In this document: in pieces, positions 1-64,000 of the stretch
How the letters are laid out: each line of letters begins with the position of its first letter
Numbering within the stretch: the first letter of the stretch is position 1
Made by a program: the position numbers and the translations under genes
Notes under the pieces: model-generated
Databases searched by the model: none
What the model was told of the DNA's origin: nothing
Seen by the model: only the letters and a program-made list of their open reading frames with translations
NCBI GenBank assembly: GCA_951828535.1
Contig: OX639990.1
Span: 235,300 to 299,299, forward strand
Source: an uncultured Candidatus Entotheonella sp.
Lineage (GTDB): Bacteria > Tectomicrobia > Entotheonellia > Entotheonellales > Entotheonellaceae
DNA: 64,000 nt
Direction of reading: 5' to 3'

Positions 1-160
1 TGGCTTTGGGATGGCTGGTTATTTGTGCAATGGAATCCTGTACCGGATAGGCCGACCGCTGCGGGAACCAAGGCAGCGTGGTGTTGAAACAACCTCTGCG
101 GGGCTCGTTTGGGTGAATTTCGCAAGACTATACGAGTCGCTCCCCATAGTGTCAACCCTT

Positions 161-826
161 TCAGCCTTTTTCTGTGCGGTTTTTCGTGATTCCGCAACCC
201 AGCACGGACTCAATGGCTTCCTGTGGAATTCTGCCGGCACGGATCATACGTGGCGGTTCGACGGTGATATCGAGGATGGTCGAAACCTGCGGTTCGTTGG
301 CGCTACCCGCGTCAAGAATAAGATCGACGTCCGGGGCAAGCTGTACCTCCACCTCAGCGGCGCTCAGGGCGGCGGCAGCACCGGAGCGATTGGCGCTGGA
401 AGCGGTGATGGCACTGCCGACGCGCAGCGCGAGACCCTGGCTGAGCGGCGAGTCTGGCCAGCGCACGCCGATGCGTCCGGTGTTGCCGAGCAGCGTGGCC
501 GGCAGGTTCGGATGCGGCGACAGCAGCAGCGTAAGCGGACCGGGCCAGAATGCCGCCATGAGCGATTCAGCGCGTCGCGGCCAGGCGACGGCAACATCTG
601 AAAGCTGCTCCGGCGCGCCGATGATCAGCGGGATGGCCTTATCGGATGAGCGGCCTTTGAGGGCATACAGGCCGGTGATGGCTTGCGGCAGCCGAGCGTT
701 CACTGCCAAGCCGTAGACGGTGTCCGTCAGGTAGGCCACGATGCCGCCGCGCCGCAGTATGGACGCGGCATCGTCGAGCACACCCGATGCCGGGCACTGC
801 GGATCGACTTTGACACAACGCGTCAT
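161..826 (-). CDS. L-threonylcarbamoyladenylate synthase (Sua5/YrdC/TsaC family)
   Basis: This 221-residue single-domain protein makes the threonylcarbamoyl-AMP intermediate used for t6A37 modification of ANN-decoding tRNAs, from threonine, bicarbonate and ATP in the cytoplasm. The YrdC fold is shown by TDTVYGL near residues 34-40, KGRSSDKAIPL near 57-67 and the SSANRSG nucleotide-binding segment near 142-148. The usual proline before TDTVYGL is a leucine here. The length fits the short TsaC type without the Sua5 C-terminal domain. Its ATG overlaps the purE stop in an ATGA arrangement, so the two genes are probably translationally coupled. The family is certain; TsaC versus a YciO-like paralogue is not settled by sequence alone. 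Confidence 0.9.
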   Translation of the reverse strand: MTRCVKVDPQCPASGVLDDAASILRRGGIVAYLTDTVYGLAVNARLPQAITGLYALKGRSSDKAIPLIIGAPEQLSDVAVAWPRRAESLMAAFWPGPLTLLLSPHPNLPATLLGNTGRIGVRWPDSPLSQGLALRVGSAITASSANRSGAAAALSAAEVEVQLAPDVDLILDAGSANEPQVSTILDITVEPPRMIRAGRIPQEAIESVLGCGITKNRTEKG

Positions 827-1338
827 GAACCGGTTTCCGCCAATTGCGCCTGCAGGGTTTCGGCGGCTTTCTCGACGCCGGAAGCCAGTTCGGCCTTGTA
901 GTGCCGCAGGCGTTCCGACACGTCCGTCGTCGTCAGCGCAACGATCTGCGCCGCCAACACGCCGGCATTGGCTGCTCCAGCTTTGCCGATGGCGACCGTG
1001 GCGACCGGAACGCCGCGCGGCATCTGCACCGTTGCCAAGAGGGCGTCAAGGCCTTGCAAGGACGACGAATCAATGGGCACGCCGATAACCGGCAGCGTGG
1101 TTTCGGCGGCAACCACCCCGGCAAGATGGGCAGCTCCGCCAGCACCGGCAATGATGACCTTGATACCCCTCCCGGCAGCGTCGCGTGCGAGCGCCCCGGT
1201 GCGTTGCGGGGCACGGTGTGCCGAACTGATCGTCACCTCGTAGGGTACTTGAAAGCGGTCCAGCATTTCCGCGGCGCTCTGCATGATCGGCCAATCGGAG
1301 GCGCTGCCCATGACAACGGTTACCACAGGCTGGGTCAT
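823..1338 (-). CDS. purE: N5-carboxyaminoimidazole ribonucleotide mutase PurE
   Basis: PurE moves the carboxyl group of N5-CAIR to give CAIR in de novo purine synthesis. The 171-residue product has the family hallmarks GSASDWPIM near residues 11-19, SSAHRAP near 39-45 and the glycine-rich GAGGAAHLAG loop near 66-75. I chose the ATG at 1338 because an AAGGAA ribosome-binding site lies just upstream and the protein then starts directly on the first beta strand (MTQPVVTVVMGS); an upstream in-frame start would add 41 unrelated residues. No purK neighbour is visible. The gene is first in a two-gene minus-strand unit with the Sua5-like gene and diverges from the nucleoside phosphorylase. Confidence 0.93.
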   Translation of the reverse strand: MTQPVVTVVMGSASDWPIMQSAAEMLDRFQVPYEVTISSAHRAPQRTGALARDAAGRGIKVIIAGAGGAAHLAGVVAAETTLPVIGVPIDSSSLQGLDALLATVQMPRGVPVATVAIGKAGAANAGVLAAQIVALTTTDVSERLRHYKAELASGVEKAAETLQAQLAETGS

Positions 1339-1461
1339 GATGCGTTCCTTTGTGAAATAGAGTAAGGCATGGAGGTGTGACAGACGTCCGAGCCGCGGCG
1401 GCTTGTCACGCAGGTGCCCGCGTGTCACAGTTTGGTTGTTCCCTACATCTGGGAAAGCCAA

Positions 1462-2277
1462 ATGCTAGCATCAAACCGGAAGGCATTTCCATTGACACCC
1501 GATCAGTTCCTGTCCGTCGAACCGGCCTCCCGGATCGAGCCGGCGGATTTCCTGGCGCACGTACTGGCGCAATATGGGGTTGGGCCCGCCGACCTCGACG
1601 TGCGGCAGGTTGTCCTGCTGACTTTCATCCCGGTGCTGCAGCACCGCTTGTTACGGCATCTGGATATGCCGGCGCCACAGTCGCAGTCGATCATGCGGCA
1701 GGCGTGGTACAACCCGGAAGGTCGGGCGTTTTCCACGCTGGCATCGCCCGTCGGGGCGCCGGTGGCAGTGATGCTGTTGGAACAGTTGATCGCACTCGGT
1801 GCCCGGCGATTTCTGTATCTCGGATTTTGCGGCGCATTGGATCCGGCTCTCACCATCGGCGACCTGTTCATCCCGCAGCAGGCGATCCGGGAAGAGGGCA
1901 CGTCGTACCATTACCTGCCCGCCGGGGTCGAGCCAACGGCGGCGGCGGCGATGGCTACTCTGCTTCAGGAAGAGGGCGAGCGTCAGGGCGTCCACGCCAA
2001 GCAAGGCCGGTTGTGGACCACGGACGCGCCTTACCGGGAAACGGCGGGAAAGATCGCCGCTTTTCGGGCCGCCGGCGTGCAGGCCGTTGACATGGAAATG
2101 GCGGCCTTGCTTTCGGTGGCGGCCTACCGCGGCTGCGAGGTGGCGGCGCTGCTGGTGGTTTCCGACGAGTGCTATCACCCGACGTGGCGCCCCGGCTTTG
2201 GCGCGCCGGAGATGCGGCGGGGCTGCCAAGAGGCGGTGGCCCTCGGCGCCGCGGTGGCGGACCTGCTCGGGTCTTGA
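1462..2277 (+). CDS. Nucleoside phosphorylase (PNP/UDP family)
   Basis: This 271-residue protein belongs to the purine/uridine phosphorylase fold, which splits nucleosides with phosphate into a free base and ribose-1-phosphate. Evidence is the segment LYLGFCGALDP near residue 115, a typical phosphate-site strand-turn, and the family signature VDMEMAALLSVAA near 197-209, whose Met and Glu contact the ribose. The start at 1462 is preferred over an in-frame ATG at 1414 because GGGAAAG sits at the correct distance. The N-terminal 80 residues are longer than in E. coli Udp and resemble no trimeric family member closely. Substrate preference cannot be read from the sequence. It diverges from purE across about 120 bp that should hold both promoters. 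Confidence 0.82.
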   Translation: MLASNRKAFPLTPDQFLSVEPASRIEPADFLAHVLAQYGVGPADLDVRQVVLLTFIPVLQHRLLRHLDMPAPQSQSIMRQAWYNPEGRAFSTLASPVGAPVAVMLLEQLIALGARRFLYLGFCGALDPALTIGDLFIPQQAIREEGTSYHYLPAGVEPTAAAAMATLLQEEGERQGVHAKQGRLWTTDAPYRETAGKIAAFRAAGVQAVDMEMAALLSVAAYRGCEVAALLVVSDECYHPTWRPGFGAPEMRRGCQEAVALGAAVADLLGS

Positions 2278-2393
2278 CGCGAACCGCCTTTTGGGTTGCG
2301 GGCTTCGGGAAATTGGCTGACAATGCCCGCCCGTTGGAGAGGTACGGATTACCGACTCTCACGCCTCGACCCTCAATCAAAGTGAACGACCTC

Positions 2394-3623
2394 ATGCGTG
2401 ATTACGACACGATCGAACCCGAGATGGCGCTTGATATTGTTCTCAAGCAGACAGCCCGCCTGGCCCCTCGACCTTTCTCGACGTTTGACGCGCTTGACCT
2501 GATCCTGGCCGAGGACATTCAGGCCACCGAGGACTTGCCGCCGTTTCCGTGCAGTATTAAGGACGGCTTTGCGGTGATTGCCGCCGACACCACCAACCCG
2601 CGCCGCTTGATCGGCGAGCAGACGGCCGGTTATGTGGCCGACCTGCATGTCGAGCCCGGCACCTGCGTGCGCATCACCACGGGTGCGCCGATGCCGTCAG
2701 GCGCCGACGCGGTCATCATGGTGGAATACACCGAGGAGGCGCGGGGGATGGTGACCCTGCATCGACAGGTCAGCCCGAACGCCGAGGTGCGGCCGGTGGC
2801 GCAGGATATTGCCACGGGGCAACAAGTTCTGCAGGCCGGCACGCGCCTGGGACCGCAGGAGATCGGCTTGCTGGCCAGCCTTGGACGCACCACCATACTT
2901 GCGCATGCCCGCCCGCGTGTCGCGGTGCTGTCCAGCGGCAACGAGATCGTCGAGCCCGACGCCAGCCCCGGCCCCGGACAGATTCGCGACAGCAACCGGT
3001 ACACGCTTATGGCCGCGGTGCAGCGTGCCGGCGCGGAGGCCGTGTCGCTGGGCATCGGCAGCGATACGCAAGAGGCGTTGCGCGATAAAATCCTCGAGGG
3101 TTTGACGACGTGCGACGCCTTGGTCACCTCGGGCGGCGTTTCGATGGGCAAGCTGGACCTCATCAAGCCTATTCTCGAAACCACCGGCCAGGTGCACTTC
3201 GGGCGCGTCAATATGAAGCCCGGCAAGCCGCTCACCTTTGCCACCGTGGCCGACAAGCCCGTCTTCGCGCTGCCCGGTTTTCCGGTATCGTCATTGGTGG
3301 CGTTCGAGCTTTTCGTGCGGCCCGCCCTGCTGCGCATGGCCGGTCACCATCACGTCCTGCGTCCCCGCGTGCCCGTGACGTTGGCGGCCGAACTTCAGGG
3401 TGACGCTTGGCGGCCTGAATTTCATCGGGTGCATCTCACGCGCACGCCACAGGGCTTCACGGCCCATAGCACCGGCATGCAATCCTCGGCACGGCTGCTG
3501 TCGATGGTCGGCGCCAACGGTCTGCTGGCGCTGCCCAAGCACGCCGAGCCGTTTGCCGCCGGCGAGACGGTGAGCGCCATCCTGCTGGATCATCCTGAGA
3601 CCGAGCCGTACGTGGCCGATTAG
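2394..3623 (+). CDS. moeA: Molybdopterin molybdenumtransferase MoeA (gephyrin-like)
   Basis: MoeA inserts molybdate into adenylylated molybdopterin to make Mo-MPT cofactor. The 409-residue product carries the MoeA N-terminal motif LPPFPCSIKDGFAV near residues 43-56, the TTGAPMPSGADAVI segment near 100, the MoCF-binding stretch TSGGVSMGKLDL near 245 and FGRVNMKPGKP near 268, with LPGFPVSS near 290. These follow the eukaryotic gephyrin/Cnx1 consensus (PPFPASxKDG, FGRVxMKPG) more than E. coli MoeA. I use the ATG at 2394; a GTG four codons upstream is possible because neither has a strong ribosome-binding site. The mocA-like gene follows after 8 bp, so the two are probably co-transcribed. Confidence 0.9.
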   Translation: MRDYDTIEPEMALDIVLKQTARLAPRPFSTFDALDLILAEDIQATEDLPPFPCSIKDGFAVIAADTTNPRRLIGEQTAGYVADLHVEPGTCVRITTGAPMPSGADAVIMVEYTEEARGMVTLHRQVSPNAEVRPVAQDIATGQQVLQAGTRLGPQEIGLLASLGRTTILAHARPRVAVLSSGNEIVEPDASPGPGQIRDSNRYTLMAAVQRAGAEAVSLGIGSDTQEALRDKILEGLTTCDALVTSGGVSMGKLDLIKPILETTGQVHFGRVNMKPGKPLTFATVADKPVFALPGFPVSSLVAFELFVRPALLRMAGHHHVLRPRVPVTLAAELQGDAWRPEFHRVHLTRTPQGFTAHSTGMQSSARLLSMVGANGLLALPKHAEPFAAGETVSAILLDHPETEPYVAD

Positions 3624-3631
3624 GTAGACCG

Positions 3632-4249
3632 ATGCGCGTCGCAGGGGTGGTGTTGGCCGCCGGAGAATCCCGCCGCATGGGGCAATTGAAAGCTCTGCTC
3701 CCGTTTGGCTCCCGCACGGTCATCGAACAGGTTCTGCAACCTCTTCTGAGTGTTGATTTGTCGGAAGTGGCCGTTGTCCTGGGGCATCGCGCCGAGGAGA
3801 TCGCCGCGGTGCTGGAACCCTTGCCCGTGCGACTGTTGTACAACGCGGATTACCGACTCGGCATGACGTCCTCCGTTCAGGTTGCCCTGCGCTCGCTCGA
3901 TCCCGTCCCGGACGCCTATCTGTTGGCGCTCGTCGATCAGCCGCAAATCGGTCTCCCGGTTGTCCAGCAGCTTCTGGCGGCGCATACCCGCACCCAGAAG
4001 GGCCTGGTCATCCCCATCTGGCAAGGCAAGCGCGGCCATCCCTTGCTCCTGTCGGCGGCGTATCGCCCGGCGGTGCTGGCCCTGACGCCTGATCAGGGTC
4101 TAAACATGGTGACACGCGGCAACCCGAACGATACGCTGGAGCTTCCCATCGGAAACGATGACATCCTGCGGGACATGGATTACCAAGAAGAGTATGCCGC
4201 TGAATTACAGCGCTGGAAGTCGAAATCGCCGCCTGGGCTGCCGAGCTAG
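3632..4249 (+). CDS. Molybdenum cofactor nucleotidyltransferase, MocA/MobA-like
   Basis: The 205-residue protein is a small NTP-transferase of the MobA/MocA type, which attaches CMP or GMP to molybdenum cofactor. It starts on the nucleotide-binding signature LAAGESRRMGQLKALLPFG (residues 8-26), has the metal-binding VDQPQI near 107-112 and the GKRGHPLLL segment near 132 typical of MocA rather than GMP-specific MobA. MocA makes molybdopterin cytosine dinucleotide for xanthine-dehydrogenase-type enzymes; no such enzyme is in the window. MsrP at 46.3 kb uses undecorated Mo-MPT. The gene follows moeA by 8 bp. The assignment to the family is firm; CMP versus GMP specificity is an inference. Confidence 0.85.
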   Translation: MRVAGVVLAAGESRRMGQLKALLPFGSRTVIEQVLQPLLSVDLSEVAVVLGHRAEEIAAVLEPLPVRLLYNADYRLGMTSSVQVALRSLDPVPDAYLLALVDQPQIGLPVVQQLLAAHTRTQKGLVIPIWQGKRGHPLLLSAAYRPAVLALTPDQGLNMVTRGNPNDTLELPIGNDDILRDMDYQEEYAAELQRWKSKSPPGLPS

Positions 4250-4571
4250 TCGGGAGATTGGGGGATCAAACGCGGCGGATGACGTGCGGACCAAGGTTGG
4301 CGAAGTTGGGAAGCACGTGGATGAGTCGTGAGAGAGCTTGGCCAGAAGATTGGATAGCACCTCATGCGCTTGCCCTTAGGCATGAAGGGTTTTCCTGGAT
4401 ATGATGCGTGCCGCGTAGTATATTGGCCAAATCGTGGCTAAAACCTGGAGGCTATTCGCGTAGCTATCTTTTTGTCAGGTGCCGGCACGGGAGTTTTCCT
4501 GGTTCATATCCGCCCAGGCAGTGGAGCGGGCCAAACTGGTTGAGAATCAGTTGCCATAAGGAGAGACACCG
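4250..4571 (+). other. 322-bp intergenic leader before the ABC ATPase
   Basis: There is no credible gene here. The only open frame, near 4408-4590, has no family resemblance and runs into the downstream gene. The segment ends in AAGGAGAGACACC, a good ribosome-binding site for the ATPase at 4572. An AT-rich patch (TAGTATATT near 4415) could be a -10 element, but no well-spaced -35 box is obvious. No terminator for the moeA-mocA unit is visible. Confidence 0.4.
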
Positions 4572-5672
4572 ATGGCACAAGTCGTCTTGAGAGATCTTGT
4601 AAAGAAATTTTCGGAAGAGGTGATTGCTGTTAACAGCGTGAATCTCGACATTCAGGACAAGGAATTTATTGTATTGGTCGGTCCCTCCGGATGCGGTAAA
4701 ACGACCACCCTGCGTATGGTTGCCGGATTGGAGGATATTTCTGGCGGAGAGATTCGTATTGGCGACCGGCTGGTGAACGACGTGCCGCCGAAGGACCGTA
4801 ACATCGCCATGGTGTTTCAGAACTACGCGCTCTATCCCCACATGACCGTCTTCAAGAACATGGCCTTCTCGTTGAAATTGCGTCGCACGCCCAGAGCCGA
4901 AATCGAACAACGGGTCAAGGCGGCGGCGGACATCCTGGGCATTGGCGAACTCCTGGACCGCAAGCCGAAGCAGCTCTCCGGCGGGCAGCGTCAGCGGGTT
5001 GCCGTTGGACGGGCGATCGTGCGGCAGCCGGAGGTTTTCCTGTTCGATGAACCACTCAGCAACCTCGACGCCAAGCTGCGGGTGAACATGCGCGCCGAGC
5101 TCATCAAGCTGCACGATCGCCTCGATGCCACCATGATTTACGTCACCCACGATCAGGTCGAGGCCATGACCATGGGCGACCGCATCGTCGTGATGCGCAA
5201 CGGCTTCATCCAGCAGGTCGGCTCCCCCATGGAGGTTTACAACCAGCCGCAGAACCAATTCGTGGCCGGTTTCATCGGCAGCCCACCCATGAATTTCCTG
5301 GAGGGTATGCTGGTGCAGGACAACGGCGCCGTACAGGTCGACGTTAAAGGCTCCCGCCTGACGTTGTCTGCCGATAAGGCCAAGCAAGTGGAAAGTTACG
5401 TCAATCAGCCCGTCGTCTTCGGCATCCGCCCGGAAGACGTGGTGCCTGTCGGCAGTGGCGACGGGAACTTCTCCGAGCCGCTCACCGCCACGGTGGAGGT
5501 GCTCGAACCACTCGGTGCCGAGATCATCCTGGAAATGTCCTGCAAGGGCGAGAACTTCACCGCACGCATGGACCCCACCCTACGCACCCGCATGCACGAC
5601 GAAATCCAGGTGAGTTTCAATATGGACCGCGCACACCTCTTCGATACGAAGACCGAACAGACCGTTCTTTAG
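4572..5672 (+). CDS. Sugar/glycerol-phosphate-type ABC transporter ATPase (UgpC/MalK family)
   Basis: This 366-residue CUT1-type ATPase would energise import of a sugar or glycerol-3-phosphate. Visible elements are the Walker A loop GPSGCGKTTT near residues 37-46, signature LSGGQRQRVAVGRA near 136-149, Walker B VFLFDEPLSNLD near 156-167, the switch VTHDQ near 193, and a C-terminal TOBE/OB-fold region (IRPEDV near 285) as in MalK and UgpC. No permease or binding protein lies nearby, so it is an orphan that may serve transporters encoded elsewhere; MsmX-like shared ATPases are a known precedent. A good ribosome-binding site precedes it and a rho-independent terminator follows, so it looks like a single-gene unit. 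Confidence 0.88.
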   Translation: MAQVVLRDLVKKFSEEVIAVNSVNLDIQDKEFIVLVGPSGCGKTTTLRMVAGLEDISGGEIRIGDRLVNDVPPKDRNIAMVFQNYALYPHMTVFKNMAFSLKLRRTPRAEIEQRVKAAADILGIGELLDRKPKQLSGGQRQRVAVGRAIVRQPEVFLFDEPLSNLDAKLRVNMRAELIKLHDRLDATMIYVTHDQVEAMTMGDRIVVMRNGFIQQVGSPMEVYNQPQNQFVAGFIGSPPMNFLEGMLVQDNGAVQVDVKGSRLTLSADKAKQVESYVNQPVVFGIRPEDVVPVGSGDGNFSEPLTATVEVLEPLGAEIILEMSCKGENFTARMDPTLRTRMHDEIQVSFNMDRAHLFDTKTEQTVL

Positions 5673-5694
5673 CGGTTACCGACACACACCTGGA

Positions 5695-5730
5695 ACGCCC
5701 TCGACTGTTTCTGGTTGGGGGCGTCTTTCT
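5695..5730 (+). terminator. Rho-independent terminator after the ABC ATPase
   Basis: ACGCCCTCGAC (5695-5705) pairs with GTTGGGGGCGT (5714-5724), allowing three G-T wobbles, around an 8-nt loop, and is followed by CTTTCT. It lies 22 bp after the ATPase stop and separates it from the acyl-CoA dehydrogenase. Confidence 0.7.
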
Positions 5731-5776
5731 ATGCGCAGATGGGCACCGCGCCATCACCATTCAGGAGGTTTGACCG

Positions 5777-6919
5777 ATGGATTTTGGCTTTAGCGAAGAG
5801 CAGGACATGCTGCGGCAGGCGGCGCACGATTTCTTGACCGAGTACTGCACCAGCGCCTTCGTGCGGCAGATGATGGAAGATGAGCGCGGTTACTCGCCTG
5901 AGCTTTGGCAGCAGATGGCGGCCCTCGGGTGGCTCGGGCTGGCGTTTCCTGAAGAATACGGCGGCCAGGGTCTGGGGTTTGTCGATCTGACGGTCATTCT
6001 GGAAGAAATGGGTGCCGCGCTGCTGCCGTCGCCATTCTTCTCATCGGTGCTCTTGGCGGGGCAAAGCATCCTGCTTGGCGGCTCGGAGGAGCAGAAGAAA
6101 ATCTACTTGCCGAAAATCGCCGACGGCTCACTGATCGCTACCCTGGCAATGACGGAGCCCTCGGGCCGTTTCGAGGCGGGGGGCATTGAGGATGTGAAAG
6201 CCGTCCCCGCGGCGGACGGCTTCACGATCTCCGGCACCAAGCTGTTCGTGGCCGACGCCCACGTTGCCGATGTGATGGTCGTGGCGGCGCGTACAAAAGC
6301 GTCCGGGGATAAGAGCTTCGGCATCAGCCTGTTCCTGGTGGATCGCGACACACCCGGCATTTCCGTCAACCTGCTCAAGACCATGGACCAGACCCGCAAG
6401 CAGTGCGAAGTGGTGTTCGACAACGTGACCGTCGGGCGCGACCGTCTGATCGGCACTGTCGATACGGGCTGGCCGGTGCTGTCGAAAGTGCTGCACATTT
6501 GCACCGCCGCGCTGTGTGCCGAGATGATTGGCGGGGCGCAACGGGTGCTCGATATCAGCGTGGCCTACGCCAAGGAACGCGTCCAGTTCGGGCGCCCCAT
6601 CGGCAGCTTTCAGGCCATCAAACACAAATGCGCCGAGATGATGCTGCAGGTGGAGTCGGCCAAATCGGCTGCCTACTATGCCGCCTGGGCCGTAGATGAG
6701 GACGTGCCCGAAGCCCCCCTGGCCGTGTCCATGGCCAAGGCTTATTGCAGCGACGCCTATCGCTACACGGCAGGCGAGGGCATCCAGGTGCACGGTGGCA
6801 TCGGCTTCACGTGGGAGCACGACATGCACCTGTATTTCAAGCGCGCCAAGTACGCCGAATTCACCTTTGGAGACGCCACCTATCACCGCGAGCTGGTCGC
6901 CCAGGAGATCAATCTGTAG
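5777..6919 (+). CDS. Acyl-CoA dehydrogenase family protein
   Basis: This 380-residue FAD enzyme oxidises an acyl-CoA thioester to its enoyl form. It has the usual three-part architecture: an N-terminal helical domain (MDFGFSEEQDMLR), a middle beta domain with ATLAMTEPSG near residue 120, and a C-terminal helical domain with YAKERVQFGRPIGSFQAIKH near 270-289 and QVHGGIGFTWEHD near 342-354, where the glutamate is in the position used as catalytic base by many bacterial members. The ribosome-binding site AGGAGG precedes the ATG. No partner gene (electron-transfer flavoprotein, CoA ligase) is adjacent, and the chain length or substrate cannot be told from the sequence. Confidence 0.9.
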   Translation: MDFGFSEEQDMLRQAAHDFLTEYCTSAFVRQMMEDERGYSPELWQQMAALGWLGLAFPEEYGGQGLGFVDLTVILEEMGAALLPSPFFSSVLLAGQSILLGGSEEQKKIYLPKIADGSLIATLAMTEPSGRFEAGGIEDVKAVPAADGFTISGTKLFVADAHVADVMVVAARTKASGDKSFGISLFLVDRDTPGISVNLLKTMDQTRKQCEVVFDNVTVGRDRLIGTVDTGWPVLSKVLHICTAALCAEMIGGAQRVLDISVAYAKERVQFGRPIGSFQAIKHKCAEMMLQVESAKSAAYYAAWAVDEDVPEAPLAVSMAKAYCSDAYRYTAGEGIQVHGGIGFTWEHDMHLYFKRAKYAEFTFGDATYHRELVAQEINL

Positions 6920-6947
6920 AAGGGAACTTGCGGGGGAGGGGAGCAGC

Positions 6948-7391
6948 CTAACAAATGCTTCCCGATGAGGGCTTGTCCGACGTGTTGTAGAGTTCCTGCA
7001 ACTCTGATGGCGACGGTTCCACGCTGCTGCATTCACGCCTTACCCACACGCGGCCGTCGTAACGCAAGGGTTCTGGCTGGTCCTGGTGCGAGATTTCAAT
7101 CCAGTGCACCCATCCATTCGGGTCCTCGTGACGGCCGCACTGCCCGCTGACCGGTGCGCTGCACCCCGTCCGCAGAAACGTCTCCAGGCGTTCTTGAACC
7201 TCGTCGGCATCCTCGTTGACGCCGATGATGCTCTGCGAATCGGTGACGCCCAGAATGATGACGCCCCCTTCAGTGTTCGCGAAAGCGCAGACCGCTCTGC
7301 CGATGGCGGAGAAATCCCCGAGCCCGCGCTTGAATTCGGTTTCCTCGCCTTCTCCCACCTCGATGCGCAGCAGTATTTCCGTCCACTCCAT
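6948..7391 (-). CDS. Short AlbA_2 (Schlafen-type) domain protein
   Basis: The 147-residue product matches the AlbA_2 domain found in Schlafen-like and transcriptional-regulator proteins. Characteristic pieces are EETEFKRGLGD near residues 16-26, the central AVCAFANTEGGVIILGVTD near 34-52 and VWVRRECSSVEPSPSELQEL near the end, corresponding to the R.gs.s..as..Ei.eL motif of the family. Most relatives are 350-500 residues with a C-terminal winged helix or ATPase-like half; here the protein ends directly after the AlbA_2 core, so it is a stand-alone or truncated form. It lies 18 bp downstream of the SCO1664-family gene on the same strand. The role is unknown; nucleic-acid binding is inferred from the family. 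Confidence 0.75.
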   Translation of the reverse strand: MEWTEILLRIEVGEGEETEFKRGLGDFSAIGRAVCAFANTEGGVIILGVTDSQSIIGVNEDADEVQERLETFLRTGCSAPVSGQCGRHEDPNGWVHWIEISHQDQPEPLRYDGRVWVRRECSSVEPSPSELQELYNTSDKPSSGSIC

Positions 7392-7409
7392 GACTAACAC
7401 CCTTCGGGA

Positions 7410-8186
7410 TCAATAAAACGGCCAGGGAACGCCCCGCCGCGTGTGCAGGCAGGGAAACTCGGGTCTTTTCAGCAGCGCCTGCATGCGATAGGCGAGCGCG
7501 TCGACTTCCTCGGGAAAAAGCAGGTCGTCCAGCTCGCCCACCAAGCCGCAGTGATTGCGCAGATCGTCCCGCACCCGCCGCACGTCCCGCAGCAGACGCT
7601 TGGGAACGCGTTCGCCCCCAAAATCCCAGATCACCGTGCGCAGTTTCGGGTCGGTGTGAAACGTCAGGCCGTGGTCGATGCCCCAGATGTGCCCTTCTGC
7701 ATCGCGCAGGCAGTGCCCGGCTTTGCGGTCGGTATTGTTGGAAATGAGATCGAACGCCGCCATGGCCTGCATCTCCGGCCCGTGCTGTTCGTGGAGGGCG
7801 AAGTAATCCGCCTCCTCCTCGCGATGATGCACGTACAACTGCAGCGAGCCGATGCCGTTCGGCCCTTGCCGAATAATCGTGGGCGGCACCAGGCTCCAGC
7901 CGAGTGCCTCGCTGAGTACGAACGCTGCGCGTTCCCGCCTGTACAGCGTTCCGTTGGGGAAATCCCACAACGGTGCTTCGCCTCGCCGGGGCTTGTAGAC
8001 CGCCAGCATCAGGTGCGGCTGCTGCACCTCCATTGTGACCAGAAAGGTGTAATTGGAGCCCCAGGGAATGAGGCCGTGCTGCACGATCTGGCCGCTGTGC
8101 AAGAGGTCGCAGAGCCCCGTGACCGAGTGTGTTTTCAGACTGGCTTCGAAGAACGGTCCAACCGGAAAGCGCTCTCGCTGTGCCAA
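7410..8186 (-). CDS. SCO1664 family protein (PI3/4-kinase-like fold)
   Basis: The 258-residue protein resembles the SCO1664 family, a compact group with remote similarity to phosphatidylinositol-3/4-kinase-like enzymes. Support comes from the opening GSNYTFLV near residue 43, AVYKPRRGEAPLWDFPNGTLYRRE near 62-85 (a nucleotide-lysine-like KPRRGE followed by DFP.GTLYrRE), FDLISNNTDRKAGHCL near 143-158 and GIDHGLTFH near 168-176, which correspond to the catalytic and metal-binding loops of such kinases. The family is best known from actinomycetes and Chloroflexi, so its presence with an outer-membrane gene set is unusual. No enzymatic activity has been firmly assigned. It sits between a PLP aminotransferase and the AlbA_2 gene, all on the minus strand with short gaps. 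Confidence 0.82.
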   Translation of the reverse strand: MAQRERFPVGPFFEASLKTHSVTGLCDLLHSGQIVQHGLIPWGSNYTFLVTMEVQQPHLMLAVYKPRRGEAPLWDFPNGTLYRRERAAFVLSEALGWSLVPPTIIRQGPNGIGSLQLYVHHREEEADYFALHEQHGPEMQAMAAFDLISNNTDRKAGHCLRDAEGHIWGIDHGLTFHTDPKLRTVIWDFGGERVPKRLLRDVRRVRDDLRNHCGLVGELDDLLFPEEVDALAYRMQALLKRPEFPCLHTRRGVPWPFY

Positions 8187-8196
8187 GGCAGCCTCC

Positions 8197-9399
8197 CTAT
8201 ACCGTCACTGGGGCTGCCTGTTCCGCTGCCTGATAAATCTCCTCGGCTCTGGCAATGCCCGCGCCGCGGTCGTGGAGATGGCCTAAGCGGTACAAAATGT
8301 GGTCGAAAGCGTGAAGGGTGTGAAGAATGTTGCGCGGCGTGGCGGTGACACCCATGTGGCCGATGCGCACGGCGGTGTCCTGGAAGTCGCCGAGGCCCGG
8401 CAGGGTGAACAGGCCGTGGTCATGCCGGAAGTGGTACAGAAATTCACTGGACGTGATGCCCTCGGGGAGTTGCACACAGGTCACGGTGGGCGATGCCACG
8501 TCCGGGTGCGCCAAGGGTCTCAGACCCAGCCCGAAGACGCCCTCGCGGAATGCCTCGGCGTTCAGCAGGTGGCGGGCGAACCGGGGCGCCAAGCCTTCTT
8601 CCAGGACTGCGGTGAATGCTTCGTGCATGGCATAAAACAGGTGAACGGCCGGGAAAACGCCGTACGTCCGTTTCTTAGTTCTGCCGCTGTTGGCGCTTGG
8701 GTCGACCTGCGACTTCCAAGTCATCAGGTTGCCGAACACCGTGCCGCAAGGTGTGCTGCGTTGCTCCATGACCTGCCAGGCACGCTCGCCCACCACCACG
8801 TGGGCGTGGCCGATCGGGGCGCCAATGGCCTTGTGGTTGCAAGATACCACCAAGTCGATGTCCCACTCGTCGGTACGCAGGTCGGCACCGGCCAAAGACG
8901 ATACCGCATCCAGGAGGAACAAGGCGCCATGTTCGTGGGCCAGACGCGCGATCTCCTCAGCCTGGTACACGGCGCCGCTGGAGGTTTCGTTGTGCACCAG
9001 AGTCACCAGCTTGTACGAGCCGCTGGCCAGCTTCGTCGCGAAGGCGTCCATGTCAATCACGCTGCCCCAGGGTTCCTGAAGCGCCTCCGGCTTGCCGCCC
9101 ACCCCGTTGATGATGTGCATGGCAACGCCCCCGAAGTGTCCATTGGAGATGGTAAGGGTGCGGTCGCCAGGCTCCACGACACTGCTAATGGCTGCCTCCA
9201 AGCCGCTGCGGCCGGACCCGGGTATAGGCACCACCTCGCCGGTCGTCTGGTAAATCTGCGCCAGCATGTCCAACGTCCGTTCATACAGCTCCTGAAACTC
9301 TTCCGTGGCAGGAGCGGCGGCGGGGCGCATCATAGCTCGGATGACGCGGTCGGACATGTCGTTGGGGCCGGGGCACATCAAAATGTCTTCGCTTTGCAT
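8197..9399 (-). CDS. Alanine--glyoxylate aminotransferase-type PLP enzyme (class V)
   Basis: This 400-residue class V aminotransferase resembles the serine/alanine-glyoxylate aminotransferase and PucG group. It opens with MCPGPNDMSDRV near residues 8-19, equivalent to the GP.P.. start of the family, has PGSGRSGLEAAISS near 57-70 for the PLP phosphate, HNETSSGA near 136-143, LLDAVSSLAG near 167-176 with the aspartate that binds the pyridine nitrogen, and SCNHKAIGAPIGHA near 189-202 carrying the Schiff-base lysine. I chose the ATG at 9399 because AGGAGAAG lies directly upstream; the upstream extension is unrelated. The substrate is not determined by sequence: glyoxylate transamination or ureidoglycine metabolism are both possible. 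Confidence 0.88.
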   Translation of the reverse strand: MQSEDILMCPGPNDMSDRVIRAMMRPAAAPATEEFQELYERTLDMLAQIYQTTGEVVPIPGSGRSGLEAAISSVVEPGDRTLTISNGHFGGVAMHIINGVGGKPEALQEPWGSVIDMDAFATKLASGSYKLVTLVHNETSSGAVYQAEEIARLAHEHGALFLLDAVSSLAGADLRTDEWDIDLVVSCNHKAIGAPIGHAHVVVGERAWQVMEQRSTPCGTVFGNLMTWKSQVDPSANSGRTKKRTYGVFPAVHLFYAMHEAFTAVLEEGLAPRFARHLLNAEAFREGVFGLGLRPLAHPDVASPTVTCVQLPEGITSSEFLYHFRHDHGLFTLPGLGDFQDTAVRIGHMGVTATPRNILHTLHAFDHILYRLGHLHDRGAGIARAEEIYQAAEQAAPVTV

Positions 9400-9544
9400 G
9401 ATCTTCTCCTGGGGGTACAAAACGGCTGTCGTCCCAGACGACCTGGAGCGCGCTGCACGGCAAACAAGGGTCGCTAGCATAACAAAGGTGGCGCCGGCAA
9501 AGCAACAGCCGCGGGGCGCCGAACCGTGCCGCCTGCGCAGGGTT

Positions 9545-10141
9545 TCACGGCGCCGCCAATGCTTCTTGAAGCAAACCGCGTGCCGCCGACGGCAGGGCCA
9601 GGTCGCGGGCTGCTGCTCGGCCTCGATCAGACATCTTCTTCCACGTCTTGCGCAGGATGTCGATGACCTTTTGCTCGTCGTACTGCGGGGCGAAATTGGC
9701 GAAGTAGCTCTCCAGGAAGACGAGGCAGATGACGTCCTCCAGGCATTGCATGTCGGGGTTGCGCTTCAGGCGTTCCTTGCGCAGCAGCGATTGCACCGCG
9801 GCGACCGTGGCGTCGTCGTAACCAACCTCGCGCAGAACGTCGCCGGCGGTATCGGCGTGAAAGCGATACAGGGTGGTGCGCCACCTCAGGTAGCCGGTGC
9901 GGGTCATCGGGTAATCGCGCCGTGGGATGGCCCAGCGACGGATGTGCTGCGCGCGCGCCGCCAACCGCAGGGCCTCCGAGGCATCGGGCGCCAGCTTGTC
10001 CAGCCAGGCGGTCATGCGTTGGGCGTACAACAGTTCCTTCGGGTGGGCAACGCCGTCCACCTCTTCGGTGTTAGGGTCCTCGGCGTTGGCCGCGTCGAAG
10101 CGGGCGATGGCGGTCTCGAAGCGTGTCGGGTCGGCAATCAC
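9545..10141 (-). CDS. DUF4202 family protein
   Basis: The 198-residue protein matches DUF4202: FETAIARFDAANAEDPN near residues 8-24, ELLYAQRMTAWLDKL near 36-50, the central ARAQHIRRWAIPRRDYP near 62-78, FHADTAGDVLREVGY near 94-108 and DVICLVFLESYF near 137-148. Spaced histidines and aspartates (QHIRRW, FHAD, LEDV) suggest an HD-like metal site, which is an inference. Some databases label family members as glutamyl-tRNA synthetase-related, without evidence in this sequence. It is on the minus strand, diverging from the SDR at 10262, with 145 bp between its end and the aminotransferase start. Function unknown. Confidence 0.85.
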   Translation of the reverse strand: MIADPTRFETAIARFDAANAEDPNTEEVDGVAHPKELLYAQRMTAWLDKLAPDASEALRLAARAQHIRRWAIPRRDYPMTRTGYLRWRTTLYRFHADTAGDVLREVGYDDATVAAVQSLLRKERLKRNPDMQCLEDVICLVFLESYFANFAPQYDEQKVIDILRKTWKKMSDRGRAAARDLALPSAARGLLQEALAAP

Positions 10142-10261
10142 GTCGGTTTCTCTCCGCGCGGTGGGGTCACGTTTCGTTTCCGATAAGGGATGCCGTATGA
10201 TAGGCGCCCCAGCCTAATCAAAGATGGCAATCGGATCAACACGGAGGATAAGGAGAGCGGA

Positions 10262-11008
10262 ATGGGCCGGCTTGATGGCAAAGTCGCATTGATCAGTGGC
10301 GGCGCGCGCGGACAGGGCGCCACCGAGGCACGCCTGTTTGTTCAGGAAGGTGCCAGCGTTGTCATGGCCGATATCCTGGACGACGAGGGCCGTCAGGTCG
10401 AGGCCGACCTGCGCGCCGCCGGCGGCAACGCCACCTACATCCACCTGGACGTCACCAACGAGGACGCCTGGCGGTCGGCGGTGCAGACCACGGAGAGCCT
10501 CTACGGCAAGTTGAACGTGTTGGTGAACAACGCCGGCATTTATATCCGCAAGCGACTCGAAGAAACCACCGAGGACGACCTGGACCAGATCCTGGCGGTG
10601 AACGTCAAGGGCGTTTTTCTGGGCGCCAAGCATGCCGTGGCCGCCATGCGCCGGGCGGGTGGCGGCTCCATCATCAATATCTCCTCGACGGCCGGATTGG
10701 TTGGCAGTCCGTACGGCGCGGCGTATACCACTTCCAAGGGCGCTGTGCGCTTGTTCACCAAGAGCGTAGCCATGCAGCACGCCAAGGACGGCATTCGCTG
10801 CAATTCCATTCACCCCGGACCCATCGAGACCGACATGCTCAAGGAGGCTTTCGGTCCTGATCGCGAACAACGGACTTCCCAGATTCCTTTAGGCTACGTC
10901 GGTTCGACGGAAGACATCGCCTACGGTGTGCTATATCTGGCCAGCGACGAATCCTCGTTTGTCACGGGCAGCGAGTTGGTCATCGACGGTGGCTGGACGG
11001 CCCAATAG
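10262..11008 (+). CDS. Short-chain dehydrogenase/reductase (classical SDR)
   Basis: This 248-residue NAD(P)-dependent oxidoreductase begins on the cofactor motif ALISGGARGQGAT near residues 9-21 (TGxxxGxG with Ser in place of Thr), has NNAGIY near 88-93, the catalytic serine in ISSTAGLVGS near 138-147 and Tyr/Lys in YGAAYTTSKGA near 149-159, with HPGPIETDM near 183-191. MADILDD near 39-45 places an aspartate at the end of beta-2, which favours NAD. The ATG at 10262 has an AAGGAGAG ribosome-binding site; an upstream in-frame start would add 24 unrelated residues. A close paralogue lies at 47316. The substrate is unknown; the 3-alpha-hydroxysteroid/glucose dehydrogenase-like group is only a general fit. 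Confidence 0.9.
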   Translation: MGRLDGKVALISGGARGQGATEARLFVQEGASVVMADILDDEGRQVEADLRAAGGNATYIHLDVTNEDAWRSAVQTTESLYGKLNVLVNNAGIYIRKRLEETTEDDLDQILAVNVKGVFLGAKHAVAAMRRAGGGSIINISSTAGLVGSPYGAAYTTSKGAVRLFTKSVAMQHAKDGIRCNSIHPGPIETDMLKEAFGPDREQRTSQIPLGYVGSTEDIAYGVLYLASDESSFVTGSELVIDGGWTAQ

Positions 11009-11047
11009 TTTCGGCGCTCGGGACAGCGCGGCGACAGGAGGTCGGCT

Positions 11048-11848
11048 GTGGAGATTCTCGGCATCGATATTGGCGCCTCCGGCATCAAGGGCGCGCCGGT
11101 GGAAACCCGGACCGGGGAAATGACCGCCGAACGGCGGCGTATCCCGACGCCCGAGGGGGCCGAGCCGGAAGCCGTAAGCGCAGTGGTGGGGCAACTCGTC
11201 AGAGGTTTCAATTGGTCGGGTCCCGTCGGTTGCGGCTTTCCGGCCGCGGTACGGCACGGCCGGGCGCTGACGGCGGTCAATATCTCCAAGAACTGGATCG
11301 GCGAATCCGCTGTCGAATTGTTCCAACAGGCAGTCGGGCGCCCGGTCACGGTGATCAATGATGCTGACGCTGCGGGACTCGCCGAAATGCGCTTTGGTGC
11401 CGGGCGGGGCCGCAACGGCTTGGTGATGATCTTGACGCTCGGCACCGGTATTGGTACCGCGTTATTCAATAACGGCCATCTGGTACCCAACACCGAGCTG
11501 GGGCAAATTGAGTTCCGCGGCAAGTCGGCTGAGAAGCGCGTCGCCGCGATTGTACGCCAACGCCAGAACCTCAGTTGGGCGAAATGGGCCCGGCGTTTGG
11601 ACGACTATCTGCATCGCATGGAATACTATTTCTGGCCGGACCTCATGATCATGGGCGGCGGTGTGAGCAATAAGGCAGAGAAGTTTCTACCGCTGCTGAC
11701 GCTGCAGACGGAGATTGTGGCAGCCCAAATGCTCAACGATGCGGGCATCGTGGGCGCCGCTTTGGCAGCCCTGCCGCCGAGTGTGGCGCAGACGGAAAAT
11801 AACGACCCTGCCGCTGCTGAACCATCGGACGTGAAAAGCAAGGTCTGA
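11048..11848 (+). CDS. Polyphosphate glucokinase (ROK family)
   Basis: The 266-residue product is a ROK kinase of the polyphosphate glucokinase type, which phosphorylates glucose with polyphosphate (and often ATP). The phosphate-1 loop is DIGASGIKGA near residues 6-15, the sugar/catalytic segment is NDADAAGLAEMRFGAG near 101-116, phosphate-2 is LTLGTGIGTALF near 126-137, and AGGG/SNKA-like adenosine contacts appear as MGGGVSNKAEKF near 202-213. The ROK motif ExGH that helps position glucose reads ELGQ near 148-151, so the histidine is a glutamine. The GTG start is chosen for its AGGAGGT site. It is followed after 20 bp by a SixA-like gene and fits the polyphosphate theme of the window. Confidence 0.85.
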   Translation: MEILGIDIGASGIKGAPVETRTGEMTAERRRIPTPEGAEPEAVSAVVGQLVRGFNWSGPVGCGFPAAVRHGRALTAVNISKNWIGESAVELFQQAVGRPVTVINDADAAGLAEMRFGAGRGRNGLVMILTLGTGIGTALFNNGHLVPNTELGQIEFRGKSAEKRVAAIVRQRQNLSWAKWARRLDDYLHRMEYYFWPDLMIMGGGVSNKAEKFLPLLTLQTEIVAAQMLNDAGIVGAALAALPPSVAQTENNDPAAAEPSDVKSKV

Positions 11849-11868
11849 CCCAAACCGGGCGCCTCCCC

Positions 11869-12354
11869 ATGGAACTGTTTCTCATTCGCCACGCCATCGC
11901 CGTGCCGCGCAGTCCGAGCCTGCCTGATGCCGAGCGTCCATTAACCCCCCAAGGCCGCGAACGCTTCACGCAAGCCGTGGCCGGCTTGCAGCGTCTGGGC
12001 ATTCGGCTGCGGCAGGTGCATCACAGCCCTTGGTTGCGCACCGTCGAGACCGCTGCCCTCCTCGCACCCGTTCTACAAGGCGATCTCCTGCCGACCCAGG
12101 CACTGGCCCGCCCACCTGAGGCAGACCTGCTCCATGAAATCGATCAAACACCCGCCGCGCTTGTCGGCCATGAGCCATGGATGAGCGAGCTGCTGGCTTG
12201 GCTTATGACCGGCTCACCCGCGTCCGGCGCCATGTTCGACTTCAAGAAGGGCGGGGTGGCGTGGCTGGAAGGTCCCTTGCGCCCCGGCAGCATGGTCCTG
12301 CGCGCCTACCTGCCGCCCAAGGTGCTGCGGGCATTGGGTGGCGGCGGCGGCTGA
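11869..12354 (+). CDS. SixA-like histidine phosphatase
   Basis: This 161-residue member of the histidine phosphatase (RHG) superfamily starts with LIRHAIAVPRS (residues 4-14), which places the catalytic phospho-acceptor histidine at residue 7, followed by LTPQGRERF near 26-34, SPWLRTVETAALL near 49-61 with the second arginine, and the second catalytic histidine in LVGHEPWMSEL near 97-107. Length and motifs match SixA, a phosphohistidine phosphatase that acts on histidine-phosphotransfer domains; the small standalone form argues against phosphoglycerate mutase. It follows the polyphosphate glucokinase by 20 bp and is probably co-transcribed with it. The true substrate is not evident. No hybrid histidine kinase is nearby. 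Confidence 0.85.
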   Translation: MELFLIRHAIAVPRSPSLPDAERPLTPQGRERFTQAVAGLQRLGIRLRQVHHSPWLRTVETAALLAPVLQGDLLPTQALARPPEADLLHEIDQTPAALVGHEPWMSELLAWLMTGSPASGAMFDFKKGGVAWLEGPLRPGSMVLRAYLPPKVLRALGGGGG

Positions 12355-13045
12355 TCCGTCGTTTCAAATCCTTGACGTTCAGTTGGTGAATGTGGACGTG
12401 TGGCAGCTTGGGTGAACTCCGCTGGCGCCGTTCTAAGTTTCGGCGTGGGTCTTGCACAATGCGGCCTGATATGGCTGGCTTGAAACAAATGCGGGCGACT
12501 TCGGAGTCCAGAGATCGGCAAATGGACAAACAACATGCGGAAACCATGCAGGTGTTGGCGAATCAGCACAGGGAGAGCATGCAAGCGCTGTCGGCTCTGC
12601 CCAGGCGGACCGGCGGTCGGGGGACGTTACCTAGTGGGGCACCCATTTTCCAGCGACCTTGCCCCAAATCGCCTTGGGTAAGTGTCCGCTGAGGAGCCGC
12701 TGATCCAGTTTATTGCGTGCCGTTCCATCTGCGAAGTCCTCTTATTTCCCACTACAAAGCCGGAAATCAGCCATTTGAACCGTGACTGGCCCACCGGTTG
12801 CATCCATCTCGGCTAATCCCAGTGTCGAAGGCCGGCGCGACAACCGTCGAAAACCTGCAGGCGTTTTGCCAACCCTGCAATTTGGAAAAGGGTGCGAAAA
12901 TTTAAGCAATTTCGGATCTTACTGCCTCGTATTCTGTATGGGTGAAGTAGCTGGCTCATTCCTCTTGATAGAGCTGTCATGAAGGACAATGCCAGAGCAG
13001 CTCGACAGCTTTACCAATGGGGTGAATGGATGAGGAGGACATGAC
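12355..13045 (+). other. 690-bp stretch with decayed small-gene remnants, left edge of mobile island
   Basis: No intact gene longer than about 100 residues is convincing here. The segment carries a probable frameshifted small membrane/coiled-coil gene near 12400-12692 and no other recognisable coding sequence, terminator or RNA. It marks the transition from the ordered SixA-side genes to the IS-bearing island at 13.25-15.53 kb. Confidence 0.5.
12400..12692 (+). pseudogene. Frameshifted small TM/coiled-coil protein remnant
   Basis: One frame from 12400 encodes a hydrophobic helix, SAGAVLSFGVGLAQCGLIW, and stops near 12480. The next frame continues with a charged heptad-like helix, DRQMDKQHAETMQVLANQ and then HRESMQAL. 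A small protein with one membrane helix followed by a coiled coil is a recurrent layout in mobile regions, and joining the two frames restores exactly that order. I therefore read this as one gene broken by a frameshift near 12475-12485. Identity of the protein is unknown, and the case rests only on hydrophobic and coiled-coil pattern. Confidence 0.35.
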
Positions 13046-13192
13046 ATGATGAAAACCGAGCGGGCTATCCTTGCCGTCGCTATCACGGGACTGGCTTTTC
13101 TATGGCGATTGCAGGTAGACCTTGCGAGCATCAAGGAACGGCTGGCACGCATTGAAGGTGGATTGAGGGCCGTTTTCAAGGAGGAGGCATGA
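13046..13192 (+). CDS. Small membrane/coiled-coil protein, 48 residues
   Basis: A short reading frame starts with two ATG codons, preceded by AGGAGG at 13032-13037 with good spacing. It encodes a single N-terminal membrane helix (ILAVAITGLAFLW, residues 8-20) and then an amphipathic, charged helix (SIKERLARIEGGLRAVF). This is the same TM-then-coil layout inferred for the broken gene just upstream. The stop overlaps an ATG that opens a further 18-codon frame ending at 13245, eight bp before the IS-like element at 13253. I do not recognise a family. The strong ribosome-binding site and plausible structure make it likely to be real. Confidence 0.55.
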   Translation: MMKTERAILAVAITGLAFLWRLQVDLASIKERLARIEGGLRAVFKEEA

Positions 13193-13252
13193 ACATGGAA
13201 GAAAGCCCGTGTTTCTGGCCTGCTCCATACGGCTTAGGGAGTTGAACTCCTT

Positions 13253-13677
13253 CTAGGCTCAGGACTCATAACCAGAAGATAACCGTGGCAGCAATACAGA
13301 TGGCGCTGTAGAAGGTGTGCGCACAGCGATCATATCGGGTGGCGATGCTGTCGGCGGCCAGGGCTTGGAAGATACAGTCAACACCGCCCTTGCTCCAGCG
13401 CACGAAGCGGTTGTAGAGCGTCTTGTGCGGACCGTAACAGGCGGGCGCGTCGCGCCACATCAGCCCATAGCGGATGACATGCATGATGCCGCTGATGACC
13501 TTTCGGTCATCGACTCGTGGGACGCCGCGCACCTTGTTGGGTAGCAAGGGTTGAAGTTGGGCAAACTGCGCCTCGGGTAGCCAGAAGTAGTGATCGGGCA
13601 TGATGAACCCCATTATGGAATCAGGGTCTTGAATCCTACATGCCCAAGGATAAGCCTTTTATAGATCCTGAGCCTAG
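13253..13677 (-). mobile_element. 425-bp internally deleted IS5-family element (non-autonomous)
   Basis: The element is bounded by CTAGGCTCAGGA (13253-13264) and its exact inverted complement TCCTGAGCCTAG (13666-13677). The terminal and subterminal sequences match the full-length element at 14683-15532. CTAG is itself palindromic, so it may be a target duplication around shorter 8- to 9-bp inverted repeats. The middle of the transposase is missing; the join falls at a GCCAC microhomology that exists in both halves of the full-length copy. The result keeps both ends and a hybrid reading frame. Confidence 0.85.
13266..13613 (-). pseudogene. Internally deleted IS5-family transposase (115-residue hybrid)
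   Basis: The hybrid joins the N-terminal part of the transposase (HYFWLPEAQFAQLQPLLP, GLMWRDAPACYGP) directly to its C-terminal tail (IATRYDRCAHTFYSAICIAA). The DDE catalytic residues, which lie in the deleted middle (IDSTHLK and IADKGYDSD in the intact copy), are absent, so the protein cannot catalyse transposition. The N-terminal half still contains the predicted helix-turn-helix region that could bind the ends. Confidence 0.85.
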
Positions 13678-13734
13678 AGGTATCCGTTGATTATCTTTAC
13701 GGTCTGACTGACAATCCCATACTGGCAGCCCAGT

Positions 13735-14094
13735 TTGCCGTTGCCTCCGACACGGATGGCCCGTCAACGTTATGGAAATCGAATCCGCCGCTCGTGGCTC
13801 CAAAAGCAGGGCCTTACTGCCGATCAGTGCTCCGTCATCCGCGTCGTCGGTGAATCCATGGAGCCGACGGTGCCCAACGGATGCTCGATTCTGGTCAATC
13901 GGGCGCGGCACAGGCGCCGCCGCAACCGAATCTTCGTGCTCAGAACCCATGATGGGCTGCTCGTGAAGCGGACGGGCAAGAACGAGGCTGGAGAATGGCT
14001 GCTGGTGAGCGATCATCCGGCCTGGGGGTCAGTACCGTGGCCCACCGACGCCGAGGTGATCGGCGAGGTGCGCTGGATGGCGAGGACGCTGTGA
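13735..14094 (+). pseudogene. S24/LexA-type repressor, C-terminal remnant
   Basis: The remaining 119 codons encode the C-terminal peptidase-like domain of a phage-type repressor. VVGESMEPTVPNG near residues 37-49 carries the catalytic serine context (GESMEP), and LLVKRTGKN near 75-83 holds the catalytic lysine, followed by the WLLVSDHPAW strand. The N-terminal helix-turn-helix DNA-binding domain is missing: upstream there is only about 55 bp before the IS-like element ending at 13677. The listed TTG start has no good ribosome-binding site. This is probably a repressor truncated by insertion or deletion, a sign of a decayed prophage or integrated element. Confidence 0.7.
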
Positions 14095-14237
14095 GGGACG
14101 GGGTGGCGGTGGGTTGTCGTAAGTCCAGTAACGGTACGGGTTTTAGCACCTTCGGGAGTTTGTAATATGCGTTCTTATCGGAAGTTATCTGTCGTGATGG
14201 AGCGTGCAAGAACTGCCCATCAGGGAATGAAATCGGA

Positions 14238-14741
14238 ATGATACGCTTACTTGTGGACGGGGTTGGGCTTGCCGCTGCCGCGATGACGGTGATCATTCCG
14301 ATCATCGTGCTCGCGCAGACCACCGAAACTGCAACTGAGCACGTGCTTCCAAGGACCAAGGCGGTGGTTGCCGATGCCAATTCGACCAGCGGTGATAACA
14401 ACGTGGAAACCGCCACATTGGTGCAAGCCCTCCCAACAACCAAGCCAGCGATCCCCACCGAAGTCGACCTTGAAATCCAAAGCCGCTTCAACCAGCTTCG
14501 ACGGGAGCTTCTGGACGACCGGGCAAATGCCATTGACTGGTGGCTGGCAGCAAATGCCCTGGTCCTAACATTCTTCGCTATCGTTATTGCCGTCGCCGGC
14601 TATTTTGGATATCGCAGGTTCGAGGAAATTAGGAGGGAAGCTGAGGCTCACGTCAAGACGATTGAGGGTTACGTCGAGAAGACTAGGCTCAGGACTCATA
14701 ACCAGAAGATAACCGTGGCAGCAATACAGATGGCGCTGTAA
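14238..14741 (+). pseudogene. Membrane protein truncated by IS insertion
   Basis: The reading frame starts with a signal or membrane helix (LAAAAMTVIIPIIVLA), has a low-complexity linker, the stretch FNQLRRELLDDRANAIDWWL near residues 84-103 and a membrane helix ALVLTFFAIVIAVAGYFGYRR near 106-126, followed by a coiled coil. The combination LRRELLDDRA..IDWWL plus this helix is seen at the N-terminus of larger, often TPR-containing, membrane proteins. Native coding ends at 14682; the last 19 codons are read through the end of the IS element (RTHNQKITVAA), so the C-terminal domain has been lost. It does not resume beyond the IS, where ppx begins. Confidence 0.65.
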
Positions 14742-15121
14742 AAGGTGTGCGCACAGCGGTCGTATCGCGTGGCGATGCGGCGCCAATCCTTCAGCCTGCC
14801 AAACAGGCGCTCAATGAGATTACGGCTCTTGTAAAGCTTCGTGTCGTAGACAATCGGCTCTTTACGGTTGGCGCGGCCTGGAATACAAGGCTTGATGCCG
14901 CGCTCGGCAAAAGCCTTGCGCAACCCGTCACTGTCATAGCCCTTGTCGGCAATCAAAACCTCGGCATTCGGGAGTGCAGGCAACACCGCATCAGCGCCAA
15001 GGTAGTCGCTGACTTGACCCGCCGTCAACAGCAAGATCAAGGGCTTGCCGTCGCCGTCGCAGACGGCGTGGAGTTTGGAGTTGAGTCCACCTCGGCTACG
15101 TCCGATGCAGCGCGAAAGCAC
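14696..15121 (-). CDS. IS5-family transposase, downstream frame (orfB)
   Basis: This frame encodes the C-terminal catalytic half: RSRGGLNSKLHAVCD near residues 8-22, LIADKGYDSDGLR near 56-68 with the second DDE aspartate, and the YKSRNLIERLFGRLKDWRRIATRYD segment near 97-121, the Y(2)R(3)E(6)K signature of IS5/IS4-type transposases with the catalytic glutamate. The GTG at its nominal start lacks a clear ribosome-binding site, so expression is expected through the -1 frameshift from orfA rather than by independent initiation. The C-terminal tail is nearly identical to that in the deleted copy at 13266. Confidence 0.85.
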   Translation of the reverse strand: MLSRCIGRSRGGLNSKLHAVCDGDGKPLILLLTAGQVSDYLGADAVLPALPNAEVLIADKGYDSDGLRKAFAERGIKPCIPGRANRKEPIVYDTKLYKSRNLIERLFGRLKDWRRIATRYDRCAHTFYSAICIAATVIFWL

Positions 15122-15456
15122 CCCTTTTTAAGCAGGCTGGCTGCGGTGCGATGCGCCTTGAGATGTGTGCTATCGATCATGACGGTCCCGGTGGCCGTGC
15201 TTTCGGCGGCCAGGGCTTGGAAGATACGGTTGAACACACCGGCCTTGCTCCAACGCACGAAGCGGTTGTAGAGGGTCTTGTGCGGCCCGTAGCAGGCGGG
15301 CGCGTCGCGCCACATCAGCCCATATCGGATGACATGGATGATGCCGCTGATGACCTTTCGGTCATCGACGCGTGGGACGCCGCGCACCTTGTTGGGCAGC
15401 AGGGGCTGAAGGCGGGCAAACTGCGCCTCGGATAGCCAGAAATAGTGCTTGGGCAT
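15037..15456 (-). CDS. IS5-family transposase, upstream frame (orfA)
   Basis: This frame encodes the N-terminal DNA-binding part and the first catalytic region: HYFWLSEAQFARLQPLLP near residues 4-21, VISGIIHVIRYGLMWRDAP near 39-57 and IDSTHLKAHRTAA near 93-105 with the first DDE aspartate. The sensible protein ends near residue 110; beyond that the frame reads out of register. A CTT AAA AAG run (AAAAAG at 15124-15129 on the minus strand) lies exactly where the downstream frame takes over by -1, giving a predicted 253-residue OrfAB transposase. OrfA alone may act as a regulator, which is known for related elements but not shown here. Confidence 0.85.
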   Translation of the reverse strand: MPKHYFWLSEAQFARLQPLLPNKVRGVPRVDDRKVISGIIHVIRYGLMWRDAPACYGPHKTLYNRFVRWSKAGVFNRIFQALAAESTATGTVMIDSTHLKAHRTAASLLKKGCFRAASDVAEVDSTPNSTPSATATASP

Positions 15457-15537
15457 GACGAATCTCCTGATGGTCTTAGGGTCTTGAATCAGTGATGCCC
15501 GATCATAAACCTTTTATAGGTCCTGAGCCTAGTTATT

Positions 15538-17142
15538 TCAATCCGGCCCTCGCCCCTTGTTCGCCGCTTCCTTCTGCATGATCACTTCGATGTCCAGCTT
15601 GCAGCCGAGCACCCTCTCAAATGCCGTGACGTGTTTATGCACGGCCCATAACTCGATCTGACAGTCCTGCCCCGCATAAATGTATAAAACGACCTGCGAG
15701 TCGTTTTTGAGCTGAAAGCGCGCGTGCTGCACGTTGCCGGCGTGGCCGCGGTCGAGGCTTTCGGCGAAGCGAAGCAGCAGGGAGAGGACGCGCACGACCT
15801 TCTGCGCCTCCCGGTCAAGGGCGGCGAATTCCGGGTGTACGCGTTGTGGAACGGCCTTGCGGTGGAACAGCGCCGTGGCAGCGATGATGGCGACCTCCGT
15901 TTCATCGAAGCCGAGCAGGTTGGCGTTGCGGATCAAGTAGTAGGTGTGCGCCTGGTAGTTGTTGTAGGTCAGGAAGGCGCCGATGCGGTGCAGCAGCGAG
16001 GCATATTCCAGCAATTCCCGCTCCCAACCCCCGAACGGGTGCAGCTTGGCGGCGCCGGCACTGTCGAACAACGCCAGCGCCAACCGCGCCGTGGTGCGGG
16101 CGTGCGCCTCATCGAAATGGCAGGTGCGGCCCAAGTCGAGGACGCTGCGTTGGCGGACTGACAGGTCCTGCAGGGCCGGCGCATGACCGTGCCGAAGCAG
16201 ATAATCCATGAGTAGCCCTTCGCGCAGCCCTCGGTCGCTGACGCGGATGGCCGGGATGTCCAGGGCCTGCATGAAGGCTTCCAGGATGGCGCCGCCGGCC
16301 AGGACGATATCGGCGCGTTCGGGATTCAGTCCCGGCACTCGGCGGCGCTCCTTCAGCGGCATGGCGCCGAGCATTTTTACGACCTCCCGAAGATGCGCCG
16401 CCGTCAGCACGTCGTCGCGTTGCAACCGCCGCTTGGCGAAGCGGCGTGCTGCAATGTCGGCGAGGTTCTCGATGGTACCGGAACTGCCGAGCGCGAGATC
16501 AATGTCGTGTGTTCGCATCTCCCGCAGGCTGTGCACGGCGTGGCGCTGTACGTAGTTCAGGATGCGGTTGTATTTGGCCGGCGACACCACCCCCTGCGCG
16601 CCGGCGGGAAACTGCGCGCTCAGGCGGATGGCCCCGAGCCGCAGCGAATTGAGGTAGCGGTGTTGATGCTGCGTGCCCAGGATGACCTCAGTGCTGCCGC
16701 CGCCGATGTCGATGAAGAACGCCTGTTTGTCTTCAAGGTGAAAGCCACTGGAAACGCCGAGATAGATCAGTCGCGCCTCTTCCTGCCCCGACACCACGCG
16801 CACGTCGAGCTGCGCCGCTTCCTGCAAGCGCTGCATAAACTCCCGCTGGTTCTTCGCCTCGCGGGTCGCCGCGGTGGCCACGGCAATGACGTCGTCGGCG
16901 CCATATGAGCGAATCAACGAGGCGAACTGCTGGCTGACGGCCACGGCGCGGTCGATGGCCTCGGGCTGCAGGACTTGTTCGTCGAATTCGCCCTCACCCA
17001 GGCGCACCGTCTGTTTGAGTTGGATGAGCACGTTGGTTGAATGGTTCGGATTGACGCGGACGAGCAACAGGCGAATCGAATTGGTGCCGATGTCCATGAA
17101 GGCGACGTGGCGCGCTTCCGCAGGCGTCGGGGCATTGTTCAT
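15538..17142 (-). CDS. ppx: Exopolyphosphatase / GppA family, with HD-like C-terminus
   Basis: The 534-residue protein hydrolyses terminal phosphates of polyphosphate (Ppx) and possibly pppGpp. The ASKHA fold begins at AFMDIGTNSIRLLLVRV near residues 16-32, contains ATAATREAKN near 90-99 and the metal/catalytic region VSGQEEARLIYLGV near 113-126, then FFIDIGGGSTEVILG near 138-152. A C-terminal HD-like region follows (HRIGAFLTYNNYQAHTYYLI near 385-404). The ATG at 17142 is chosen because the protein then starts shortly before the ASKHA core; upstream 109 codons are unrelated and overlap the CHAD gene. It is the last gene of the minus-strand ppk1-CHAD-ppx cluster and the IS lies 5 bp past its stop. 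Confidence 0.92.
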   Translation of the reverse strand: MNNAPTPAEARHVAFMDIGTNSIRLLLVRVNPNHSTNVLIQLKQTVRLGEGEFDEQVLQPEAIDRAVAVSQQFASLIRSYGADDVIAVATAATREAKNQREFMQRLQEAAQLDVRVVSGQEEARLIYLGVSSGFHLEDKQAFFIDIGGGSTEVILGTQHQHRYLNSLRLGAIRLSAQFPAGAQGVVSPAKYNRILNYVQRHAVHSLREMRTHDIDLALGSSGTIENLADIAARRFAKRRLQRDDVLTAAHLREVVKMLGAMPLKERRRVPGLNPERADIVLAGGAILEAFMQALDIPAIRVSDRGLREGLLMDYLLRHGHAPALQDLSVRQRSVLDLGRTCHFDEAHARTTARLALALFDSAGAAKLHPFGGWERELLEYASLLHRIGAFLTYNNYQAHTYYLIRNANLLGFDETEVAIIAATALFHRKAVPQRVHPEFAALDREAQKVVRVLSLLLRFAESLDRGHAGNVQHARFQLKNDSQVVLYIYAGQDCQIELWAVHKHVTAFERVLGCKLDIEVIMQKEAANKGRGPD

Positions 17143-17260
17143 GAAGGCTCTCGAAAGGTGATGGGGGAGCGGGCGGAAGTCACTCGCTACGCTCGTGCTA
17201 CTTGCATTGTTTACGCCCCGTCTGCGCTTGCTGCGCTCGCTTCGCGGGGCTGTGGCGCCA

Positions 17261-18643
17261 TCAAGGCTGCCACCAAAGGGGGTGTGTGAGAGAGCCTTCG
17301 GAGGCGCGCAATTGATCGTTGAGCCTTTTGCGCGCGGGGGTTTCCTGGGCGGAGTAAAGATCGCCGGTTTTGGCCAAGCGGTGAAGAGGCACGGCAGTGC
17401 TGACAGCGAACAGGTTCTGCAGGCGGGTGCGCAGCCAAGCCACGTTGGAGGCGCCAATCCGCAGGCCATAAGAGGCGTTGGCCCACTCGGCCAGGCGCCC
17501 GTATGTGATCAGCCGGCCGGCAGGAACGCGCGTGATGAGCGTCGCCACATGCCACTGCCAAGCCTGGTGCGAAGCGCGCAGCGTGTCTTCCAGTTGTACC
17601 AGTTCTTCCGGCAGCGGCAGTTCTACGCCGGCTGTTGCCGAGGCGGGCTCGTGGCCATTCTCGTGTGCCGGCAGCGGCGGGGTGTCCAGGGCACGGCACA
17701 GTCGGCCCCAGACGTCTTTATCTAGCGCCCGTTGCCACAGCGCCTCGAACTCCTTGAAGTATTTGACGCGGTTCTGCTGGCGCTGGTCGCGCACCGCCAT
17801 GACGCCCGGAGCCAGGGCCTCGAAGGGCTGGGTGTCGCCGAAATATGTCAAGGTGCGTGCCTTTTCTTCCTCAAGAAACTGCGGCAGGGTCTCCACCCAT
17901 ACCTCGCAGTCGTGGAGGTTCCCCAGCACGTCCTGGAGCTTGCGGGCCGCGCGGATGGCGTCATTCAGGGTGTCCGGGTACAGTGGCGCGAAGGCCTGCA
18001 GGGTGTAGCGCAGCCGCTTGATGGTGACGCGCGTGGCGTGCAATTGCGCGCCGCTCTGCGGTCCGCGAATGGTTGCGGCGGTGGCCAGCGCCGTCTGCAG
18101 GCGCCGCAGAATGGCATTGCGACTGCGGTGGTAGGTGTGACGAGCCGATTCGGGGGTAGCGTACAGTTGGCTGGTGGCGAGCAGGTAGCGCAGAGCCATC
18201 TCCATCCGGCTGACGTGGCGGCGCGATGTCAGGCGCTCCAGGGTGCTTACGACCGGTGCCTGCATGGCCTGGCGCTGCTGATTGAAGCGCAATAACAGGC
18301 GTTCCAGCCCGGGGCGCTGCCGGTCGTCGCTGCAGGCGGCCAGCGCCTCTTGCAGCCAGGTGATCTGCACGTCGGCATCCCGCGCCTTGCCCAAGGCTCG
18401 CGTCACGCGGCGCAGTTGCTTGCGCCAGCGTGTGCGCTGTTTCGGCGGCAGCCAGTCACTGAACAGCGGCAGCAGGCTGCGCAGGCGGCGCGAGGCGACC
18501 CGCATGCGGTGGACGCACTCGATGTCCTCGTTCTGCCGCACGCCGTCGATCATCCCCGTCATGGTGTTGAGGTATTTCAGAAGCGTCCGGGCGCCGTGGA
18601 AGCAGAAGTCGGCGTCCTGTTTGTCCTTGATCGTACAGGCCAT
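17261..18643 (-). CDS. CHAD-domain protein with alkyltransferase-like (ATL) C-terminus
   Basis: Residues 10-305 form a CHAD domain, a helical polyphosphate-binding module: conserved basic helices include HRMRVASRRLRSLL (45-58), KQLRRVTRALGKARDADV (75-92) and HATRVTIKRLRYTLQAF (202-218), followed by KLQDVLGNLHDCEV (235-248). Residues about 355-460 resemble the DNA-binding domain of O6-alkylguanine-DNA alkyltransferase and ATL proteins: VATLITRVPAGRLITYGRLAEW (366-387) and VPLHRLAKTGDLYS (418-431), ending in WWQP. The position of the alkyl-accepting Cys (PCHR) or ATL Trp (PWHR) is Leu420, so no methyl transfer is expected. The ATG at 18643 follows AAGGAC; a GTG at 18661 overlapping the ppk stop is the alternative. 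It lies between ppk1 and ppx. Confidence 0.85.
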   Translation of the reverse strand: MACTIKDKQDADFCFHGARTLLKYLNTMTGMIDGVRQNEDIECVHRMRVASRRLRSLLPLFSDWLPPKQRTRWRKQLRRVTRALGKARDADVQITWLQEALAACSDDRQRPGLERLLLRFNQQRQAMQAPVVSTLERLTSRRHVSRMEMALRYLLATSQLYATPESARHTYHRSRNAILRRLQTALATAATIRGPQSGAQLHATRVTIKRLRYTLQAFAPLYPDTLNDAIRAARKLQDVLGNLHDCEVWVETLPQFLEEEKARTLTYFGDTQPFEALAPGVMAVRDQRQQNRVKYFKEFEALWQRALDKDVWGRLCRALDTPPLPAHENGHEPASATAGVELPLPEELVQLEDTLRASHQAWQWHVATLITRVPAGRLITYGRLAEWANASYGLRIGASNVAWLRTRLQNLFAVSTAVPLHRLAKTGDLYSAQETPARKRLNDQLRASEGSLTHPLWWQP

Positions 18644-18650
18644 GAGGTCC

Positions 18651-20792
18651 TTACCCTTCACGTAACGCTCCTTTTCCCCGCCAGTGCTGCATCAGCCATT
18701 CTTGCGAATTGAGAGAATCCGCTGCCGATCCCACTTCAACCGACTCGTATCGGCCATCCGCCAGCAGTCGCCGTGTCTGCCTGGTGTCCTGCAGATGCAC
18801 CCCCAGGATGTCGCGGAGGATAGTGTCGCGCAGCCGCGATGGTATCACCGGAAACAGCACCTCGACGCGCCGGTCCAGGTTGCGCGGCATCAGGTCGGCG
18901 CTGCCCAGGAACACCTCGGACTCGCCGCCGTTGCGGAAGTAATAAATGCGCGCGTGCTCGAGATAGCGCCCGACGATCGAGGTCACCGTAATGGTCTCGC
19001 TCACCCCCGGTACGCCCGGCAACAAGCAACAGATGCCGCGCACCTGCAGGTGGATGGCCACGCCGGCCTGCGAGGCGCGGTACAGGGCCTGGATACATTT
19101 TGTATCCACCAGGGCGTTCATCTTGAAGGCAATGTAGCCGTCGCCGGAATCCTGGTGACGGGCCATCTCGCGCTCGATGCGCGCGATGATCTGCTGCCGC
19201 ATGGTGCGCGGCGCCACCAGCAATCGGCGGTAGGTTCCCTTGTCCGAATACCCGGTCAGGGCGTTGAACAGGTCTGACACGTCGGCGCTGATGTCCGGAT
19301 TGCAGGTGAAATAGCTCAGGTCGGTGTAGATACGGCTGGTCACCGGGTTGTAGTTGCCGGTGCCCATGTGCACGTAGCAGCGGATGCCGTCCGGGTCGCG
19401 GCGCACCACCAGGCACATCTTGGCGTGCGTCTTGAGCCCCAGCACGCCATAGACCACGTGCACCCCTTCGTCTTCCAACGCCCGTGCCCAGGCGATGTTG
19501 TTTTCCTCATCGAAACGCGCCTTCAGTTCGAGCAGCACGGCCACCTGTTTCTGATTTTCTCTCGCCTCGGTCAGGGCCGCGACGATGGGCGAGTTGGGCC
19601 CGACCCGGTACAACGTCTGTTTGATTGCCAGTACGTCCGGGTCGCTGGCGGCCTCGCGGATGAAGTCCACCACGGGCACGAAGCTGTCGTACGGGTGATA
19701 GAGCAGCACGTCCTGGCGCCGGATCGTGTCGAACAGCCGTTCGCGCTTGGCCAGCGGCTCGGCGATGACCGGCAGGTACGGGTGGTCCTTCAGGTCCGGG
19801 CGTTCGACGCGGGTCAGTTCCATAAACCCGGCCAAGTTCAGCGGGCCGTCGATGGTGTATACCTGGAACGGTTCCAGCTCCAGGTTGCGCATCAGCACAT
19901 CGCGGATGCGTTCCGGCATGTTGCGGTCAATCTCCAGGCGAACGACCGAGCCCCAGTGGCGCATTTCGATCTGTGCCTCGACGCTGGTCAGCAAGTCGGA
20001 CGCTTCGTCGTCCTTTATTTCCAGGTCGGCGTCGCGGGTGATGCGGAACGGGTAGGCGGCCATGACATCGATGCCCGGAAACAGCATGTCAAGGTTGGCC
20101 GCCACCACTTCCTCAACCGGCACGAAGTTACTGGCCTGCACCTCGATGCCATCGGTTTCGGGGTTCTTTTCGAGGTCGGCTTCGTTGGGCAGACGCACGA
20201 GGCTAGGCGACACGTCGGAGATTTTGACGCGCGCAAAGCGCTCGCCACCCTGCGGGTCGCTGACCACTACCGCGAGGTTGAAGCTCAGATTGGAGATGTG
20301 CGGGAAGGGGTGGGCCGGGTCGAAAGCCAAGGGCGTCAGGGCCGGGAAAATCTCGCGCGCGAAATATTGGCGCAACCAAGCCTTCTGGTTGTGGCCCAGT
20401 TCGGCCATGTCCAGAATGGGTACACCGCTGTCGCGCAGCCTGGGAGACAGGTCGCCGTGCCAGCAATCCAGGGCTTGTTCCAAGTGGCCGAGAAGCGTTT
20501 TGCGGATGGCCGCCAGTTGTTCCAGGGGCGTCATGCCGTCGGGTGGCGCTTCCAGGACGCCGCCGGTCACCTGACGGCTGAGGCCGGAGACGCGGATCAT
20601 GAAGAACTCGTCCAGGTTGGTGGCGAAAATAGCCAGAAACTTGACGCGCTCCAGCAACGGGTTATCCGCGTTCAGGGCCTCTTCCAGGACCCGCCGGTTG
20701 AATTGTAGCCAAGCGGTTTCTCGGTTGATGTAAAGGCGGGGGTCCTGCAAGTCGATGGCTTGGCAAGAAGGCTTGGTCTGACTGCTGGGCAT
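18651..20792 (-). CDS. ppk1: Polyphosphate kinase 1
   Basis: Ppk1 reversibly polymerises the gamma-phosphate of ATP into polyphosphate at the inner membrane. The 713-residue product shows the N-terminal RETAWLQFNRRVLEEA near 24-39 and FLAIFATNLDEFFMIRVSGL near 53-72, the phosphohistidine loop YVHMGTGNYNP near 433-443, and the second active-site region LQVRGICCLLPGV near 586-598 with IVGRYLEHARIYYF near 607-620. Length is that expected for the family. The ATG at 20792 has a GAGGGAG site and gives the normal N-terminus; an upstream in-frame start adds 27 unrelated codons. It heads the ppk1-CHAD-ppx unit, with only 7 bp to the CHAD gene. Confidence 0.95.
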   Translation of the reverse strand: MPSSQTKPSCQAIDLQDPRLYINRETAWLQFNRRVLEEALNADNPLLERVKFLAIFATNLDEFFMIRVSGLSRQVTGGVLEAPPDGMTPLEQLAAIRKTLLGHLEQALDCWHGDLSPRLRDSGVPILDMAELGHNQKAWLRQYFAREIFPALTPLAFDPAHPFPHISNLSFNLAVVVSDPQGGERFARVKISDVSPSLVRLPNEADLEKNPETDGIEVQASNFVPVEEVVAANLDMLFPGIDVMAAYPFRITRDADLEIKDDEASDLLTSVEAQIEMRHWGSVVRLEIDRNMPERIRDVLMRNLELEPFQVYTIDGPLNLAGFMELTRVERPDLKDHPYLPVIAEPLAKRERLFDTIRRQDVLLYHPYDSFVPVVDFIREAASDPDVLAIKQTLYRVGPNSPIVAALTEARENQKQVAVLLELKARFDEENNIAWARALEDEGVHVVYGVLGLKTHAKMCLVVRRDPDGIRCYVHMGTGNYNPVTSRIYTDLSYFTCNPDISADVSDLFNALTGYSDKGTYRRLLVAPRTMRQQIIARIEREMARHQDSGDGYIAFKMNALVDTKCIQALYRASQAGVAIHLQVRGICCLLPGVPGVSETITVTSIVGRYLEHARIYYFRNGGESEVFLGSADLMPRNLDRRVEVLFPVIPSRLRDTILRDILGVHLQDTRQTRRLLADGRYESVEVGSAADSLNSQEWLMQHWRGKGALREG

Positions 20793-21202
20793 GGCTCCCT
20801 CGGAGTGGCGCTTAAGAGAGTCGCTCGATTGTGTGGCTCGGCTATGGTAGCGCAATCGTTCCGATATGGGCAAGAACGGAAGGGCCGCGACAAGGCAAAC
20901 GCAGGTGGCGTTATCCGGCTAAAACCTGTGACAGATGGCGACGGTTCCACCCAGCCCGCTCCGACCCCAAAAACGCGTCTTCGTCATGGGAAAAAGTCAC
21001 GAGTCTAGTTATAGGTAGACATCATTCAATTTGTCGGTATATTAAAGGCACGCGTGAGACGGAAACGGTCCATCCTTGGGTAAGGAGGGCAGGGCTATAT
21101 GCCCGCCGTCCAAACGCTCGCGCGTGCAAGCGGTATGGTTTGTGTTGTTGTCCTGACGTGGCCTTTGCCGTCACTGCTGTCAATCTGAAGGAGGATCAGG
21201 TA
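20793..21202. other. 410-bp divergent intergenic region, ppk1 / Tat amidohydrolase
   Basis: This region separates the divergent ppk1 and amidohydrolase genes and must hold both promoters. It shows no credible coding frame, no clear inverted repeat and no convincing -35/-10 pair. The AT-rich patch around 21020-21050 (GGTATATTAAAGG) is the best promoter candidate for the plus-strand gene. An in-frame extension of the amidohydrolase through here exists but lacks family resemblance. Confidence 0.4.
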
Positions 21203-22708
21203 ATGGGCATCTATCTCAGCGATCGGGAACTCGCACAAGTGCAACCGGCCGAAGGAGCGTTTCGCTCGCCGGTGCCGACCCAAATGATCTCGAATGGGGA
21301 ATTCAATCCGCTACCGCAGACGCCCCAGCAGCAGCAAGTGGAAGCGCGCATCAAGGAGTTGGCGGACAAATACGGCGCCAAACAAGGTTTGGACCGGCGC
21401 CAATTCCTGAGCACCAGCTGCGGCATGGCGGCGGCCTTCGTGGCCATGAACGACGTGTTTGGCAACTTCTATGATGTTTCAGAGGCCGAGGCAGCCGACC
21501 CCGCCAGAGCGGCGGAGCGTGTCGAGGCGCTCAAGGGCCAGTTCATCTTCGATGACCAGACGCACTTCATCCGCGATGATTTCCAGTATGAGGAACTGTT
21601 AGGGCTGGGTCAGTATGCAGGGCAGTTCTGGAACCCGGAGTTGACCCAGGACGAACAGACCAACCTCTACTACTACAAGTTCGAGAACTACGTGCGGCAG
21701 ATCTACTTGAACAGCGACACCTCGGTGGCGGTGTTGAGCGGAGCGCCGTTTGACGATCCATCGTGGTGGATCCTGCCTAACGAGCAAATCCACGAAGCCG
21801 TGAAGATGGTCAACACCACCGCGGGCAGCACGCGCATGCTGGGTCATGCGGTCGTCACCCCCGGGCAGCCCGGTTGGATGGACGAGGTGGACCAGGCGCT
21901 CGCCGAGCGCCCGCCCGCCAGTTGGAAGCTGTACACCATCGGCGATCCGCTGACGGCCAAGACGAAGTACCCGTTCTGGCTCGACGACGAGAAGCTGATG
22001 TATCCGTTCTACGAGAAGATCGACAAGGCGGGCATCCGGACCATGTGCATTCACAAGGGACTGATGCCGGCGGATTACGAGCAGAGCTGGGCCGGGGTGT
22101 GGCAGTATCAGACACCACGCGACCTGCTCAAGGCCGCCAAGGATTGGCCGCAGCTCAACTTCGTCATCTACCACGGCTGCCTGCGGCCGTTCCTGGAAGA
22201 CCCGACAGCGGTGCTGGAGGAGTTTGAGAGCACCGGCGAAATCAAGTGGGCGAGCGATCTTGCCAGGGTGCCCGAATCCACGGGTACCAACAACGTCTAC
22301 GCGGAGATGGGCACCAGCTTCGCTATGTCCTCGGTGAACCCGCGATTTTCGGCGGCGCTATTGGGGACGTGGATCAAGGGCCTCGGGGCTTCCAACGTGG
22401 TATGGGGCTCTGATTCGGTGTGGTACGGCTCGCCGCAGTGGCAGATTGAGGCGTTCCGGCGCCTCGAAATCCCGGAGGACATGCAGAAGAAGCATGGCTT
22501 TGCGCCACTGGGTTCCGCAGATGGTGCGGTGAAGGCTCAGATCTTTGGGCACAACTCCGCCCGCGTGTACAACCTTGACCTGAGCGCGGATTATCGTCCG
22601 CTGACCGAGGACAAGTTTGCGCAGTTGAAACAGGAATACCGCCAGGCCGGCAGCCTTGAGGCCATGCGTGACAACGCAGCCTATGGGTATATCGCCAGGC
22701 GGGCATAG
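21203..22708 (+). CDS. Tat-exported amidohydrolase-2 family protein
   Basis: This 501-residue protein belongs to the metal-dependent amidohydrolase family PF04909, whose members hydrolyse or decarboxylate ring compounds. It carries a Tat-like signal around residues 62-90 (LDRRQFLSTSCGMAAAFVAM), preceded by an unusual charged cytoplasmic extension with the motif SNGEFNPLPQTPQ (33-45). The mature part has DDQTHFIRDD near 119-128, replacing the usual DxHxH, then CIHKGL near 281-286, FVIYHG near 324-329, EMGTSF near 371-376 and VWGSDSVWYGSP near 401-412, which match the metal-ligand strands. The ATG at 21203 has GAAGGAGG upstream. A paralogue sits at 56506. The substrate is unknown. Confidence 0.85.
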   Translation: MGIYLSDRELAQVQPAEGAFRSPVPTQMISNGEFNPLPQTPQQQQVEARIKELADKYGAKQGLDRRQFLSTSCGMAAAFVAMNDVFGNFYDVSEAEAADPARAAERVEALKGQFIFDDQTHFIRDDFQYEELLGLGQYAGQFWNPELTQDEQTNLYYYKFENYVRQIYLNSDTSVAVLSGAPFDDPSWWILPNEQIHEAVKMVNTTAGSTRMLGHAVVTPGQPGWMDEVDQALAERPPASWKLYTIGDPLTAKTKYPFWLDDEKLMYPFYEKIDKAGIRTMCIHKGLMPADYEQSWAGVWQYQTPRDLLKAAKDWPQLNFVIYHGCLRPFLEDPTAVLEEFESTGEIKWASDLARVPESTGTNNVYAEMGTSFAMSSVNPRFSAALLGTWIKGLGASNVVWGSDSVWYGSPQWQIEAFRRLEIPEDMQKKHGFAPLGSADGAVKAQIFGHNSARVYNLDLSADYRPLTEDKFAQLKQEYRQAGSLEAMRDNAAYGYIARRA

Positions 22709-22735
22709 TCAATAAGCCGTTCCACGGCAAATTCG

Positions 22736-22769
22736 GGCCGCAGACCTTCAGCGTCTGCGGCCTTTTTTT
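22736..22769 (+). terminator. Strong rho-independent terminator
   Basis: GGCCGCAGAC (22736-22745) and GTCTGCGGCC (22753-22762) form a perfect 10-bp stem with a 7-nt loop, followed by seven T. It lies 27 bp after the stop of the Tat amidohydrolase. Confidence 0.95.
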
Positions 22770-22905
22770 GTTCCGCCCCATTGATCGGCGCGGCCGAGCA
22801 TGGCAGTTGCAGGGGGCGTCAGTCGGTGTACACCTGCAACAGATAACGTCGATCCCACCCCAGTCCACCATGCGTCTGGCCTTCATGCCTCTGCCCCAAA
22901 TGGTC

Positions 22906-22986
22906 ATTTGGGCGCCTGCCGGAATCCAGCGGCCCCGGCTCGTTGCTCCCAGAAAGCACCTGGACCCCGGCTTTCGCCGGGGTGAG
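22906..22986. repeat. REP-like dispersed repeat, GGAATCCAG...CTGGA type
   Basis: The left arm includes GCCTGCCGGAATCCAG (22914-22929). The right arm starts CTGGA at 22960 and folds as CCCCGGC (22965-22971), TTTC loop, GCCGGGG (22976-22982). This layout is that of the widespread intergenic repeats containing GGAATCCAG and CTGGACCCC with GC-rich palindromes. It is non-coding; any role in mRNA stability or DNA structure is inference. Confidence 0.6.
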
Positions 22987-23127
22987 ATAAGACGCAATAT
23001 CACCCGCACCCGAGGTCAAGAAATAGAGTTGCTTCCACGACACCACCCGGACTTCCACGTGCGACTCCACTTTTTGCCAGTGCATTTCCGTATCTGATTG
23101 CATCAGGAAGATATCCGCCGGCCCATA

Positions 23128-23220
23128 CGCCCCCTCTCCCTGACCCACCCTCGCGGAGGGGGGAGGGGATTACTGCTCCGTCTCCCCTGGAGGGAAAGCG
23201 TTGGGGTGAGGGGGAAAGCC
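23128..23220. repeat. Polypyrimidine/polypurine dispersed repeat
   Basis: CCCCCTCTCCCTGACCCACC (from about 23129) is partly complementary to a later GGGGTGAGGGGGAAAG (about 23203-23218), with GC-rich inner segments between. Such CCCTCTCCC/GGGGTGAGGG intergenic repeats are common in GC-rich genomes. No coding potential is seen. Confidence 0.45.
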
Positions 23221-23311
23221 GAAGTGAGATGCGTCGCAGATGCAGGTCGTCCTGATCCGAAAGCGCTCCAGGTGCACAGCCACGGCGTCCTAACGCGACC
23301 ACAATAAGATC

Positions 23312-23327
23312 TTAACTCCACGTTAAC
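23312..23327 (+). promoter_or_regulatory. Candidate Pho box upstream of glpF
   Basis: TTAAC occurs at 23312-23316 and again at 23323-23327, exactly 11 bp apart, with a related CTAAC at 23290-23294 two turns upstream. PhoB/PhoP-type regulators bind direct repeats with an 11-bp period, and phoB plus the pst genes are downstream. The glpF start is 46 bp further on. The call is an inference from spacing and context. Confidence 0.4.
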
Positions 23328-23372
23328 GTCCCGCTGATAACGTGGGCCACGCGCAATTGAGGAGTTACAGTC

Positions 23373-24206
23373 ATGAATTCCCACCCAGCGATGCGGCGGG
23401 CGTTGGCAGGCGAGGTGCTGGGCACCTACCTGTTGGTACTGTTCGGGACCGGATCGGTGGCGAGCGCGGTGTTGTCGGGCGCGCAGGTGGGCTTGTGGCA
23501 GGTGGCGGCGGTGTGGGGCTTTGGCGTCACGCTGGCGATCTACGTGTCGGCCGGTCTGTCGGGGGCGCACCTCAACCCGGCGGTCTCTCTGTCCATGGCC
23601 CTGCTGCGCCCGTCGGATTTCCCGGCCAAGCGGCTGCTGCCGTACGTGGCGGCGCAACTCTCCGGAGCGGTCCTGGCCGGCGCCACGGTGGCGATGTTGT
23701 TCGGCCCGTTGCTGCGGCGTTTTGAGGCGGCCAAGGGGATATTGCGCGGCGCACCGGGCAGCGAGCTGTCCGCCATGGTGTTTGGCGAATACTTTCCGAA
23801 CCCGGCCATGTTCGGCACCGACGCCGCGGCGCGCGCCCTGGTGTCGCCGGGGCAGGCGGCGCTGGTTGAAGGGTTTGGCACCGCCGTGCTGGTGCTGGTG
23901 ATTTTCGCCCTCACGTCGCCGCGCAACACTGACAGGCCCGGCGCCAATCTGGCGCCGTTTTTCATCGGCTTCACCGTAGCGGTACTCATCAGCCTGTTTG
24001 CGCCGCTGACGCAGGCCGGCTGGAATCCGGCGCGCGACTTCGGCCCTCGCCTGGTGGCCTTGGTGCTGGGCTGGGGCAGGGTGGCGATTCCCGGTCCCGA
24101 CGGCGGCTTCTGGGTGTACATCGTCGGGCCGTTGATCGGTGGGCCGCTGGGTGGTTTGGTGTGGCAGTTGATTGCCGAACGGCAAGAAGCGAGTCCCGCC
24201 GCTTGA
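23373..24206 (+). CDS. MIP-family channel, aquaglyceroporin-like (GlpF type)
   Basis: This 277-residue inner-membrane protein belongs to the MIP family, which passes water, glycerol or other small uncharged solutes. Six hydrophobic helices and the two NPA half-helices are visible: SGAHLNPAVSLSM near residues 63-75 and AGWNPARDFGPR near 212-223. Aspartate two residues after the second NPA (NPARD) is the GlpF-type signature that favours glycerol over water. The ATG has a GAGGAG-like site (TTGAGGAGTTAC spacing). It opens the phosphate locus and has a candidate Pho box 46 bp upstream. Whether it passes glycerol, or another solute such as arsenite as some relatives do, cannot be decided. Confidence 0.88.
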   Translation: MNSHPAMRRALAGEVLGTYLLVLFGTGSVASAVLSGAQVGLWQVAAVWGFGVTLAIYVSAGLSGAHLNPAVSLSMALLRPSDFPAKRLLPYVAAQLSGAVLAGATVAMLFGPLLRRFEAAKGILRGAPGSELSAMVFGEYFPNPAMFGTDAAARALVSPGQAALVEGFGTAVLVLVIFALTSPRNTDRPGANLAPFFIGFTVAVLISLFAPLTQAGWNPARDFGPRLVALVLGWGRVAIPGPDGGFWVYIVGPLIGGPLGGLVWQLIAERQEASPAA

Positions 24207-24234
24207 ACCGGGCGAGTCGGTATTGCACCTACAT

Positions 24235-24261
24235 TTAACGTGATCTTTACCTGTTTCTAAT
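24235..24261 (+). promoter_or_regulatory. Candidate Pho box upstream of the phosphate porin
   Basis: Three related pentamers lie at an 11-bp period: TTAAC (24235-24239), TTTAC (24246-24250) and CTAAT (24257-24261). The porin gene starts about 130 bp downstream. This matches the direct-repeat layout expected for a PhoB-family regulator and echoes the TTAAC repeats before glpF. Confidence 0.45.
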
Positions 24262-24389
24262 GGTTGGCTGGGTATCTTGTCCCACATTCACCTTTACCTT
24301 GTTCGTGTCCGCGGCAACTTGCGACCAGACTTCGAGGAACAAGGGATTCGTGTAGCGACGACTGTTATGCATCCGATAAGGAGGTTTAA

Positions 24390-25691
24390 GTGAAACGCCG
24401 AATGCGAGTGAGCATGCTAGCGTCAGTTCTGGCGTTGGTGGTCATCCTGAGCGCGGGCACGATGGTTCAGGCCCAGATGAGCCTTGAGGAGCGCGTCCAG
24501 CGCCTGGAAGAGTCCGCCAAGATGGACGAGTCGAAGAACATGGAGGCGCTGTGGCGCAACGGGTTGCGCCTTCGCACTTTGAACAAGGACGTGGAAATCC
24601 GCATCGGCGGGCGTATCCAGAACGACTGGAACTTCATTCGCCCGAGCGATGAGATTGAAGATGCTTTCTTCGTGGATGACGACGGAAATCTGGATGAACC
24701 GCTGGATCGCATTTTTTTCCGCCGCAGTCGCATCTACATCCGCGGCACCCTGCACAAGTACATCCGCTTCAAGGCTGAATATGATTTCGCTGGTGGCAGT
24801 GTGAGTTGGACAGACGTGTACTTGCGGTTCGTCAAGCTGCCGGCGTTCGGGAATATCTACGTCGGCAAATTCAAGGCGCCCTTTGGCCTCGAGGAACTGA
24901 CCAGCAGCCGCTTCATCACCTTCCAGGAGCGCTCTCTTACCGACGCTTTCGTGCCTGGCCGGCAAGTCGGCATTCTGCTCAAGAACAGCGCTTTTGGCAA
25001 ACGCGTCCATTGGGCGTTCTCCATGACGCGGTCCGACGACGACGGAACGGTCGACAGTCTCACCGAAAGCCCCGACAACAATTTCACCCTGCGGCTGGCC
25101 GCCACGCCCTACCAGGCCAGCAAAACGCAGTTGGCGCACGTAGCCCTCGCCTATCACCTGCAAACCGAAGAGAATTTCAGATTTCGGGCCCGCCCCGAGG
25201 GAAGGACCCGCAGCGTGAGACTCGTCGACGCTCGCGGGGACGCCGACCGAGTTGATCAAATTGGCCTGGAAGGCGCCTTGGTGTACGGGCCGATTTCGGT
25301 ACAGGGCGAATACATGACGGCCACGCCGGATGTCCCGGGAACGGAACACCCCACGTTTTCGGCCTACTACGTGACGGGGAGTTACTTCCTGACGGGTGAA
25401 TCCCGACCCTACAGCGGCGGCGCCTTCGGCCGCCCGAAGCCGAAACGCAAGTTCGACCTGAAGAACGGCACCATGGGGGCGGTTGAACTGGCGGCCCGCA
25501 TATCCAGAATCGATGTCAGCGAAGAGGGTTACCCCGGTGGCGTAGAGCGCAACTTCACCCTGGGCGTGAACTGGTACCCCCACAACAACGCCCGCGTGAC
25601 GCTCAATTACATCCTGGCTTACCTGGATCGTGGCGACATCGACGACGAAAGCACCTCCATCGTGTCCATGCGCTTCCAGGTGGATTTCTAG
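24390..25691 (+). CDS. Phosphate-selective porin, OprP/OprO family
   Basis: The 433-residue outer-membrane protein starts with a signal peptide (residues 1-29, cleaved after MVQAQ), then a short coiled coil (MSLEERVQRLEESAKM, 30-45) that is typical of OprP-type trimeric porins. The barrel follows: VEIRIGGRIQNDWNFI near 67-82, RRSRIYIRGTLHKYIRFKAEYDF near 111-133, YVGKFKAPFGLEELTSSRFI near 154-173, and it ends in a C-terminal phenylalanine (RFQVDF), the outer-membrane assembly signal. Arginine-rich strands fit an anion channel. A ribosome-binding site AAGGAGG lies upstream and a candidate Pho box further upstream. phoB follows after about 85 bp, so the gene is presumably phosphate-starvation-inducible. 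Confidence 0.93.
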   Translation: MKRRMRVSMLASVLALVVILSAGTMVQAQMSLEERVQRLEESAKMDESKNMEALWRNGLRLRTLNKDVEIRIGGRIQNDWNFIRPSDEIEDAFFVDDDGNLDEPLDRIFFRRSRIYIRGTLHKYIRFKAEYDFAGGSVSWTDVYLRFVKLPAFGNIYVGKFKAPFGLEELTSSRFITFQERSLTDAFVPGRQVGILLKNSAFGKRVHWAFSMTRSDDDGTVDSLTESPDNNFTLRLAATPYQASKTQLAHVALAYHLQTEENFRFRARPEGRTRSVRLVDARGDADRVDQIGLEGALVYGPISVQGEYMTATPDVPGTEHPTFSAYYVTGSYFLTGESRPYSGGAFGRPKPKRKFDLKNGTMGAVELAARISRIDVSEEGYPGGVERNFTLGVNWYPHNNARVTLNYILAYLDRGDIDDESTSIVSMRFQVDF

Positions 25692-25775
25692 GCGGACCCC
25701 ATGTCGCTCAATGCAAGCCCTCCGGCAGCGGTGCGGACGGCGCATCGCGTAGAGGCCCCGAATGGGGAGAAGGCG

Positions 25776-26465
25776 ATGAACCGCGCCCATGTCCTGGTGG
25801 TCGACGACGAGCCCGATCTCCTGGAACTGGTGCAGTACAATCTTGCCGCGGCCGGTTACGACGTCACGTGCGTCGGCTCAGGCGAGGAAGCCCTGGCAGC
25901 GGTGGGTTTGGCGCAGCCGGATCTGGTGATTCTGGACGTGTTGTTGCCGGGTATGGATGGGCTGGACGTCTGCAAGACGCTGAAGGGCGACGCGCAGATG
26001 GCCGGCATTCCCGTTGTCATGCTGACGGCGCGGGGTGAGGAGGCCGACATCGTGACCGGCCTGGAAATAGGGGCGGACGATTACCTCACCAAGCCGTTCA
26101 GCCCGCGTGAACTTCTGGCGCGTATCAAGGCTGTCCTGCGGCGCCGGCGGACGAATGCCGTTCCCGACGCGGAAATGATCGTTCGGGGTGGTTTGGTCAT
26201 GTCGCCGGGCGAGCACGACGTGCGCGTCTACAACCAATCCATCCGTCTCACCCTGACGGAATTCCGCGTTCTGCAACTCCTGGCCCAGCGGCCGGGATGG
26301 GTGTTCACCCGTTACCAAATCGTCGATTGGGCGCGCGGCACGGACATCAGCGTTACCGAACGCTCGGTGGACGTGCACGTCGCGGCCTTGCGCCGCAAGC
26401 TGGGGCGGTTCCGCGAAATGATCGAGACGACGCGCGGCATCGGCTATCGCTTCAAGGCGATTTAG
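25776..26465 (+). CDS. phoB: PhoB-like response regulator (OmpR/PhoB family)
   Basis: The 229-residue regulator has a receiver domain with the phospho-accepting aspartate in LVILDVLLPGMDGLD near residues 48-62, acidic pair VVDDEPD near 8-14, and Lys in YLTKPFSPRELL near 101-112. The C-terminal winged helix includes LTEFRVLQLLAQRPG near 163-177 and SVDVHVAALRRKLG near 201-214. The ATG at 25776 follows GGGGAGAAGG; an upstream extension adds unrelated codons. Its position between the phosphate porin and pstS identifies it as PhoB by context. No phoR histidine kinase gene is next to it. Confidence 0.88.
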   Translation: MNRAHVLVVDDEPDLLELVQYNLAAAGYDVTCVGSGEEALAAVGLAQPDLVILDVLLPGMDGLDVCKTLKGDAQMAGIPVVMLTARGEEADIVTGLEIGADDYLTKPFSPRELLARIKAVLRRRRTNAVPDAEMIVRGGLVMSPGEHDVRVYNQSIRLTLTEFRVLQLLAQRPGWVFTRYQIVDWARGTDISVTERSVDVHVAALRRKLGRFREMIETTRGIGYRFKAI

Positions 26466-26494
26466 CCCGGTGCACCAATCGGCCTGACGCAATT

Positions 26495-26521
26495 TTCGCC
26501 CTGTCCTAACTGCATCTTTGC
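26495..26521 (+). promoter_or_regulatory. Weak candidate Pho box upstream of pstS
   Basis: TTCGC (26495-26499), CTAAC (26506-26510) and TTTGC (26517-26521) are spaced by 11 bp and lie about 85-110 bp before pstS. The match to the two better boxes (TTAAC repeats) is loose, so confidence is low. Confidence 0.3.
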
Positions 26522-26607
26522 AACGGGCAGGCATGCTCTACGAAGACGGCGCCTTTGCACGGGCAGGGCGCCAATTGAAGCTCCCCTCTCCATAAGGAGT
26601 AATGACC

Positions 26608-27585
26608 ATGAAGACGGTTTTTGCGAAGCGTTTTGTCTCCCTCGTGCTCGCCGGCGGGCTGGTGCTCGGCGCGGCGATGACGCTTTCGGCGCAGGCGGAA
26701 GTGGACGCCGGCCTGTCCGATTACGAACGCACCAGCGGCGTTTCCGGCAACCTTAACAGCATCGGCTCCGACACGTTGAACAACCTCATGACCCTGTGGG
26801 CCGAGGCCTTCCGGGCCATTTACCCGAACGTGAACATCCAGATCGAGGGCAAGGGCTCCTCCACCGCTCCGCCGGCGCTGATCGAAGGCACCGCGCAGTT
26901 GGGCCCCATGAGCCGTCCGATGAAGTCCTCGGAACTCGACAAGTTTGAGCAGAAATTCGGCTTCAAGCCGACGCCGGTGAAGGTCGCCATCGACGCCCTG
27001 GCGGTGTTCGTGCACAAGGACAACCCGGTAGAAGGTCTGACCCTGAAGCAGGTGGACAGCATTTTCTCGAACACTTACAAGCGCGGCGGCACGGATCTCG
27101 CGGTTTGGGGCGACGTGGGCCTGATCGCGGGCTGGGCGGCGCGGCCGGTTTCCCTGTACGGTCGTAACAGTGCTTCCGGCACCTATGGCTTTTTCAAGAG
27201 TGTGGCGCTGAAGAAGGGCGATTACAAGGACACCGTGAAAGAACAGCCCGGTTCCTCCTCCGTGGTGCAGGGCGTGGCCAGCGATCTGGGCGGTGTCGGC
27301 TACTCCGGTATTGGCTACAAGACCTCCAGCGTGCGGGCGCTGCCGCTGGCCGATCAGGGCCCGATGTACGAGCCGACCCTGGAGAATTGCCTGAGCGGCG
27401 ACTACCCGCTGGCGCGTTTCCTGTATATCTATGTCAACAAGAAGCCCGGCGCCGAGCTGGACAAGCTGACCTACGAGTTCGTGAATTTCATCAACTCGAA
27501 GGCGGGTCAGGAAATCGCCGTCAAAGACGGGTATTTCCCTTTGCCGGCCGTGGTGTCTGTTGATACGATGACGATGCTCCAGTAA
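26608..27585 (+). CDS. pstS: Phosphate ABC transporter substrate-binding protein PstS
   Basis: PstS captures periplasmic phosphate for the Pst importer. The protein has a signal peptide (MKTVFAKRF, then a hydrophobic run to about residue 28), [18 protein letters not shown] near 50-67, [19 protein letters not shown] near 78-96 and the phosphate-contacting [14 protein letters not shown] near 184-197. I chose the ATG at 26608 because AAGGAG is 8 bp away; an ATG two codons earlier is too close to it. Length (325) is normal. A hairpin between pstS and pstC may set higher pstS expression than the permease genes. Confidence 0.93.
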
Positions 27586-27626
27586 TGCCTGTCTGACGGA
27601 GATTCGTTATCGGACTGTACGCAAAG

Positions 27627-27660
27627 AGGCAGGGGGAGGGTGTTGTCTTCCTGCCTTTCC
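27627..27660 (+). terminator. Intercistronic hairpin between pstS and pstC
   Basis: AGGCAGG (27627-27633) pairs with CCTGCCT (27650-27656), followed by TTTCC, 40 bp after the pstS stop. The stem extends by G-T and A-T pairs outward. It looks like a weak terminator or mRNA-stabilising hairpin, a common device for keeping the binding protein in excess over the permeases; that role is inferred. Confidence 0.5.
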
Positions 27661-27680
27661 CGTCTTGAGGAGTGGATGCC

Positions 27681-29987
27681 ATGGCAGTGGCGCCGGCGGA
27701 GCCCCGGGTGGGATCGGCAGGGCAGTTCGGAACGGCGAGATCGACCCTGTTGATCGATCGGTGCATGACGTGGTTCATCACCATCGGGGGGCTGGGCGTC
27801 ATCATCGCCGTGCTGGGCATTTTCGTGTTCATCCTGTCGCAGATCCTGCCGCTTTTCCAGGGCGCGAGCATCCAGCCGTTGCGCACGGTGTCGACCGGCA
27901 TATCGGACGCCAAGGTGTTGGGCGTCGACGAATGGACGGCGCTGCCCATGATCGTCAACGAAGACGGCGTGCTTTCATTCGTCGATCTCGAGGGTGAACG
28001 CGGTACGTTCCAGGCCGACCCCGCCTTTCAAGAAAGCCGCATTTTTTCCGCCTACGTTTACGATCAACAGGCCCAACGGGTGGTGTTTGCTACCACGCAG
28101 GGGGAGTTCGCCCTCGTCGACGTGAATTACGAGCCCGTATACGACGGCGGCACCCGGACCATCGTGGCCCATCCGGAAGCCGGGGCGTTTGTTGCTCTTG
28201 GTCAGCCCGGCGTGCCGATTGCCCAGGTGGCCTATGGGGATTCGGGTGCGCAAAAGCTCGTTGCCGTGTTGCAGGACGTGGACGGCGCGCCGCAGGTTCA
28301 CGCCGCCTTGCTGGAACAGAAACAAACGTTGCTGGGTACCGGCAAAACCGTGCTCAAGGCGACGTACGATCTGACGCCCTTGCTGTCGGGCACGCCCCAG
28401 ATGATTGGCGTGACGCCGCAGACGGCTAACAGCGTCGTGGTGGCGACGACTGTCGGCCAGGTCTTTTACTTCTATTTTGAGGCCGGTGAAGACGTTGATG
28501 AGGTGGTTCTCAGACAAGTGTTCACGCCTTTCCAAGACCTCGGCCAGTCCGCCATTGCCTCCATGGATTTCGTCTTTGGCGGCGTGTCTCTGCTGTTCAC
28601 CAACACCGAGGGCGCCAGTCGTGTCTTCAGTCTGTTCGTGCCGCCGGACGGCGACACCCGTCTCTTCGGCCAGACCAAGACCCTGCCGCCGCTGCCCGGG
28701 GCGGCGACGTTCTACGCCCCAAGCCTGCGCAACAAAGCCTTCCTGATCGGCACCCCCTCGTGGCTGGGCCTGCGTTACAGCACGACAGCCAGTACCCGGC
28801 TCGAGATGGACCTGTCGTACGATGTGAGCCTGGCGCGGCTGAGCGGCAAATACGACCGTGTCTTGGCGCTGGACACAGGGGGTGACCTGCATGTCTATCG
28901 GTTAAGCGACCCCCACCCGGAGGCGGGGATGGCTGCGCTGTTCGGTAAGGTGTGGTACGAGGGCGGGCAGGCGCCCGCTTACACCTGGCAATCCACCGGT
29001 GCCACGGACGATTTCGAGCCCAAGTTGTCGATGATGCCGCTGATTTTCGGCACCCTGAAGGGCACCTTCTATGCCATGATGTTCGCCGTGCCGCTGGCGC
29101 TGCTGGCCGCCATGTACACCTCGCAATTCCTGCACTCCAATCTGCGCACCATCGTCAAGCCGACGATGGAAATCATGGCCTCGCTGCCGTCGGTTATTCT
29201 GGGCTTTCTGGCGGCCCTATGGCTGGCTCCGATACTGGAAACCAGAGTGGTGTCGTTCGTGCTGATCGTGATGCTGGTGCCGGCCGTGGCCCTGCTCATG
29301 GGTTACGTGTGGTCGTCGATGCCCGGCACTGTGACGAACCGGTGGGTGAAGCCGGGGTATGAATTTCTGGCGGTGTTTCCGCTCCTGGCTCTGGCCGCGT
29401 ACGGCGCCTGGTTGCTGGGTCCGGTTGTCGAACGCTGGGTATTCGTGGTCACTGATGCCGCGACCGGAGAACGTGTTGCCGACTTCCGTCTGTGGTGGGT
29501 GCAGATAGCGGGTCTGAGCTTCGAGCAACGAAACTCGCTGGTGGTCGGTTTTATCATGGGGTTCGCGGTGATTCCCATTATTTTCACCATCGCCGAGGAT
29601 GCGTTGTCGAACGTGCCCCCCGAACTGAAGGCCGGCTCGCTGGCCCTGGGCGCCAGCCGCTGGCAGACGGCCATGCGCATCGTACTGCCGACCGCCTCGG
29701 CGGGCATTTTTTCCGCCATGATGATCGGGCTGGGGCGCGCTGTGGGCGAGACGATGATCGTGCTCATGGCCACCGGCAACACGCCCATTGTCGACTGGAA
29801 CATCTTTTCCGGCATGCGTACGCTGTCGGCCAATATCGCCGTGGAGTTGCCCGAGGCGCCCCAGTTCGGCACGCTGTACCGCACCCTGTTCCTGGGTGCC
29901 ATGCTTCTCTTCCTGATGACGTTCCTGATCAATACGCTGGCGGAACTGCTGCGGCAGCATCTGCGCGAAAAGTACAAGACGGTGTAA
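27681..29987 (+). CDS. pstC: Phosphate ABC transporter permease PstC, long form
   Basis: PstC is one of two inner-membrane permease subunits of the Pst importer. This 768-residue version is more than twice the length of E. coli PstC (319). The first helix (FITIGGLGVIIAVLGIFVFIL near residues 34-54) is followed by a periplasmic insert of about 390 residues of beta-rich sequence, and the remaining helices form the conserved permease core from about residue 455 (LIFGTLKGTFYAMMFAVPLALLAA), with the EAA loop LKAGSLALGASRWQTAMRIVLP near 650-671. The ATG at 27681 fits GAGGAG spacing better than the GTG at 27672. Long PstC/PstA pairs are known in gammaproteobacteria. It is followed 18 bp later by pstA. 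Confidence 0.9.
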   Translation: MAVAPAEPRVGSAGQFGTARSTLLIDRCMTWFITIGGLGVIIAVLGIFVFILSQILPLFQGASIQPLRTVSTGISDAKVLGVDEWTALPMIVNEDGVLSFVDLEGERGTFQADPAFQESRIFSAYVYDQQAQRVVFATTQGEFALVDVNYEPVYDGGTRTIVAHPEAGAFVALGQPGVPIAQVAYGDSGAQKLVAVLQDVDGAPQVHAALLEQKQTLLGTGKTVLKATYDLTPLLSGTPQMIGVTPQTANSVVVATTVGQVFYFYFEAGEDVDEVVLRQVFTPFQDLGQSAIASMDFVFGGVSLLFTNTEGASRVFSLFVPPDGDTRLFGQTKTLPPLPGAATFYAPSLRNKAFLIGTPSWLGLRYSTTASTRLEMDLSYDVSLARLSGKYDRVLALDTGGDLHVYRLSDPHPEAGMAALFGKVWYEGGQAPAYTWQSTGATDDFEPKLSMMPLIFGTLKGTFYAMMFAVPLALLAAMYTSQFLHSNLRTIVKPTMEIMASLPSVILGFLAALWLAPILETRVVSFVLIVMLVPAVALLMGYVWSSMPGTVTNRWVKPGYEFLAVFPLLALAAYGAWLLGPVVERWVFVVTDAATGERVADFRLWWVQIAGLSFEQRNSLVVGFIMGFAVIPIIFTIAEDALSNVPPELKAGSLALGASRWQTAMRIVLPTASAGIFSAMMIGLGRAVGETMIVLMATGNTPIVDWNIFSGMRTLSANIAVELPEAPQFGTLYRTLFLGAMLLFLMTFLINTLAELLRQHLREKYKTV

Positions 29988-30005
29988 CCACGGAAGGCGA
30001 GCGTC

Positions 30006-31673
30006 ATGCGGTGGCGGGAATCCTCAAAGCCCAGAAGCGGTCTGTCGGGCGAGCCGATGGTTTGGATCACGGCGATGGGCCTGACTGTCGGGCTCGTCAT
30101 GGTGGTGTCGCTGCTGGGGCTCATCCTGATCAACGGCGTGACGGCGTTCTGGCCCAAGCGCGTCGTTTACCTGGAACTGGCCAGCGAGAGCCCGGCCCGG
30201 CTTGCAGGGGCGCCGATTCTGGCTGGCGAGGTGGTGAAGCGGCAGCATAAAACGGCGCCAGCCGCCTCCCAGCGTCAGCAGGTGGAATGGCAGTTGTTTG
30301 TGGGCAACAAGGAGAGCTACGGGCTCAGCTTCCGTTACGTCGATATCGACGATATCGTGGCGCAGCGTTACCCGGAGCAGGCGATGAGCATCGAGCGTCT
30401 GGAGTACGGCGATGCCATTGGCGAGCCGCTGGCGCTGCGGATTCAAGGCGAGGACGAATGGCCGTCCGATAGTCCCGGCTTCGCCGACCGTTTGGAACAC
30501 CTGGTGCGCGAGGTTGCCGCGCGGCGGCGCGAGATCAAGCGTCTCGAACACAGCGCCATCGGCGCCATCAACGCCAGGATGACGCAGCTGCGCCTGCAAC
30601 GGCGTACCCTGGAGCGCGAGGATGCGCCGTCGGGCGCCGCCGCCTATTTGGCGATCGAGGACGCCATGGCGCCCTTGCAGGCGCGTTACGAGAATCTCGC
30701 CGCCGAGGCGCGGGAATTGCGCCGGCTGCAGGACGAAAACCAGCTCGTGTACCGTATCCCGAGCGGCGACGAGGTCATCCTGCCGCTCGGACAGATCGTC
30801 GGCTATTACTTTCCCAACCAGCTTGGCTTCTGGAACCGCCTGGGGCTGTTCGCGCATAACATGTGGGCCTTTCTGAGCCAAGAACCCCGCGAGGCGAACA
30901 CCGAGGGCGGTGTCTTCCCGGCCATCTTCGGCACCTTCGTCATGACCGTGTTGATGAGCATGGCGGTAACGCCGTTCGGCGTGCTGGCGGCCATGTACCT
31001 GCGCGAGTATGCCAAGCAGGGCGTCATCGTGCGCACCGTGCGCATCGCGGTGAACAACCTCGCCGGGGTGCCTTCTATCGTCTTCGGGGTGTTCGGAATC
31101 GGGTTCTTTGTGTATTTTGTCGGTGGCAGCATCGACGAATTGTTCTTCCATGATGCGCTGCCGACACCGACATTTGGGACCGGCGGCATGATCTGGGCGT
31201 CGCTGACTCTGGCGCTGATGACCGTGCCGGTGGTGATTGTGGCGACCGAGGAAGCCCTGACCGCGGTGCCGCGCGGCATGCGCGAGGGCTCGCTGGCCTG
31301 CGGCGCCTCGAAATGGCAGACCATGCAACGGATCGTGCTGCCCGCCTCGGCTCCTGGCATTCTCACCGGCCTGATTCTGGCCATGGCGCGCGGCGCCGGC
31401 GAAGTGGCGCCGTTGATGCTCGTGGGCGTCGTGAAGCTGGCGCCAACGCTGCCGGTTGACAGCGTCTTTCCCTTTATTCACCTGGATCGCAAGTTCATGC
31501 ATCTGGGGTTTCACATCTTTGATCTCGGCTTTCAGTCGCCCGATTCCGAGGCGGCGAAACCCATGGTGTTTGCCACCACCCTGCTGCTGATCGCCCTCGT
31601 CATGGCGCTCAACGTCGGGGCCATCTGGATTCGCGACCGGCTGCGGCGCAAGTATGCGACCGGGGTGTTTTAA
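30006..31673 (+). CDS. pstA: Phosphate ABC transporter permease PstA, long form
   Basis: This 555-residue subunit pairs with PstC. After the first helix ([23 protein letters not shown] near residues 20-42) lies a periplasmic insert of about 250 residues, containing a predicted coiled coil ([20 protein letters not shown] and following [11 protein letters not shown]). The permease core starts near residue 300 ([19 protein letters not shown]) with the EAA-type loop [22 protein letters not shown] near 420-441. E. coli PstA has 296 residues, so the insert is substantial. A ribosome-binding site GGAAGGCG precedes the ATG. The insert in both permeases suggests that the two periplasmic regions pack together; that is an inference. 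Confidence 0.9.
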
Positions 31674-31690
31674 TCAGGAGAGGACATCGC

Positions 31691-32509
31691 ATGGCACTGC
31701 CAGATCAACCGTTGGAAGCGCCGGACGAATTGATTGAGGAGGAGGTCAAGATCCTCGATCCGATCATCAGGGTGGAGAACCTCTATCTCTACTACGGCAG
31801 CGTCATGGCGTTGCAGGACGTCAGCATGTTGGTGCCGCGCAATCAGGTGACGGCCTTCATCGGGCCGTCGGGCTGCGGCAAATCGACACTGCTGCGGTGC
31901 TTCAACCGCATGAATGACTTGGTAGAGAACGTACGGGTGGACGGCGTGATCGAGCTGGACGGTGAGAACGTCAATGTGCCGACGCTGGACGTCATTCGCC
32001 TGCGGCGGCGGATTGGCATGGTGTTCCAGAAGTACAACCCGTTTCCCAAGTCCATCTATGAAAATGTCATCTACGGCCTGCGTATTGCCGGTGTGACCAA
32101 CAAGGCGCAGCTTGATGAAACGGTCGAGCGCAGTCTGCGTGGCGCGGCGTTGTGGGAAGAGGCGAAGGACCGGCTGCGCGAATCAGCGTTGCAGCTTTCG
32201 GGCGGCCAGATGCAGCGCCTGTGCATCGCGCGCGCCATCGCGGTGAACCCGGACGTGATTCTCATGGACGAGCCGTGCTCGGCGCTGGACCCCATCGCCA
32301 CCGGGCGCGTGGAGGACCTGATTCACGAGCTGAAGCAGAACTACACGGTGTTGATCGTGACGCACAACATGCAGCAGGCGTCGCGGGTGTCGGATTACAC
32401 GGCTTTCATGTACCTCGGCGAGCTGATCGAGTTTGGCGAGACGGCCAACATATTCAGGTCTCCCGCCAAGAAGCAGACCCAGGACTACATCACGGGCCGT
32501 TTCGGATAA
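31691..32509 (+). CDS. pstB: Phosphate ABC transporter ATP-binding protein PstB
   Basis: PstB hydrolyses ATP to drive phosphate import and takes part in signalling to the PhoR/PhoB system with PhoU. The 272-residue protein has Walker [11 protein letters not shown] near residues 57-66, the signature [14 protein letters not shown] near 166-179, Walker [13 protein letters not shown] near 187-198, and the [17 protein letters not shown] segment near 221-237 typical of PstB. An N-terminal extension of about 20 acidic residues precedes the core. It follows pstA by 17 bp with an AGGAGAGG ribosome-binding site. Confidence 0.95.
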
Positions 32510-32574
32510 ACCGCCGTCCTGCGCGGCCGGGTGGGCGGTATCGCCCGGCGGGCGCGAAAAAAAGGGGAAGTCCA

Positions 32575-33240
32575 ATGGCACAGCATTTCCTGCGGGAAAT
32601 CGAGGCGCTCAAGCAGAAGCTCTTGGGGTTGAGCGCCATGGTGGAGGAACGCATCGCCAAGGCCATCGATTCGGTGGTGAAGCACGATGCGGTGCTGGCG
32701 CTCGAGGTTGTCGAAGGGGACAATGAGGTGGACCAGATGGAAGTCGATGTGGAGGAGGATTGCCTGAAGCTGCTGGCGCTGTATCAGCCGGTGGCGGTTG
32801 ACCTGCGATTTGTCGTCGCCGTGCTGAAGATCAACAACGACCTGGAGCGCATGGCGGATAAGGCGGTCAACATTGCGCGGCGCGCCGAGTATCTGGCGCA
32901 GCATCCGCGCCAGACACTGCCATCGAACCTGAGCGCCATGGCACGCGAGGTCGAGTTAATGGTGCGGCGCAGTCTGGACGCCCTGGTGCAGGATGACACC
33001 ATTGTGGCCCGCCAGGTGTGTGCCGACGACCGGGCCGTGGACCGCCTTAATCGCGAGATTCACCGGGAGATCCAGGAACAGATTCGCGCCAACCCTGAAG
33101 ATGTGGAGCGCCTTGTGCACACGCTGTCGGTGGCCCGGCATCTGGAGCGCATCGGCGACTTGGCGACCAATGTGGCTGAGGACGTGATCTACACAGTTGA
33201 AGGTGAGATCGTCCGACACCGCACCAAGGCTTACGCTTGA
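32575..33240 (+). CDS. phoU: Phosphate transport regulator PhoU
   Basis: PhoU is a dimeric helical protein that couples Pst transport status to the PhoR/PhoB two-component system. The 221-residue product has the two-repeat three-helix layout, with conserved EVDQMEVDVEEDCLKLLALYQPVA-like helix near residues 51-74 (read in two parts) and DLRFVVAVLKINNDLERMADKA near 76-97, then HLERIGDLATNVAEDV near 187-202; these ExxxDxxxN stretches bind metal clusters. The ATG at 32575 has AAGGGGAAG upstream. It is the last gene of the phosphate locus. The downstream neighbour is a transposase remnant in opposite orientation. Confidence 0.93.
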   Translation: MAQHFLREIEALKQKLLGLSAMVEERIAKAIDSVVKHDAVLALEVVEGDNEVDQMEVDVEEDCLKLLALYQPVAVDLRFVVAVLKINNDLERMADKAVNIARRAEYLAQHPRQTLPSNLSAMAREVELMVRRSLDALVQDDTIVARQVCADDRAVDRLNREIHREIQEQIRANPEDVERLVHTLSVARHLERIGDLATNVAEDVIYTVEGEIVRHRTKAYA

Positions 33241-33518
33241 GAATGTATTCGCAGGTCGGTCGGCGCCGTCAACAATTGCATCAAGGCCGACCTCCGCTTC
33301 ATGACGTCGGCCAAGGTACATCGATCCAAGACTGCTAAAAAGGCTTCCAGCGCCTCGGCAAGACTTCCAAGGTGTGCGCGTTGGACGGTTGAGGGCGGTG
33401 GAAAGTCTTTGGGTAGCGGCATGTAAGGCGCGATCAGGTCGCATTCGGCATCGCTCAAGTCGCTTGCGTAGCGCAGGCTGTCGCGTTCATACTGCGGTCG
33501 AGTGATTTCAGTCCGCAT
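33231..33518 (-). pseudogene. IS5-type transposase N-terminal remnant
   Basis: The frame starts like an IS5-family transposase (ITRPQYERDSLRYASDLSDA and then LIAPYMP) and then jumps directly to LPKDFPPPSTVQ, a motif that in intact relatives lies about 40 residues later after a conserved stretch with WRML. An internal deletion at the repeated LP therefore joins the two. The C-terminal portion (AHLGSLAEALEAFLAVLD onward) is not recognisable as transposase and shares no similarity with the intact IS in the window. It is a dead remnant of a different IS5-type element. A GATTGT/ACAATC inverted repeat is nearby at about 33530-33547. Confidence 0.55.
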
Positions 33519-33723
33519 GTTATGCCTCGGGGATTGTTTAGACACAATCCGTGAATCATAACTGACTGAAATCACTTAACTTATTTTGGGCCAGACTCTT
33601 AACCTCTGGCACTCATCTCCCGGTTGACATGCCTATCCGTAACAGGTAAGTGTTCTGCATGTTTACTGAATCCGGAAACTGGCGGCGTTCATCGTTCATC
33701 ACGACCTCAGAGGAGAAAGTCTC

Positions 33724-34248
33724 ATGACGTACCCCAAGATCGTTGTCAGCCTGGTGTGTATCCTGGCCGCCGTAGGTGTCTATGCGGGTGGAGACCCCGA
33801 CTTCGTCGCATTTCCCCAAGGTTACGATACGTCCTTTACGAACTATGTGACCCTGAACCGCGTGGGTAAGGAACTCGTCGCCAAGATGTATGCTAATAAT
33901 GTTGCCGTTTCGAGTTACGAGACAGGTAAGACGGCGGGTTCGGGCTCCATCCTCGTCATGGAAGTCTACAAGCCCAAAAAAGATGCCGACGGCAAGGCCA
34001 TGGTTGGCGACGACGGTATCTACGTTATTGACCAACTCGCCGCGATTGCCGTTATGGAGAGGCGGGACAACTGGGACGCCGCCTATCCGGCGGGCAACCG
34101 GGTGGGCGACTGGGGGTTCGCGTTCTACGGTCCTGATGGTCAGCCCAAGGCCAACGAATTGCAGTGCGTCGTGTGCCATACCCCGCTGCAGCACCAAGAC
34201 TTCATGTTTTCCCACCATCATCTTGTCAGTCACGTGGGGTCTCAATAA
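33724..34248 (+). CDS. Secreted cytochrome P460-family heme protein
   Basis: The 174-residue protein begins with a signal peptide (KIVVSLVCILAAVGVYAGG, residues 5-23), followed by FVAFPQGYDTSFTNYVT near 27-43 and a beta-rich cytochrome P460 domain, and ends with ELQCVVCHTPLQHQDFMFSHH near 146-166. CVVCH is the single heme c attachment site. P460-type proteins carry a heme with an extra lysine cross-link and are known for hydroxylamine and NO oxidation; the conserved KKDADG and GKTAGSGSIL stretches fit the family, but the specific cross-link lysine cannot be proved here. A GAGGAG ribosome-binding site is upstream. A TlpA-type thioredoxin follows convergently. Physiological partner unknown. Confidence 0.8.
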   Translation: MTYPKIVVSLVCILAAVGVYAGGDPDFVAFPQGYDTSFTNYVTLNRVGKELVAKMYANNVAVSSYETGKTAGSGSILVMEVYKPKKDADGKAMVGDDGIYVIDQLAAIAVMERRDNWDAAYPAGNRVGDWGFAFYGPDGQPKANELQCVVCHTPLQHQDFMFSHHHLVSHVGSQ

Positions 34249-34266
34249 TTCATCATCCAGCTGTAG

Positions 34267-34292
34267 GTCGGATTAGCGAAGCGTAATCCGAC
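34267..34292. repeat. REP-like palindrome, GTCGGATTA type
   Basis: GTCGGATTA...TAATCCGAC forms a near-perfect palindrome with a short loop. Together with the element at 34314 and those at 51681 and 56467 it is one of four related intergenic palindromes in the window. Confidence 0.7.
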
Positions 34293-34313
34293 ATTCCGCT
34301 GTGCTCTTCTGCT

Positions 34314-34341
34314 GTCGGGTTACGCCTACGGCTAACCCGAC
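34314..34341. repeat. REP-like palindrome, GTCGGGTTA type
   Basis: GTCGGGTTA...TAACCCGAC, second of an adjacent pair with 34267-34292. The pair lies between the convergent P460 and thioredoxin genes and could fold into stem-loops in both transcripts. Confidence 0.7.
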
Positions 34342-34391
34342 CCACTTGAAGCCGCCAAGCCACACATCATTCAATCCGACCCGTAAATACT

Positions 34392-34970
34392 CTAGCCGTG
34401 CGGTGCCGCTAGTAGGCGCTCGAACAGGGCGATGATCTCCGGGTGTGCCCAGTCCCGCGGGCCGACGATTTTTTCGACCAGGAGGCCCGCCTTGTCCACA
34501 ATGAAGCTCTCCGGCACGCCGGCGGTGCGGTAAAGGCGCTCGGTCTGACTCTCGGGGTCGAGCAGGACCGGGAAGGTGAGGCGTCGTTTATCGAGGAATG
34601 GCTCAACGGTTTGTCTGCCGAGGGCGTCCATGTTGATGGCCAGGACGACAAGGCCCTTCGGGTGCATTTCCTCGTAGAGACGCTGGATAGTCGGCATCTC
34701 CTCGATGCAGGGCGGGCACCAGGTCGTCCAGACGTTGATGAACACGACCTCGCCGCGCAGGGCGGCGAGGTGTATCGGCTTGCCGTTCATGTCCGGCAGG
34801 GTGAAATCCGCCAGAGGCTGCCCGACGCGCGGTCCGAGGGTGGGTTCGGGAGCCGGGCGGGTCCACCAGCCGTATGCCAGAATGACCACCAGGGCGAGGA
34901 GTGGCGTGAGCCACAGCAGGGTGACGTTCCACGAACCGGATTTTCCGGGTGGGGCTTCCGAAGATGCCAT
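34392..34970 (-). CDS. TlpA/ResA-type membrane-anchored thioredoxin
   Basis: The 192-residue protein has an N-terminal membrane anchor (LLWLTPLLALVVILAYGWW near residues 18-36) and a periplasmic thioredoxin fold with the active site WTTWCPPCIEEMPT near 82-95, followed by VVLAINMDALGRQTVEPFL. The C-x-P-P-C site matches TlpA/ResA/CcmG-type reductants used in cytochrome c assembly or disulfide reduction. Its convergent neighbour is a secreted heme-c protein, which fits a role in heme attachment but is not proof. No ccm operon genes are nearby. The ATG has no strong ribosome-binding site. Confidence 0.87.
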   Translation of the reverse strand: MASSEAPPGKSGSWNVTLLWLTPLLALVVILAYGWWTRPAPEPTLGPRVGQPLADFTLPDMNGKPIHLAALRGEVVFINVWTTWCPPCIEEMPTIQRLYEEMHPKGLVVLAINMDALGRQTVEPFLDKRRLTFPVLLDPESQTERLYRTAGVPESFIVDKAGLLVEKIVGPRDWAHPEIIALFERLLAAPHG

Positions 34971-35002
34971 GGCTTACGTGTTCCGTGTGAAGTTTGGATG
35001 GG

Positions 35003-35272
35003 CTACTGGGGTTGGCAACTGACGCTTTTCGGCGTCCCCTGGCCGCACAAGAAGGCGTCTGTTTTACTGCTGATCAGGAAGGCGCAGGCGTTGTCGCGCG
35101 CCGTGCGTGAGGCGGTCTCGGCGTCGATTCCTTCGGCCGAGCGGCATTGGGTTTGCCCTTTATATTCGATGCACACGTCGCACCTGACCTGATCGAAGCT
35201 GAGCGATTTATAGAGCACCAGGCCGACAAGGGCCACGCCAAAGATCACGCCGACCAGTCCTGCTTTTGCCAT
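35003..35272 (-). CDS. Small membrane-anchored cysteine-rich protein, unknown function
   Basis: The 89-residue protein has one N-terminal membrane helix (GLVGVIFGVALVGLVLY, residues 5-21) followed by a soluble region with five cysteines: RCDVC near 28-32, TQCRSAEG near 39-46, NACAFL near 59-64, FLCGQG near 72-77 and VSCQ near 84-87. Alternating cysteines suggest an exported domain with disulfides. The ATG at 35272 follows GAGGAATT; an in-frame GTG/ATG upstream would add 18 arginine-rich residues. It lies 32 bp upstream of the TlpA-like gene on the same strand, so disulfide chemistry is a tempting link. I do not recognise a named family. Confidence 0.65.
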   Translation of the reverse strand: MAKAGLVGVIFGVALVGLVLYKSLSFDQVRCDVCIEYKGQTQCRSAEGIDAETASRTARDNACAFLISSKTDAFLCGQGTPKSVSCQPQ

Positions 35273-35360
35273 ACGAATTCCTCGGTTTGATTCGTTGTTG
35301 CTCGCCGAACGGCTGCGCGCCCGCAATGCCTCAGCCGCGTGTCAAAGTGTAACGTTCCCG

Positions 35361-36389
35361 TCAGCCGGGTTCAACGACCCGCGTCACGGCCCGCGTGCCC
35401 CCGCCCCAAGTCGGAACGTATGTCGATTTGGCCCCCGGTCCGCCCAGCACAACCAGCATGATGTCCTCCGGGCATGCCGCGACCGCCAGCTCCGTCACTG
35501 ATGTCGCCCGCAGGCGTCCCGCCTGAGCCGGCGCCAGCGCGCTGACCGGCAATCGGGCGCGCTCGAACAGAAATGCCTGCGCCTGTCGGCGGGTGTGTGT
35601 CCGCGCAATGATCTCGGCATGCTCCGGCGCCACCAACAGCAAAGGCTCGCCGCCGCCCAGCAGGTTGCCCCTCCCCAAGCTGCCGGCGATAGTCATTGAA
35701 TGTGCCATGGTGGTGAGTATGCCTTCGGCATCGGTGCTGTCGGCGTCTACGATCTCCACCGTGCCCGTGGCCCCGACCACGGTGACCGTGCTTTGTTCCG
35801 CCGCAAATCCGCGCCACACGTGCAGCGCTTGCCACGGGCTCGCCATGGCGTTTTCCGCACAGCAAAAGGTGAATTTGCCCGGCTGCCCCATTGTCGCTTT
35901 GTCCCCCCTGCCTGGCTCAGCGTCGCCGATTGTTCGTAGCACGAATTGCAGTGCCCGTCCGATGGCGGCGTTGGACCGTGTGCCGGGTCCTAGCGCATTG
36001 GCCGCGGTGTTGAGCCCCAATCGGTGCACCACCGGGCCGTTGATAATGAGCATCGGCGTCACCGTGCCGGTCGTCGTCTGGATGCCGAACAGGTTGAATT
36101 GCGGCTCGGCTACGGCCGCTGTTGCCGCCTGCAAAACACTGAAGTCATCGGGTCGGCAGCCTGCCATGACAGCGCATGTGGCCAGCCCCCGCACCGTCGC
36201 CGCTCCCCGCATCGGCGGCAGCGTCGCCACGACCTTCGACGGGTCCCGCTCCCCCACCATCGCCGCGACACGGTCCCCTGTCGGCGGCACCACGGGCAGG
36301 CCATCCGTAATCCCCAACCGATACAGCAGGGCGTTGGCGTCTTCAAAAGACATCCCCGCGTCAATATTCAGACGTTCCAGGTCCAGCAT
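35361..36389 (-). CDS. Conserved protein of unknown function (DGLPVVPPT family)
   Basis: The 342-residue protein belongs to a conserved family recognised by ITDGLPVVPPTGDRVAAMV near residues 27-45, ATCAVMAGCRPDDFSVL near 70-86, PMLIINGPVV near 112-121, GPGTRSNAAIGRALQFVL near 134-151 and the hallmark MGQPGKFTFCCAENAMASPW near 166-185. Family members are often annotated as hypothetical and are known near UGSC-type (seleno)proteins; no UGSC gene is seen here. The conserved cysteine in KFTFCCAEN is notable. No catalytic function can be assigned. It is transcribed in the same direction as the K+ channel gene, which starts about 850 bp upstream. Confidence 0.78.
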   Translation of the reverse strand: MLDLERLNIDAGMSFEDANALLYRLGITDGLPVVPPTGDRVAAMVGERDPSKVVATLPPMRGAATVRGLATCAVMAGCRPDDFSVLQAATAAVAEPQFNLFGIQTTTGTVTPMLIINGPVVHRLGLNTAANALGPGTRSNAAIGRALQFVLRTIGDAEPGRGDKATMGQPGKFTFCCAENAMASPWQALHVWRGFAAEQSTVTVVGATGTVEIVDADSTDAEGILTTMAHSMTIAGSLGRGNLLGGGEPLLLVAPEHAEIIARTHTRRQAQAFLFERARLPVSALAPAQAGRLRATSVTELAVAACPEDIMLVVLGGPGAKSTYVPTWGGGTRAVTRVVEPG

Positions 36390-36469
36390 CGGGTCTCATC
36401 CAGGATATCGAGTGTACGGCCGAACGGCGCGTCGTTGCCGGCCAGACGCCCCGGCCCGTGGACAACGCG

Positions 36470-37237
36470 TTACGTGTCCGTCTCTGTGCCTTGCTTGGAG
36501 GATTCGGATTCCAGCGTCTTGTCCTGTTCCTGGCGGGCCTTGGAGAGGGCCGAGGAGATGATGCCGGGAGGCACGGCGATGATGCCCATGCCGATCATGA
36601 GGATGAGAAAGGTGAACACCCGCCCGCCCATGGTGATGGGATAGACATCGCCGTACCCCACGGTGGTCAGGGTCACGACCGCCCACCACAAGCCATGGAA
36701 AATCGAGCCGAATTTGTCAGGCTGCACCTCACTCTCGAAATAGTGGATGCCGCTGGCGGCGAGGTACAAGGCTATGGCTGTGAGGGAGAAAAACAGGACG
36801 ATTTCTTCCTTGGCGATGACCACGGCTCGCAGCAGTCGATCAACGGCCTGATTGTAGCGGAACAGCTTGAGCGTCCTGGCGATACGCAACAAACGCATGG
36901 CCCGCAAAGCGCGGGAATCGGCGCCGCCGTGGAAGACATAGAACGGCAGGATGGCCAACAGATCGATGAGGCCCAGCAGACTGAAGATGTAGGCCAACTT
37001 CTTGTCCGCGACGTAGATCCGCAAGGCATACTCCACGGTGAAGATGATCACGACCGCCACTTCCAGGGTATATAGCAGGTGCTGCATGCGGGCGGACAAA
37101 TCCGGTAGGGTCTCGACGGCATAGCTGACGATCGAGAAGACGATCAGGCCCTTCACAAAACGATCGAATACCCGACCCTGCCACGTATCCGTGTCTTCGA
37201 CCATGCGTTTCAGCCGAGCCTTGCGGAATGCGTCCAT
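36470..37237 (-). CDS. Voltage-gated-type potassium channel (6TM ion transport family)
   Basis: This 255-residue inner-membrane protein has the six-helix Kv layout: S1 (FVKGLIVFSIVSYAVE near 28-43), S2/S3 (LEVAVVIIFTVEYALRIYV near 58-76, FSLLGLIDLLAILPFYVF near 86-103), an S4 segment with regularly spaced arginines (RALRAMRLLRIARTLKLFR near 109-127), S5, and a pore with the selectivity filter TLTTVGYGDVYP near 190-201, followed by S6. The S4 arginines and TVGYGD are intact, so the channel is probably functional and potassium-selective. Start at 37237 is by family length; the ribosome-binding site is weak. No regulatory RCK domain is present. Confidence 0.9.
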   Translation of the reverse strand: MDAFRKARLKRMVEDTDTWQGRVFDRFVKGLIVFSIVSYAVETLPDLSARMQHLLYTLEVAVVIIFTVEYALRIYVADKKLAYIFSLLGLIDLLAILPFYVFHGGADSRALRAMRLLRIARTLKLFRYNQAVDRLLRAVVIAKEEIVLFFSLTAIALYLAASGIHYFESEVQPDKFGSIFHGLWWAVVTLTTVGYGDVYPITMGGRVFTFLILMIGMGIIAVPPGIISSALSKARQEQDKTLESESSKQGTETDT

Positions 37238-37461
37238 CTTGGCGCCGTTCTCATTGTGGGTGGCAACTTGGAGGGGGTGGGTACGCGAGACCACTTGGCG
37301 GAACGCCATTGTATCGCATGGTGTCGGGGAATGCCATTTGCCCACCCCGGCCCGCAGGCCAGGGTGGGCAATCAGACAGGCAATCGGAAGCTTTGCTGTA
37401 TGATGAAATGATTGTTCGCGCGTTGACTCACGGCCGGTGCGATAATCGGGAGGGAGAACGG

Positions 37462-38250
37462 GTGAAATTGTCTGCTTTCTTGCTGATTGGCCTTGCGGCC
37501 CTCGTATTATCCGGCTCTCAATCCACAGCCGACCCCGTACCGGACCGCGCGACGGGAATCTGGAGCACGACGGCATGCGGTAAGGATGGTCTCACGCTTC
37601 TCGTGAATACGCGTATTGCCCTGTTGATCGAAGGGCAGGGGCTGGAAACCAGGGTTGCGGTCGTCCCCGCTGAATGGGCGGACGGCTCCTTCATCCTGAG
37701 GGTGAAAGGCAAGGAACGTGAACGGACCCTGCCTTTGGATGACCTCAAGCATTGTGACGCCCTGCCGGGTTCTATATCCCTGCTGCTTGCCGAAGTCGTT
37801 GCCGTTTTCGGGGAACTCGACGACGTGGTCGCGCTATGCAGGGATGTGGACGTTGTCACCGCACGATGTGTCTCGGTGGTTGTCGACCTGATCGACCTAA
37901 CGAAAGACGGGGTATTTTCGCGCGCCGAGTTGAGACAGGCGATGCGTGCGGCGAGCTTCTTCATTGCCTATCGTGCGGTGGCTGCCCAGCAGCCAGGACC
38001 GTTCGTATCCTTAAACAAGCTCTACGTAGCCCAACTCGCGGCTTCGGTAACGGGTCCTTTCGTCGTTACCCATCTGGTCGATTCGTACGATGCTGACGGG
38101 GACGATGCCGTGTCGCCCGAGGAACTGTTGCAGGGCCGGAGTGCCGAGCAGGCCGTTCAGAACATCCTGATGGACCTGGTTGCGAAAGCGCCGCCCGCGA
38201 TTGGGTCCGTACTCTTGAAGGCCGTCCCCGCTTTTCGGCCCCTTCCGTAG
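37462..38250 (+). CDS. Secreted EF-hand-containing protein, unknown function
   Basis: The 262-residue protein starts with a GTG, preceded by GGGAGGGAG, and has a signal peptide (LSAFLLIGLAALVLSGSQS near residues 3-21). Two EF-hand-like loops appear: DLTKDGVFSRAEL near 143-155, with an incomplete calcium ligand set, and DSYDADGDDAVSPEEL near 207-222, which fits the DxDxDG consensus. A four-cysteine N-terminal domain (residues 30-130) is not recognised. It may be a periplasmic calcium sensor, but nothing in the context supports a more specific role. It lies between the divergent K+ channel and the LLM oxidoreductase. Confidence 0.72.
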   Translation: MKLSAFLLIGLAALVLSGSQSTADPVPDRATGIWSTTACGKDGLTLLVNTRIALLIEGQGLETRVAVVPAEWADGSFILRVKGKERERTLPLDDLKHCDALPGSISLLLAEVVAVFGELDDVVALCRDVDVVTARCVSVVVDLIDLTKDGVFSRAELRQAMRAASFFIAYRAVAAQQPGPFVSLNKLYVAQLAASVTGPFVVTHLVDSYDADGDDAVSPEELLQGRSAEQAVQNILMDLVAKAPPAIGSVLLKAVPAFRPLP

Positions 38251-38352
38251 CCGGTCCCGCTCGGTTGAAAATAGGGGATGAAGGTCTTATGCTGCCTGAC
38301 ATTATGACGGCCTTGTGGCACTGTGAAAACGTTTTGGAGAGGTGGTGGTGAC

Positions 38353-39246
38353 ATGCGTGTTGGGGTTTCCTTTCCGACTATCGACATCGGGGCGGATTTT
38401 GCCGCCGTACGGGATTTCGTGCAGACCGCGGACGAACTGGGATACTCGCACCTGCGGATTCTGGATCACGTTTTGGGCGCCGACCCGCAATACCATCCGG
38501 AAGTACCGGCGTTTTATTACACCCACGAGAGCTATATCCACGAGCCGTTCACGCTGATGGCGTACCTGGCAGGGATAACCACCCACCTGGAGCTGACCAC
38601 CGGCATCATCATCCTGCCGCAGCGGCAGACGGCGTTGGTGGCCAAGCAAGCGGCTCAGGTGGACGTGCTCAGCGGTGGGCGGGTGAGGTTGGGAATCGGC
38701 GTTGGCTGGAACCCGGTGGAATACGAGGCGTTGAACGAGGATTGGCGCTCACGCGGCAAGCGCTGCGAGGAGCAGATGGAGGTGCTGCGGCTGCTGTGGA
38801 CAAATGAGGTTATCGACTACCAGGGCCAGTGGCACCGTATTAACCACGCCGGTATCAAGCCGTTGCCGGTGCAACGCCCCATCCCCATCTGGATCGGCGC
38901 CGGCGCGCCGGGGCGTCCGATGCCCCTCGACGTGGCCATGCGCCGAATCGCGCGGCTCGCCGACGGTTGGTTTCCGTTGTTCTCCCTGAGCGACGACGGC
39001 CGGCGAGCGATCGACCGTGTCTGGCAATACGCCGATGAAGCCGGTAGAGATCGGGCCAGCATCGGCCTCGAAGGCCGCCTGACGCTGGACGCCGACACCG
39101 GCCCGCAGGCCTGGATTGACGAGGCCAACGCCTGGAAAGCGGCAGGCGCCACCCATCTTGGCGTCGGCACCACCGGCGCCGGGCTCACCACGGCCCAGGA
39201 ACACATCGATACCATCCGGCGTTTCAAAGAGGTGTACGAAGGATAG
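38353..39246 (+). CDS. LLM-class (luciferase-like) oxidoreductase, F420-dependent type
   Basis: The 297-residue protein has the TIM-barrel luciferase-like monooxygenase fold. Typical sites are [11 protein letters not shown] near residues 3-13, ILDHVLGAD near 37-45, [39 protein letters not shown] spread over 87-125, and [10 protein letters not shown] near 178-187. It resembles F420-dependent enzymes (TIGR03619-like group). F420 biosynthesis genes are not in the window, so the real cofactor (F420 or FMN) is open. The ATG at 38353 is used because an ATG ten codons earlier has no ribosome-binding site. The copper ATPase follows after 47 bp. Confidence 0.85.
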
Positions 39247-39293
39247 GTTTCGGACGCCGGGGCCGCCCGGCCCTGGCAAGGGAATACCTGGCT

Positions 39294-41528
39294 ATGGCGG
39301 CACAACGCCTTGATTTGCCCATCAGCGGCATGCACTGCGCCGGCTGCGCCGGACGCATCGAGAACGCCCTGCAGGGGCTCGCCGGCGTGCAGCAGGCACA
39401 GGTCAATTTCGCCACCGAAAAAGCCACCGTCCATTTCGACCCGGTGGTGCTGAACCGTCTCGCCATCAGCCGCAAGATCGAGGACGTCGGCTATACCGTG
39501 CCCGACGCCGACCCTGACGACCCCGTCGATCACGAACGCCTGGCGCGGACGGCGGAAATCCGCGACCTCAGCCGCAAACTCGCCGTCAGCCTGGCGCTCA
39601 GTCTGCCCGTCATGCTCGGCTCCATGCCTGGCGTGTTCCCCTGGACGCCTGACTGGCTGCGGCAACCGGTCGTGCTCCTTGCCCTCACCACGCCGGTGCA
39701 ATTCTGGGTCGGCTGGTCGTTCTACCAAGGCACCTGGGCGGCGCTGAAGCAGAAGAGCGCCGACATGAGCACCCTTATCGCACTCGGCACCTCGGCGGCT
39801 TATCTGTACAGCGCCGCGGTCACCTTCCTGCCGCAAGTCTTTAGCCGTCTCGGTGTCGGCACACATGTCTACTTTGATACCGCCGTCATGATTCTCACCC
39901 TGATCATCCTGGGCCGCCTGCTGGAAGCTCGGGCGCGCGGTCAGACCTCCGAGGCCATCCGCAAGCTCATGGGCCTGCAGGCCAGGACGGCTCGCGTATG
40001 GCGCGGCGGCCAGACCGCGGATATTCCGGTGGCGGACGTGGCGATCGGCGATCTCGTGCTGGTGCGGCCGGGCGAAAAAGTGCCGGTCGACGGCGACATC
40101 ACCGAGGGCCGCCCGACGCTCGACGAGTCGATGCTCACCGGCGAGAGCCTGCCGCAGGACAAGAGCGCCGGCGCCTCTGTCTTCGGCGCCACCCTCAACA
40201 AGACCGGCAGTTTTACCCTGCGCGCCACGCGGGTTGGGCGCGACACCGTGCTGGCCCAGATCGTCCGGCTGGTCGAAGAGGCGCAGGGCTCCAAGGCGCC
40301 CATCCAGCGGCTGGCCGACCAGGTCGCCCGCATTTTCGTGCCCGCGGTGCTCGGCGCTGCCCTGCTGACCTTTGCCGCTTGGCTGTTGTGGGGTCCCAGT
40401 CCGGCGATTGCCTTCGCGCTTCTCAATTTCGTCGCCGTGCTGATTATCGCCTGCCCCTGTGCGCTGGGATTGGCCACTCCCACGGCCATCCGGGTCGGCA
40501 CCGGCAAGGGCGCCGAGCACGGCATTCTGTTCAAGAGCAGTCCCGCCTTGGAGACCGCTCACAAGCTCCAGGCCGTGGTTCTGGACAAAACCGGCACCCT
40601 CACGCAGGGCCAACCGAGCGTCACTGATATCGTCACCCACAACGGCTTCACCGAATCCGAGGTCCTGCGCCTGGCTGCCTCCACGGAGCAGGCGTCCGAG
40701 CACCCGGTGGCCCAAGCCATCGTCGCAGCCGCGCGGGCCGAGGGCTTGGTGCTCGAAGGCCCGCGTGGCGCCGAAGCTCTGCCAGGCCAGGGAATGTCGG
40801 CGGTGGTCGGTGCTCAATCGGTGCTGATTGGCAATCACGCCTTCATGCAGCATGCCGGCATCCAGCTGGGCAAGCTTGAAGAAATCGCAGAGCGCTTGGC
40901 TGGCGATGGCAAAACACCGGTTTTCGTTACCCTGGACCGCCGCGTCGCTGGGGTTATTGGCTTGGCCGACACCCTCAAGCCGCATGCCCGCGAAGCCGTT
41001 GCCGCCCTCGACCAACTGGGCCTCGAAGTGCTTATGCTCACCGGCGATCATCGCCGCAGCGCCCAGGCCGTGGCGCGGCAACTCGGCATTGACACCGTCT
41101 TGGCCGAGGTCATGCCCGGCCAGAAAGCCGCGCAAATTAAACACCTGCAAGCGCAAGGCAAGCGCGTCGCGATGGTGGGCGACGGCATCAACGATGCCCC
41201 GGCCCTGGCGCAGGCCGACGTGGGAATCGCCATCGGCAGCGGCACCGACGTCGCCCTGGCGGCGGCTGACGTCACGCTGATCACCGGCGATGTGCGCGGC
41301 GTTGCGACCGCCATGCAGCTTTCCCGCCGCACCATGCGCACCATCCGGCAGAATCTTTTCTGGGCCTTCATATACAACCTGCTGGGCATCCCCGTAGCCG
41401 CCGGGGTTTTGTATCCCGTCTTCGGCTTGTCGCTCAGTCCGGCCCTGGCCGCCGCCGCCATGGCGCTGAGCTCGGTGTCCGTGGTGTGCAACTCCCTGCG
41501 CCTGCGTCGCTTTCGGCCCGAGTGGTAG
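39294..41528 (+). CDS. copA: Copper-translocating P1B-type ATPase
   Basis: The 744-residue pump exports Cu(I) from the cytoplasm. It starts with one heavy-metal-associated domain ([12 protein letters not shown] near residues 10-21, with the Cu-binding CAGC), followed by eight membrane helices, the CPC motif in [17 protein letters not shown] near 383-399, phosphorylation site [12 protein letters not shown] near 428-439 and the hinge [17 protein letters not shown] near 628-644. These define CopA of the P1B-1 type. A CueR/CsoR site or metal-responsive regulator was not found nearby. Confidence 0.95.
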
Positions 41529-41584
41529 CCTGCCGTCTGGTCTGAGGTGCACAGCTCTCCTGGTCAGATCGCAAACCTGGAACA

Positions 41585-42280
41585 ATGGGAGATATCAAAG
41601 TTATGGTTGATTTAGAGCAAATCCCGTTCGAGGGTATTGAATTTGCCGAGAACCCTGAACCCCGATGTCCCTGCCTCTTGCTTCTGGACACATCCTATTC
41701 GATGAGCGGGGAGAAAATCGCCGATTTGAACCGTGGCCTTGAAACCTTCGCCGAGGAGCTTCGCTCAGATGCCATGGCCGCCAAACGGGTCGAGGTTGCG
41801 ATTGTCACTTTTGGTCCGGTGCAGACGATTCAACATTTTGTAACAGCGGCCGCGTTTCAGGCGCCTACTCTTGTCGTAAGTGGCGATACGCCCATGGGAG
41901 CGGCAATCCAGAAGGCGGTTGAACTCGTTGCAGAACGCAAGGCGGATTACAGGGCCAATGGCATTGGCTTCTATCGACCTTGGGTGTTTTTGATTACCGA
42001 TGGTGCCCCAACAGACAGTGTAAGCGCCGCCACTGTAGCGGTCCGAGAGGGAGAAACTTCAAGGTCACTAATGTTTTACGCGGTAGGTGTCACAGGGGCG
42101 GACATGAGCCGTCTGGCCCAAATCTCGGTGCGCCAACCTCTGAAGTTGCGTGGACTTTCCTTCAGAGAACTGTTTGTCTGGCTTTCGCATTCACTGGGTA
42201 GCGTATCACGCTCTCAGCCTGGCGAATCGGTTCCGCTCACTAACCCAACCGCACCGGACGGTTGGGCTACCGTGGATTAA
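41585..42280 (+). CDS. vWA-domain protein, TerY-like
   Basis: The 231-residue protein is a von Willebrand A domain with the MIDAS metal site [11 protein letters not shown] near residues 36-46, T of [10 protein letters not shown] near 101-110 and the downstream aspartate in [11 protein letters not shown] near 136-146. This matches TerY, a member of tellurite-resistance-associated and stress-response systems. In the TerY-P triad a vWA protein is encoded with a PP2C phosphatase and a serine/threonine kinase; all three occur here in that order. It overlaps no neighbour; the PP2C gene starts 8 bp later. No terC/terD genes are nearby. Confidence 0.87.
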
Positions 42281-42287
42281 GCCGACT

Positions 42288-43151
42288 ATGTGGCGCTTTG
42301 TGACTGCTCGTGCGATGGGAACCTCTCATGTCAAGGCCGGCCTCCCTTGCCAGGATCAGCTTGGCTGTAGGGTAGTGGTGAACCAGACGCTGGTGACCGT
42401 CGTCGCGGATGGAGCTGGATCGGCAGCACTGCCGGAACGCGGTGCAGGCATCACGGTTAAGACGGTCGTCGACTTCCTGTCCTGCCAACTTGACGACGGC
42501 CGGTTGGATTATGACGTAATGTTGAGAGAGGCAGCGAAGGAGGCCCGTAAGAAGGTTCATGCCGAAGCCCAGCACCGCGGAGTAAAGCCGCGTGATCTTG
42601 CATCGACTCTCCTCGTCGCGGTAGTGGGACCAGACGGTGGGAGCGCGCTACAGATTGGCGACGGTGTGATTGTGGTCAGTGATGGGGGGAACGGGTGGGG
42701 CTGGGTATTCTGGCCACGGTGCGGTGAATACGCCAAGCAAATCCCGAACCCGGATCGGAATATGACAGAGTTCCGATGGATATTCTGGCCGCAACGCGGT
42801 GAGTACGCCAACACGACACACTTCCTGACCGATGTGGATGCGGTGGAACGCCTTCGGATCGCTCCCCGTTTAGGCAAGATTACGGATATCGCACTGATGA
42901 CGGATGGTCTTGAGTCGTTGGCCCTTCGCTACGCAAGCAACTCAGTCCATGGGCCCTTCTTTCATGGCATGTTCCGACCGCTTTTGGACGCAGATGAGAC
43001 TAATGTAAATGAGGATAGGGAGATCAAGTCTTTATCGGCCTTGCTGGAGCGCTTCCTCTCATCCGAGCGGGTTCGCTCACGGACGGATGACGATGTGTCG
43101 CTCATTTTGGCCACCTACCGACGGCAAGACGATCCAGCACGATGCAGATGA
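42288..43151 (+). CDS. PP2C-family serine/threonine phosphatase (TerY-P triad)
   Basis: The 287-residue protein shows the PP2C catalytic pattern: CQDQLG near 21-26 and VVADGAGSA near 38-46 (metal ligands), ASTLLVAVVG near 105-114, QIGDGVIVVSDGG near 122-134, and DIALMTDGLESLAL near 200-213 with the second metal-binding aspartate. It also contains a diverged tandem duplication: FWPRCGEYA (141-149) and FWPQRGEYA (166-174) are 25 codons apart and flank an inserted segment (QIPNPDRNMTEFRW). The copy at 166-174 fits the usual family sequence, so the first copy appears to be the insertion. It sits 8 bp after the vWA gene and overlaps the kinase start by 10 bp, which implies coupled translation. Confidence 0.87.
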   Translation: MWRFVTARAMGTSHVKAGLPCQDQLGCRVVVNQTLVTVVADGAGSAALPERGAGITVKTVVDFLSCQLDDGRLDYDVMLREAAKEARKKVHAEAQHRGVKPRDLASTLLVAVVGPDGGSALQIGDGVIVVSDGGNGWGWVFWPRCGEYAKQIPNPDRNMTEFRWIFWPQRGEYANTTHFLTDVDAVERLRIAPRLGKITDIALMTDGLESLALRYASNSVHGPFFHGMFRPLLDADETNVNEDREIKSLSALLERFLSSERVRSRTDDDVSLILATYRRQDDPARCR

Positions 43152-45067
43152 CTCTGACTCGCGCGCGCGGAAACATCCGTCTCGGTCAGGAGCTTGCTCG
43201 GGGCGGAGAAGGGACGGTGTTTGCGGTTGAGGGGCAGAAGGATCGGGTAGCCAAGATATATTCGTTGCCGCCCGGTAATGGAAAAGCCCAGAAACTTGTT
43301 GTCATGGCGGAGGCGGCGAGCCCATCGCTTCTGAAGATTGCCGCTTGGCCCGTTGATCTTTTGATCGACAGCGAAAAAAGGCCGCGCGGATTCATCATGC
43401 CACGAGTGGTCGCACGGGACATCCACGAGCTTTACAGCCCCAAAAGCCGATCAGAAGCTTTTCCAGAGGCAGATTTCCGCTTCCTGGTTCACGTTGCAGC
43501 CAATATCGCACGGGCCTTCACAGTCATTCATGCGCAAGGCCATGTTTTGGGGGACGTGAATCATGGCAACCTACTCGTCAGAGCAGACGGGACTGTGATG
43601 CTTATCGACTGTGACTCGTTCCAGATTGGAAGCGGCTCAAGGGTCTTCACCTGTGATGTTGGTGTACCGCTGTTCACAGCGCCGGAGCTTCACGGGCACA
43701 CGTTTCGCGGGCTTGTTCGAACCGCTAATCATGATCGGTTCGGCCTCGCTGTCCTCCTGTTTCATCTTCTCTACCTGGGCCGGCATCCGTTTGCAGGCCG
43801 ATATTCTGGCCCTGGCGACATGCCGATTGAGAAAGCGGTCGGCGAGTACCGCTTCGCCTACGGCCCGAACCGCACTGCGAATGGTATGCAGCGTCCACCG
43901 GGCACGGTTCCTTTGGAGACAATGGGTGAGGTTGTCGCGCAACTTTTCATCCGGGCCTTCGGGCGAGTCGACAGCAACGGAGTACGGCCGGATGCGAAGA
44001 CCTGGGTTGAGGCACTTGAGAAGCTAAAGTCTGGTCTCCAGGTTTGCTCGCAAGCAAGTTGGCATCATTATCCAGGGGGGCTGGCAGCATGCCCGTGGTG
44101 CACGGTTGAATCACAGACAGGCGTGCGCCTGTTCGGGCAACGGATTGCTCTAGTTGGCCCGACTGGAACCCTTGATCTTGCTACCCTTTGGAGAGCCATC
44201 TCGGCTGTCCCGGATCCGGGTGCGGACCCAGTGCTTCCTTCCGAACAGCCATGGCATCCACCGATTGGCGTCATGATGCCAAGCGGTAGCCTGAAAATTT
44301 TCCGCAAGGTGCTCAGTATCGGGCTTGTATGTTCGGGATTGGCAGCGTGTAACGTGCTCGCCGAGTCTGGAGGAATCTTCGCAGTTTTGATTTTCTGCAT
44401 TTTTGCCTGTGCCATATGGCCAAGGGTCTCGGCTGAGAAGCGGGCTGCAGCCGGTAGGGCACATTCGGCAGCGAGAGCAGAATGGGAAGGCGCTTTGGCT
44501 CGGTGGGAGCGTGAGGCATCGCAGCATATCTTCGCTGAGAAGCTAGAGGCTTTGAGAAAGGCGCGTGCGGGCGTGACAGGCCTGCCGAGCGAGCGACATC
44601 GCCGACTAGCGAAGCTGGACGGAACAAGAAAGATGCGTCAGCGGCAGAGATATCTCGATAGGTTTCGTATCGACCGGGCCAATATCCGTGGGATCGGACC
44701 AGATCGAACCGCCATGCTGGCTTCTTACGGTATTGAGACCGCAGGTGATATTAAAAGCCGGCGGCAGATCCTTCAAATACCGGGCTTCGGGGAAGGGCTG
44801 ACCTCTGCGTTGATGCGATGGCGACATGAACACGAACGAAACTTCCGGTTCAATCCGAAAGCTCCAATTGACCAGCGTGAGGTCGACGCCATAGGCCGAG
44901 AGCTTGAAGCAAGGAGACAAAATCTGCTCTTGACGCTGCGACAGGGCCCTGATGATCTGCTGCGGCTCAGCCAGGAGATCAACGCGGCCCAGGCACGCCT
45001 GATGCCAGTACTGGAGAAGGCATGGAACAAACTCAAGATCGCAGAAGCGCGACGCAACGCACTCTGA
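43142..45067 (+). CDS. Serine/threonine kinase with zinc-ribbon, TM and HhH regions (TerY-P triad)
   Basis: The 641-residue protein starts with a protein-kinase domain: glycine loop LGQELARGGEGTVFAV (14-29), catalytic lysine in VAKIYS (K38), HVLGDVNHGNLLV (134-146) with D138 and N143, and LIDCDSF (154-160) in place of the DFG triad. A Cys pair (CPWC, 317-320) suggests a partial zinc ribbon. Two membrane helices follow (near 389-405 and 410-426). A basic coiled coil is followed by a helix-hairpin-helix pair (RGIGPDRTAMLASYG near 516-530 and QIPGFGEGLTSALM near 545-558), which implies DNA binding. Relatives occur with vWA and PP2C proteins. The start overlaps the phosphatase gene by 10 bp. Confidence 0.88.
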   Translation: MQMTLTRARGNIRLGQELARGGEGTVFAVEGQKDRVAKIYSLPPGNGKAQKLVVMAEAASPSLLKIAAWPVDLLIDSEKRPRGFIMPRVVARDIHELYSPKSRSEAFPEADFRFLVHVAANIARAFTVIHAQGHVLGDVNHGNLLVRADGTVMLIDCDSFQIGSGSRVFTCDVGVPLFTAPELHGHTFRGLVRTANHDRFGLAVLLFHLLYLGRHPFAGRYSGPGDMPIEKAVGEYRFAYGPNRTANGMQRPPGTVPLETMGEVVAQLFIRAFGRVDSNGVRPDAKTWVEALEKLKSGLQVCSQASWHHYPGGLAACPWCTVESQTGVRLFGQRIALVGPTGTLDLATLWRAISAVPDPGADPVLPSEQPWHPPIGVMMPSGSLKIFRKVLSIGLVCSGLAACNVLAESGGIFAVLIFCIFACAIWPRVSAEKRAAAGRAHSAARAEWEGALARWEREASQHIFAEKLEALRKARAGVTGLPSERHRRLAKLDGTRKMRQRQRYLDRFRIDRANIRGIGPDRTAMLASYGIETAGDIKSRRQILQIPGFGEGLTSALMRWRHEHERNFRFNPKAPIDQREVDAIGRELEARRQNLLLTLRQGPDDLLRLSQEINAAQARLMPVLEKAWNKLKIAEARRNAL

Positions 45068-45072
45068 GGTGA

Positions 45073-45144
45073 GAGGATGAATTGAAGACCGGCACCTTGC
45101 ACGCCATGCTGGCCCAGCTTGGCTTGACGCGCGCCGACCTGTAG
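45073..45144 (+). pseudogene. hicA toxin, C-terminal remnant
   Basis: A stop-free run of 23 codons (EDELKTGTLHAMLAQLGL, then TRADL and a stop) matches the C-terminal end of HicA mRNA interferases, in which K.GTL..IL.QAGL is the last helix. The catalytic double-stranded RNA-binding core is missing and an in-frame stop precedes this run. It sits 12 bp upstream of hicB, the usual order for a hicAB module, so a HicA gene was probably deleted to this stub when the kinase triad or another element arrived. Confidence 0.6.
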
Positions 45145-45156
45145 GAGGCACGATCG

Positions 45157-45600
45157 ATGCGCAGTTTCGTTTATCCCGCCGTGCTCACGCCGGACGACCA
45201 AGATGGCGGATTTGTGGTCACTTTTCCCGACGTTCCAGAAGCCATCACCCAAGGTGGCGACGTGTCCGACGCCTTGCAACAGGCGGCTGACTGCCTGGAG
45301 GAGGCCATCGCGGGTCGTATCCGGCGCCAGGCGTGTCTTCCCGAAGTGTCACCGGAACGGCCGAACTGCTATCCGGTCCCATTGCCCGCGCAAACTGCCG
45401 CCAAAGCGGCGCTGTATCTGGCCATCCGGCAGACGGGCATGAGACCGGGTGAAATCGCTTTACAGTTGCGTTGCGATGAAAAGGAAATGCGTCGGCTACT
45501 GGACCCGCGCCATGCGTCCAAATTGTCACGTCTGGAGGCGGCTCTGGCGGCTTTAGGCCAGCAGCTGGTGGTTGACGTGCAGGCCAGCGGCGGTGACTGA
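45157..45600 (+). CDS. hicB: HicB-type antitoxin
   Basis: The 147-residue protein has the HicB RNase-H-like N-terminus (FVYPAVLTPDDQDGGFVVTFPDVPEAITQG near 4-33 in parts) and the DALQQAADCLEEAI helix near 38-51, followed by a C-terminal DNA-binding region (MRPGEIALQLRCDEKEMRRLL near 89-109 in parts) of the HTH type typical of longer HicB antitoxins. It is preceded by GTAGGAGGC, a good ribosome-binding site. Its partner toxin is reduced to a short remnant, so this is an antitoxin without a functional adjacent toxin. Confidence 0.85.
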   Translation: MRSFVYPAVLTPDDQDGGFVVTFPDVPEAITQGGDVSDALQQAADCLEEAIAGRIRRQACLPEVSPERPNCYPVPLPAQTAAKAALYLAIRQTGMRPGEIALQLRCDEKEMRRLLDPRHASKLSRLEAALAALGQQLVVDVQASGGD

Positions 45601-45733
45601 AGGGAACTGCCGGACAGTTGAGGAATACAGCCCCGCATTCCTGAGTTTCCATGTTGGACCCGGAAAAACAAACCCGCCAGCAGCCCTGACAGCGCGTCCA
45701 GAGGCTGTTGGTATCGCAAATGGAACCCACACC

Positions 45734-46294
45734 ATGAAACGATGTTTCGTTATCGCACTGATCGCCGGGTTGCTCGTTCTCGGCGTCCTATTTCCGCACC
45801 GCGCCGCTGCCGACGACGAGGCAGACTACGAAGCTCTGAACCTCTTCCTCTTTCCCGAATCCATCCCTCTGCCGGACGTCAGCTTGCCGGACGTGGACGG
45901 CAAGCCGGTGCCCCTGCTGTCGTTCCGCGACCGCGTGCTCATCCTCAATTTCTGGACCACCTGGTGCCACTATTGCGAGCGGGAGCGCGCCGCTCTTGAG
46001 GCGCTGTACAAAAGGTACAAAGGGGATGGACTGGCGGTTTTGGCGGTGAATATGGGCGAAACAGCGGAGCAGGTGAGGGTTTACGTCGCCAAGCACGGCC
46101 TCAGTTTTCCGCACGTCATGGACCCTGAGGCGAGGGCCGAGGAGGCGTTTGGCATTCAGGCGACGCCGACGAATTTCCTGATCGACCGCCGCGGTCACGT
46201 GGTGGCGGGCGGCATGGGGTACCGTGACTGGACTGGGCCGCAGGCGTATCGGCTCATTGAACGTCTCTTGGCGGCCGGAGTCGAAAGCCGCTGA
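45734..46294 (+). CDS. TlpA-like secreted thioredoxin with CHYC active site
   Basis: The 186-residue protein has a signal peptide (CFVIALIAGLLVLGVLF near residues 4-20) and a thioredoxin fold: LILNFWTTWCHYCERERAAL near 73-92, LAVLAVNMGETAEQV near 105-119 and GIQATPTNFLIDRRG near 146-160 with the cis-proline. The active-site dipeptide is His-Tyr (C-H-Y-C) rather than the Pro-Pro of the TlpA at 34392, which should change its redox potential. Its 3' neighbour is msrP after 15 bp. A thiol partner for MsrP or a general periplasmic reductase is possible; no evidence decides. Confidence 0.83.
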   Translation: MKRCFVIALIAGLLVLGVLFPHRAAADDEADYEALNLFLFPESIPLPDVSLPDVDGKPVPLLSFRDRVLILNFWTTWCHYCERERAALEALYKRYKGDGLAVLAVNMGETAEQVRVYVAKHGLSFPHVMDPEARAEEAFGIQATPTNFLIDRRGHVVAGGMGYRDWTGPQAYRLIERLLAAGVESR

Positions 46295-46309
46295 CAAGGA
46301 GGATGACGC

Positions 46310-47281
46310 ATGCATTACCATCGTAAACCCGGTTGGTTGATTCCCGAGAGCAAAGCCACACCCGAATCGGTGTTCATGCAGCGCCGCAAATTCCTGGCCG
46401 GCAGCGCCGCGATGGCGGCCGGCGGCATCCTCGGCGCGGCGGGCGGCATCGGTTGCGCCGCGGAGGATGACACGGACAAAACCCTCGACTTGTATCCGGC
46501 GCAACGCAACCCGGAGTTCACGCTCGACCGTCCGCTGACGGAGGAAGAGGTCGCCGCCGCCTACAACAACTTCTACGAGTTCGGCCCCGTCAAGACCATC
46601 TCGCGCCTGGCGCAGCGCCTGACAATCCGCCCCTGGCAGGTGGAAGTCGGCGGCTTGGTCAACAACCCGCAGACGTTCGACATCGATGACCTCATCCGCG
46701 CCATGCCGCTTGAAGAACGACTGTACCGCCTGCGCTGCGTCGAGGCCTGGGCCATGGCGGTGCCGTGGACCGGGTTCCCGTTCTCGGCTCTGATCAAAAA
46801 GGTGCAGCCCAGCCTGCAAGCCCGCTACGTGAAGCTGACGACGTTCCTGCATCGGACGGTGGCCCTGAATCAATTGCGCGTCTGGTATCCCTGGCCCTAC
46901 GAAGAAGGGCTGACCATCGAGGAGGCCATGAACGAGCTCACCCTGCTGGTGACGGGGGTGTACGGGCATCCGTTGCCCAAGCAGCACGGCGCCCCGCTGC
47001 GGCTCATCACGCCGTGGAAGTACGGCTTCAAGAGCATCAAATCGATCGTTTCCATCGAGTTCGTCAAGGAGCGGCCGGTCAGCTTCTGGGAAACCCTGGC
47101 GCCGAAGGAATACGGCTTCTGGGCCAACGTCAACCCGGCGGTTGCGCACCCGCGCTGGGCGCAATCCACCGAGCGCATGCTGGGCACGGACGAGAAGTAC
47201 GACACGGTGATTTTCAACGGCTACGGCCAGTGGGTCGCGGGGATGTATCCCACCCTGCGTGAACGGGAGTATTTTTTCTAG
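46310..47281 (+). CDS. msrP: Protein-methionine-sulfoxide reductase catalytic subunit MsrP (YedY)
   Basis: The 323-residue periplasmic molybdoenzyme reduces methionine sulfoxide in proteins. It has a Tat signal (QRRKFLAGSAAMAAGG near 23-38), the sulfite-oxidase-fold core, WQVEVGGLVNNPQTFDIDDLI near 104-124 in parts, the Mo-ligating cysteine in YRLRCVEAWAM near 140-150 and WKYGFKSIKSIVSIEFV near 240-256. Length and motifs agree with YedY/MsrP. The heme-b membrane partner MsrQ is not adjacent, though it is usually encoded next to it; a TlpA-like protein is instead. The Mo-MPT cofactor could be supplied through moeA at 2.4 kb. A good AAGGAGGATGACGC ribosome-binding site precedes the ATG. Confidence 0.92.
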   Translation: MHYHRKPGWLIPESKATPESVFMQRRKFLAGSAAMAAGGILGAAGGIGCAAEDDTDKTLDLYPAQRNPEFTLDRPLTEEEVAAAYNNFYEFGPVKTISRLAQRLTIRPWQVEVGGLVNNPQTFDIDDLIRAMPLEERLYRLRCVEAWAMAVPWTGFPFSALIKKVQPSLQARYVKLTTFLHRTVALNQLRVWYPWPYEEGLTIEEAMNELTLLVTGVYGHPLPKQHGAPLRLITPWKYGFKSIKSIVSIEFVKERPVSFWETLAPKEYGFWANVNPAVAHPRWAQSTERMLGTDEKYDTVIFNGYGQWVAGMYPTLREREYFF

Positions 47282-47315
47282 CCGCGGGCGTACCCGTGGA
47301 GCAGGGGAGCGGAGC

Positions 47316-48074
47316 ATGGGCAAATTGGACGGCAAGGTGGCACTGATCAGTGGCGGCGCGCGCGGTCAAGGCGCCGCGGAGGCCAGAACGTTCGCCCGAG
47401 AGGGCGCCAAGGTGGTGTTCGGCGATGTGGCCGACGACGACGGCCTGAAGCTGGAAGCCGAATTGCTGGCTGGCGGGTTGGCGGCGGCCTACGTGCACCT
47501 GGACGTGTCGAGCGAGGCCGACTGGCGGCAGGCCGTCGAGGAGACGGTGCGGCGGTTCGACAAGCTGGACATTCTGGTGAACAACGCCGCCATTACTATC
47601 CCGCGGGTGCCGATCGAGGTGCGTTCGGAGGCGGAATGGGACCGGGTCATGGCGGTGAACGCCAAGGGGGTGTTTCTGGGCACCAAGCACGCCATCCCGC
47701 AGATGCGCAAGGCGGGCGGCGGTTCCATCGTGAATATCTCGTCCGTCGCCGGCATCGGTCAGTCGGCGCACCAGGAGCCGGCTTACGCGGCCAGCAAGGC
47801 GGCGGTGCGCATCTTCAGCAAGGTGACGGCCAGCCAGTGCGCCCAGGACAACATCCGCTGTAACTCGGTGCACCCCGGGCCGGTCGATACCGCCATGCTG
47901 CACAACGCCATGCCCGACCCGGAGGTGCTGCGAGAGCGCCTGCAACGGGTGCCGCTGCGCCGCATGGCGTTGGTGGATGAGATCGTTGCCGGCGTGCTGT
48001 TCCTGGCCTCGGACGACGCGTCGTACGTGACGGGTAGTGAACTCGTGATTGACGGCGGCGCCTTGGCGCAATAG
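47316..48074 (+). CDS. Short-chain dehydrogenase/reductase (paralogue of 10262)
   Basis: The 252-residue NAD(P)-dependent oxidoreductase begins LDGKVALISGGARGQGAAEA near residues 4-23, nearly the same as the SDR at 10262. It has NNAAIT near 88-93, ISSVAGIGQS near 141-150 with catalytic serine, and YAASKAAVR near 157-165 with Tyr and Lys. HPGPVDTAM near 187-195 and FLASDDASYVTGSELVIDG near 228-246 complete the classical family. The ATG at 47316 has a GGGGAGCGGAG site. It follows msrP by 34 bp on the same strand. Substrate unknown; the pair may reflect lineage-specific expansion. Confidence 0.88.
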   Translation: MGKLDGKVALISGGARGQGAAEARTFAREGAKVVFGDVADDDGLKLEAELLAGGLAAAYVHLDVSSEADWRQAVEETVRRFDKLDILVNNAAITIPRVPIEVRSEAEWDRVMAVNAKGVFLGTKHAIPQMRKAGGGSIVNISSVAGIGQSAHQEPAYAASKAAVRIFSKVTASQCAQDNIRCNSVHPGPVDTAMLHNAMPDPEVLRERLQRVPLRRMALVDEIVAGVLFLASDDASYVTGSELVIDGGALAQ

Positions 48075-48146
48075 TCAGGAAATATCAATTCAGTGGGGAT
48101 GATGACTCCCGCCCCTGCAAAAACCATCCGAAATCCGTTTATTCAT

Positions 48147-50714
48147 TCAACCCGCCAATGCTGCCCCGAGGCGATCCGCTTCCCGCTCACGCAGCGCCAC
48201 GTTCACCTGCAAACGCTCCACATGCTGCCGCAACGTCAATTCACCCTGCGGTACCTCGTGGCTGGCGAAAAACGCCGTCACCTCGGCGGCGACGTCAGGC
48301 ACGGACAGGGTTTTGACGCCGTCCAGCATGCGCACGATGGCGTTGCTCGGATACGCCTCCAGCATGGCATCCCAGTTGTCGCGCACGAAGCGCCACGCCT
48401 GCCCGCCACAGCGTCGGTTGCGCAGGCATTGCGCGACCAGGTATGGGGCGTCCTGGGTGCGCACGGTGCCGTCGAGGCTCATATCCAGCGTCGTGATCAT
48501 TTGGTCCGTACCGGGGAACGACGCCAGCAGGTTCTGGTAGCGCCGCACTTCCTGCGGCGTGGCGCCGCTCTTGAAGCGCTCGACAAACACGCCGTAATCG
48601 TCCTCGCTGCCGCAGCAGGCCACCGCTGATGCCGCCGCCGCGGCGATGTTGGGCTCCACACTGCTGCTGTCCTTCAGATAGCGGCCGTGCAAGTCGCGAC
48701 ACTGCTCCTGCGCGGCGGCATCGCTGGCCGTCACCGCCAGCGAACGGATGATCAGCCCCCGCAGCTCCAGGGTGCGCGAGGTGTCGTCCGGTTTCGGCGT
48801 CCATCCCAGCCGCTCTAGCACCGGGGTATACAGATCGCGCAGCACCGCTTGGTAGCGCGATGCCGCCTCCCCGTCCAACAGCCGGCTCAACTGTTCCAGA
48901 CAGCCGCACAGCAGAGTCCACACGTCGAGGTCGCTTTCGTCCCGCAGTCCCTGCGCCAGGGCGAGGAAATCGGCCGCCGCGTTGCTCCCCGCGAGCACCA
49001 ACGCCCAGGTGTCGTCCACCAGCGTGTAGCGTTCGATGGCGGTATAGTGCAGCAGCATGATGGGGCGCAGTTGTTTTAGCAGGTCCGGGGCGTACCGCAC
49101 CCGGTAGAAGCCGTGCCCGCCGGCGTTGACCACCATCCAATCGACGGGATGGCCGAAGTCGATCTCCAACGATGACGATTCCAGCAACTCCCGCCGCTCC
49201 GTCACCTGGCCGCCGTGCCCGTAACGCAGCGTCACGGGGATCGACCACACGGAGTCGTTCCCGTTGCTCAACGGTGTGAAGCTGAAGCGTTGCTGGCTGA
49301 GGGTAAACTTGCCCGCCGCATCGCCGGCGACCGACAGCAGTGGGAAGCCGCGCTGGTAAATCCACGAATCCATGACGCGGCGGGCTGGTTTGCCGGTTAC
49401 CTCCTCGATGGCGTCCCACAGGTCGTTGGTCTCGGTATTGCCGTATTGATGCTTTCGCAGGTAGTGCCGGATGCCATCGCGGAACGGCGTTGTGTCGAGA
49501 TCCTGCTCCAGCATGCGCAGCACCGAGCCGCCCTTTTCGTAGGTGAGCAGGTCGAACATGCCGTCGGCGTCTTTGGGGGACTGCACCGGGTACTCGATCG
49601 GTCGGGTGTGGTGCAGCGAATCCACGTCGAACGCCGCCGAGCGCTCCAGGCCGAACTGCACCCAGCGTTGCCATTGCGCGTCGAAGGCGTCCACCGCCAT
49701 GGTGCCCATGAAGGTGGCGAAGGCTTCGTTCAGCCAAATGCCATTCCACCAGCGCATGGTGACCAGATCGCCGAACCACATGTGGGCGATTTCGTGGGCG
49801 ATGACGTCCGCCACGCGCACCCGCTCCGGCTGCGTCACCTGCTGCGGATCGAGGAGCAGCAAGACCTCGCGGAAGGTCACGCAGCCGAGGTTTTCCATGG
49901 CGCCGAAAGCGAAGTCGGGGATGGCTACGAGGTCCAGCTTCTGGCCGGGGTAGGGGATGTCGTAATACGCCGCGAAATGGCGCAGGGAGAAGGCGCCGAC
50001 CTCCAGCCCGAACGCCGTCAGGTGCCCCTTGCCGATGGGGTGCACGATGCGCAGCGGCACGCCGTCCACGTCCACCGCTTCGGTGGCCTCGAACGGGCCG
50101 ACGATGAAGGCCACGAGGTAGGTTGACATTTTCATCGTGTCGTCGAAGGACACCAGGCGCCAGCCGTTGCCGGCAGGGGTTTCGGACACGATAGGGGCGT
50201 TGGAGACGGCGTACAGGTCGTCCGGCACGATCAGGGTGACGCCGAAAACGGCCTTGAAATCCGGCTCGTCGAAGCACGGAAAGGCGCGGCGGGCGTCGGT
50301 GCTTTCGAACTGTGTGGTGGCGATGAGGTGCTCGTTGCCGTCGTCGTCCTTGAAGGTGGAACGGTAGAACCCGTGCAGCTTGTCGTTAAGGATGCCCTCG
50401 AAGCCCAGCATCAGACGATAGCCGCCGGGCGGCAGGGCGGCGCCGAGCCCCAGCCGCAACCGTTCCTGATCTGCCAGCAACTCTGCTTCGGGGCTGCACA
50501 CGTGGTTGCCGTCGTTGTCCTCCAGGGTGGTGGAGATGATTTCCAGCTCGGCGGCGTTCAGCCAGATGGCGTCAGTGGCTTCAACTACCTCGAGGGCAAT
50601 GATAACCGAGCCGGTAAAGGTCGCCGTTTGCAGGTCGGGCTGCAGGGTGAGGTCGTAACGCGACGGTATGGCGTTGCGGGGTAGGTGGTACGGATCCATG
50701 TGTTCTTCGGCCAT
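48147..50714 (-). CDS. M1-family aminopeptidase (aminopeptidase N-like)
   Basis: The 855-residue zinc exopeptidase has the M1 hallmarks: the exopeptidase loop FGAMENLGCVTF near residues 265-276 and the zinc motif HEIAHMWFGDLV near 303-314, with the third ligand glutamate in NEAFATF 18 residues later, exactly the HExxH-x18-E spacing. The N-terminal beta domain is typical of eukaryotic-like puromycin-sensitive and actinobacterial members rather than E. coli PepN. A C-terminal ERAP1-like helical domain extends to the end. There is no signal peptide, so it is probably cytoplasmic. The ATG at 50714 has AAGGAAT upstream. Two ATG codons five apart are both possible. Confidence 0.93.
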   Translation of the reverse strand: MAEEHMDPYHLPRNAIPSRYDLTLQPDLQTATFTGSVIIALEVVEATDAIWLNAAELEIISTTLEDNDGNHVCSPEAELLADQERLRLGLGAALPPGGYRLMLGFEGILNDKLHGFYRSTFKDDDGNEHLIATTQFESTDARRAFPCFDEPDFKAVFGVTLIVPDDLYAVSNAPIVSETPAGNGWRLVSFDDTMKMSTYLVAFIVGPFEATEAVDVDGVPLRIVHPIGKGHLTAFGLEVGAFSLRHFAAYYDIPYPGQKLDLVAIPDFAFGAMENLGCVTFREVLLLLDPQQVTQPERVRVADVIAHEIAHMWFGDLVTMRWWNGIWLNEAFATFMGTMAVDAFDAQWQRWVQFGLERSAAFDVDSLHHTRPIEYPVQSPKDADGMFDLLTYEKGGSVLRMLEQDLDTTPFRDGIRHYLRKHQYGNTETNDLWDAIEEVTGKPARRVMDSWIYQRGFPLLSVAGDAAGKFTLSQQRFSFTPLSNGNDSVWSIPVTLRYGHGGQVTERRELLESSSLEIDFGHPVDWMVVNAGGHGFYRVRYAPDLLKQLRPIMLLHYTAIERYTLVDDTWALVLAGSNAAADFLALAQGLRDESDLDVWTLLCGCLEQLSRLLDGEAASRYQAVLRDLYTPVLERLGWTPKPDDTSRTLELRGLIIRSLAVTASDAAAQEQCRDLHGRYLKDSSSVEPNIAAAAASAVACCGSEDDYGVFVERFKSGATPQEVRRYQNLLASFPGTDQMITTLDMSLDGTVRTQDAPYLVAQCLRNRRCGGQAWRFVRDNWDAMLEAYPSNAIVRMLDGVKTLSVPDVAAEVTAFFASHEVPQGELTLRQHVERLQVNVALREREADRLGAALAG

Positions 50715-50839
50715 GCCCGAATTCCTTTCAGTGATGGGTGCTACTCAGAAGTTTTTTCCAAATTCTCTGTCCTACCGTGTCGTGCTTCCCATAAGTATTT
50801 CTTCGATCAGCGCCGCCGACCCGGCCAAAACGCTGGAAC

Positions 50840-51637
50840 TTAGAACGCGTAGCGTAAGGATACGGTCAGTCCGTGGCTTTTCAAATCGCCTCTCGTGGGG
50901 GCGATCGGCAGATCCACTTCTGGCAAATTACAGCTTGCGACGCGACAGAATTTCCGGCCGGTACCACTGGCGGTTTCGATGCCGCCGTGGTCCGTATAGC
51001 GCCACGCAACATCGACCGTCCATCTCGTTAACGATACGGCAAGACCTGCCGTCAGCATCCAAGAGAAACTTATGTGGTGGCCGCCCGGAACTATCGTAGA
51101 CGTGTCGGGAAAGTTCATGCGGGATTCGCCCATGTCGATACGAGACAACCCGCCGCCGACCCCGATAAACGGGTTGATGGGGGTATACCGAAGCAAGGCG
51201 AATCCGGGGAGGGGCACATCCAGGTATGTGGCCAGCATGCCCGACAAAACAGACAATTCAGCGGAAACATCCTGCCTGTCTGCCAGGTCTGGGCCGGAAA
51301 AATTGGCGTGTCCCTCGAAGGCGAAGTCCGATCGGTACTGAACGGCGGCTTCGAGCCGTAGAGCGGGGAGAACGGCATAACCGAGTCCCAGTTCCAGCCC
51401 GGTTATTGTGTCAAAGTCTCCGAATGAGCTCAGGGGGTCGCCGTCGATACCGGCCCCGCAGCCATAGAGATGCTCCGACGATGAACAATCCTCGTCCTGG
51501 AATCGTGTGTCTTTGGCCCGGTCAAGCATAATCCCGGCCTTGATGTAGGTCTGTGGGAACGCCGAATCGGGGATGCACGGCCCAACGACTAACGCCAAAA
51601 GCACCATCCAAAGCCATGTTGGCCGGGAAGATGTCAT
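50840..51637 (-). CDS. Outer-membrane beta-barrel protein, unknown function
   Basis: The 265-residue protein has a signal peptide (LWMVLLALVVGPCIPDSAFP near 9-28), then amphipathic strands such as GLELGLGYAVLPALRLEAAVQYR near 80-102 in parts, INPFIGVGGGLSRIDMGE near 153-170 and WTVDVAWRYTDHGG near 203-216, and ends with SLRYAF, a C-terminal aromatic outer-membrane signal. The pattern is that of an eight-stranded OmpA/OmpW-like barrel. Two cysteine pairs (DCSSSEHLYGC near 50-60 and CRVASC near 228-233) may form disulfides. It is in reverse orientation to the phosphate porin and has no obvious partner gene. Confidence 0.72.
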   Translation of the reverse strand: MTSSRPTWLWMVLLALVVGPCIPDSAFPQTYIKAGIMLDRAKDTRFQDEDCSSSEHLYGCGAGIDGDPLSSFGDFDTITGLELGLGYAVLPALRLEAAVQYRSDFAFEGHANFSGPDLADRQDVSAELSVLSGMLATYLDVPLPGFALLRYTPINPFIGVGGGLSRIDMGESRMNFPDTSTIVPGGHHISFSWMLTAGLAVSLTRWTVDVAWRYTDHGGIETASGTGRKFCRVASCNLPEVDLPIAPTRGDLKSHGLTVSLRYAF

Positions 51638-51680
51638 CGCTTTCTCCGCTGCCGGCCGCCCGGCTACCGAGGTGGTATAG

Positions 51681-51706
51681 GTCGGATTAGCGCAACGTCA
51701 TCCGAC
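51681..51706. repeat. REP-like palindrome, GTCGGATTA type
   Basis: GTCGGATTAGCG...TCATCCGAC, a slightly diverged copy of the palindromes at 34267 and 56467, in the 90-bp gap between the beta-barrel and exonuclease genes. Confidence 0.65.
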
Positions 51707-51727
51707 ATCCCCGTTGATCTGTCAGAA

Positions 51728-52456
51728 TCAGAACAATCCCACCTGCGTCTGGCATTTGATCAACCTGGAAACCGTGCAACGGCCGGTGGTGAGATAGGAG
51801 GCGAGGGTTTTGAACATGGCGGCCGTCATCAGGGCGTCGCCGCGGGCGGTGTGGCGGTCGCGGATCTCCACGCCACAAAATCCCGCCACATCCTCCAGGG
51901 TGTAGTGACCCAGCCGGCCGCTGAGCGCCACGTACATCAGCATGGTGTCGAGCCAAGGATTGCGCAGGCGGCAGCGGAATTTCTGGTGCAACCCCCTGTT
52001 GAGGAAGCGCATGTCAAACGGCACGTGATGCCCGACCAGAACACTCTCTCCGATGAACTGCGTCACATCGTGCAGCACCTCTTCGATTACCGGGGCGTGG
52101 GCGACGTCCGCGTCGCAGATATTGTGAATGGCGGTAGACGCCGGTGGAATGGCGCGCCGGGGATTGACCAGCGTGGTGAACTCGCGCCCGGTCGGCTCCA
52201 GGCCATGCAGTTCCAGCAGGGCGATGGAAACAATTTCGTCTCCGCCGTAGACCTTGAAGCCGGTGGTTTCGGTGTCGACAACGACGAAACGGGTCTGCTC
52301 GACCGGCAGGCAGGTGAGGGTTTTCGGCTTCAGGGCGCGGACGCGCGTGTGCAGAGCATAACATTGCGGATCCGCCAACAGTGGATCGTTTCGTAGTCCC
52401 ATGATGTAGGCGCGAAGCCTGTCCATGAGCATCACCACGGGCTCGTTGGCTCGCAT
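51728..52456 (-). CDS. DnaQ-like 3'-5' exonuclease
   Basis: The 242-residue protein has the DEDD exonuclease fold: FVVVDTETTGFKVYGGDEIVSIAL near residues 57-80 in parts with the DxE motif, VGHHVPFDMRFLNR near 140-153 (Exo II region with Asp) and TARGDALMTAAMFKTL near 206-221 (Exo III, HxxxxD variant: RHTARGDAL). It resembles the epsilon-like exonuclease family found next to DUF294 signalling proteins. It is encoded 17 bp downstream of that gene on the minus strand. Role in DNA repair or nucleotide clearance is probable, but no polymerase fusion is present. Confidence 0.86.
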   Translation of the reverse strand: MRANEPVVMLMDRLRAYIMGLRNDPLLADPQCYALHTRVRALKPKTLTCLPVEQTRFVVVDTETTGFKVYGGDEIVSIALLELHGLEPTGREFTTLVNPRRAIPPASTAIHNICDADVAHAPVIEEVLHDVTQFIGESVLVGHHVPFDMRFLNRGLHQKFRCRLRNPWLDTMLMYVALSGRLGHYTLEDVAGFCGVEIRDRHTARGDALMTAAMFKTLASYLTTGRCTVSRLIKCQTQVGLF

Positions 52457-52473
52457 GCGTTCCTCTCTCCGCC

Positions 52474-54393
52474 TCAGTCGATGTAGGCGACGCCAAAGGC
52501 TTCTTGCAGGCGGTCCTGCAGGCGCTTCACCATACGCATGGCGAGGCGCAGGGTGGCGCGATTCTGCTCGGTCAGGGCTTTCGGATCGATTAGCGTGTTG
52601 AATGCCTCGCCCGCTCGCGCCTGCTCGACCTGGTGCGCCAGCAGCAGGTCGAGCAGCGCCTCGTAAGCGTCGCCGAGCGAGGTGCTGAACGCCTCAGGGA
52701 ACGTTCCCAGCCGCACCAGCGCCGCCAGCCGGTCGCTGGTGTTCTGCGCCCTTACACCGGCCTGCAGGGCGAAGATGCGCGTCGCGTCGGCGATTAGCCG
52801 CAACCCGTTGCGCTTCAGGTCGATATGGGCGCCGTCGCCGTCCCAGGTGGTGGCGACAAGTTGGTGAAAAAAGCCCAGCGCCGGCCGCCCCCGCGCGTCG
52901 TCCGCGGCCATGCGGGTCAACAGCCGAGGATGCGCCGCGGTGGTTTCCAGCACGTGCCGCCATAGGGCCGCAGTGAGCGTGTCGTCGCCGTATAAGGTGT
53001 TGAAATCGAAGACGATGTTGGACCATCGCGCCGCCGCCTCGGTGGGGTTGTCGGCGATGTACGTAACCTGCTGCTGCCAATGCGTCAGCGTATGGCGATA
53101 TTCGGGATTGCGCGCCATGATGCCGCCAAGGCAAAGCGGGTAGCCGACCTGCGCCAACCCGTCGTTCAGACGGCCGCTGAAGCGCTCGAACCACTGTTGC
53201 GCGGGCGGCTCGTGCGCTTGCGGTACGTCGGCCAGAATGAGGCCGTTGTCCTGGTCCGGGTCGAGCAGCATTTCCTTGCGGCCGCCGGAGCCCATGATGA
53301 GGAGGGCGAACGGCACCGGCGGTCCCCCGTGCCCCTGGTCGCGCATCCAATCGAGGTTGAGGGCGACGACCCGGCGCTGGATAGCCAGATGCGTTTCGCT
53401 CAGGAAACGCACCGCGGCGCGCGCCCAGTGATTGGCCTCCCGGATGTCGGCGGCTTCCTCGACGAGACGCGACTTCAACTCAGCGAGTTCCTGCAGGTCA
53501 TTGGTTTGCGCGACGCGCGGTGTCAGGACGCCGGGCGAGGCGATCAGCGTCTGCAGGATGTCGCTCTGGGCCACCACGCCAACCGGGGCGTCCTGGTCCA
53601 CGACGACAACGTACTTGGTGCCGAAATGCTGTTGTATTTCCTGCACCTGCCACAGCGGCGTATTGGGCCCTACGGTATGGGCTTGCTGGCAGGCCGCCGG
53701 CACCACCGCGTCGGCTGCACGCGCTTCCTGCAAGAGCACCGCCTCGGCGAGGCTGGCGCGGGTGAGGATGCCGAGCAGACGGTCGGCGTCGTCCGTGACC
53801 ACCAGGCCGCCGATGCTACGCTTGCGCATCAGGGCCAGGGCGTCGCGTAGCCGTGTGTCGGGGCTGCAGGTGACGGGCCTGCTCATGATGCTGCGCACCG
53901 GCTGTGCCAGGGCGCCGCGGTTGATGTCGCGCACCGGGCTGCGGGCGCGAAGTTTGTGGGCGATGATGCGGTTCAGGCAGTTGAACAGCGAGGGGTAATT
54001 GCGCTCGAGCTGCTCCAACGTTTCCGCCGCCAGGCCGAGGACGACGCAATCGCTGCGGGCTTCCACGGTGGAGCCGAACGGCGCGCGGTCTACGTAGTTG
54101 GCCAGGGCCAGGAAGTCGCCCTGGTGCACCTCGCATTCGAAGCCGGTGGATCGGTATTGGCGCATGGCGCCGTCGTACAGGACGTACACGATGTTGCCGA
54201 ACGGGTCGCCCTCGCGGAACAGGGCACGTCCGGCTTCGATGCGGTAGGTATCCGCTGCGGCCACCAGCACTTCCAGGGTCGGGCGGTCCAGATCCTGGAA
54301 GCTGCGGGTCTGTGCCAGCACAGCCATAGGCGAGGCGCTGGCGGGCACGCTGCGTGTCGTTTCCAATTCTGTTGCGACGAGGAGGTCGGTCAT
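52474..54393 (-). CDS. cNMP-binding/CBS/DUF294 nucleotidyltransferase protein
   Basis: The 639-residue protein has a cyclic-nucleotide-binding domain (LEVLVAAADTYRIEAGRALFREGDPFGNIVYVLYDG near 40-75 in parts), tandem CBS domains (VTCSPDTRLRDALALMRKRSIGGLVVTDD near 170-200 and ILTRAS following), and a DUF294 region: LIMGSGGRKEMLLDPDQDNGLI near 367-388 is the GGS/DxD nucleotidyltransferase core, ending in an all-helical domain (LRLAMRMVKRLQDRLQEAFG). GlnD-like signalling is the family theme. It precedes the exonuclease by 17 bp, an association common in proteobacteria. The start ATG lacks a good ribosome-binding site. Confidence 0.9.
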   Translation of the reverse strand: MTDLLVATELETTRSVPASASPMAVLAQTRSFQDLDRPTLEVLVAAADTYRIEAGRALFREGDPFGNIVYVLYDGAMRQYRSTGFECEVHQGDFLALANYVDRAPFGSTVEARSDCVVLGLAAETLEQLERNYPSLFNCLNRIIAHKLRARSPVRDINRGALAQPVRSIMSRPVTCSPDTRLRDALALMRKRSIGGLVVTDDADRLLGILTRASLAEAVLLQEARAADAVVPAACQQAHTVGPNTPLWQVQEIQQHFGTKYVVVVDQDAPVGVVAQSDILQTLIASPGVLTPRVAQTNDLQELAELKSRLVEEAADIREANHWARAAVRFLSETHLAIQRRVVALNLDWMRDQGHGGPPVPFALLIMGSGGRKEMLLDPDQDNGLILADVPQAHEPPAQQWFERFSGRLNDGLAQVGYPLCLGGIMARNPEYRHTLTHWQQQVTYIADNPTEAAARWSNIVFDFNTLYGDDTLTAALWRHVLETTAAHPRLLTRMAADDARGRPALGFFHQLVATTWDGDGAHIDLKRNGLRLIADATRIFALQAGVRAQNTSDRLAALVRLGTFPEAFSTSLGDAYEALLDLLLAHQVEQARAGEAFNTLIDPKALTEQNRATLRLAMRMVKRLQDRLQEAFGVAYID

Positions 54394-54580
54394 GCTTGGC
54401 TGCCGCTGGTGAAGTCAAACGGATGGTTTAGGGGAGGTTAAACAGCGCCGGTAAGCTACACGAACGGCGGGGCGAATGCAAACGCTGCCCGCGTTGACGA
54501 CCCTGGGGCTGCGTGCTACGGTGACGCCCCCTTTGGCTAGCGAGCTTTGAACCCGTCTTATTTGGAGAGAGGAGTCGCCA

Positions 54581-55771
54581 ATGGCGCAGCGGAGAGACGC
54601 CGCTATCGTTGGAATTCATGAATATCCCTTGCGCGTGGACGGCAGCGTCAGCGCCCTGCAAATCAAGGCAGAGTGCGCTGCCCGCAGCCTCGAAGACGCC
54701 GGGCTCAGCTGGCAGGACGTCGACGCGGTGTACGATACCGGGGGCGATCAGGGCATCAGCGGGCTAGCCATCGCGGAGTACTTTGGCCTCAAGCCCCGGC
54801 TCATCGACACCACCTACGTCGGTGGCAGTTCCTTCGAGTTTCACGCCAACCACGCCCTCAGCATGATCGCCGCGGGCAAGTGCAACGTTGCTCTGTTGAC
54901 ATACGGCGCCACTGCCCACTCGGACCGCCGAGCCATCGGCACCGCGGGCGCCACCAGCGCCGGGCCGGCGACGTTCGTCAACAATATGGAAGACCCGTGG
55001 GGCCTGACCCTCATTGGCAATTACGCCATGGTCAAGAATCGCCACATGCACCAATACGGCACGACGAACGAGCAGTTCGCGCACATCTCCGTGGCCACGC
55101 GCCGCCACGCCATGCGCAACCCGGAAGCCGTGAAGGCCATGACCGACCTGCAGTTCGTCGGCGTGCGCGAGATCACGGTCAGCGACGTACTGGAATCGCG
55201 TCTGATCGCCTATCCCCTGCACCTCTTGGAGTGCTGCATGGTTTCCGACGGCGGCGGCGCGGTGGTCATCGCGTCCCCCGAGGTTGCCCGTAACGCCCGC
55301 AAGAAGCCGGTATGGATCATCGGCACCGGCGAGGCGACCAAGTACCGCGAGAACGGCGGCGACATTACCGTCAGCGCCGGGGCGCGGGCTGCCAAGCCGG
55401 CGTTTGGCGAAGCCGGCGTGACGCCCGCGGAAATCGACGTGCTGATGGCCTACGACTCATTCAGCATTACCGTCATGTGCCTCATTGAAGACCTGGGATT
55501 CTGCGCCAAGGGTGAGGGTGGGGCGTACGTGAGCGAGGGGCATCTGGGGTTCGACGACCCGCGCAAGCCGGCGCTGAATACGGACGGTGGCGGGCTGTCG
55601 TCGAATCACCCCGGGCAGCGCGGCATCTTTCTGCTGATCGAGGCCGCCCGGCAATTGCGCGGTGAGTCCACCTCGCAGGTGAACGACGCCAAGCTGGCCG
55701 TTGCGGTAGGCAACGGCGGCCAACTCGGTTCCCGCCACGCCACCGCGGTCACCATTCTGGCCGCCGACTGA
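54581..55771 (+). CDS. Thiolase-family / lipid-transfer-like protein
   Basis: The 396-residue protein belongs to the SCP-x thiolase group: AAIVGIHEYPLR near 8-19, DVDAVYDTGGDQG near 46-58, VGGSSFEFHANHALSMIAAGKCNVALLTYG near 80-109 in parts, where the nucleophile position of true thiolases reads S/E (GGSSFEFH) instead of Cys, and the C-terminal HPGQRGIFLLIEAARQLRG near 345-363 and NGGQLGSRHATAV near 376-388 with the HxTG/GH-type catalytic motif altered. The missing nucleophile suggests the thiolase-like partner role of the DUF35-coupled family (lipid-transfer/acyl-CoA processing). It is followed 53 bp later by a DUF35 gene. A steroid or fatty-acyl-CoA substrate is inference. Confidence 0.85.
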   Translation: MAQRRDAAIVGIHEYPLRVDGSVSALQIKAECAARSLEDAGLSWQDVDAVYDTGGDQGISGLAIAEYFGLKPRLIDTTYVGGSSFEFHANHALSMIAAGKCNVALLTYGATAHSDRRAIGTAGATSAGPATFVNNMEDPWGLTLIGNYAMVKNRHMHQYGTTNEQFAHISVATRRHAMRNPEAVKAMTDLQFVGVREITVSDVLESRLIAYPLHLLECCMVSDGGGAVVIASPEVARNARKKPVWIIGTGEATKYRENGGDITVSAGARAAKPAFGEAGVTPAEIDVLMAYDSFSITVMCLIEDLGFCAKGEGGAYVSEGHLGFDDPRKPALNTDGGGLSSNHPGQRGIFLLIEAARQLRGESTSQVNDAKLAVAVGNGGQLGSRHATAVTILAAD

Positions 55772-55824
55772 TCCTGACGCGAACCGTTTAGGCATACCGC
55801 CACATCATAGGAGAGAAAACGACC

Positions 55825-56241
55825 ATGGCCGCAGCAAGACCCCAACCCCGTTTTCCCGAGCTGGACACGCAGCCTTTCTGGGACGCTACCAAGCGCCGCG
55901 AGCTGATGTATCAGACCTGCGACGGGTGTCACGCCGTCATCTTCTACCCACGCCGCCATTGCCCCGAATGCGGTGGGCGCGATACCGCTTGGCACGTCTC
56001 CAGAGGCGAGGGGACGGTGTACACCTTCAGCGTCATCATGCAAAGCCGCCACCCGGCCTTTGCCGACTTGGGCGCCTACGCCGTGGCGTACGTAGACCTC
56101 GACGAGGGCTTCCGGCTGATGTCGAACATCGTTGGTGTGGCGGACCCAGTGCAGGACGTGAAATGCGGCATGCGGGTACGGCTGCGTTGGGAGGACCAAG
56201 GCGCCGACGCGGTGGCGCTTCCCATGTTCGAGCCGGCATAG
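55825..56241 (+). CDS. DUF35 zinc-ribbon/OB-fold protein
   Basis: The 138-residue protein has a rubredoxin-like zinc ribbon (QTCDGCHAVIFYPRRHCPECG near 30-50; Cys at 32, 35, 47 and 50 in the C-x2-C-x11-C-x2-C pattern) followed by an OB fold (GEGTVYTFSVIMQSRHPAF near 60-78 and YAVAYVDLDEGFRLMSNI near 83-100). It forms the typical pair with a thiolase-like protein, as with archaeal HMG-CoA synthase assemblies and bacterial acyl-CoA-handling complexes, where it bridges subunits. It is encoded 53 bp downstream of the thiolase with AGGAGAG before the ATG. Confidence 0.9.
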   Translation: MAAARPQPRFPELDTQPFWDATKRRELMYQTCDGCHAVIFYPRRHCPECGGRDTAWHVSRGEGTVYTFSVIMQSRHPAFADLGAYAVAYVDLDEGFRLMSNIVGVADPVQDVKCGMRVRLRWEDQGADAVALPMFEPA

Positions 56242-56466
56242 CGTGCAGGTCGGATGGCGAACATGGCGAAGATCAGGGATAGCTGACGCTGGCGAGTGTT
56301 ATGGGTAATGTTTGACAGGTTTTACTCTGTGACGCTGTGATTCCTTCACCAGTTCCTGTCGACGCGTTCACTTCGGCGGAATCAGCCTGCTGCCGCCCCT
56401 TGGTCATGCCGGCTGGAGCATTTCCGGCTCGGATTGAATGCTGTGTGGACTGGCGGCTATAGGTAG

Positions 56467-56494
56467 GTCGGGTTAGCCGCAGGCGTAACCCGAC
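56467..56494. repeat. REP-like palindrome, GTCGGGTTA type
   Basis: GTCGGGTTAGCC...TAACCCGAC, fourth related palindrome of the window, located about 12 bp past the convergent end of the Tat amidohydrolase at 56506. Confidence 0.7.
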
Positions 56495-56505
56495 ACCACG
56501 CCGCG

Positions 56506-57897
56506 CTACACGAAACCGCCGTGCAGGCGCACAAGCCGATTGAACTCGTGGCGGGTTCTCGGCCCGAAGGTCAGGAAGTGCGGGTCGGGGCTTTCCGCGT
56601 AGGCTAAGCGCCGGCTGGCGATGGCGTCACGACTGGCCCGTTTCAAAACCTCATCGGCACTGATCTTGTAAGGCCTGGTGGCGTTGAGGCCGAAGACCTT
56701 GGCTCGCAGGTCGGGCGTTATCGCCGGATAGCCGTAGCGTTCCTGAAACTCCGGCGCGATCTGGAAGGTGCGAAAAGCCTGGATCTGGTCCTGCGGCGAG
56801 CCGTACCAGATCGAATCCGTCCCCCACAAGACGTTGTTTTTCCCCACGTATTTCAACAGCTTGCCCAGGCAATGGGCGGCGCTGTCCGGGTCCCCCATCA
56901 CACCCCGCCAGGTGCTGCCGAGCTCGGCGTAGACGTTGCTGTTCGGCGGCACGCCGTTGTCCATCAGCGAGCGTACCAGCGAGTCGATGCCCTCCCGCTT
57001 GGCGTCCGGCTCGTAGGCCCGTTCCGGCTGTCCCGGCACCCAGCCCGAATGGTAGATAATGAAATCCACGTCCGGAAAGCGTTTCGCCACCACACCGACG
57101 TCGTCGCAAAGGCTGTGTTCATACGAACGCCCGCCGAACGGAATGCCCTTGTGGATGCAGATGACCTTGACGTCCAGACTGCGCGCCTTCTCGATGAACG
57201 GAATGCCGGTGTCCGGGTCGGAGAGAAAATAGCCCCGACCGTCCGGGCCCCATTGTGTATAGGTCTTCCAGGCAGCGACGCCCCAGCGTTCGGCCAATTC
57301 GTCCATGCTCTCGATATCGCCGGCTTGGTTGGGGTTGACCCGTCCGTGCAGCAGCAGGCGGTGCGAGCCTTCCAGGTCATCCACAATCTGCCGCACCGCG
57401 TCGGCCTCCCGGATCGTCAACGGCTCGCTGTCTCGGCGCGACGGTACGAACGACAGCACCATCATGTCGGTGTCGCTGTCGAGAAACACGTCCTTGATGA
57501 AGTTCTTCGGCCCCCGCGGGCTGCCCGGCCGCAGCGCCGCCTCACCGATGAAGTGGCCCTGCACGTCGAAGATGAACTCCGTGCCCCCCAGCGCCTCGGC
57601 TGCCGCTTGCGGGTCGACCGCCGCCTCGGCCGTCAGCTCGAACGCGCCGCCCCGTTTGCCTGCCGCGGCGTTCACCGTGTTGAACGCCAGTAAGGTGCTC
57701 GCCGCGCCGCACGCCGAGACCAGAAATGCCCGGCGGCCCATGCCCACCCGTCCGGCATTTTCCGCCGCCCGCTGCCGCGCCAGCCGATTCGCCTCCCGCT
57801 GCCGCGCCGTCAGGGGAATCGGGATAAACTCGCCGTTCGAGGTTGAATCCACCTTGATCGGCAGCCGCTCGCCGTCCGGGTCGTATCCTTGCATCAT
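56506..57897 (-). CDS. Tat-exported amidohydrolase-2 family protein (paralogue of 21203)
   Basis: The 463-residue protein belongs to amidohydrolase family PF04909. The N-terminal region has the SNGEFIPIPLTARQ motif near 20-33, as in the paralogue at 21203, then a Tat signal GRRAFLVSACGAASTLLAF near 54-72. The mature part has FDVQGHFIGEAAL near 109-121, IHKGIPFGG near 249-257, FIIYHSGW near 285-292, VLWGTDSIWYGSPQDQIQAF near 359-378 with the aspartate metal ligand. The two paralogues share the N-terminal extension and position of the signal, but the second is shorter. The ATG at 57897 is first in frame; no partner gene is evident. Confidence 0.83.
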   Translation of the reverse strand: MMQGYDPDGERLPIKVDSTSNGEFIPIPLTARQREANRLARQRAAENAGRVGMGRRAFLVSACGAASTLLAFNTVNAAAGKRGGAFELTAEAAVDPQAAAEALGGTEFIFDVQGHFIGEAALRPGSPRGPKNFIKDVFLDSDTDMMVLSFVPSRRDSEPLTIREADAVRQIVDDLEGSHRLLLHGRVNPNQAGDIESMDELAERWGVAAWKTYTQWGPDGRGYFLSDPDTGIPFIEKARSLDVKVICIHKGIPFGGRSYEHSLCDDVGVVAKRFPDVDFIIYHSGWVPGQPERAYEPDAKREGIDSLVRSLMDNGVPPNSNVYAELGSTWRGVMGDPDSAAHCLGKLLKYVGKNNVLWGTDSIWYGSPQDQIQAFRTFQIAPEFQERYGYPAITPDLRAKVFGLNATRPYKISADEVLKRASRDAIASRRLAYAESPDPHFLTFGPRTRHEFNRLVRLHGGFV

Positions 57898-58048
57898 GCG
57901 TTGGTCCTCCTCGGTCCTCTATCGACAGGAAAGTGAAAACAGCCCGTCCGAGGCAATGCCCCGACCCTCGTAGGGGCATCCTCGGGTGCCTATCGTCCCG
58001 ATATCCAACATCCACGAATCGTCATGCCGTTCAAAGGGGACCCCAAGC

Positions 58049-59770
58049 TCACCGCTTCGACGGCGTGAAGAAGGGTGCCGTACCGGCAGCATGATCGGTG
58101 GCGTCAATGACGGCCACAGGTCGCCCCAGGCGGGCGCGCAAAAGGGGCTCGATGCCCTGGCGGACCGTGACGATGGCGAGATTGCAGCCTTGGCAGCCGT
58201 CCTCAAGGCGGATGGTGACGCGGTCAGCCCGTGCCTCAATCAAGGTGACCCGGCCGCCGTGCACGGCGACGGCCGGGTTGATTTCCGTGTCGAGGATGGT
58301 CTGCACGCTCTCGGACAGAGCCGCCGAAGGCGTCTCCGGCCAAGCTGACCCCTGATTCCCGGGCCACATCAGTCGCACATCCGCGACCTCCGCAACCGCG
58401 CTGCACAGCAGCGTCTTCAGGTGCTTTTCAACTGGCAGAATGGCCCCCGGCGACCCGCTCGCCTCCAGGGTCACGATGCCGTCGTCGACTGACACCAGCC
58501 GCACCTTGCCACCGCGCGCGATGATCAGCGGCGCCACGCTGCGTTCCACCACGTCCCGTACTTTGGTTACGACTTCGGGCGCCGCCTCCGTTGGAGCAGG
58601 CTTTGCAGCGGGGGCGGCGCGTACGCGCCTGGAGGCATCGAGCGCGGCGGTCAAGTCCGCCAACAGGTCCTCCGGGGTCTCCAGACCAACCGACAGCCGC
58701 AGCAGGTCTCCCGGCACGGGCGAAGAGGGTCCTTCGGTGCTCAACCGGTGCTCGATCAGGCTCTCCACCCCGCCGAGCGACGTGGCGCGCTTGAACACCC
58801 GAGCCGCCGCGGCTACGGCCAGGGCCTGGTCCTCGTCGCCGGCGACCTGGATGGACAGCATGCCGCCAAACCCGCCTTGCATCTGCCGCGCCGCCGCCTC
58901 GTGGCCTGGATGCGACGGCAATCCCGGATACAGCACCGCCTTTAGCGCCGGGTGACCCTGCAACTGTTGCGCAAGCGTCAGCGCCGTTTCCGAGGCGCGC
59001 CGTACGCGGACGAACAGGGTGCGCATGCCGCGCTGCAGCAGCCAGGCCTCGAACGGCCCTAGCATCGCCCCGGCGTTGCGGCGCCACGAGCGGATGCGCT
59101 CCCAGAACGGGTCCAGCCGCGCCGTCACCACCGCGCCGGCCAGCACGTCGCTATGGCCGTTGAGGTACTTGGTGGCCGAGTGCACCACCACGTCGGCGCC
59201 CAGTTCGATGGGCCGCGTCAGCACCGGTGTCGGTACCGTGTTGTCCACCGCCACGCAGACTTGCGCCGCGTGCGCAATCTCGACCGCCGCGGCGATGTCG
59301 GTAATCTCCCACGTCGGGTTGGCCGGCGTTTCCAGCCACAACAGGCGCGTGGCGCCGGGACGTATGGCGCAGTCCAAGGCTTCGAGGTCCGTCACATCGA
59401 CAAATTCGACGTCCAGCCCCCAGGGGACAGCGAACTCCGCCAGCCACTTGCGAATGCCCCAGTACAGAATGCGGCTCACCAGCACGTGGTCGCCGGGCAG
59501 CAGCGCCTGAAACACCGCGGTGGCGGCCGCATTGCCGGACGCGAACAGGATGCAGCCGGCGCCGCCTTCCAGCACATTGAGCAGTTGTTCAGCGGGGTCA
59601 TACGTGGGGTTATCGGCGCGGGTATAGGCGCGCCCGTCGCGCAGGGAGCCGTCGGGGTGCATCTCGTAGGTGGTGGCGGGGTGCAACGGCGGCACCAGGG
59701 CGCCGGTCTCCGAATCCACCGCGCCCATGGCCTGGGCGGCCAGGGTTTCAGGCGATAGCGGTGCCTCCAT
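58049..59770 (-). CDS. PLP gamma-family lyase fused to two NifU-type domains
   Basis: The 573-residue protein joins a full cystathionine gamma-family PLP enzyme to a C-terminal tandem of NifU/Nfu-type domains. PLP half (residues 1-385): YTRADNPTYDPAEQLLNVLE near 49-68, SGNAAATAVFQ near 78-88, LETPANPT near 146-153, AVDNTVPTPV near 174-183 and HSATKYLNGHSDVLAG near 197-212 with Schiff-base Lys201. Linker (386-400) is Ala/Pro-rich. First NifU-like domain near 402-468 lacks the CxxC. Second domain near 486-560 has GCQGC (525-529), with the two cysteines of the Nfu cluster site. The fusion joins PLP-based sulfur/cysteine chemistry to Fe-S carrier chemistry. It diverges from metA over about 100 bp. 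Confidence 0.88.
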   Translation of the reverse strand: MEAPLSPETLAAQAMGAVDSETGALVPPLHPATTYEMHPDGSLRDGRAYTRADNPTYDPAEQLLNVLEGGAGCILFASGNAAATAVFQALLPGDHVLVSRILYWGIRKWLAEFAVPWGLDVEFVDVTDLEALDCAIRPGATRLLWLETPANPTWEITDIAAAVEIAHAAQVCVAVDNTVPTPVLTRPIELGADVVVHSATKYLNGHSDVLAGAVVTARLDPFWERIRSWRRNAGAMLGPFEAWLLQRGMRTLFVRVRRASETALTLAQQLQGHPALKAVLYPGLPSHPGHEAAARQMQGGFGGMLSIQVAGDEDQALAVAAAARVFKRATSLGGVESLIEHRLSTEGPSSPVPGDLLRLSVGLETPEDLLADLTAALDASRRVRAAPAAKPAPTEAAPEVVTKVRDVVERSVAPLIIARGGKVRLVSVDDGIVTLEASGSPGAILPVEKHLKTLLCSAVAEVADVRLMWPGNQGSAWPETPSAALSESVQTILDTEINPAVAVHGGRVTLIEARADRVTIRLEDGCQGCNLAIVTVRQGIEPLLRARLGRPVAVIDATDHAAGTAPFFTPSKR

Positions 59771-59782
59771 AAGCCTGCTCCT

Positions 59783-59833
59783 TTGAATCCGTTTCGGCTT
59801 CTGCTGTATACTCCCCGGCCATCTGGAATGGCC
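59783..59833 (+). promoter_or_regulatory. Predicted sigma-70 promoter and leader hairpin for metA
   Basis: TTGAAT (59783-59788) and TATACT (59807-59812) are separated by 18 bp, close to the -35/-10 consensus. A GGCCAT/ATGGCC hairpin (59817-59833) follows directly downstream of the predicted start. No SAM-riboswitch fold is obvious. The metA ATG lies at 59875. Confidence 0.6.
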
Positions 59834-59874
59834 CGCGACGCTCGCTGCTCGGCGGGAAATTAGAGGAGTCGACC

Positions 59875-60954
59875 ATGCCCCTCGTGGCGCATACCAATCT
59901 GCCCACTTTCGACCGGTTACGGCAAGGGGGCTACGACATCCTGACCCTGGATCGGGCGATGTCGCAAGACATCCGGGAGCTTCACGTCGGCCTGTTGAAC
60001 ATGATGCCGGACGCCGCCCTCACGGTGACCGAACAGCAGTACATGCGTCTCGTCGGCAACTGCAACCAGATCGTGCAATTCTACATCCATCCCTTTTCCG
60101 TCCCCGGCCTGACGCGCAGCCCTGAGGCCGCCGCTTACATCGACACGTATTACGCCGACTTTGAGAGTCTGCGCGAGGCGGGGTTGGACGCCCTGATCAT
60201 TTCCGGCGCCAACGTCACCCAGCCTTCCCTGGAATTGGAGCCGTTCTGGACGCCGTTGCGCGAGGTGATCGAGTGGGCGGCGGACAACGTGACGAGCATC
60301 CTGTGCTCGTGCCTAGCCACGCACGCGCTGGTCAAGCAATTGTATCAGATCGACCGGCACAAACTGCCAAGCAAGCAGTGGGGGGTTTACAGTCACCGCG
60401 TGCGCAATCGCCTGCACCCGCTGCTGCAGGGCATCAACACGCGCTTTGACGTGCCGCACTCGCGCTGGAACGAGGTGACGCACGATGAACTGGCGGCGGC
60501 GGGGCTGCGGGTGCTGGTGGACAGCGACGAGGCCGGCGTGCATATGGCGGTGAGTCCCGACCAGTTCCGTATCGTCTATTTCCAGGGCCATCCGGAGTAC
60601 GATTACAACAGCCTGTTGAAGGAGTACAAACGCGAGACGCTGCGTTATCTCAGCGGTGAGATTGATGACTCGCCGCCCTATCCCGAAAACTATTTCTCCG
60701 CCAGAGCCGCCGATCTGGCGGCTTCCCATTTGCGCCAGGCTACCCTGGCCAAGGCGCATGGGGAACCGCTTCCCGAATTCCCCGAAGCGGTGTTCGAGCC
60801 CCATCTCGACAACACGTGGGGCGACACGGGCAAGGCGATTTTCAACAACTGGCTGGGACTGGTGTACCGCCTGACCCATCCGGACCGCCGTCTGCCGTTC
60901 ATGCCGGACATCGACCCCCACGATCCGCTCGGCCTGAGGAACTGCCCATCCTGA
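59875..60954 (+). CDS. metA: Homoserine O-succinyltransferase-like enzyme (MetA/HTS family)
   Basis: The 359-residue protein activates homoserine for methionine synthesis. It matches the MetA fold: ELHVGLLNMMPDAALTVTEQQYMRLVGN near 34-61 in parts, SGANVTQPSLELEPFWTPL near 112-130, ILCSCLATHALVKQLY near 142-157 with the presumed nucleophilic cysteine, and VYFQGHPEYDYNSL near 238-251 with catalytic His/Glu. The N-terminus, MPLVAHTNLPTFDRLRQGGYDIL, differs from E. coli MetA, and the protein is about 50 residues longer. It may use succinyl- or acetyl-CoA; this cannot be decided. metY follows after 49 bp and would use the activated product. Confidence 0.9.
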   Translation: MPLVAHTNLPTFDRLRQGGYDILTLDRAMSQDIRELHVGLLNMMPDAALTVTEQQYMRLVGNCNQIVQFYIHPFSVPGLTRSPEAAAYIDTYYADFESLREAGLDALIISGANVTQPSLELEPFWTPLREVIEWAADNVTSILCSCLATHALVKQLYQIDRHKLPSKQWGVYSHRVRNRLHPLLQGINTRFDVPHSRWNEVTHDELAAAGLRVLVDSDEAGVHMAVSPDQFRIVYFQGHPEYDYNSLLKEYKRETLRYLSGEIDDSPPYPENYFSARAADLAASHLRQATLAKAHGEPLPEFPEAVFEPHLDNTWGDTGKAIFNNWLGLVYRLTHPDRRLPFMPDIDPHDPLGLRNCPS

Positions 60955-61003
60955 TTTTCATCCGCGAACATAGCCGTTACGACGGCAACAAAGGAGCGCT
61001 TGC

Positions 61004-62278
61004 ATGCGAGACGAAACCATAGCGATTCACGCCGGCTACGAATCTGATCCGACAACCCATGCCGTGGCGGTGCCCATTTACCAGACCGTGGCGTACGAGT
61101 TCGACAACGCTCAGCACGGCGCCGACCTGTTCAACCTGGCGGTACCGGGCAACATCTACACCCGCATCATGAATCCCACCAACGACGTGCTGGAAAAGCG
61201 GGTGGCGGCCCTGGAGAACGGTATCGCGGGGTTGGCCCTGAGCGCCGGTAGCGCGGCGGTGAACTACTCGATCCTGACCATTGCCGAGGCGGGCAACAAC
61301 GTCGTGTCGGTGCCGCTGCTGTACGGCGGCACGTATACGCTGTTCGCGCACATGCTGCCGAAGCAGGGCATCGAGGTGCGGTTCGCGGAAGACGACAGCC
61401 CGGCGAGCCTGGAGCGGCTCATCGACGGCAAGACCATCGCGGTGTTCGCGGAGACGATCGGCAATCCGGCGGGCAATATCGCCGACATCGAAGCGATCTC
61501 GGACATGGCGCACAGCCACGGCGTGCCGGTGATCGTCGACAGCACGGTGACGCCGCCGCCGCTGCTGAAGCCCATTGATTACGGCGTCGATATCGTCGTG
61601 CACTCGATGACCAAATACATGGGCGGCCACGGTAATTCGCTGGGCGGCGTGATTGTCGACAGCGGCAAGTTTCCGTGGACCGAGCACGCCGCGAAATACC
61701 CCGGCCTGACCCAGCCGGAACCGGCCTATCACGGCATCGTCTACAGCGCTGCCCTCGGCCCGGCGGCCTACATCGGGCGGGTGCGCACGGTGCCGCTGCG
61801 CAACACCGGCTCGGCGCTCAGCCCGTTCAACGCCTTCCTGCTCCTGCAGGGTCTCGAAACCCTGCCGCTGCGTATGGAGCGCCACGTGGACAACGCGATG
61901 GCGGTGGCCAACCACCTGCAATCGCACAGCCAGGTCGCCTGGGTGCAGTATGCCGGGCTGCCCGATTCCAAGTACTACGACCTGGCGCAGAAATACACCA
62001 ACGGCCGCCCCTCCGCCCTGCTCAGCTTCGGTGTCAAGGGCGGCTACGACGCCGGTGTGAAGTTCTACGACGCCCTGAAGTTGTTCAAGCGCCTCGTCAA
62101 CATCGGCGACGCCAAGTCGCTGGCAGCCCACCCCGCATCAACCACACACCGCCAGTTGAACGAGGCCGAACAAGCGGGCGCCGGCGTCACGCCCGACATG
62201 ATCCGCCTGTGTGTCGGCATCGAGCATATCGAGGATATCGTTGCGGATGTGGATCAGGCCCTCGCAGCGGCGCGGTAG
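61004..62278 (+). CDS. metY: O-acetyl/O-succinylhomoserine sulfhydrylase (MetY-type)
   Basis: The 424-residue PLP enzyme of the gamma family incorporates sulfide into activated homoserine. It has IYQTVAYEFDNAQHGADLF near 25-43, YTRIMNPTNDVLEKRVAALENG near 53-74, ETIGNPAGNI near 153-162, HSMTKYMGGHGNSLGGVIVDSG near 200-221 with the Schiff-base lysine, and SLAAHPASTTH near 370-380. The length and insertion pattern fit O-acetylhomoserine sulfhydrylase rather than cystathionine synthase. It is 49 bp downstream of metA, giving a direct-sulfhydrylation methionine pathway. The ATG has GGAGCG upstream. Confidence 0.92.
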   Translation: MRDETIAIHAGYESDPTTHAVAVPIYQTVAYEFDNAQHGADLFNLAVPGNIYTRIMNPTNDVLEKRVAALENGIAGLALSAGSAAVNYSILTIAEAGNNVVSVPLLYGGTYTLFAHMLPKQGIEVRFAEDDSPASLERLIDGKTIAVFAETIGNPAGNIADIEAISDMAHSHGVPVIVDSTVTPPPLLKPIDYGVDIVVHSMTKYMGGHGNSLGGVIVDSGKFPWTEHAAKYPGLTQPEPAYHGIVYSAALGPAAYIGRVRTVPLRNTGSALSPFNAFLLLQGLETLPLRMERHVDNAMAVANHLQSHSQVAWVQYAGLPDSKYYDLAQKYTNGRPSALLSFGVKGGYDAGVKFYDALKLFKRLVNIGDAKSLAAHPASTTHRQLNEAEQAGAGVTPDMIRLCVGIEHIEDIVADVDQALAAAR

Positions 62279-62465
62279 ATCGGATCAACGAGGCGCGATT
62301 CGACTTCCAGGCTCCAACTGTGTTGCCCCCGCCTGTCTGAGCCGTTGCGACAGGTGGGGGCATCGGGTGCGCCGTACAGGGACCGCGACACCTGAGCGGC
62401 GACTGGCCTTTGGTGTCTGGTCCCTGGAGGCTACGAAACAAACGCATTGAACGGAAAACATTGGC

Positions 62466-64000
62466 ATGGCTGAACCGGCGCAACCCATTCTTCGTCAAGC
62501 GTCCTTCCCCGGCATGTGTCCGATTGAAGACGCTTTGGAGGGCCTCGCTGCTGCCGGCATCGAAGAACGCGGCGCAATCTTCACCCGGCGCGAGGTCGTC
62601 GAATTCATCCTCGATCTGCTGGGTTACACTCCCGACAGAGCGCTGCACCAACACCGTATCCTGGAGCCGTCTTTCGGAGCCGGTGACTTTCTGCTCGTTG
62701 TTGTCGAGCGCCTGCTCAGTGCATGGAAGCGACAGGAGGGGCGGCAGGGCGCATGGCATAGCCTCAAAGACAGCATCCGCGCCATAGAGCTGCACCAAGC
62801 GTCGTACGATGCGACCTCCTTAAAGGTCATTGCCCTTCTGAGGCAAGAAGGAATTACCCCCATAACCGCCGCGCAACTCGCAGAGACTTGGCTCCTATGC
62901 GGGGATTTTCTGCAGACGCCGCTGCCGGGTGCGTTCGACCACGTCGTCGGCAATCCACCATATGTTCGGCAGGAACGCATCCCGGACGCTCTACTCGCCG
63001 AATACCGCCTGCGCTACACCACGATCTTTGACCGGGCCGACCTCTATATACCTTTTATCGAGCGTTCGCTCAGCTTGCTCTCGAAAGGGGGAGCGCTGGG
63101 TTTCATCTGCGCCGATCGCTGGATGAAGAACCGCTACGGCAGGCTGCTGCGCCGTATGGTGGCTGAGCGCTTTCACCTGAGAACCTATGTGGACATGGTG
63201 CATACGCCGGCTTTCCATAAAGACGTGATTGCCTACCCCGCCATCACCATCATCGGCAGGGAAAAGCCCGGCAAGACCCGGGCAGCACGGCGACCGGAGA
63301 TCAGCGGAAAAGCGCTGCGCGCCCTGGCCCGAGAACTCCTGTCGCCCCAAACGCCCGCGCCGGACAGCCCGGTGAAAGAATTTGCCGCAGTGGCGATGGA
63401 CGCGGAACCGTGGCTGTTGGCAACTTCGGACCAACTGACCCTGGTGCGCCGCCTGGAGCATGACTTCCCGATCCTCGAAGATACCGGATGTAAGGTCGGC
63501 ATCGGCGTGGCGACCGGTGCGGACAAGGCCTTTATCGGCCCCTATGACGAGCTGGACGTCGAACCGGACCGCAAATTACCCCTCGCCATGACCCGCGATA
63601 TCCTGAGCGGTGACGTCAAGTGGCGGGGTCTTGGCATCGTCAACCCGTTCGCTGATACCGGCGGGCTGGTCGACCTGGGTCAATACCCCAGGCTCAGGCG
63701 GTATCTGGAAGCGCGCCAGGATCAACTAGCCAAGCGCCACATCGCCCAAAAGGTTCCCGCCAACTGGTACCGCACCATTGACCGGATGGATCCGGCTCTG
63801 GCGAAGACGCCGAAACTGCTCATTCCGGATATCAAGGGAGAGGCCCATATCGTCTACGAGAACGGCCGTCTCTACCCGCACCACAATCTCTATTTCATCA
63901 CGTCCGATGCGTGGGACTTGAAAGCGCTGCAAGCGGTCCTGCAATCTGGCATCGCGCGGTTGTTCGTATCGATCTATTCGACTCGCATGCGGGGTGGCTA
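62466..64000 (+). CDS. Eco57I-type N6-adenine DNA methyltransferase, partial at right edge
   Basis: The open frame runs off the window. Visible elements are [22 protein letters not shown] near residues 33-54, the SAM-binding motif [20 protein letters not shown] near 66-85 and the catalytic [11 protein letters not shown] near 160-170, the gamma-class NPPY motif, followed by [18 protein letters not shown]-like helices. A variable target-recognition region follows (from about residue 270) and the protein continues beyond residue 511. The architecture matches Eco57I-like methylases, which often form type IIG or phage-defence modules. No restriction nuclease, helicase or partner is visible in the window. 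The start ATG at 62466 is chosen by homology; the ribosome-binding site is weak. Confidence 0.85.

Follow-up and report, generated by a model that had tools for sequence, protein, structure and literature searches.

A PLP enzyme with a predicted built-in Nfu-type iron-sulfur carrier, from a gene lineage coupled to an ATP-grasp enzyme

We analyzed a 64,000-nucleotide stretch of DNA (the window) from an uncultured Candidatus Entotheonella sp. and found a single gene that joins a PLP enzyme of the cystathionine gamma family to two NifU-like domains. Sequence and gene-order comparisons establish that this PLP enzyme carries its own predicted Nfu-type Fe-S carrier and that the lineage of the gene is linked to an ATP-grasp of the L-amino-acid-ligase type. 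Given this linkage, an undescribed pathway seems a better fit than general iron-sulfur assembly. The best explanation, to which we give slightly less than an even chance, is that the fusion serves a small, hitherto uncharacterized biosynthetic module as a conserved two-part enzyme, its PLP half having a dedicated Fe-S carrier attached.

Architecture of the fusion protein

The features of the fusion gene are as follows.

58049..59770, minus strand: fusion gene, PLP enzyme plus two NifU-like domains, 573 aa (open reading frame, Pfam, full-length homologous fusions)
58640..59749, minus strand: PLP domain, residues 8-377, Cys/Met metabolism family, 'YWxxRxW / EHRxSxEG' subfamily (PF01053, Z score, motifs)
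59168..59170, minus strand: Schiff-base lysine K201 (alignment)
58367..58579, minus strand: first NifU-like domain, residues 398-468 (secondary structure and fold match to the NFU1 CTD)
58103..58327, minus strand: second NifU-like domain, residues 482-556 (Pfam NifU at 489-554; AlphaFold model)
58184..58198, minus strand: putative cluster-binding motif GCQGC, residues 525-529 with Cys526 and Cys529 (alignment)
58055..58057, minus strand: conserved lysine K572 in the C-terminal tail TPSKR (invariant in the Nfu alignment)

The reading frame is uninterrupted over its 573 codons, without stop or frameshift, and AAGGAG lies immediately 5' of its ATG. The initial annotation had proposed a gamma-type PLP enzyme fused to Nfu domains, and the fusion is genuine: there is one intact frame, and both halves are recognized by Pfam and by predicted structures. 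Behind the PLP domain, Pfam detected two NifU stretches, the better one at residues 489-554 (E = 9e-21, 74 bits against a cut-off of 27), and no A-type domain; the NfuA model (TIGR03341) was not among the 25 best NCBIfam matches. Cysteines occur at positions 73, 134, 172, 456, 526 and 529. Only the second NifU domain presents the CxxC (526-529), within a GCQGC located where it had been annotated, and C-Q-G-C is invariant among 20 aligned fused and tandem Nfu proteins. In the first domain GSPGA (at 439) replaces the CxxC; the earlier description of this domain as cysteine-free is therefore correct for the motif but overlooks one cysteine, C456. A short C-terminal tail bearing a lysine (e.g., NPYYxPxK) is conserved in fused and ATP-grasp-linked Nfu proteins and is missing in some plain NfuA-type proteins.

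The full-length AlphaFold model (mean pLDDT of 83) contains two helix-strand-strand-helix-strand units, at residues 398-468 and 482-556. Because a structure search with the full-length model returned PLP enzymes and was uninformative on the tail, the C-terminal part was folded alone (pLDDT of 86). Its best PDB matches were Arabidopsis CnfU (2z51, Foldseek E = 3e-8) and the human NFU1 CTD (2m5o, Z = 10.9), and the fold also matched 1veh, so that the model supports the NifU assignment made from sequence. Matches to LarE (Z = 7.2-7.8) were not counted as relatives since they fell below Z = 8. Like NfuA and NFU1, the fusion has a C-terminal CxxC NifU domain with a TDHxxGxxPYF ending; in contrast to them, it appears to have a degenerate NifU domain in place of the A-type or Nfu_N domain, and its Nfu part is joined to a PLP enzyme. 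The chloroplast protein CnfU (NFU2) likewise possesses tandem NifU domains of which one lacks the CxxC, but the order is reversed, with the degenerate domain first in the fusion, and CnfU has no PLP part.

The PLP half matches PF01053 (Cys_Met_Meta_PP) over residues 8-377 (E = 1e-108, 363.8 bits against a cut-off of 27) and superimposes on cystathionine gamma-lyases and synthases with Z of about 50 (VIA-align), at 36-47% identity to the best-matching solved enzymes. The Schiff-base lysine lies within SATKYLNG, exactly as annotated, and is invariant in 13 fusion or split, 38 stand-alone and 25 canonical sequences; the PLP-binding residues Y103, D176 and R358 are conserved as well, and the subfamily also retains Y49, R51 and E336 of the canonical enzymes. 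It differs from these in presenting YWxxRxW instead of YGGTxR and a short EHRxSxEG loop instead of HPAxMTH, and its substrate pocket departs from theirs at A48, W104 and K108. All 25 best-scoring NCBIfam models remained under their curated cut-offs, including PRK07811, the best equivalog (375 against 513), and PRK07582 (314 against 440), and Aminotran_5, the family of cysteine desulfurases and class V aminotransferases, scored 18.8 bits against a cut-off of 21.5. The label of gamma-lyase or synthase type is supported by family and fold but by neither equivalog model. In the tree, a long branch separates the subfamily from canonical enzymes, and the fusion/split clade is nested among stand-alone members, mostly from Proteobacteria. 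By these sequence criteria, the PLP half is a distinct subfamily within the cystathionine gamma family.

Distribution and origin of the fusion

When about 85,000 species genomes were scanned, 14 loci gave full-length matches. The two halves are fused in one frame at 11 of these, including an independent chromosome of the same genus (87% identity), and are separate adjacent ORFs, as called in the relatives by a simple ORF picker, at the other three (L004, L011 and L012). The split junction is an ATGA overlap in L012 and a spacer with its own AGGAG in L004. A profile search of 385 sampled alphaproteobacterial genomes added two in-frame fusions (G352 and G377). The architecture is thus present in about a dozen further genomes from several phyla. 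We found no literature on a PLP-Nfu architecture, in a search that most subscription journals lay beyond and that does not prove absence.

The 15 fusion and split rows form a single clade (support 97/99), with one origin in 96% of bootstrap trees. This clade spans Tectomicrobia, Rokubacteria and Alphaproteobacteria together with MAGs labelled Chloroflexi, Burkholderiales and Acidimicrobiales; most relatives are MAGs, and the last three labels may reflect binning. The split loci group together within the fusion clade, which makes them either products of fission or descendants of an unfused state. Comparison of the two congeners gave dN/dS values of 0.08 (PLP part), 0.21 (first NifU domain) and 0.21 (second NifU domain), which indicates that both halves are under purifying selection. 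That the gene results from an assembly join or a frameshift, which would have undone the annotation, has a negligible probability: no finding speaks for it, the congener and ten more relatives carry the fusion in frame, fused and split versions recur across genomes in one clade, and selection acts on either side of the junction.

Genomic context and linkage to an ATP-grasp enzyme

Two divergently transcribed genes lie upstream of the fusion.

59875..60954, plus strand: metA, homoserine O-acyltransferase, divergent neighbor (NCBIfam NF003776, 475 bits, cut-off 358)
61004..62278, plus strand: metY, O-acylhomoserine sulfhydrylase family (TIGR01326, 626 bits, cut-off 495)

The sulfur-amino-acid context that had been read from this arrangement fits, and a further member of the fusion's PLP family lies just past the window (C1:300432-301406). 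No RNA family such as a riboswitch was detected between the fusion and metA, in a search of positions 56000-64000. The genome encodes SufB/D core genes and two IscU/SufU-type scaffolds, and at the sensitivity of our search the fusion is its only NifU-domain protein. We rejected the idea that the Nfu tail substitutes for a missing SUF system because the SUF core genes are present. Replacement of a lost Nfu protein applies to this genus only; most other fusion genomes carry more NifU proteins.

The relatives present a recurrent partner. An ATP-grasp gene (ATP-grasp_4 plus LAL_C2) lies directly 3' of the fusion or split genes in L004, L005, L011, L012 and L013, and faces the fusion in L016. L004, L011 and L012 have the PLP, Nfu and ATP-grasp genes in a row, and in L011 and L012 start and stop codons overlap as ATGA; overlaps between Nfu and ATP-grasp (ATGA or GTGA) are found in L011, L012 and L013. 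Adjacency was observed at 6 of 14 fusion/split loci against 0 of 66 stand-alone PLP loci (Fisher 1e-5, a value that overstates independence among related loci). No conserved neighbors were identified at the stand-alone relatives beyond antisense ORFs of the PLP gene and common families. The ATP-grasp gene was found in all 18 genomes tested, 15 of which are fusion/split genomes. In the fusion genomes G062-G065 it is located away from the fusion and adjoins the gene of another protein, which combines Nfu_N with two NifU domains, and in G066, G070, G071 and G035 its cluster contains the radical-SAM gene rSAM_CUAEP. This linkage, which we regard as the strongest clue to function, went unnoticed in the initial annotation because the evidence lies outside the window. 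In an alphaproteobacterial subgroup, a Rieske ring-hydroxylating oxygenase (AndAc-like) adjoins the fusion (L006, L009 and L172) or lies near it (L007).

Among the 385 Alphaproteobacteria, the ATP-grasp gene was detected in 13 genomes, all of them among the 31 with tandem Nfu proteins (Fisher 4e-16); a rule that it accompanies every tandem Nfu protein is therefore wrong. All four alphaproteobacterial fusion genomes possess it, or three of three once the genome that supplied the query is removed (p = 2e-5). The order Nfu-(rSAM_CUAEP)-ATP-grasp recurs in Alphaproteobacteria independently of the PLP fusion (L118-L122 and L173-L184). Both fusions and related GCxGC Nfu proteins neighbor the ATP-grasp gene, sometimes together with rSAM_CUAEP. 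Because ATP-grasp and Nfu genes are linked even where the PLP half is absent, the PLP enzyme may have joined later and may serve a different purpose.

The ATP-grasp proteins of L005, L122 and L016 score above the cut-offs for both ATP-grasp_4 and LAL_C2, the domains of the L-amino-acid ligases BL00235 and BacD. The best PDB match is BL00235 (3vot, E = 1e-33), a Met-Gly ligase (PMC6920838). Unlike BL00235 and BacD, the linked enzymes have a conserved GGL[C/U]S motif, and no named NCBIfam family fits them. rSAM_CUAEP proteins reach 599-633 bits on the CUAEP model (cut-off 500); the arsinothricin radical-SAM enzyme ArsL is the second-best model (NF040542), at 273-274 bits, which is below the ArsL cut-off of 450. 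rSAM_CUAEP is thus a relative of ArsL, an enzyme predicted to attach the SAM-derived 3-amino-3-carboxypropyl group to arsenic (PMC8552651). No literature naming the CUAEP family was found, with subscription journals mostly beyond the search, so that absence is not proven.

The genome studied here carries two ATP-grasp copies, neither linked to the fusion.

C1:1806751-1807992: ATP-grasp copy standing alone
C1:1276543-1279246: ATP-grasp copy with adjoining rSAM_CUAEP

In the second copy (C1:1278017-1279246, L168), as in G002 and G003, an in-frame TGA occupies the conserved Cys position of GGL[C/U]S, and the adjoining radical-SAM gene has a CUAEP tail with an in-frame TGA. The genome also contains a tRNA-Sec (C1:193160-193252, 73.9 bits). 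The ATP-grasp and rSAM_CUAEP genes likely encode a selenoprotein pair. The term "ATP-grasp" is absent from a 2026 review of prokaryotic selenoproteins.

Possible roles of the built-in carrier

The initial annotation suggested sulfur mobilization into clusters within one polypeptide. In such a scheme, the PLP half would act on cysteine, cystine or cystathionine to free sulfide or persulfide, which the Nfu half would capture for Fe-S clusters. The physical fusion and the liberation of sulfide by relatives in the PLP family argue for it, and precedent comes from beta-cystathionase and a cyanobacterial C-S lyase, both of which promote cluster formation in vitro. However, the genome provides SufB/D together with two scaffolds of the IscU type, the PLP domain presents no invariant Cys among the aligned fusions and does not belong to the cysteine desulfurase family, and the link to ATP-grasp would be left unexplained. 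Moreover, Nfu proteins are late carriers rather than primary sulfide scaffolds. NfuA/NFU1 re-supplies clusters to lipoyl synthase, a sulfur-consuming enzyme (PMC9585516). It follows that donation by the tail is more natural than a flow of sulfur from the PLP half to the tail. Sulfur mobilization as the leading idea was accordingly given up; we regard it as possible, quite improbable, and less supported than a dedicated carrier.

Alternatively, the PLP half might be an ordinary cystathionine gamma-synthase or lyase of the methionine pathway, the Nfu carrier being a co-expressed tail and the halves having no chemical cooperation. The position opposite metA-metY, the other PLP-family enzyme just outside the window, the status of the fusion as the genome's only NifU-domain protein and the close fold match to cystathionine gamma-lyase are all consistent with this. 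Against it stand the missed NCBIfam cut-offs, the altered pocket, the presence of additional NifU proteins in most other fusion genomes and the long retention of the fusion in one clade linked to ATP-grasp, and we consider this explanation unlikely. A third role, that of an Fe-S sensor whose Nfu tail would control PLP activity according to whether it holds a cluster, is suggested by the architecture only; the split genes make an obligate intramolecular switch less likely, and such a sensor appears very improbable.

We therefore return to a dedicated carrier within a biosynthetic module. Family membership suggests that the PLP half performs a gamma-reaction on a four-carbon amino acid, which would be a gamma-elimination or gamma-replacement on a homoserine-derived substrate. 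The SUF genes of the genome would build the cluster, and the CQGC motifs of two neighboring chains in the PLP oligomer could bind one cluster between them. This cluster might then be passed to a pathway partner that depends on Fe-S, or it might supply sulfur to the PLP-bound intermediate; afterwards the ATP-grasp enzyme would couple the resulting amino acid to another one or to an amine. As the only NifU-domain protein of its genome, the fusion probably also performs general late-carrier work. Three observations count against the module: the ATP-grasp genes of this genome are unlinked to the fusion, the next gene in L006, L009 and L172 is the Rieske oxygenase, and ATP-grasp and Nfu genes are also linked where the PLP half is absent. 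An Fe-S carrier built into a PLP gamma-type enzyme would offer a direct test case for the dedication of Nfu proteins to a single pathway.

Cystathionine gamma-synthases move by PLP chemistry the same four-carbon unit, 3-amino-3-carboxypropyl, that ArsL is predicted to move. Because PLP and radical-SAM enzymes both occur with the same Nfu and ATP-grasp genes, we propose, by analogy and as a rather doubtful possibility, that the fusion marks a pathway not yet described. In it, Nfu carriers and the amino-acid-ligase-type ATP-grasp would work with a PLP gamma-enzyme or, alternatively, with a radical-SAM (seleno)protein related to ArsL to place a four-carbon amino-acid group onto a cluster-derived or metal-bound atom, followed by amide formation. 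If so, two unrelated enzymes would perform equivalent transfers. The linkage to an amino-acid-ligase-type enzyme and a putative radical-SAM selenoprotein defines a concrete gene set for joint functional tests.

At the edge of the window, from 62466 to beyond 64000 (L114:14766-17248), lies a DNA methyltransferase-like gene followed by a 247-aa gene that by eye resembles a PaeR7I-type restriction enzyme; the two are probably a type II restriction-modification pair.
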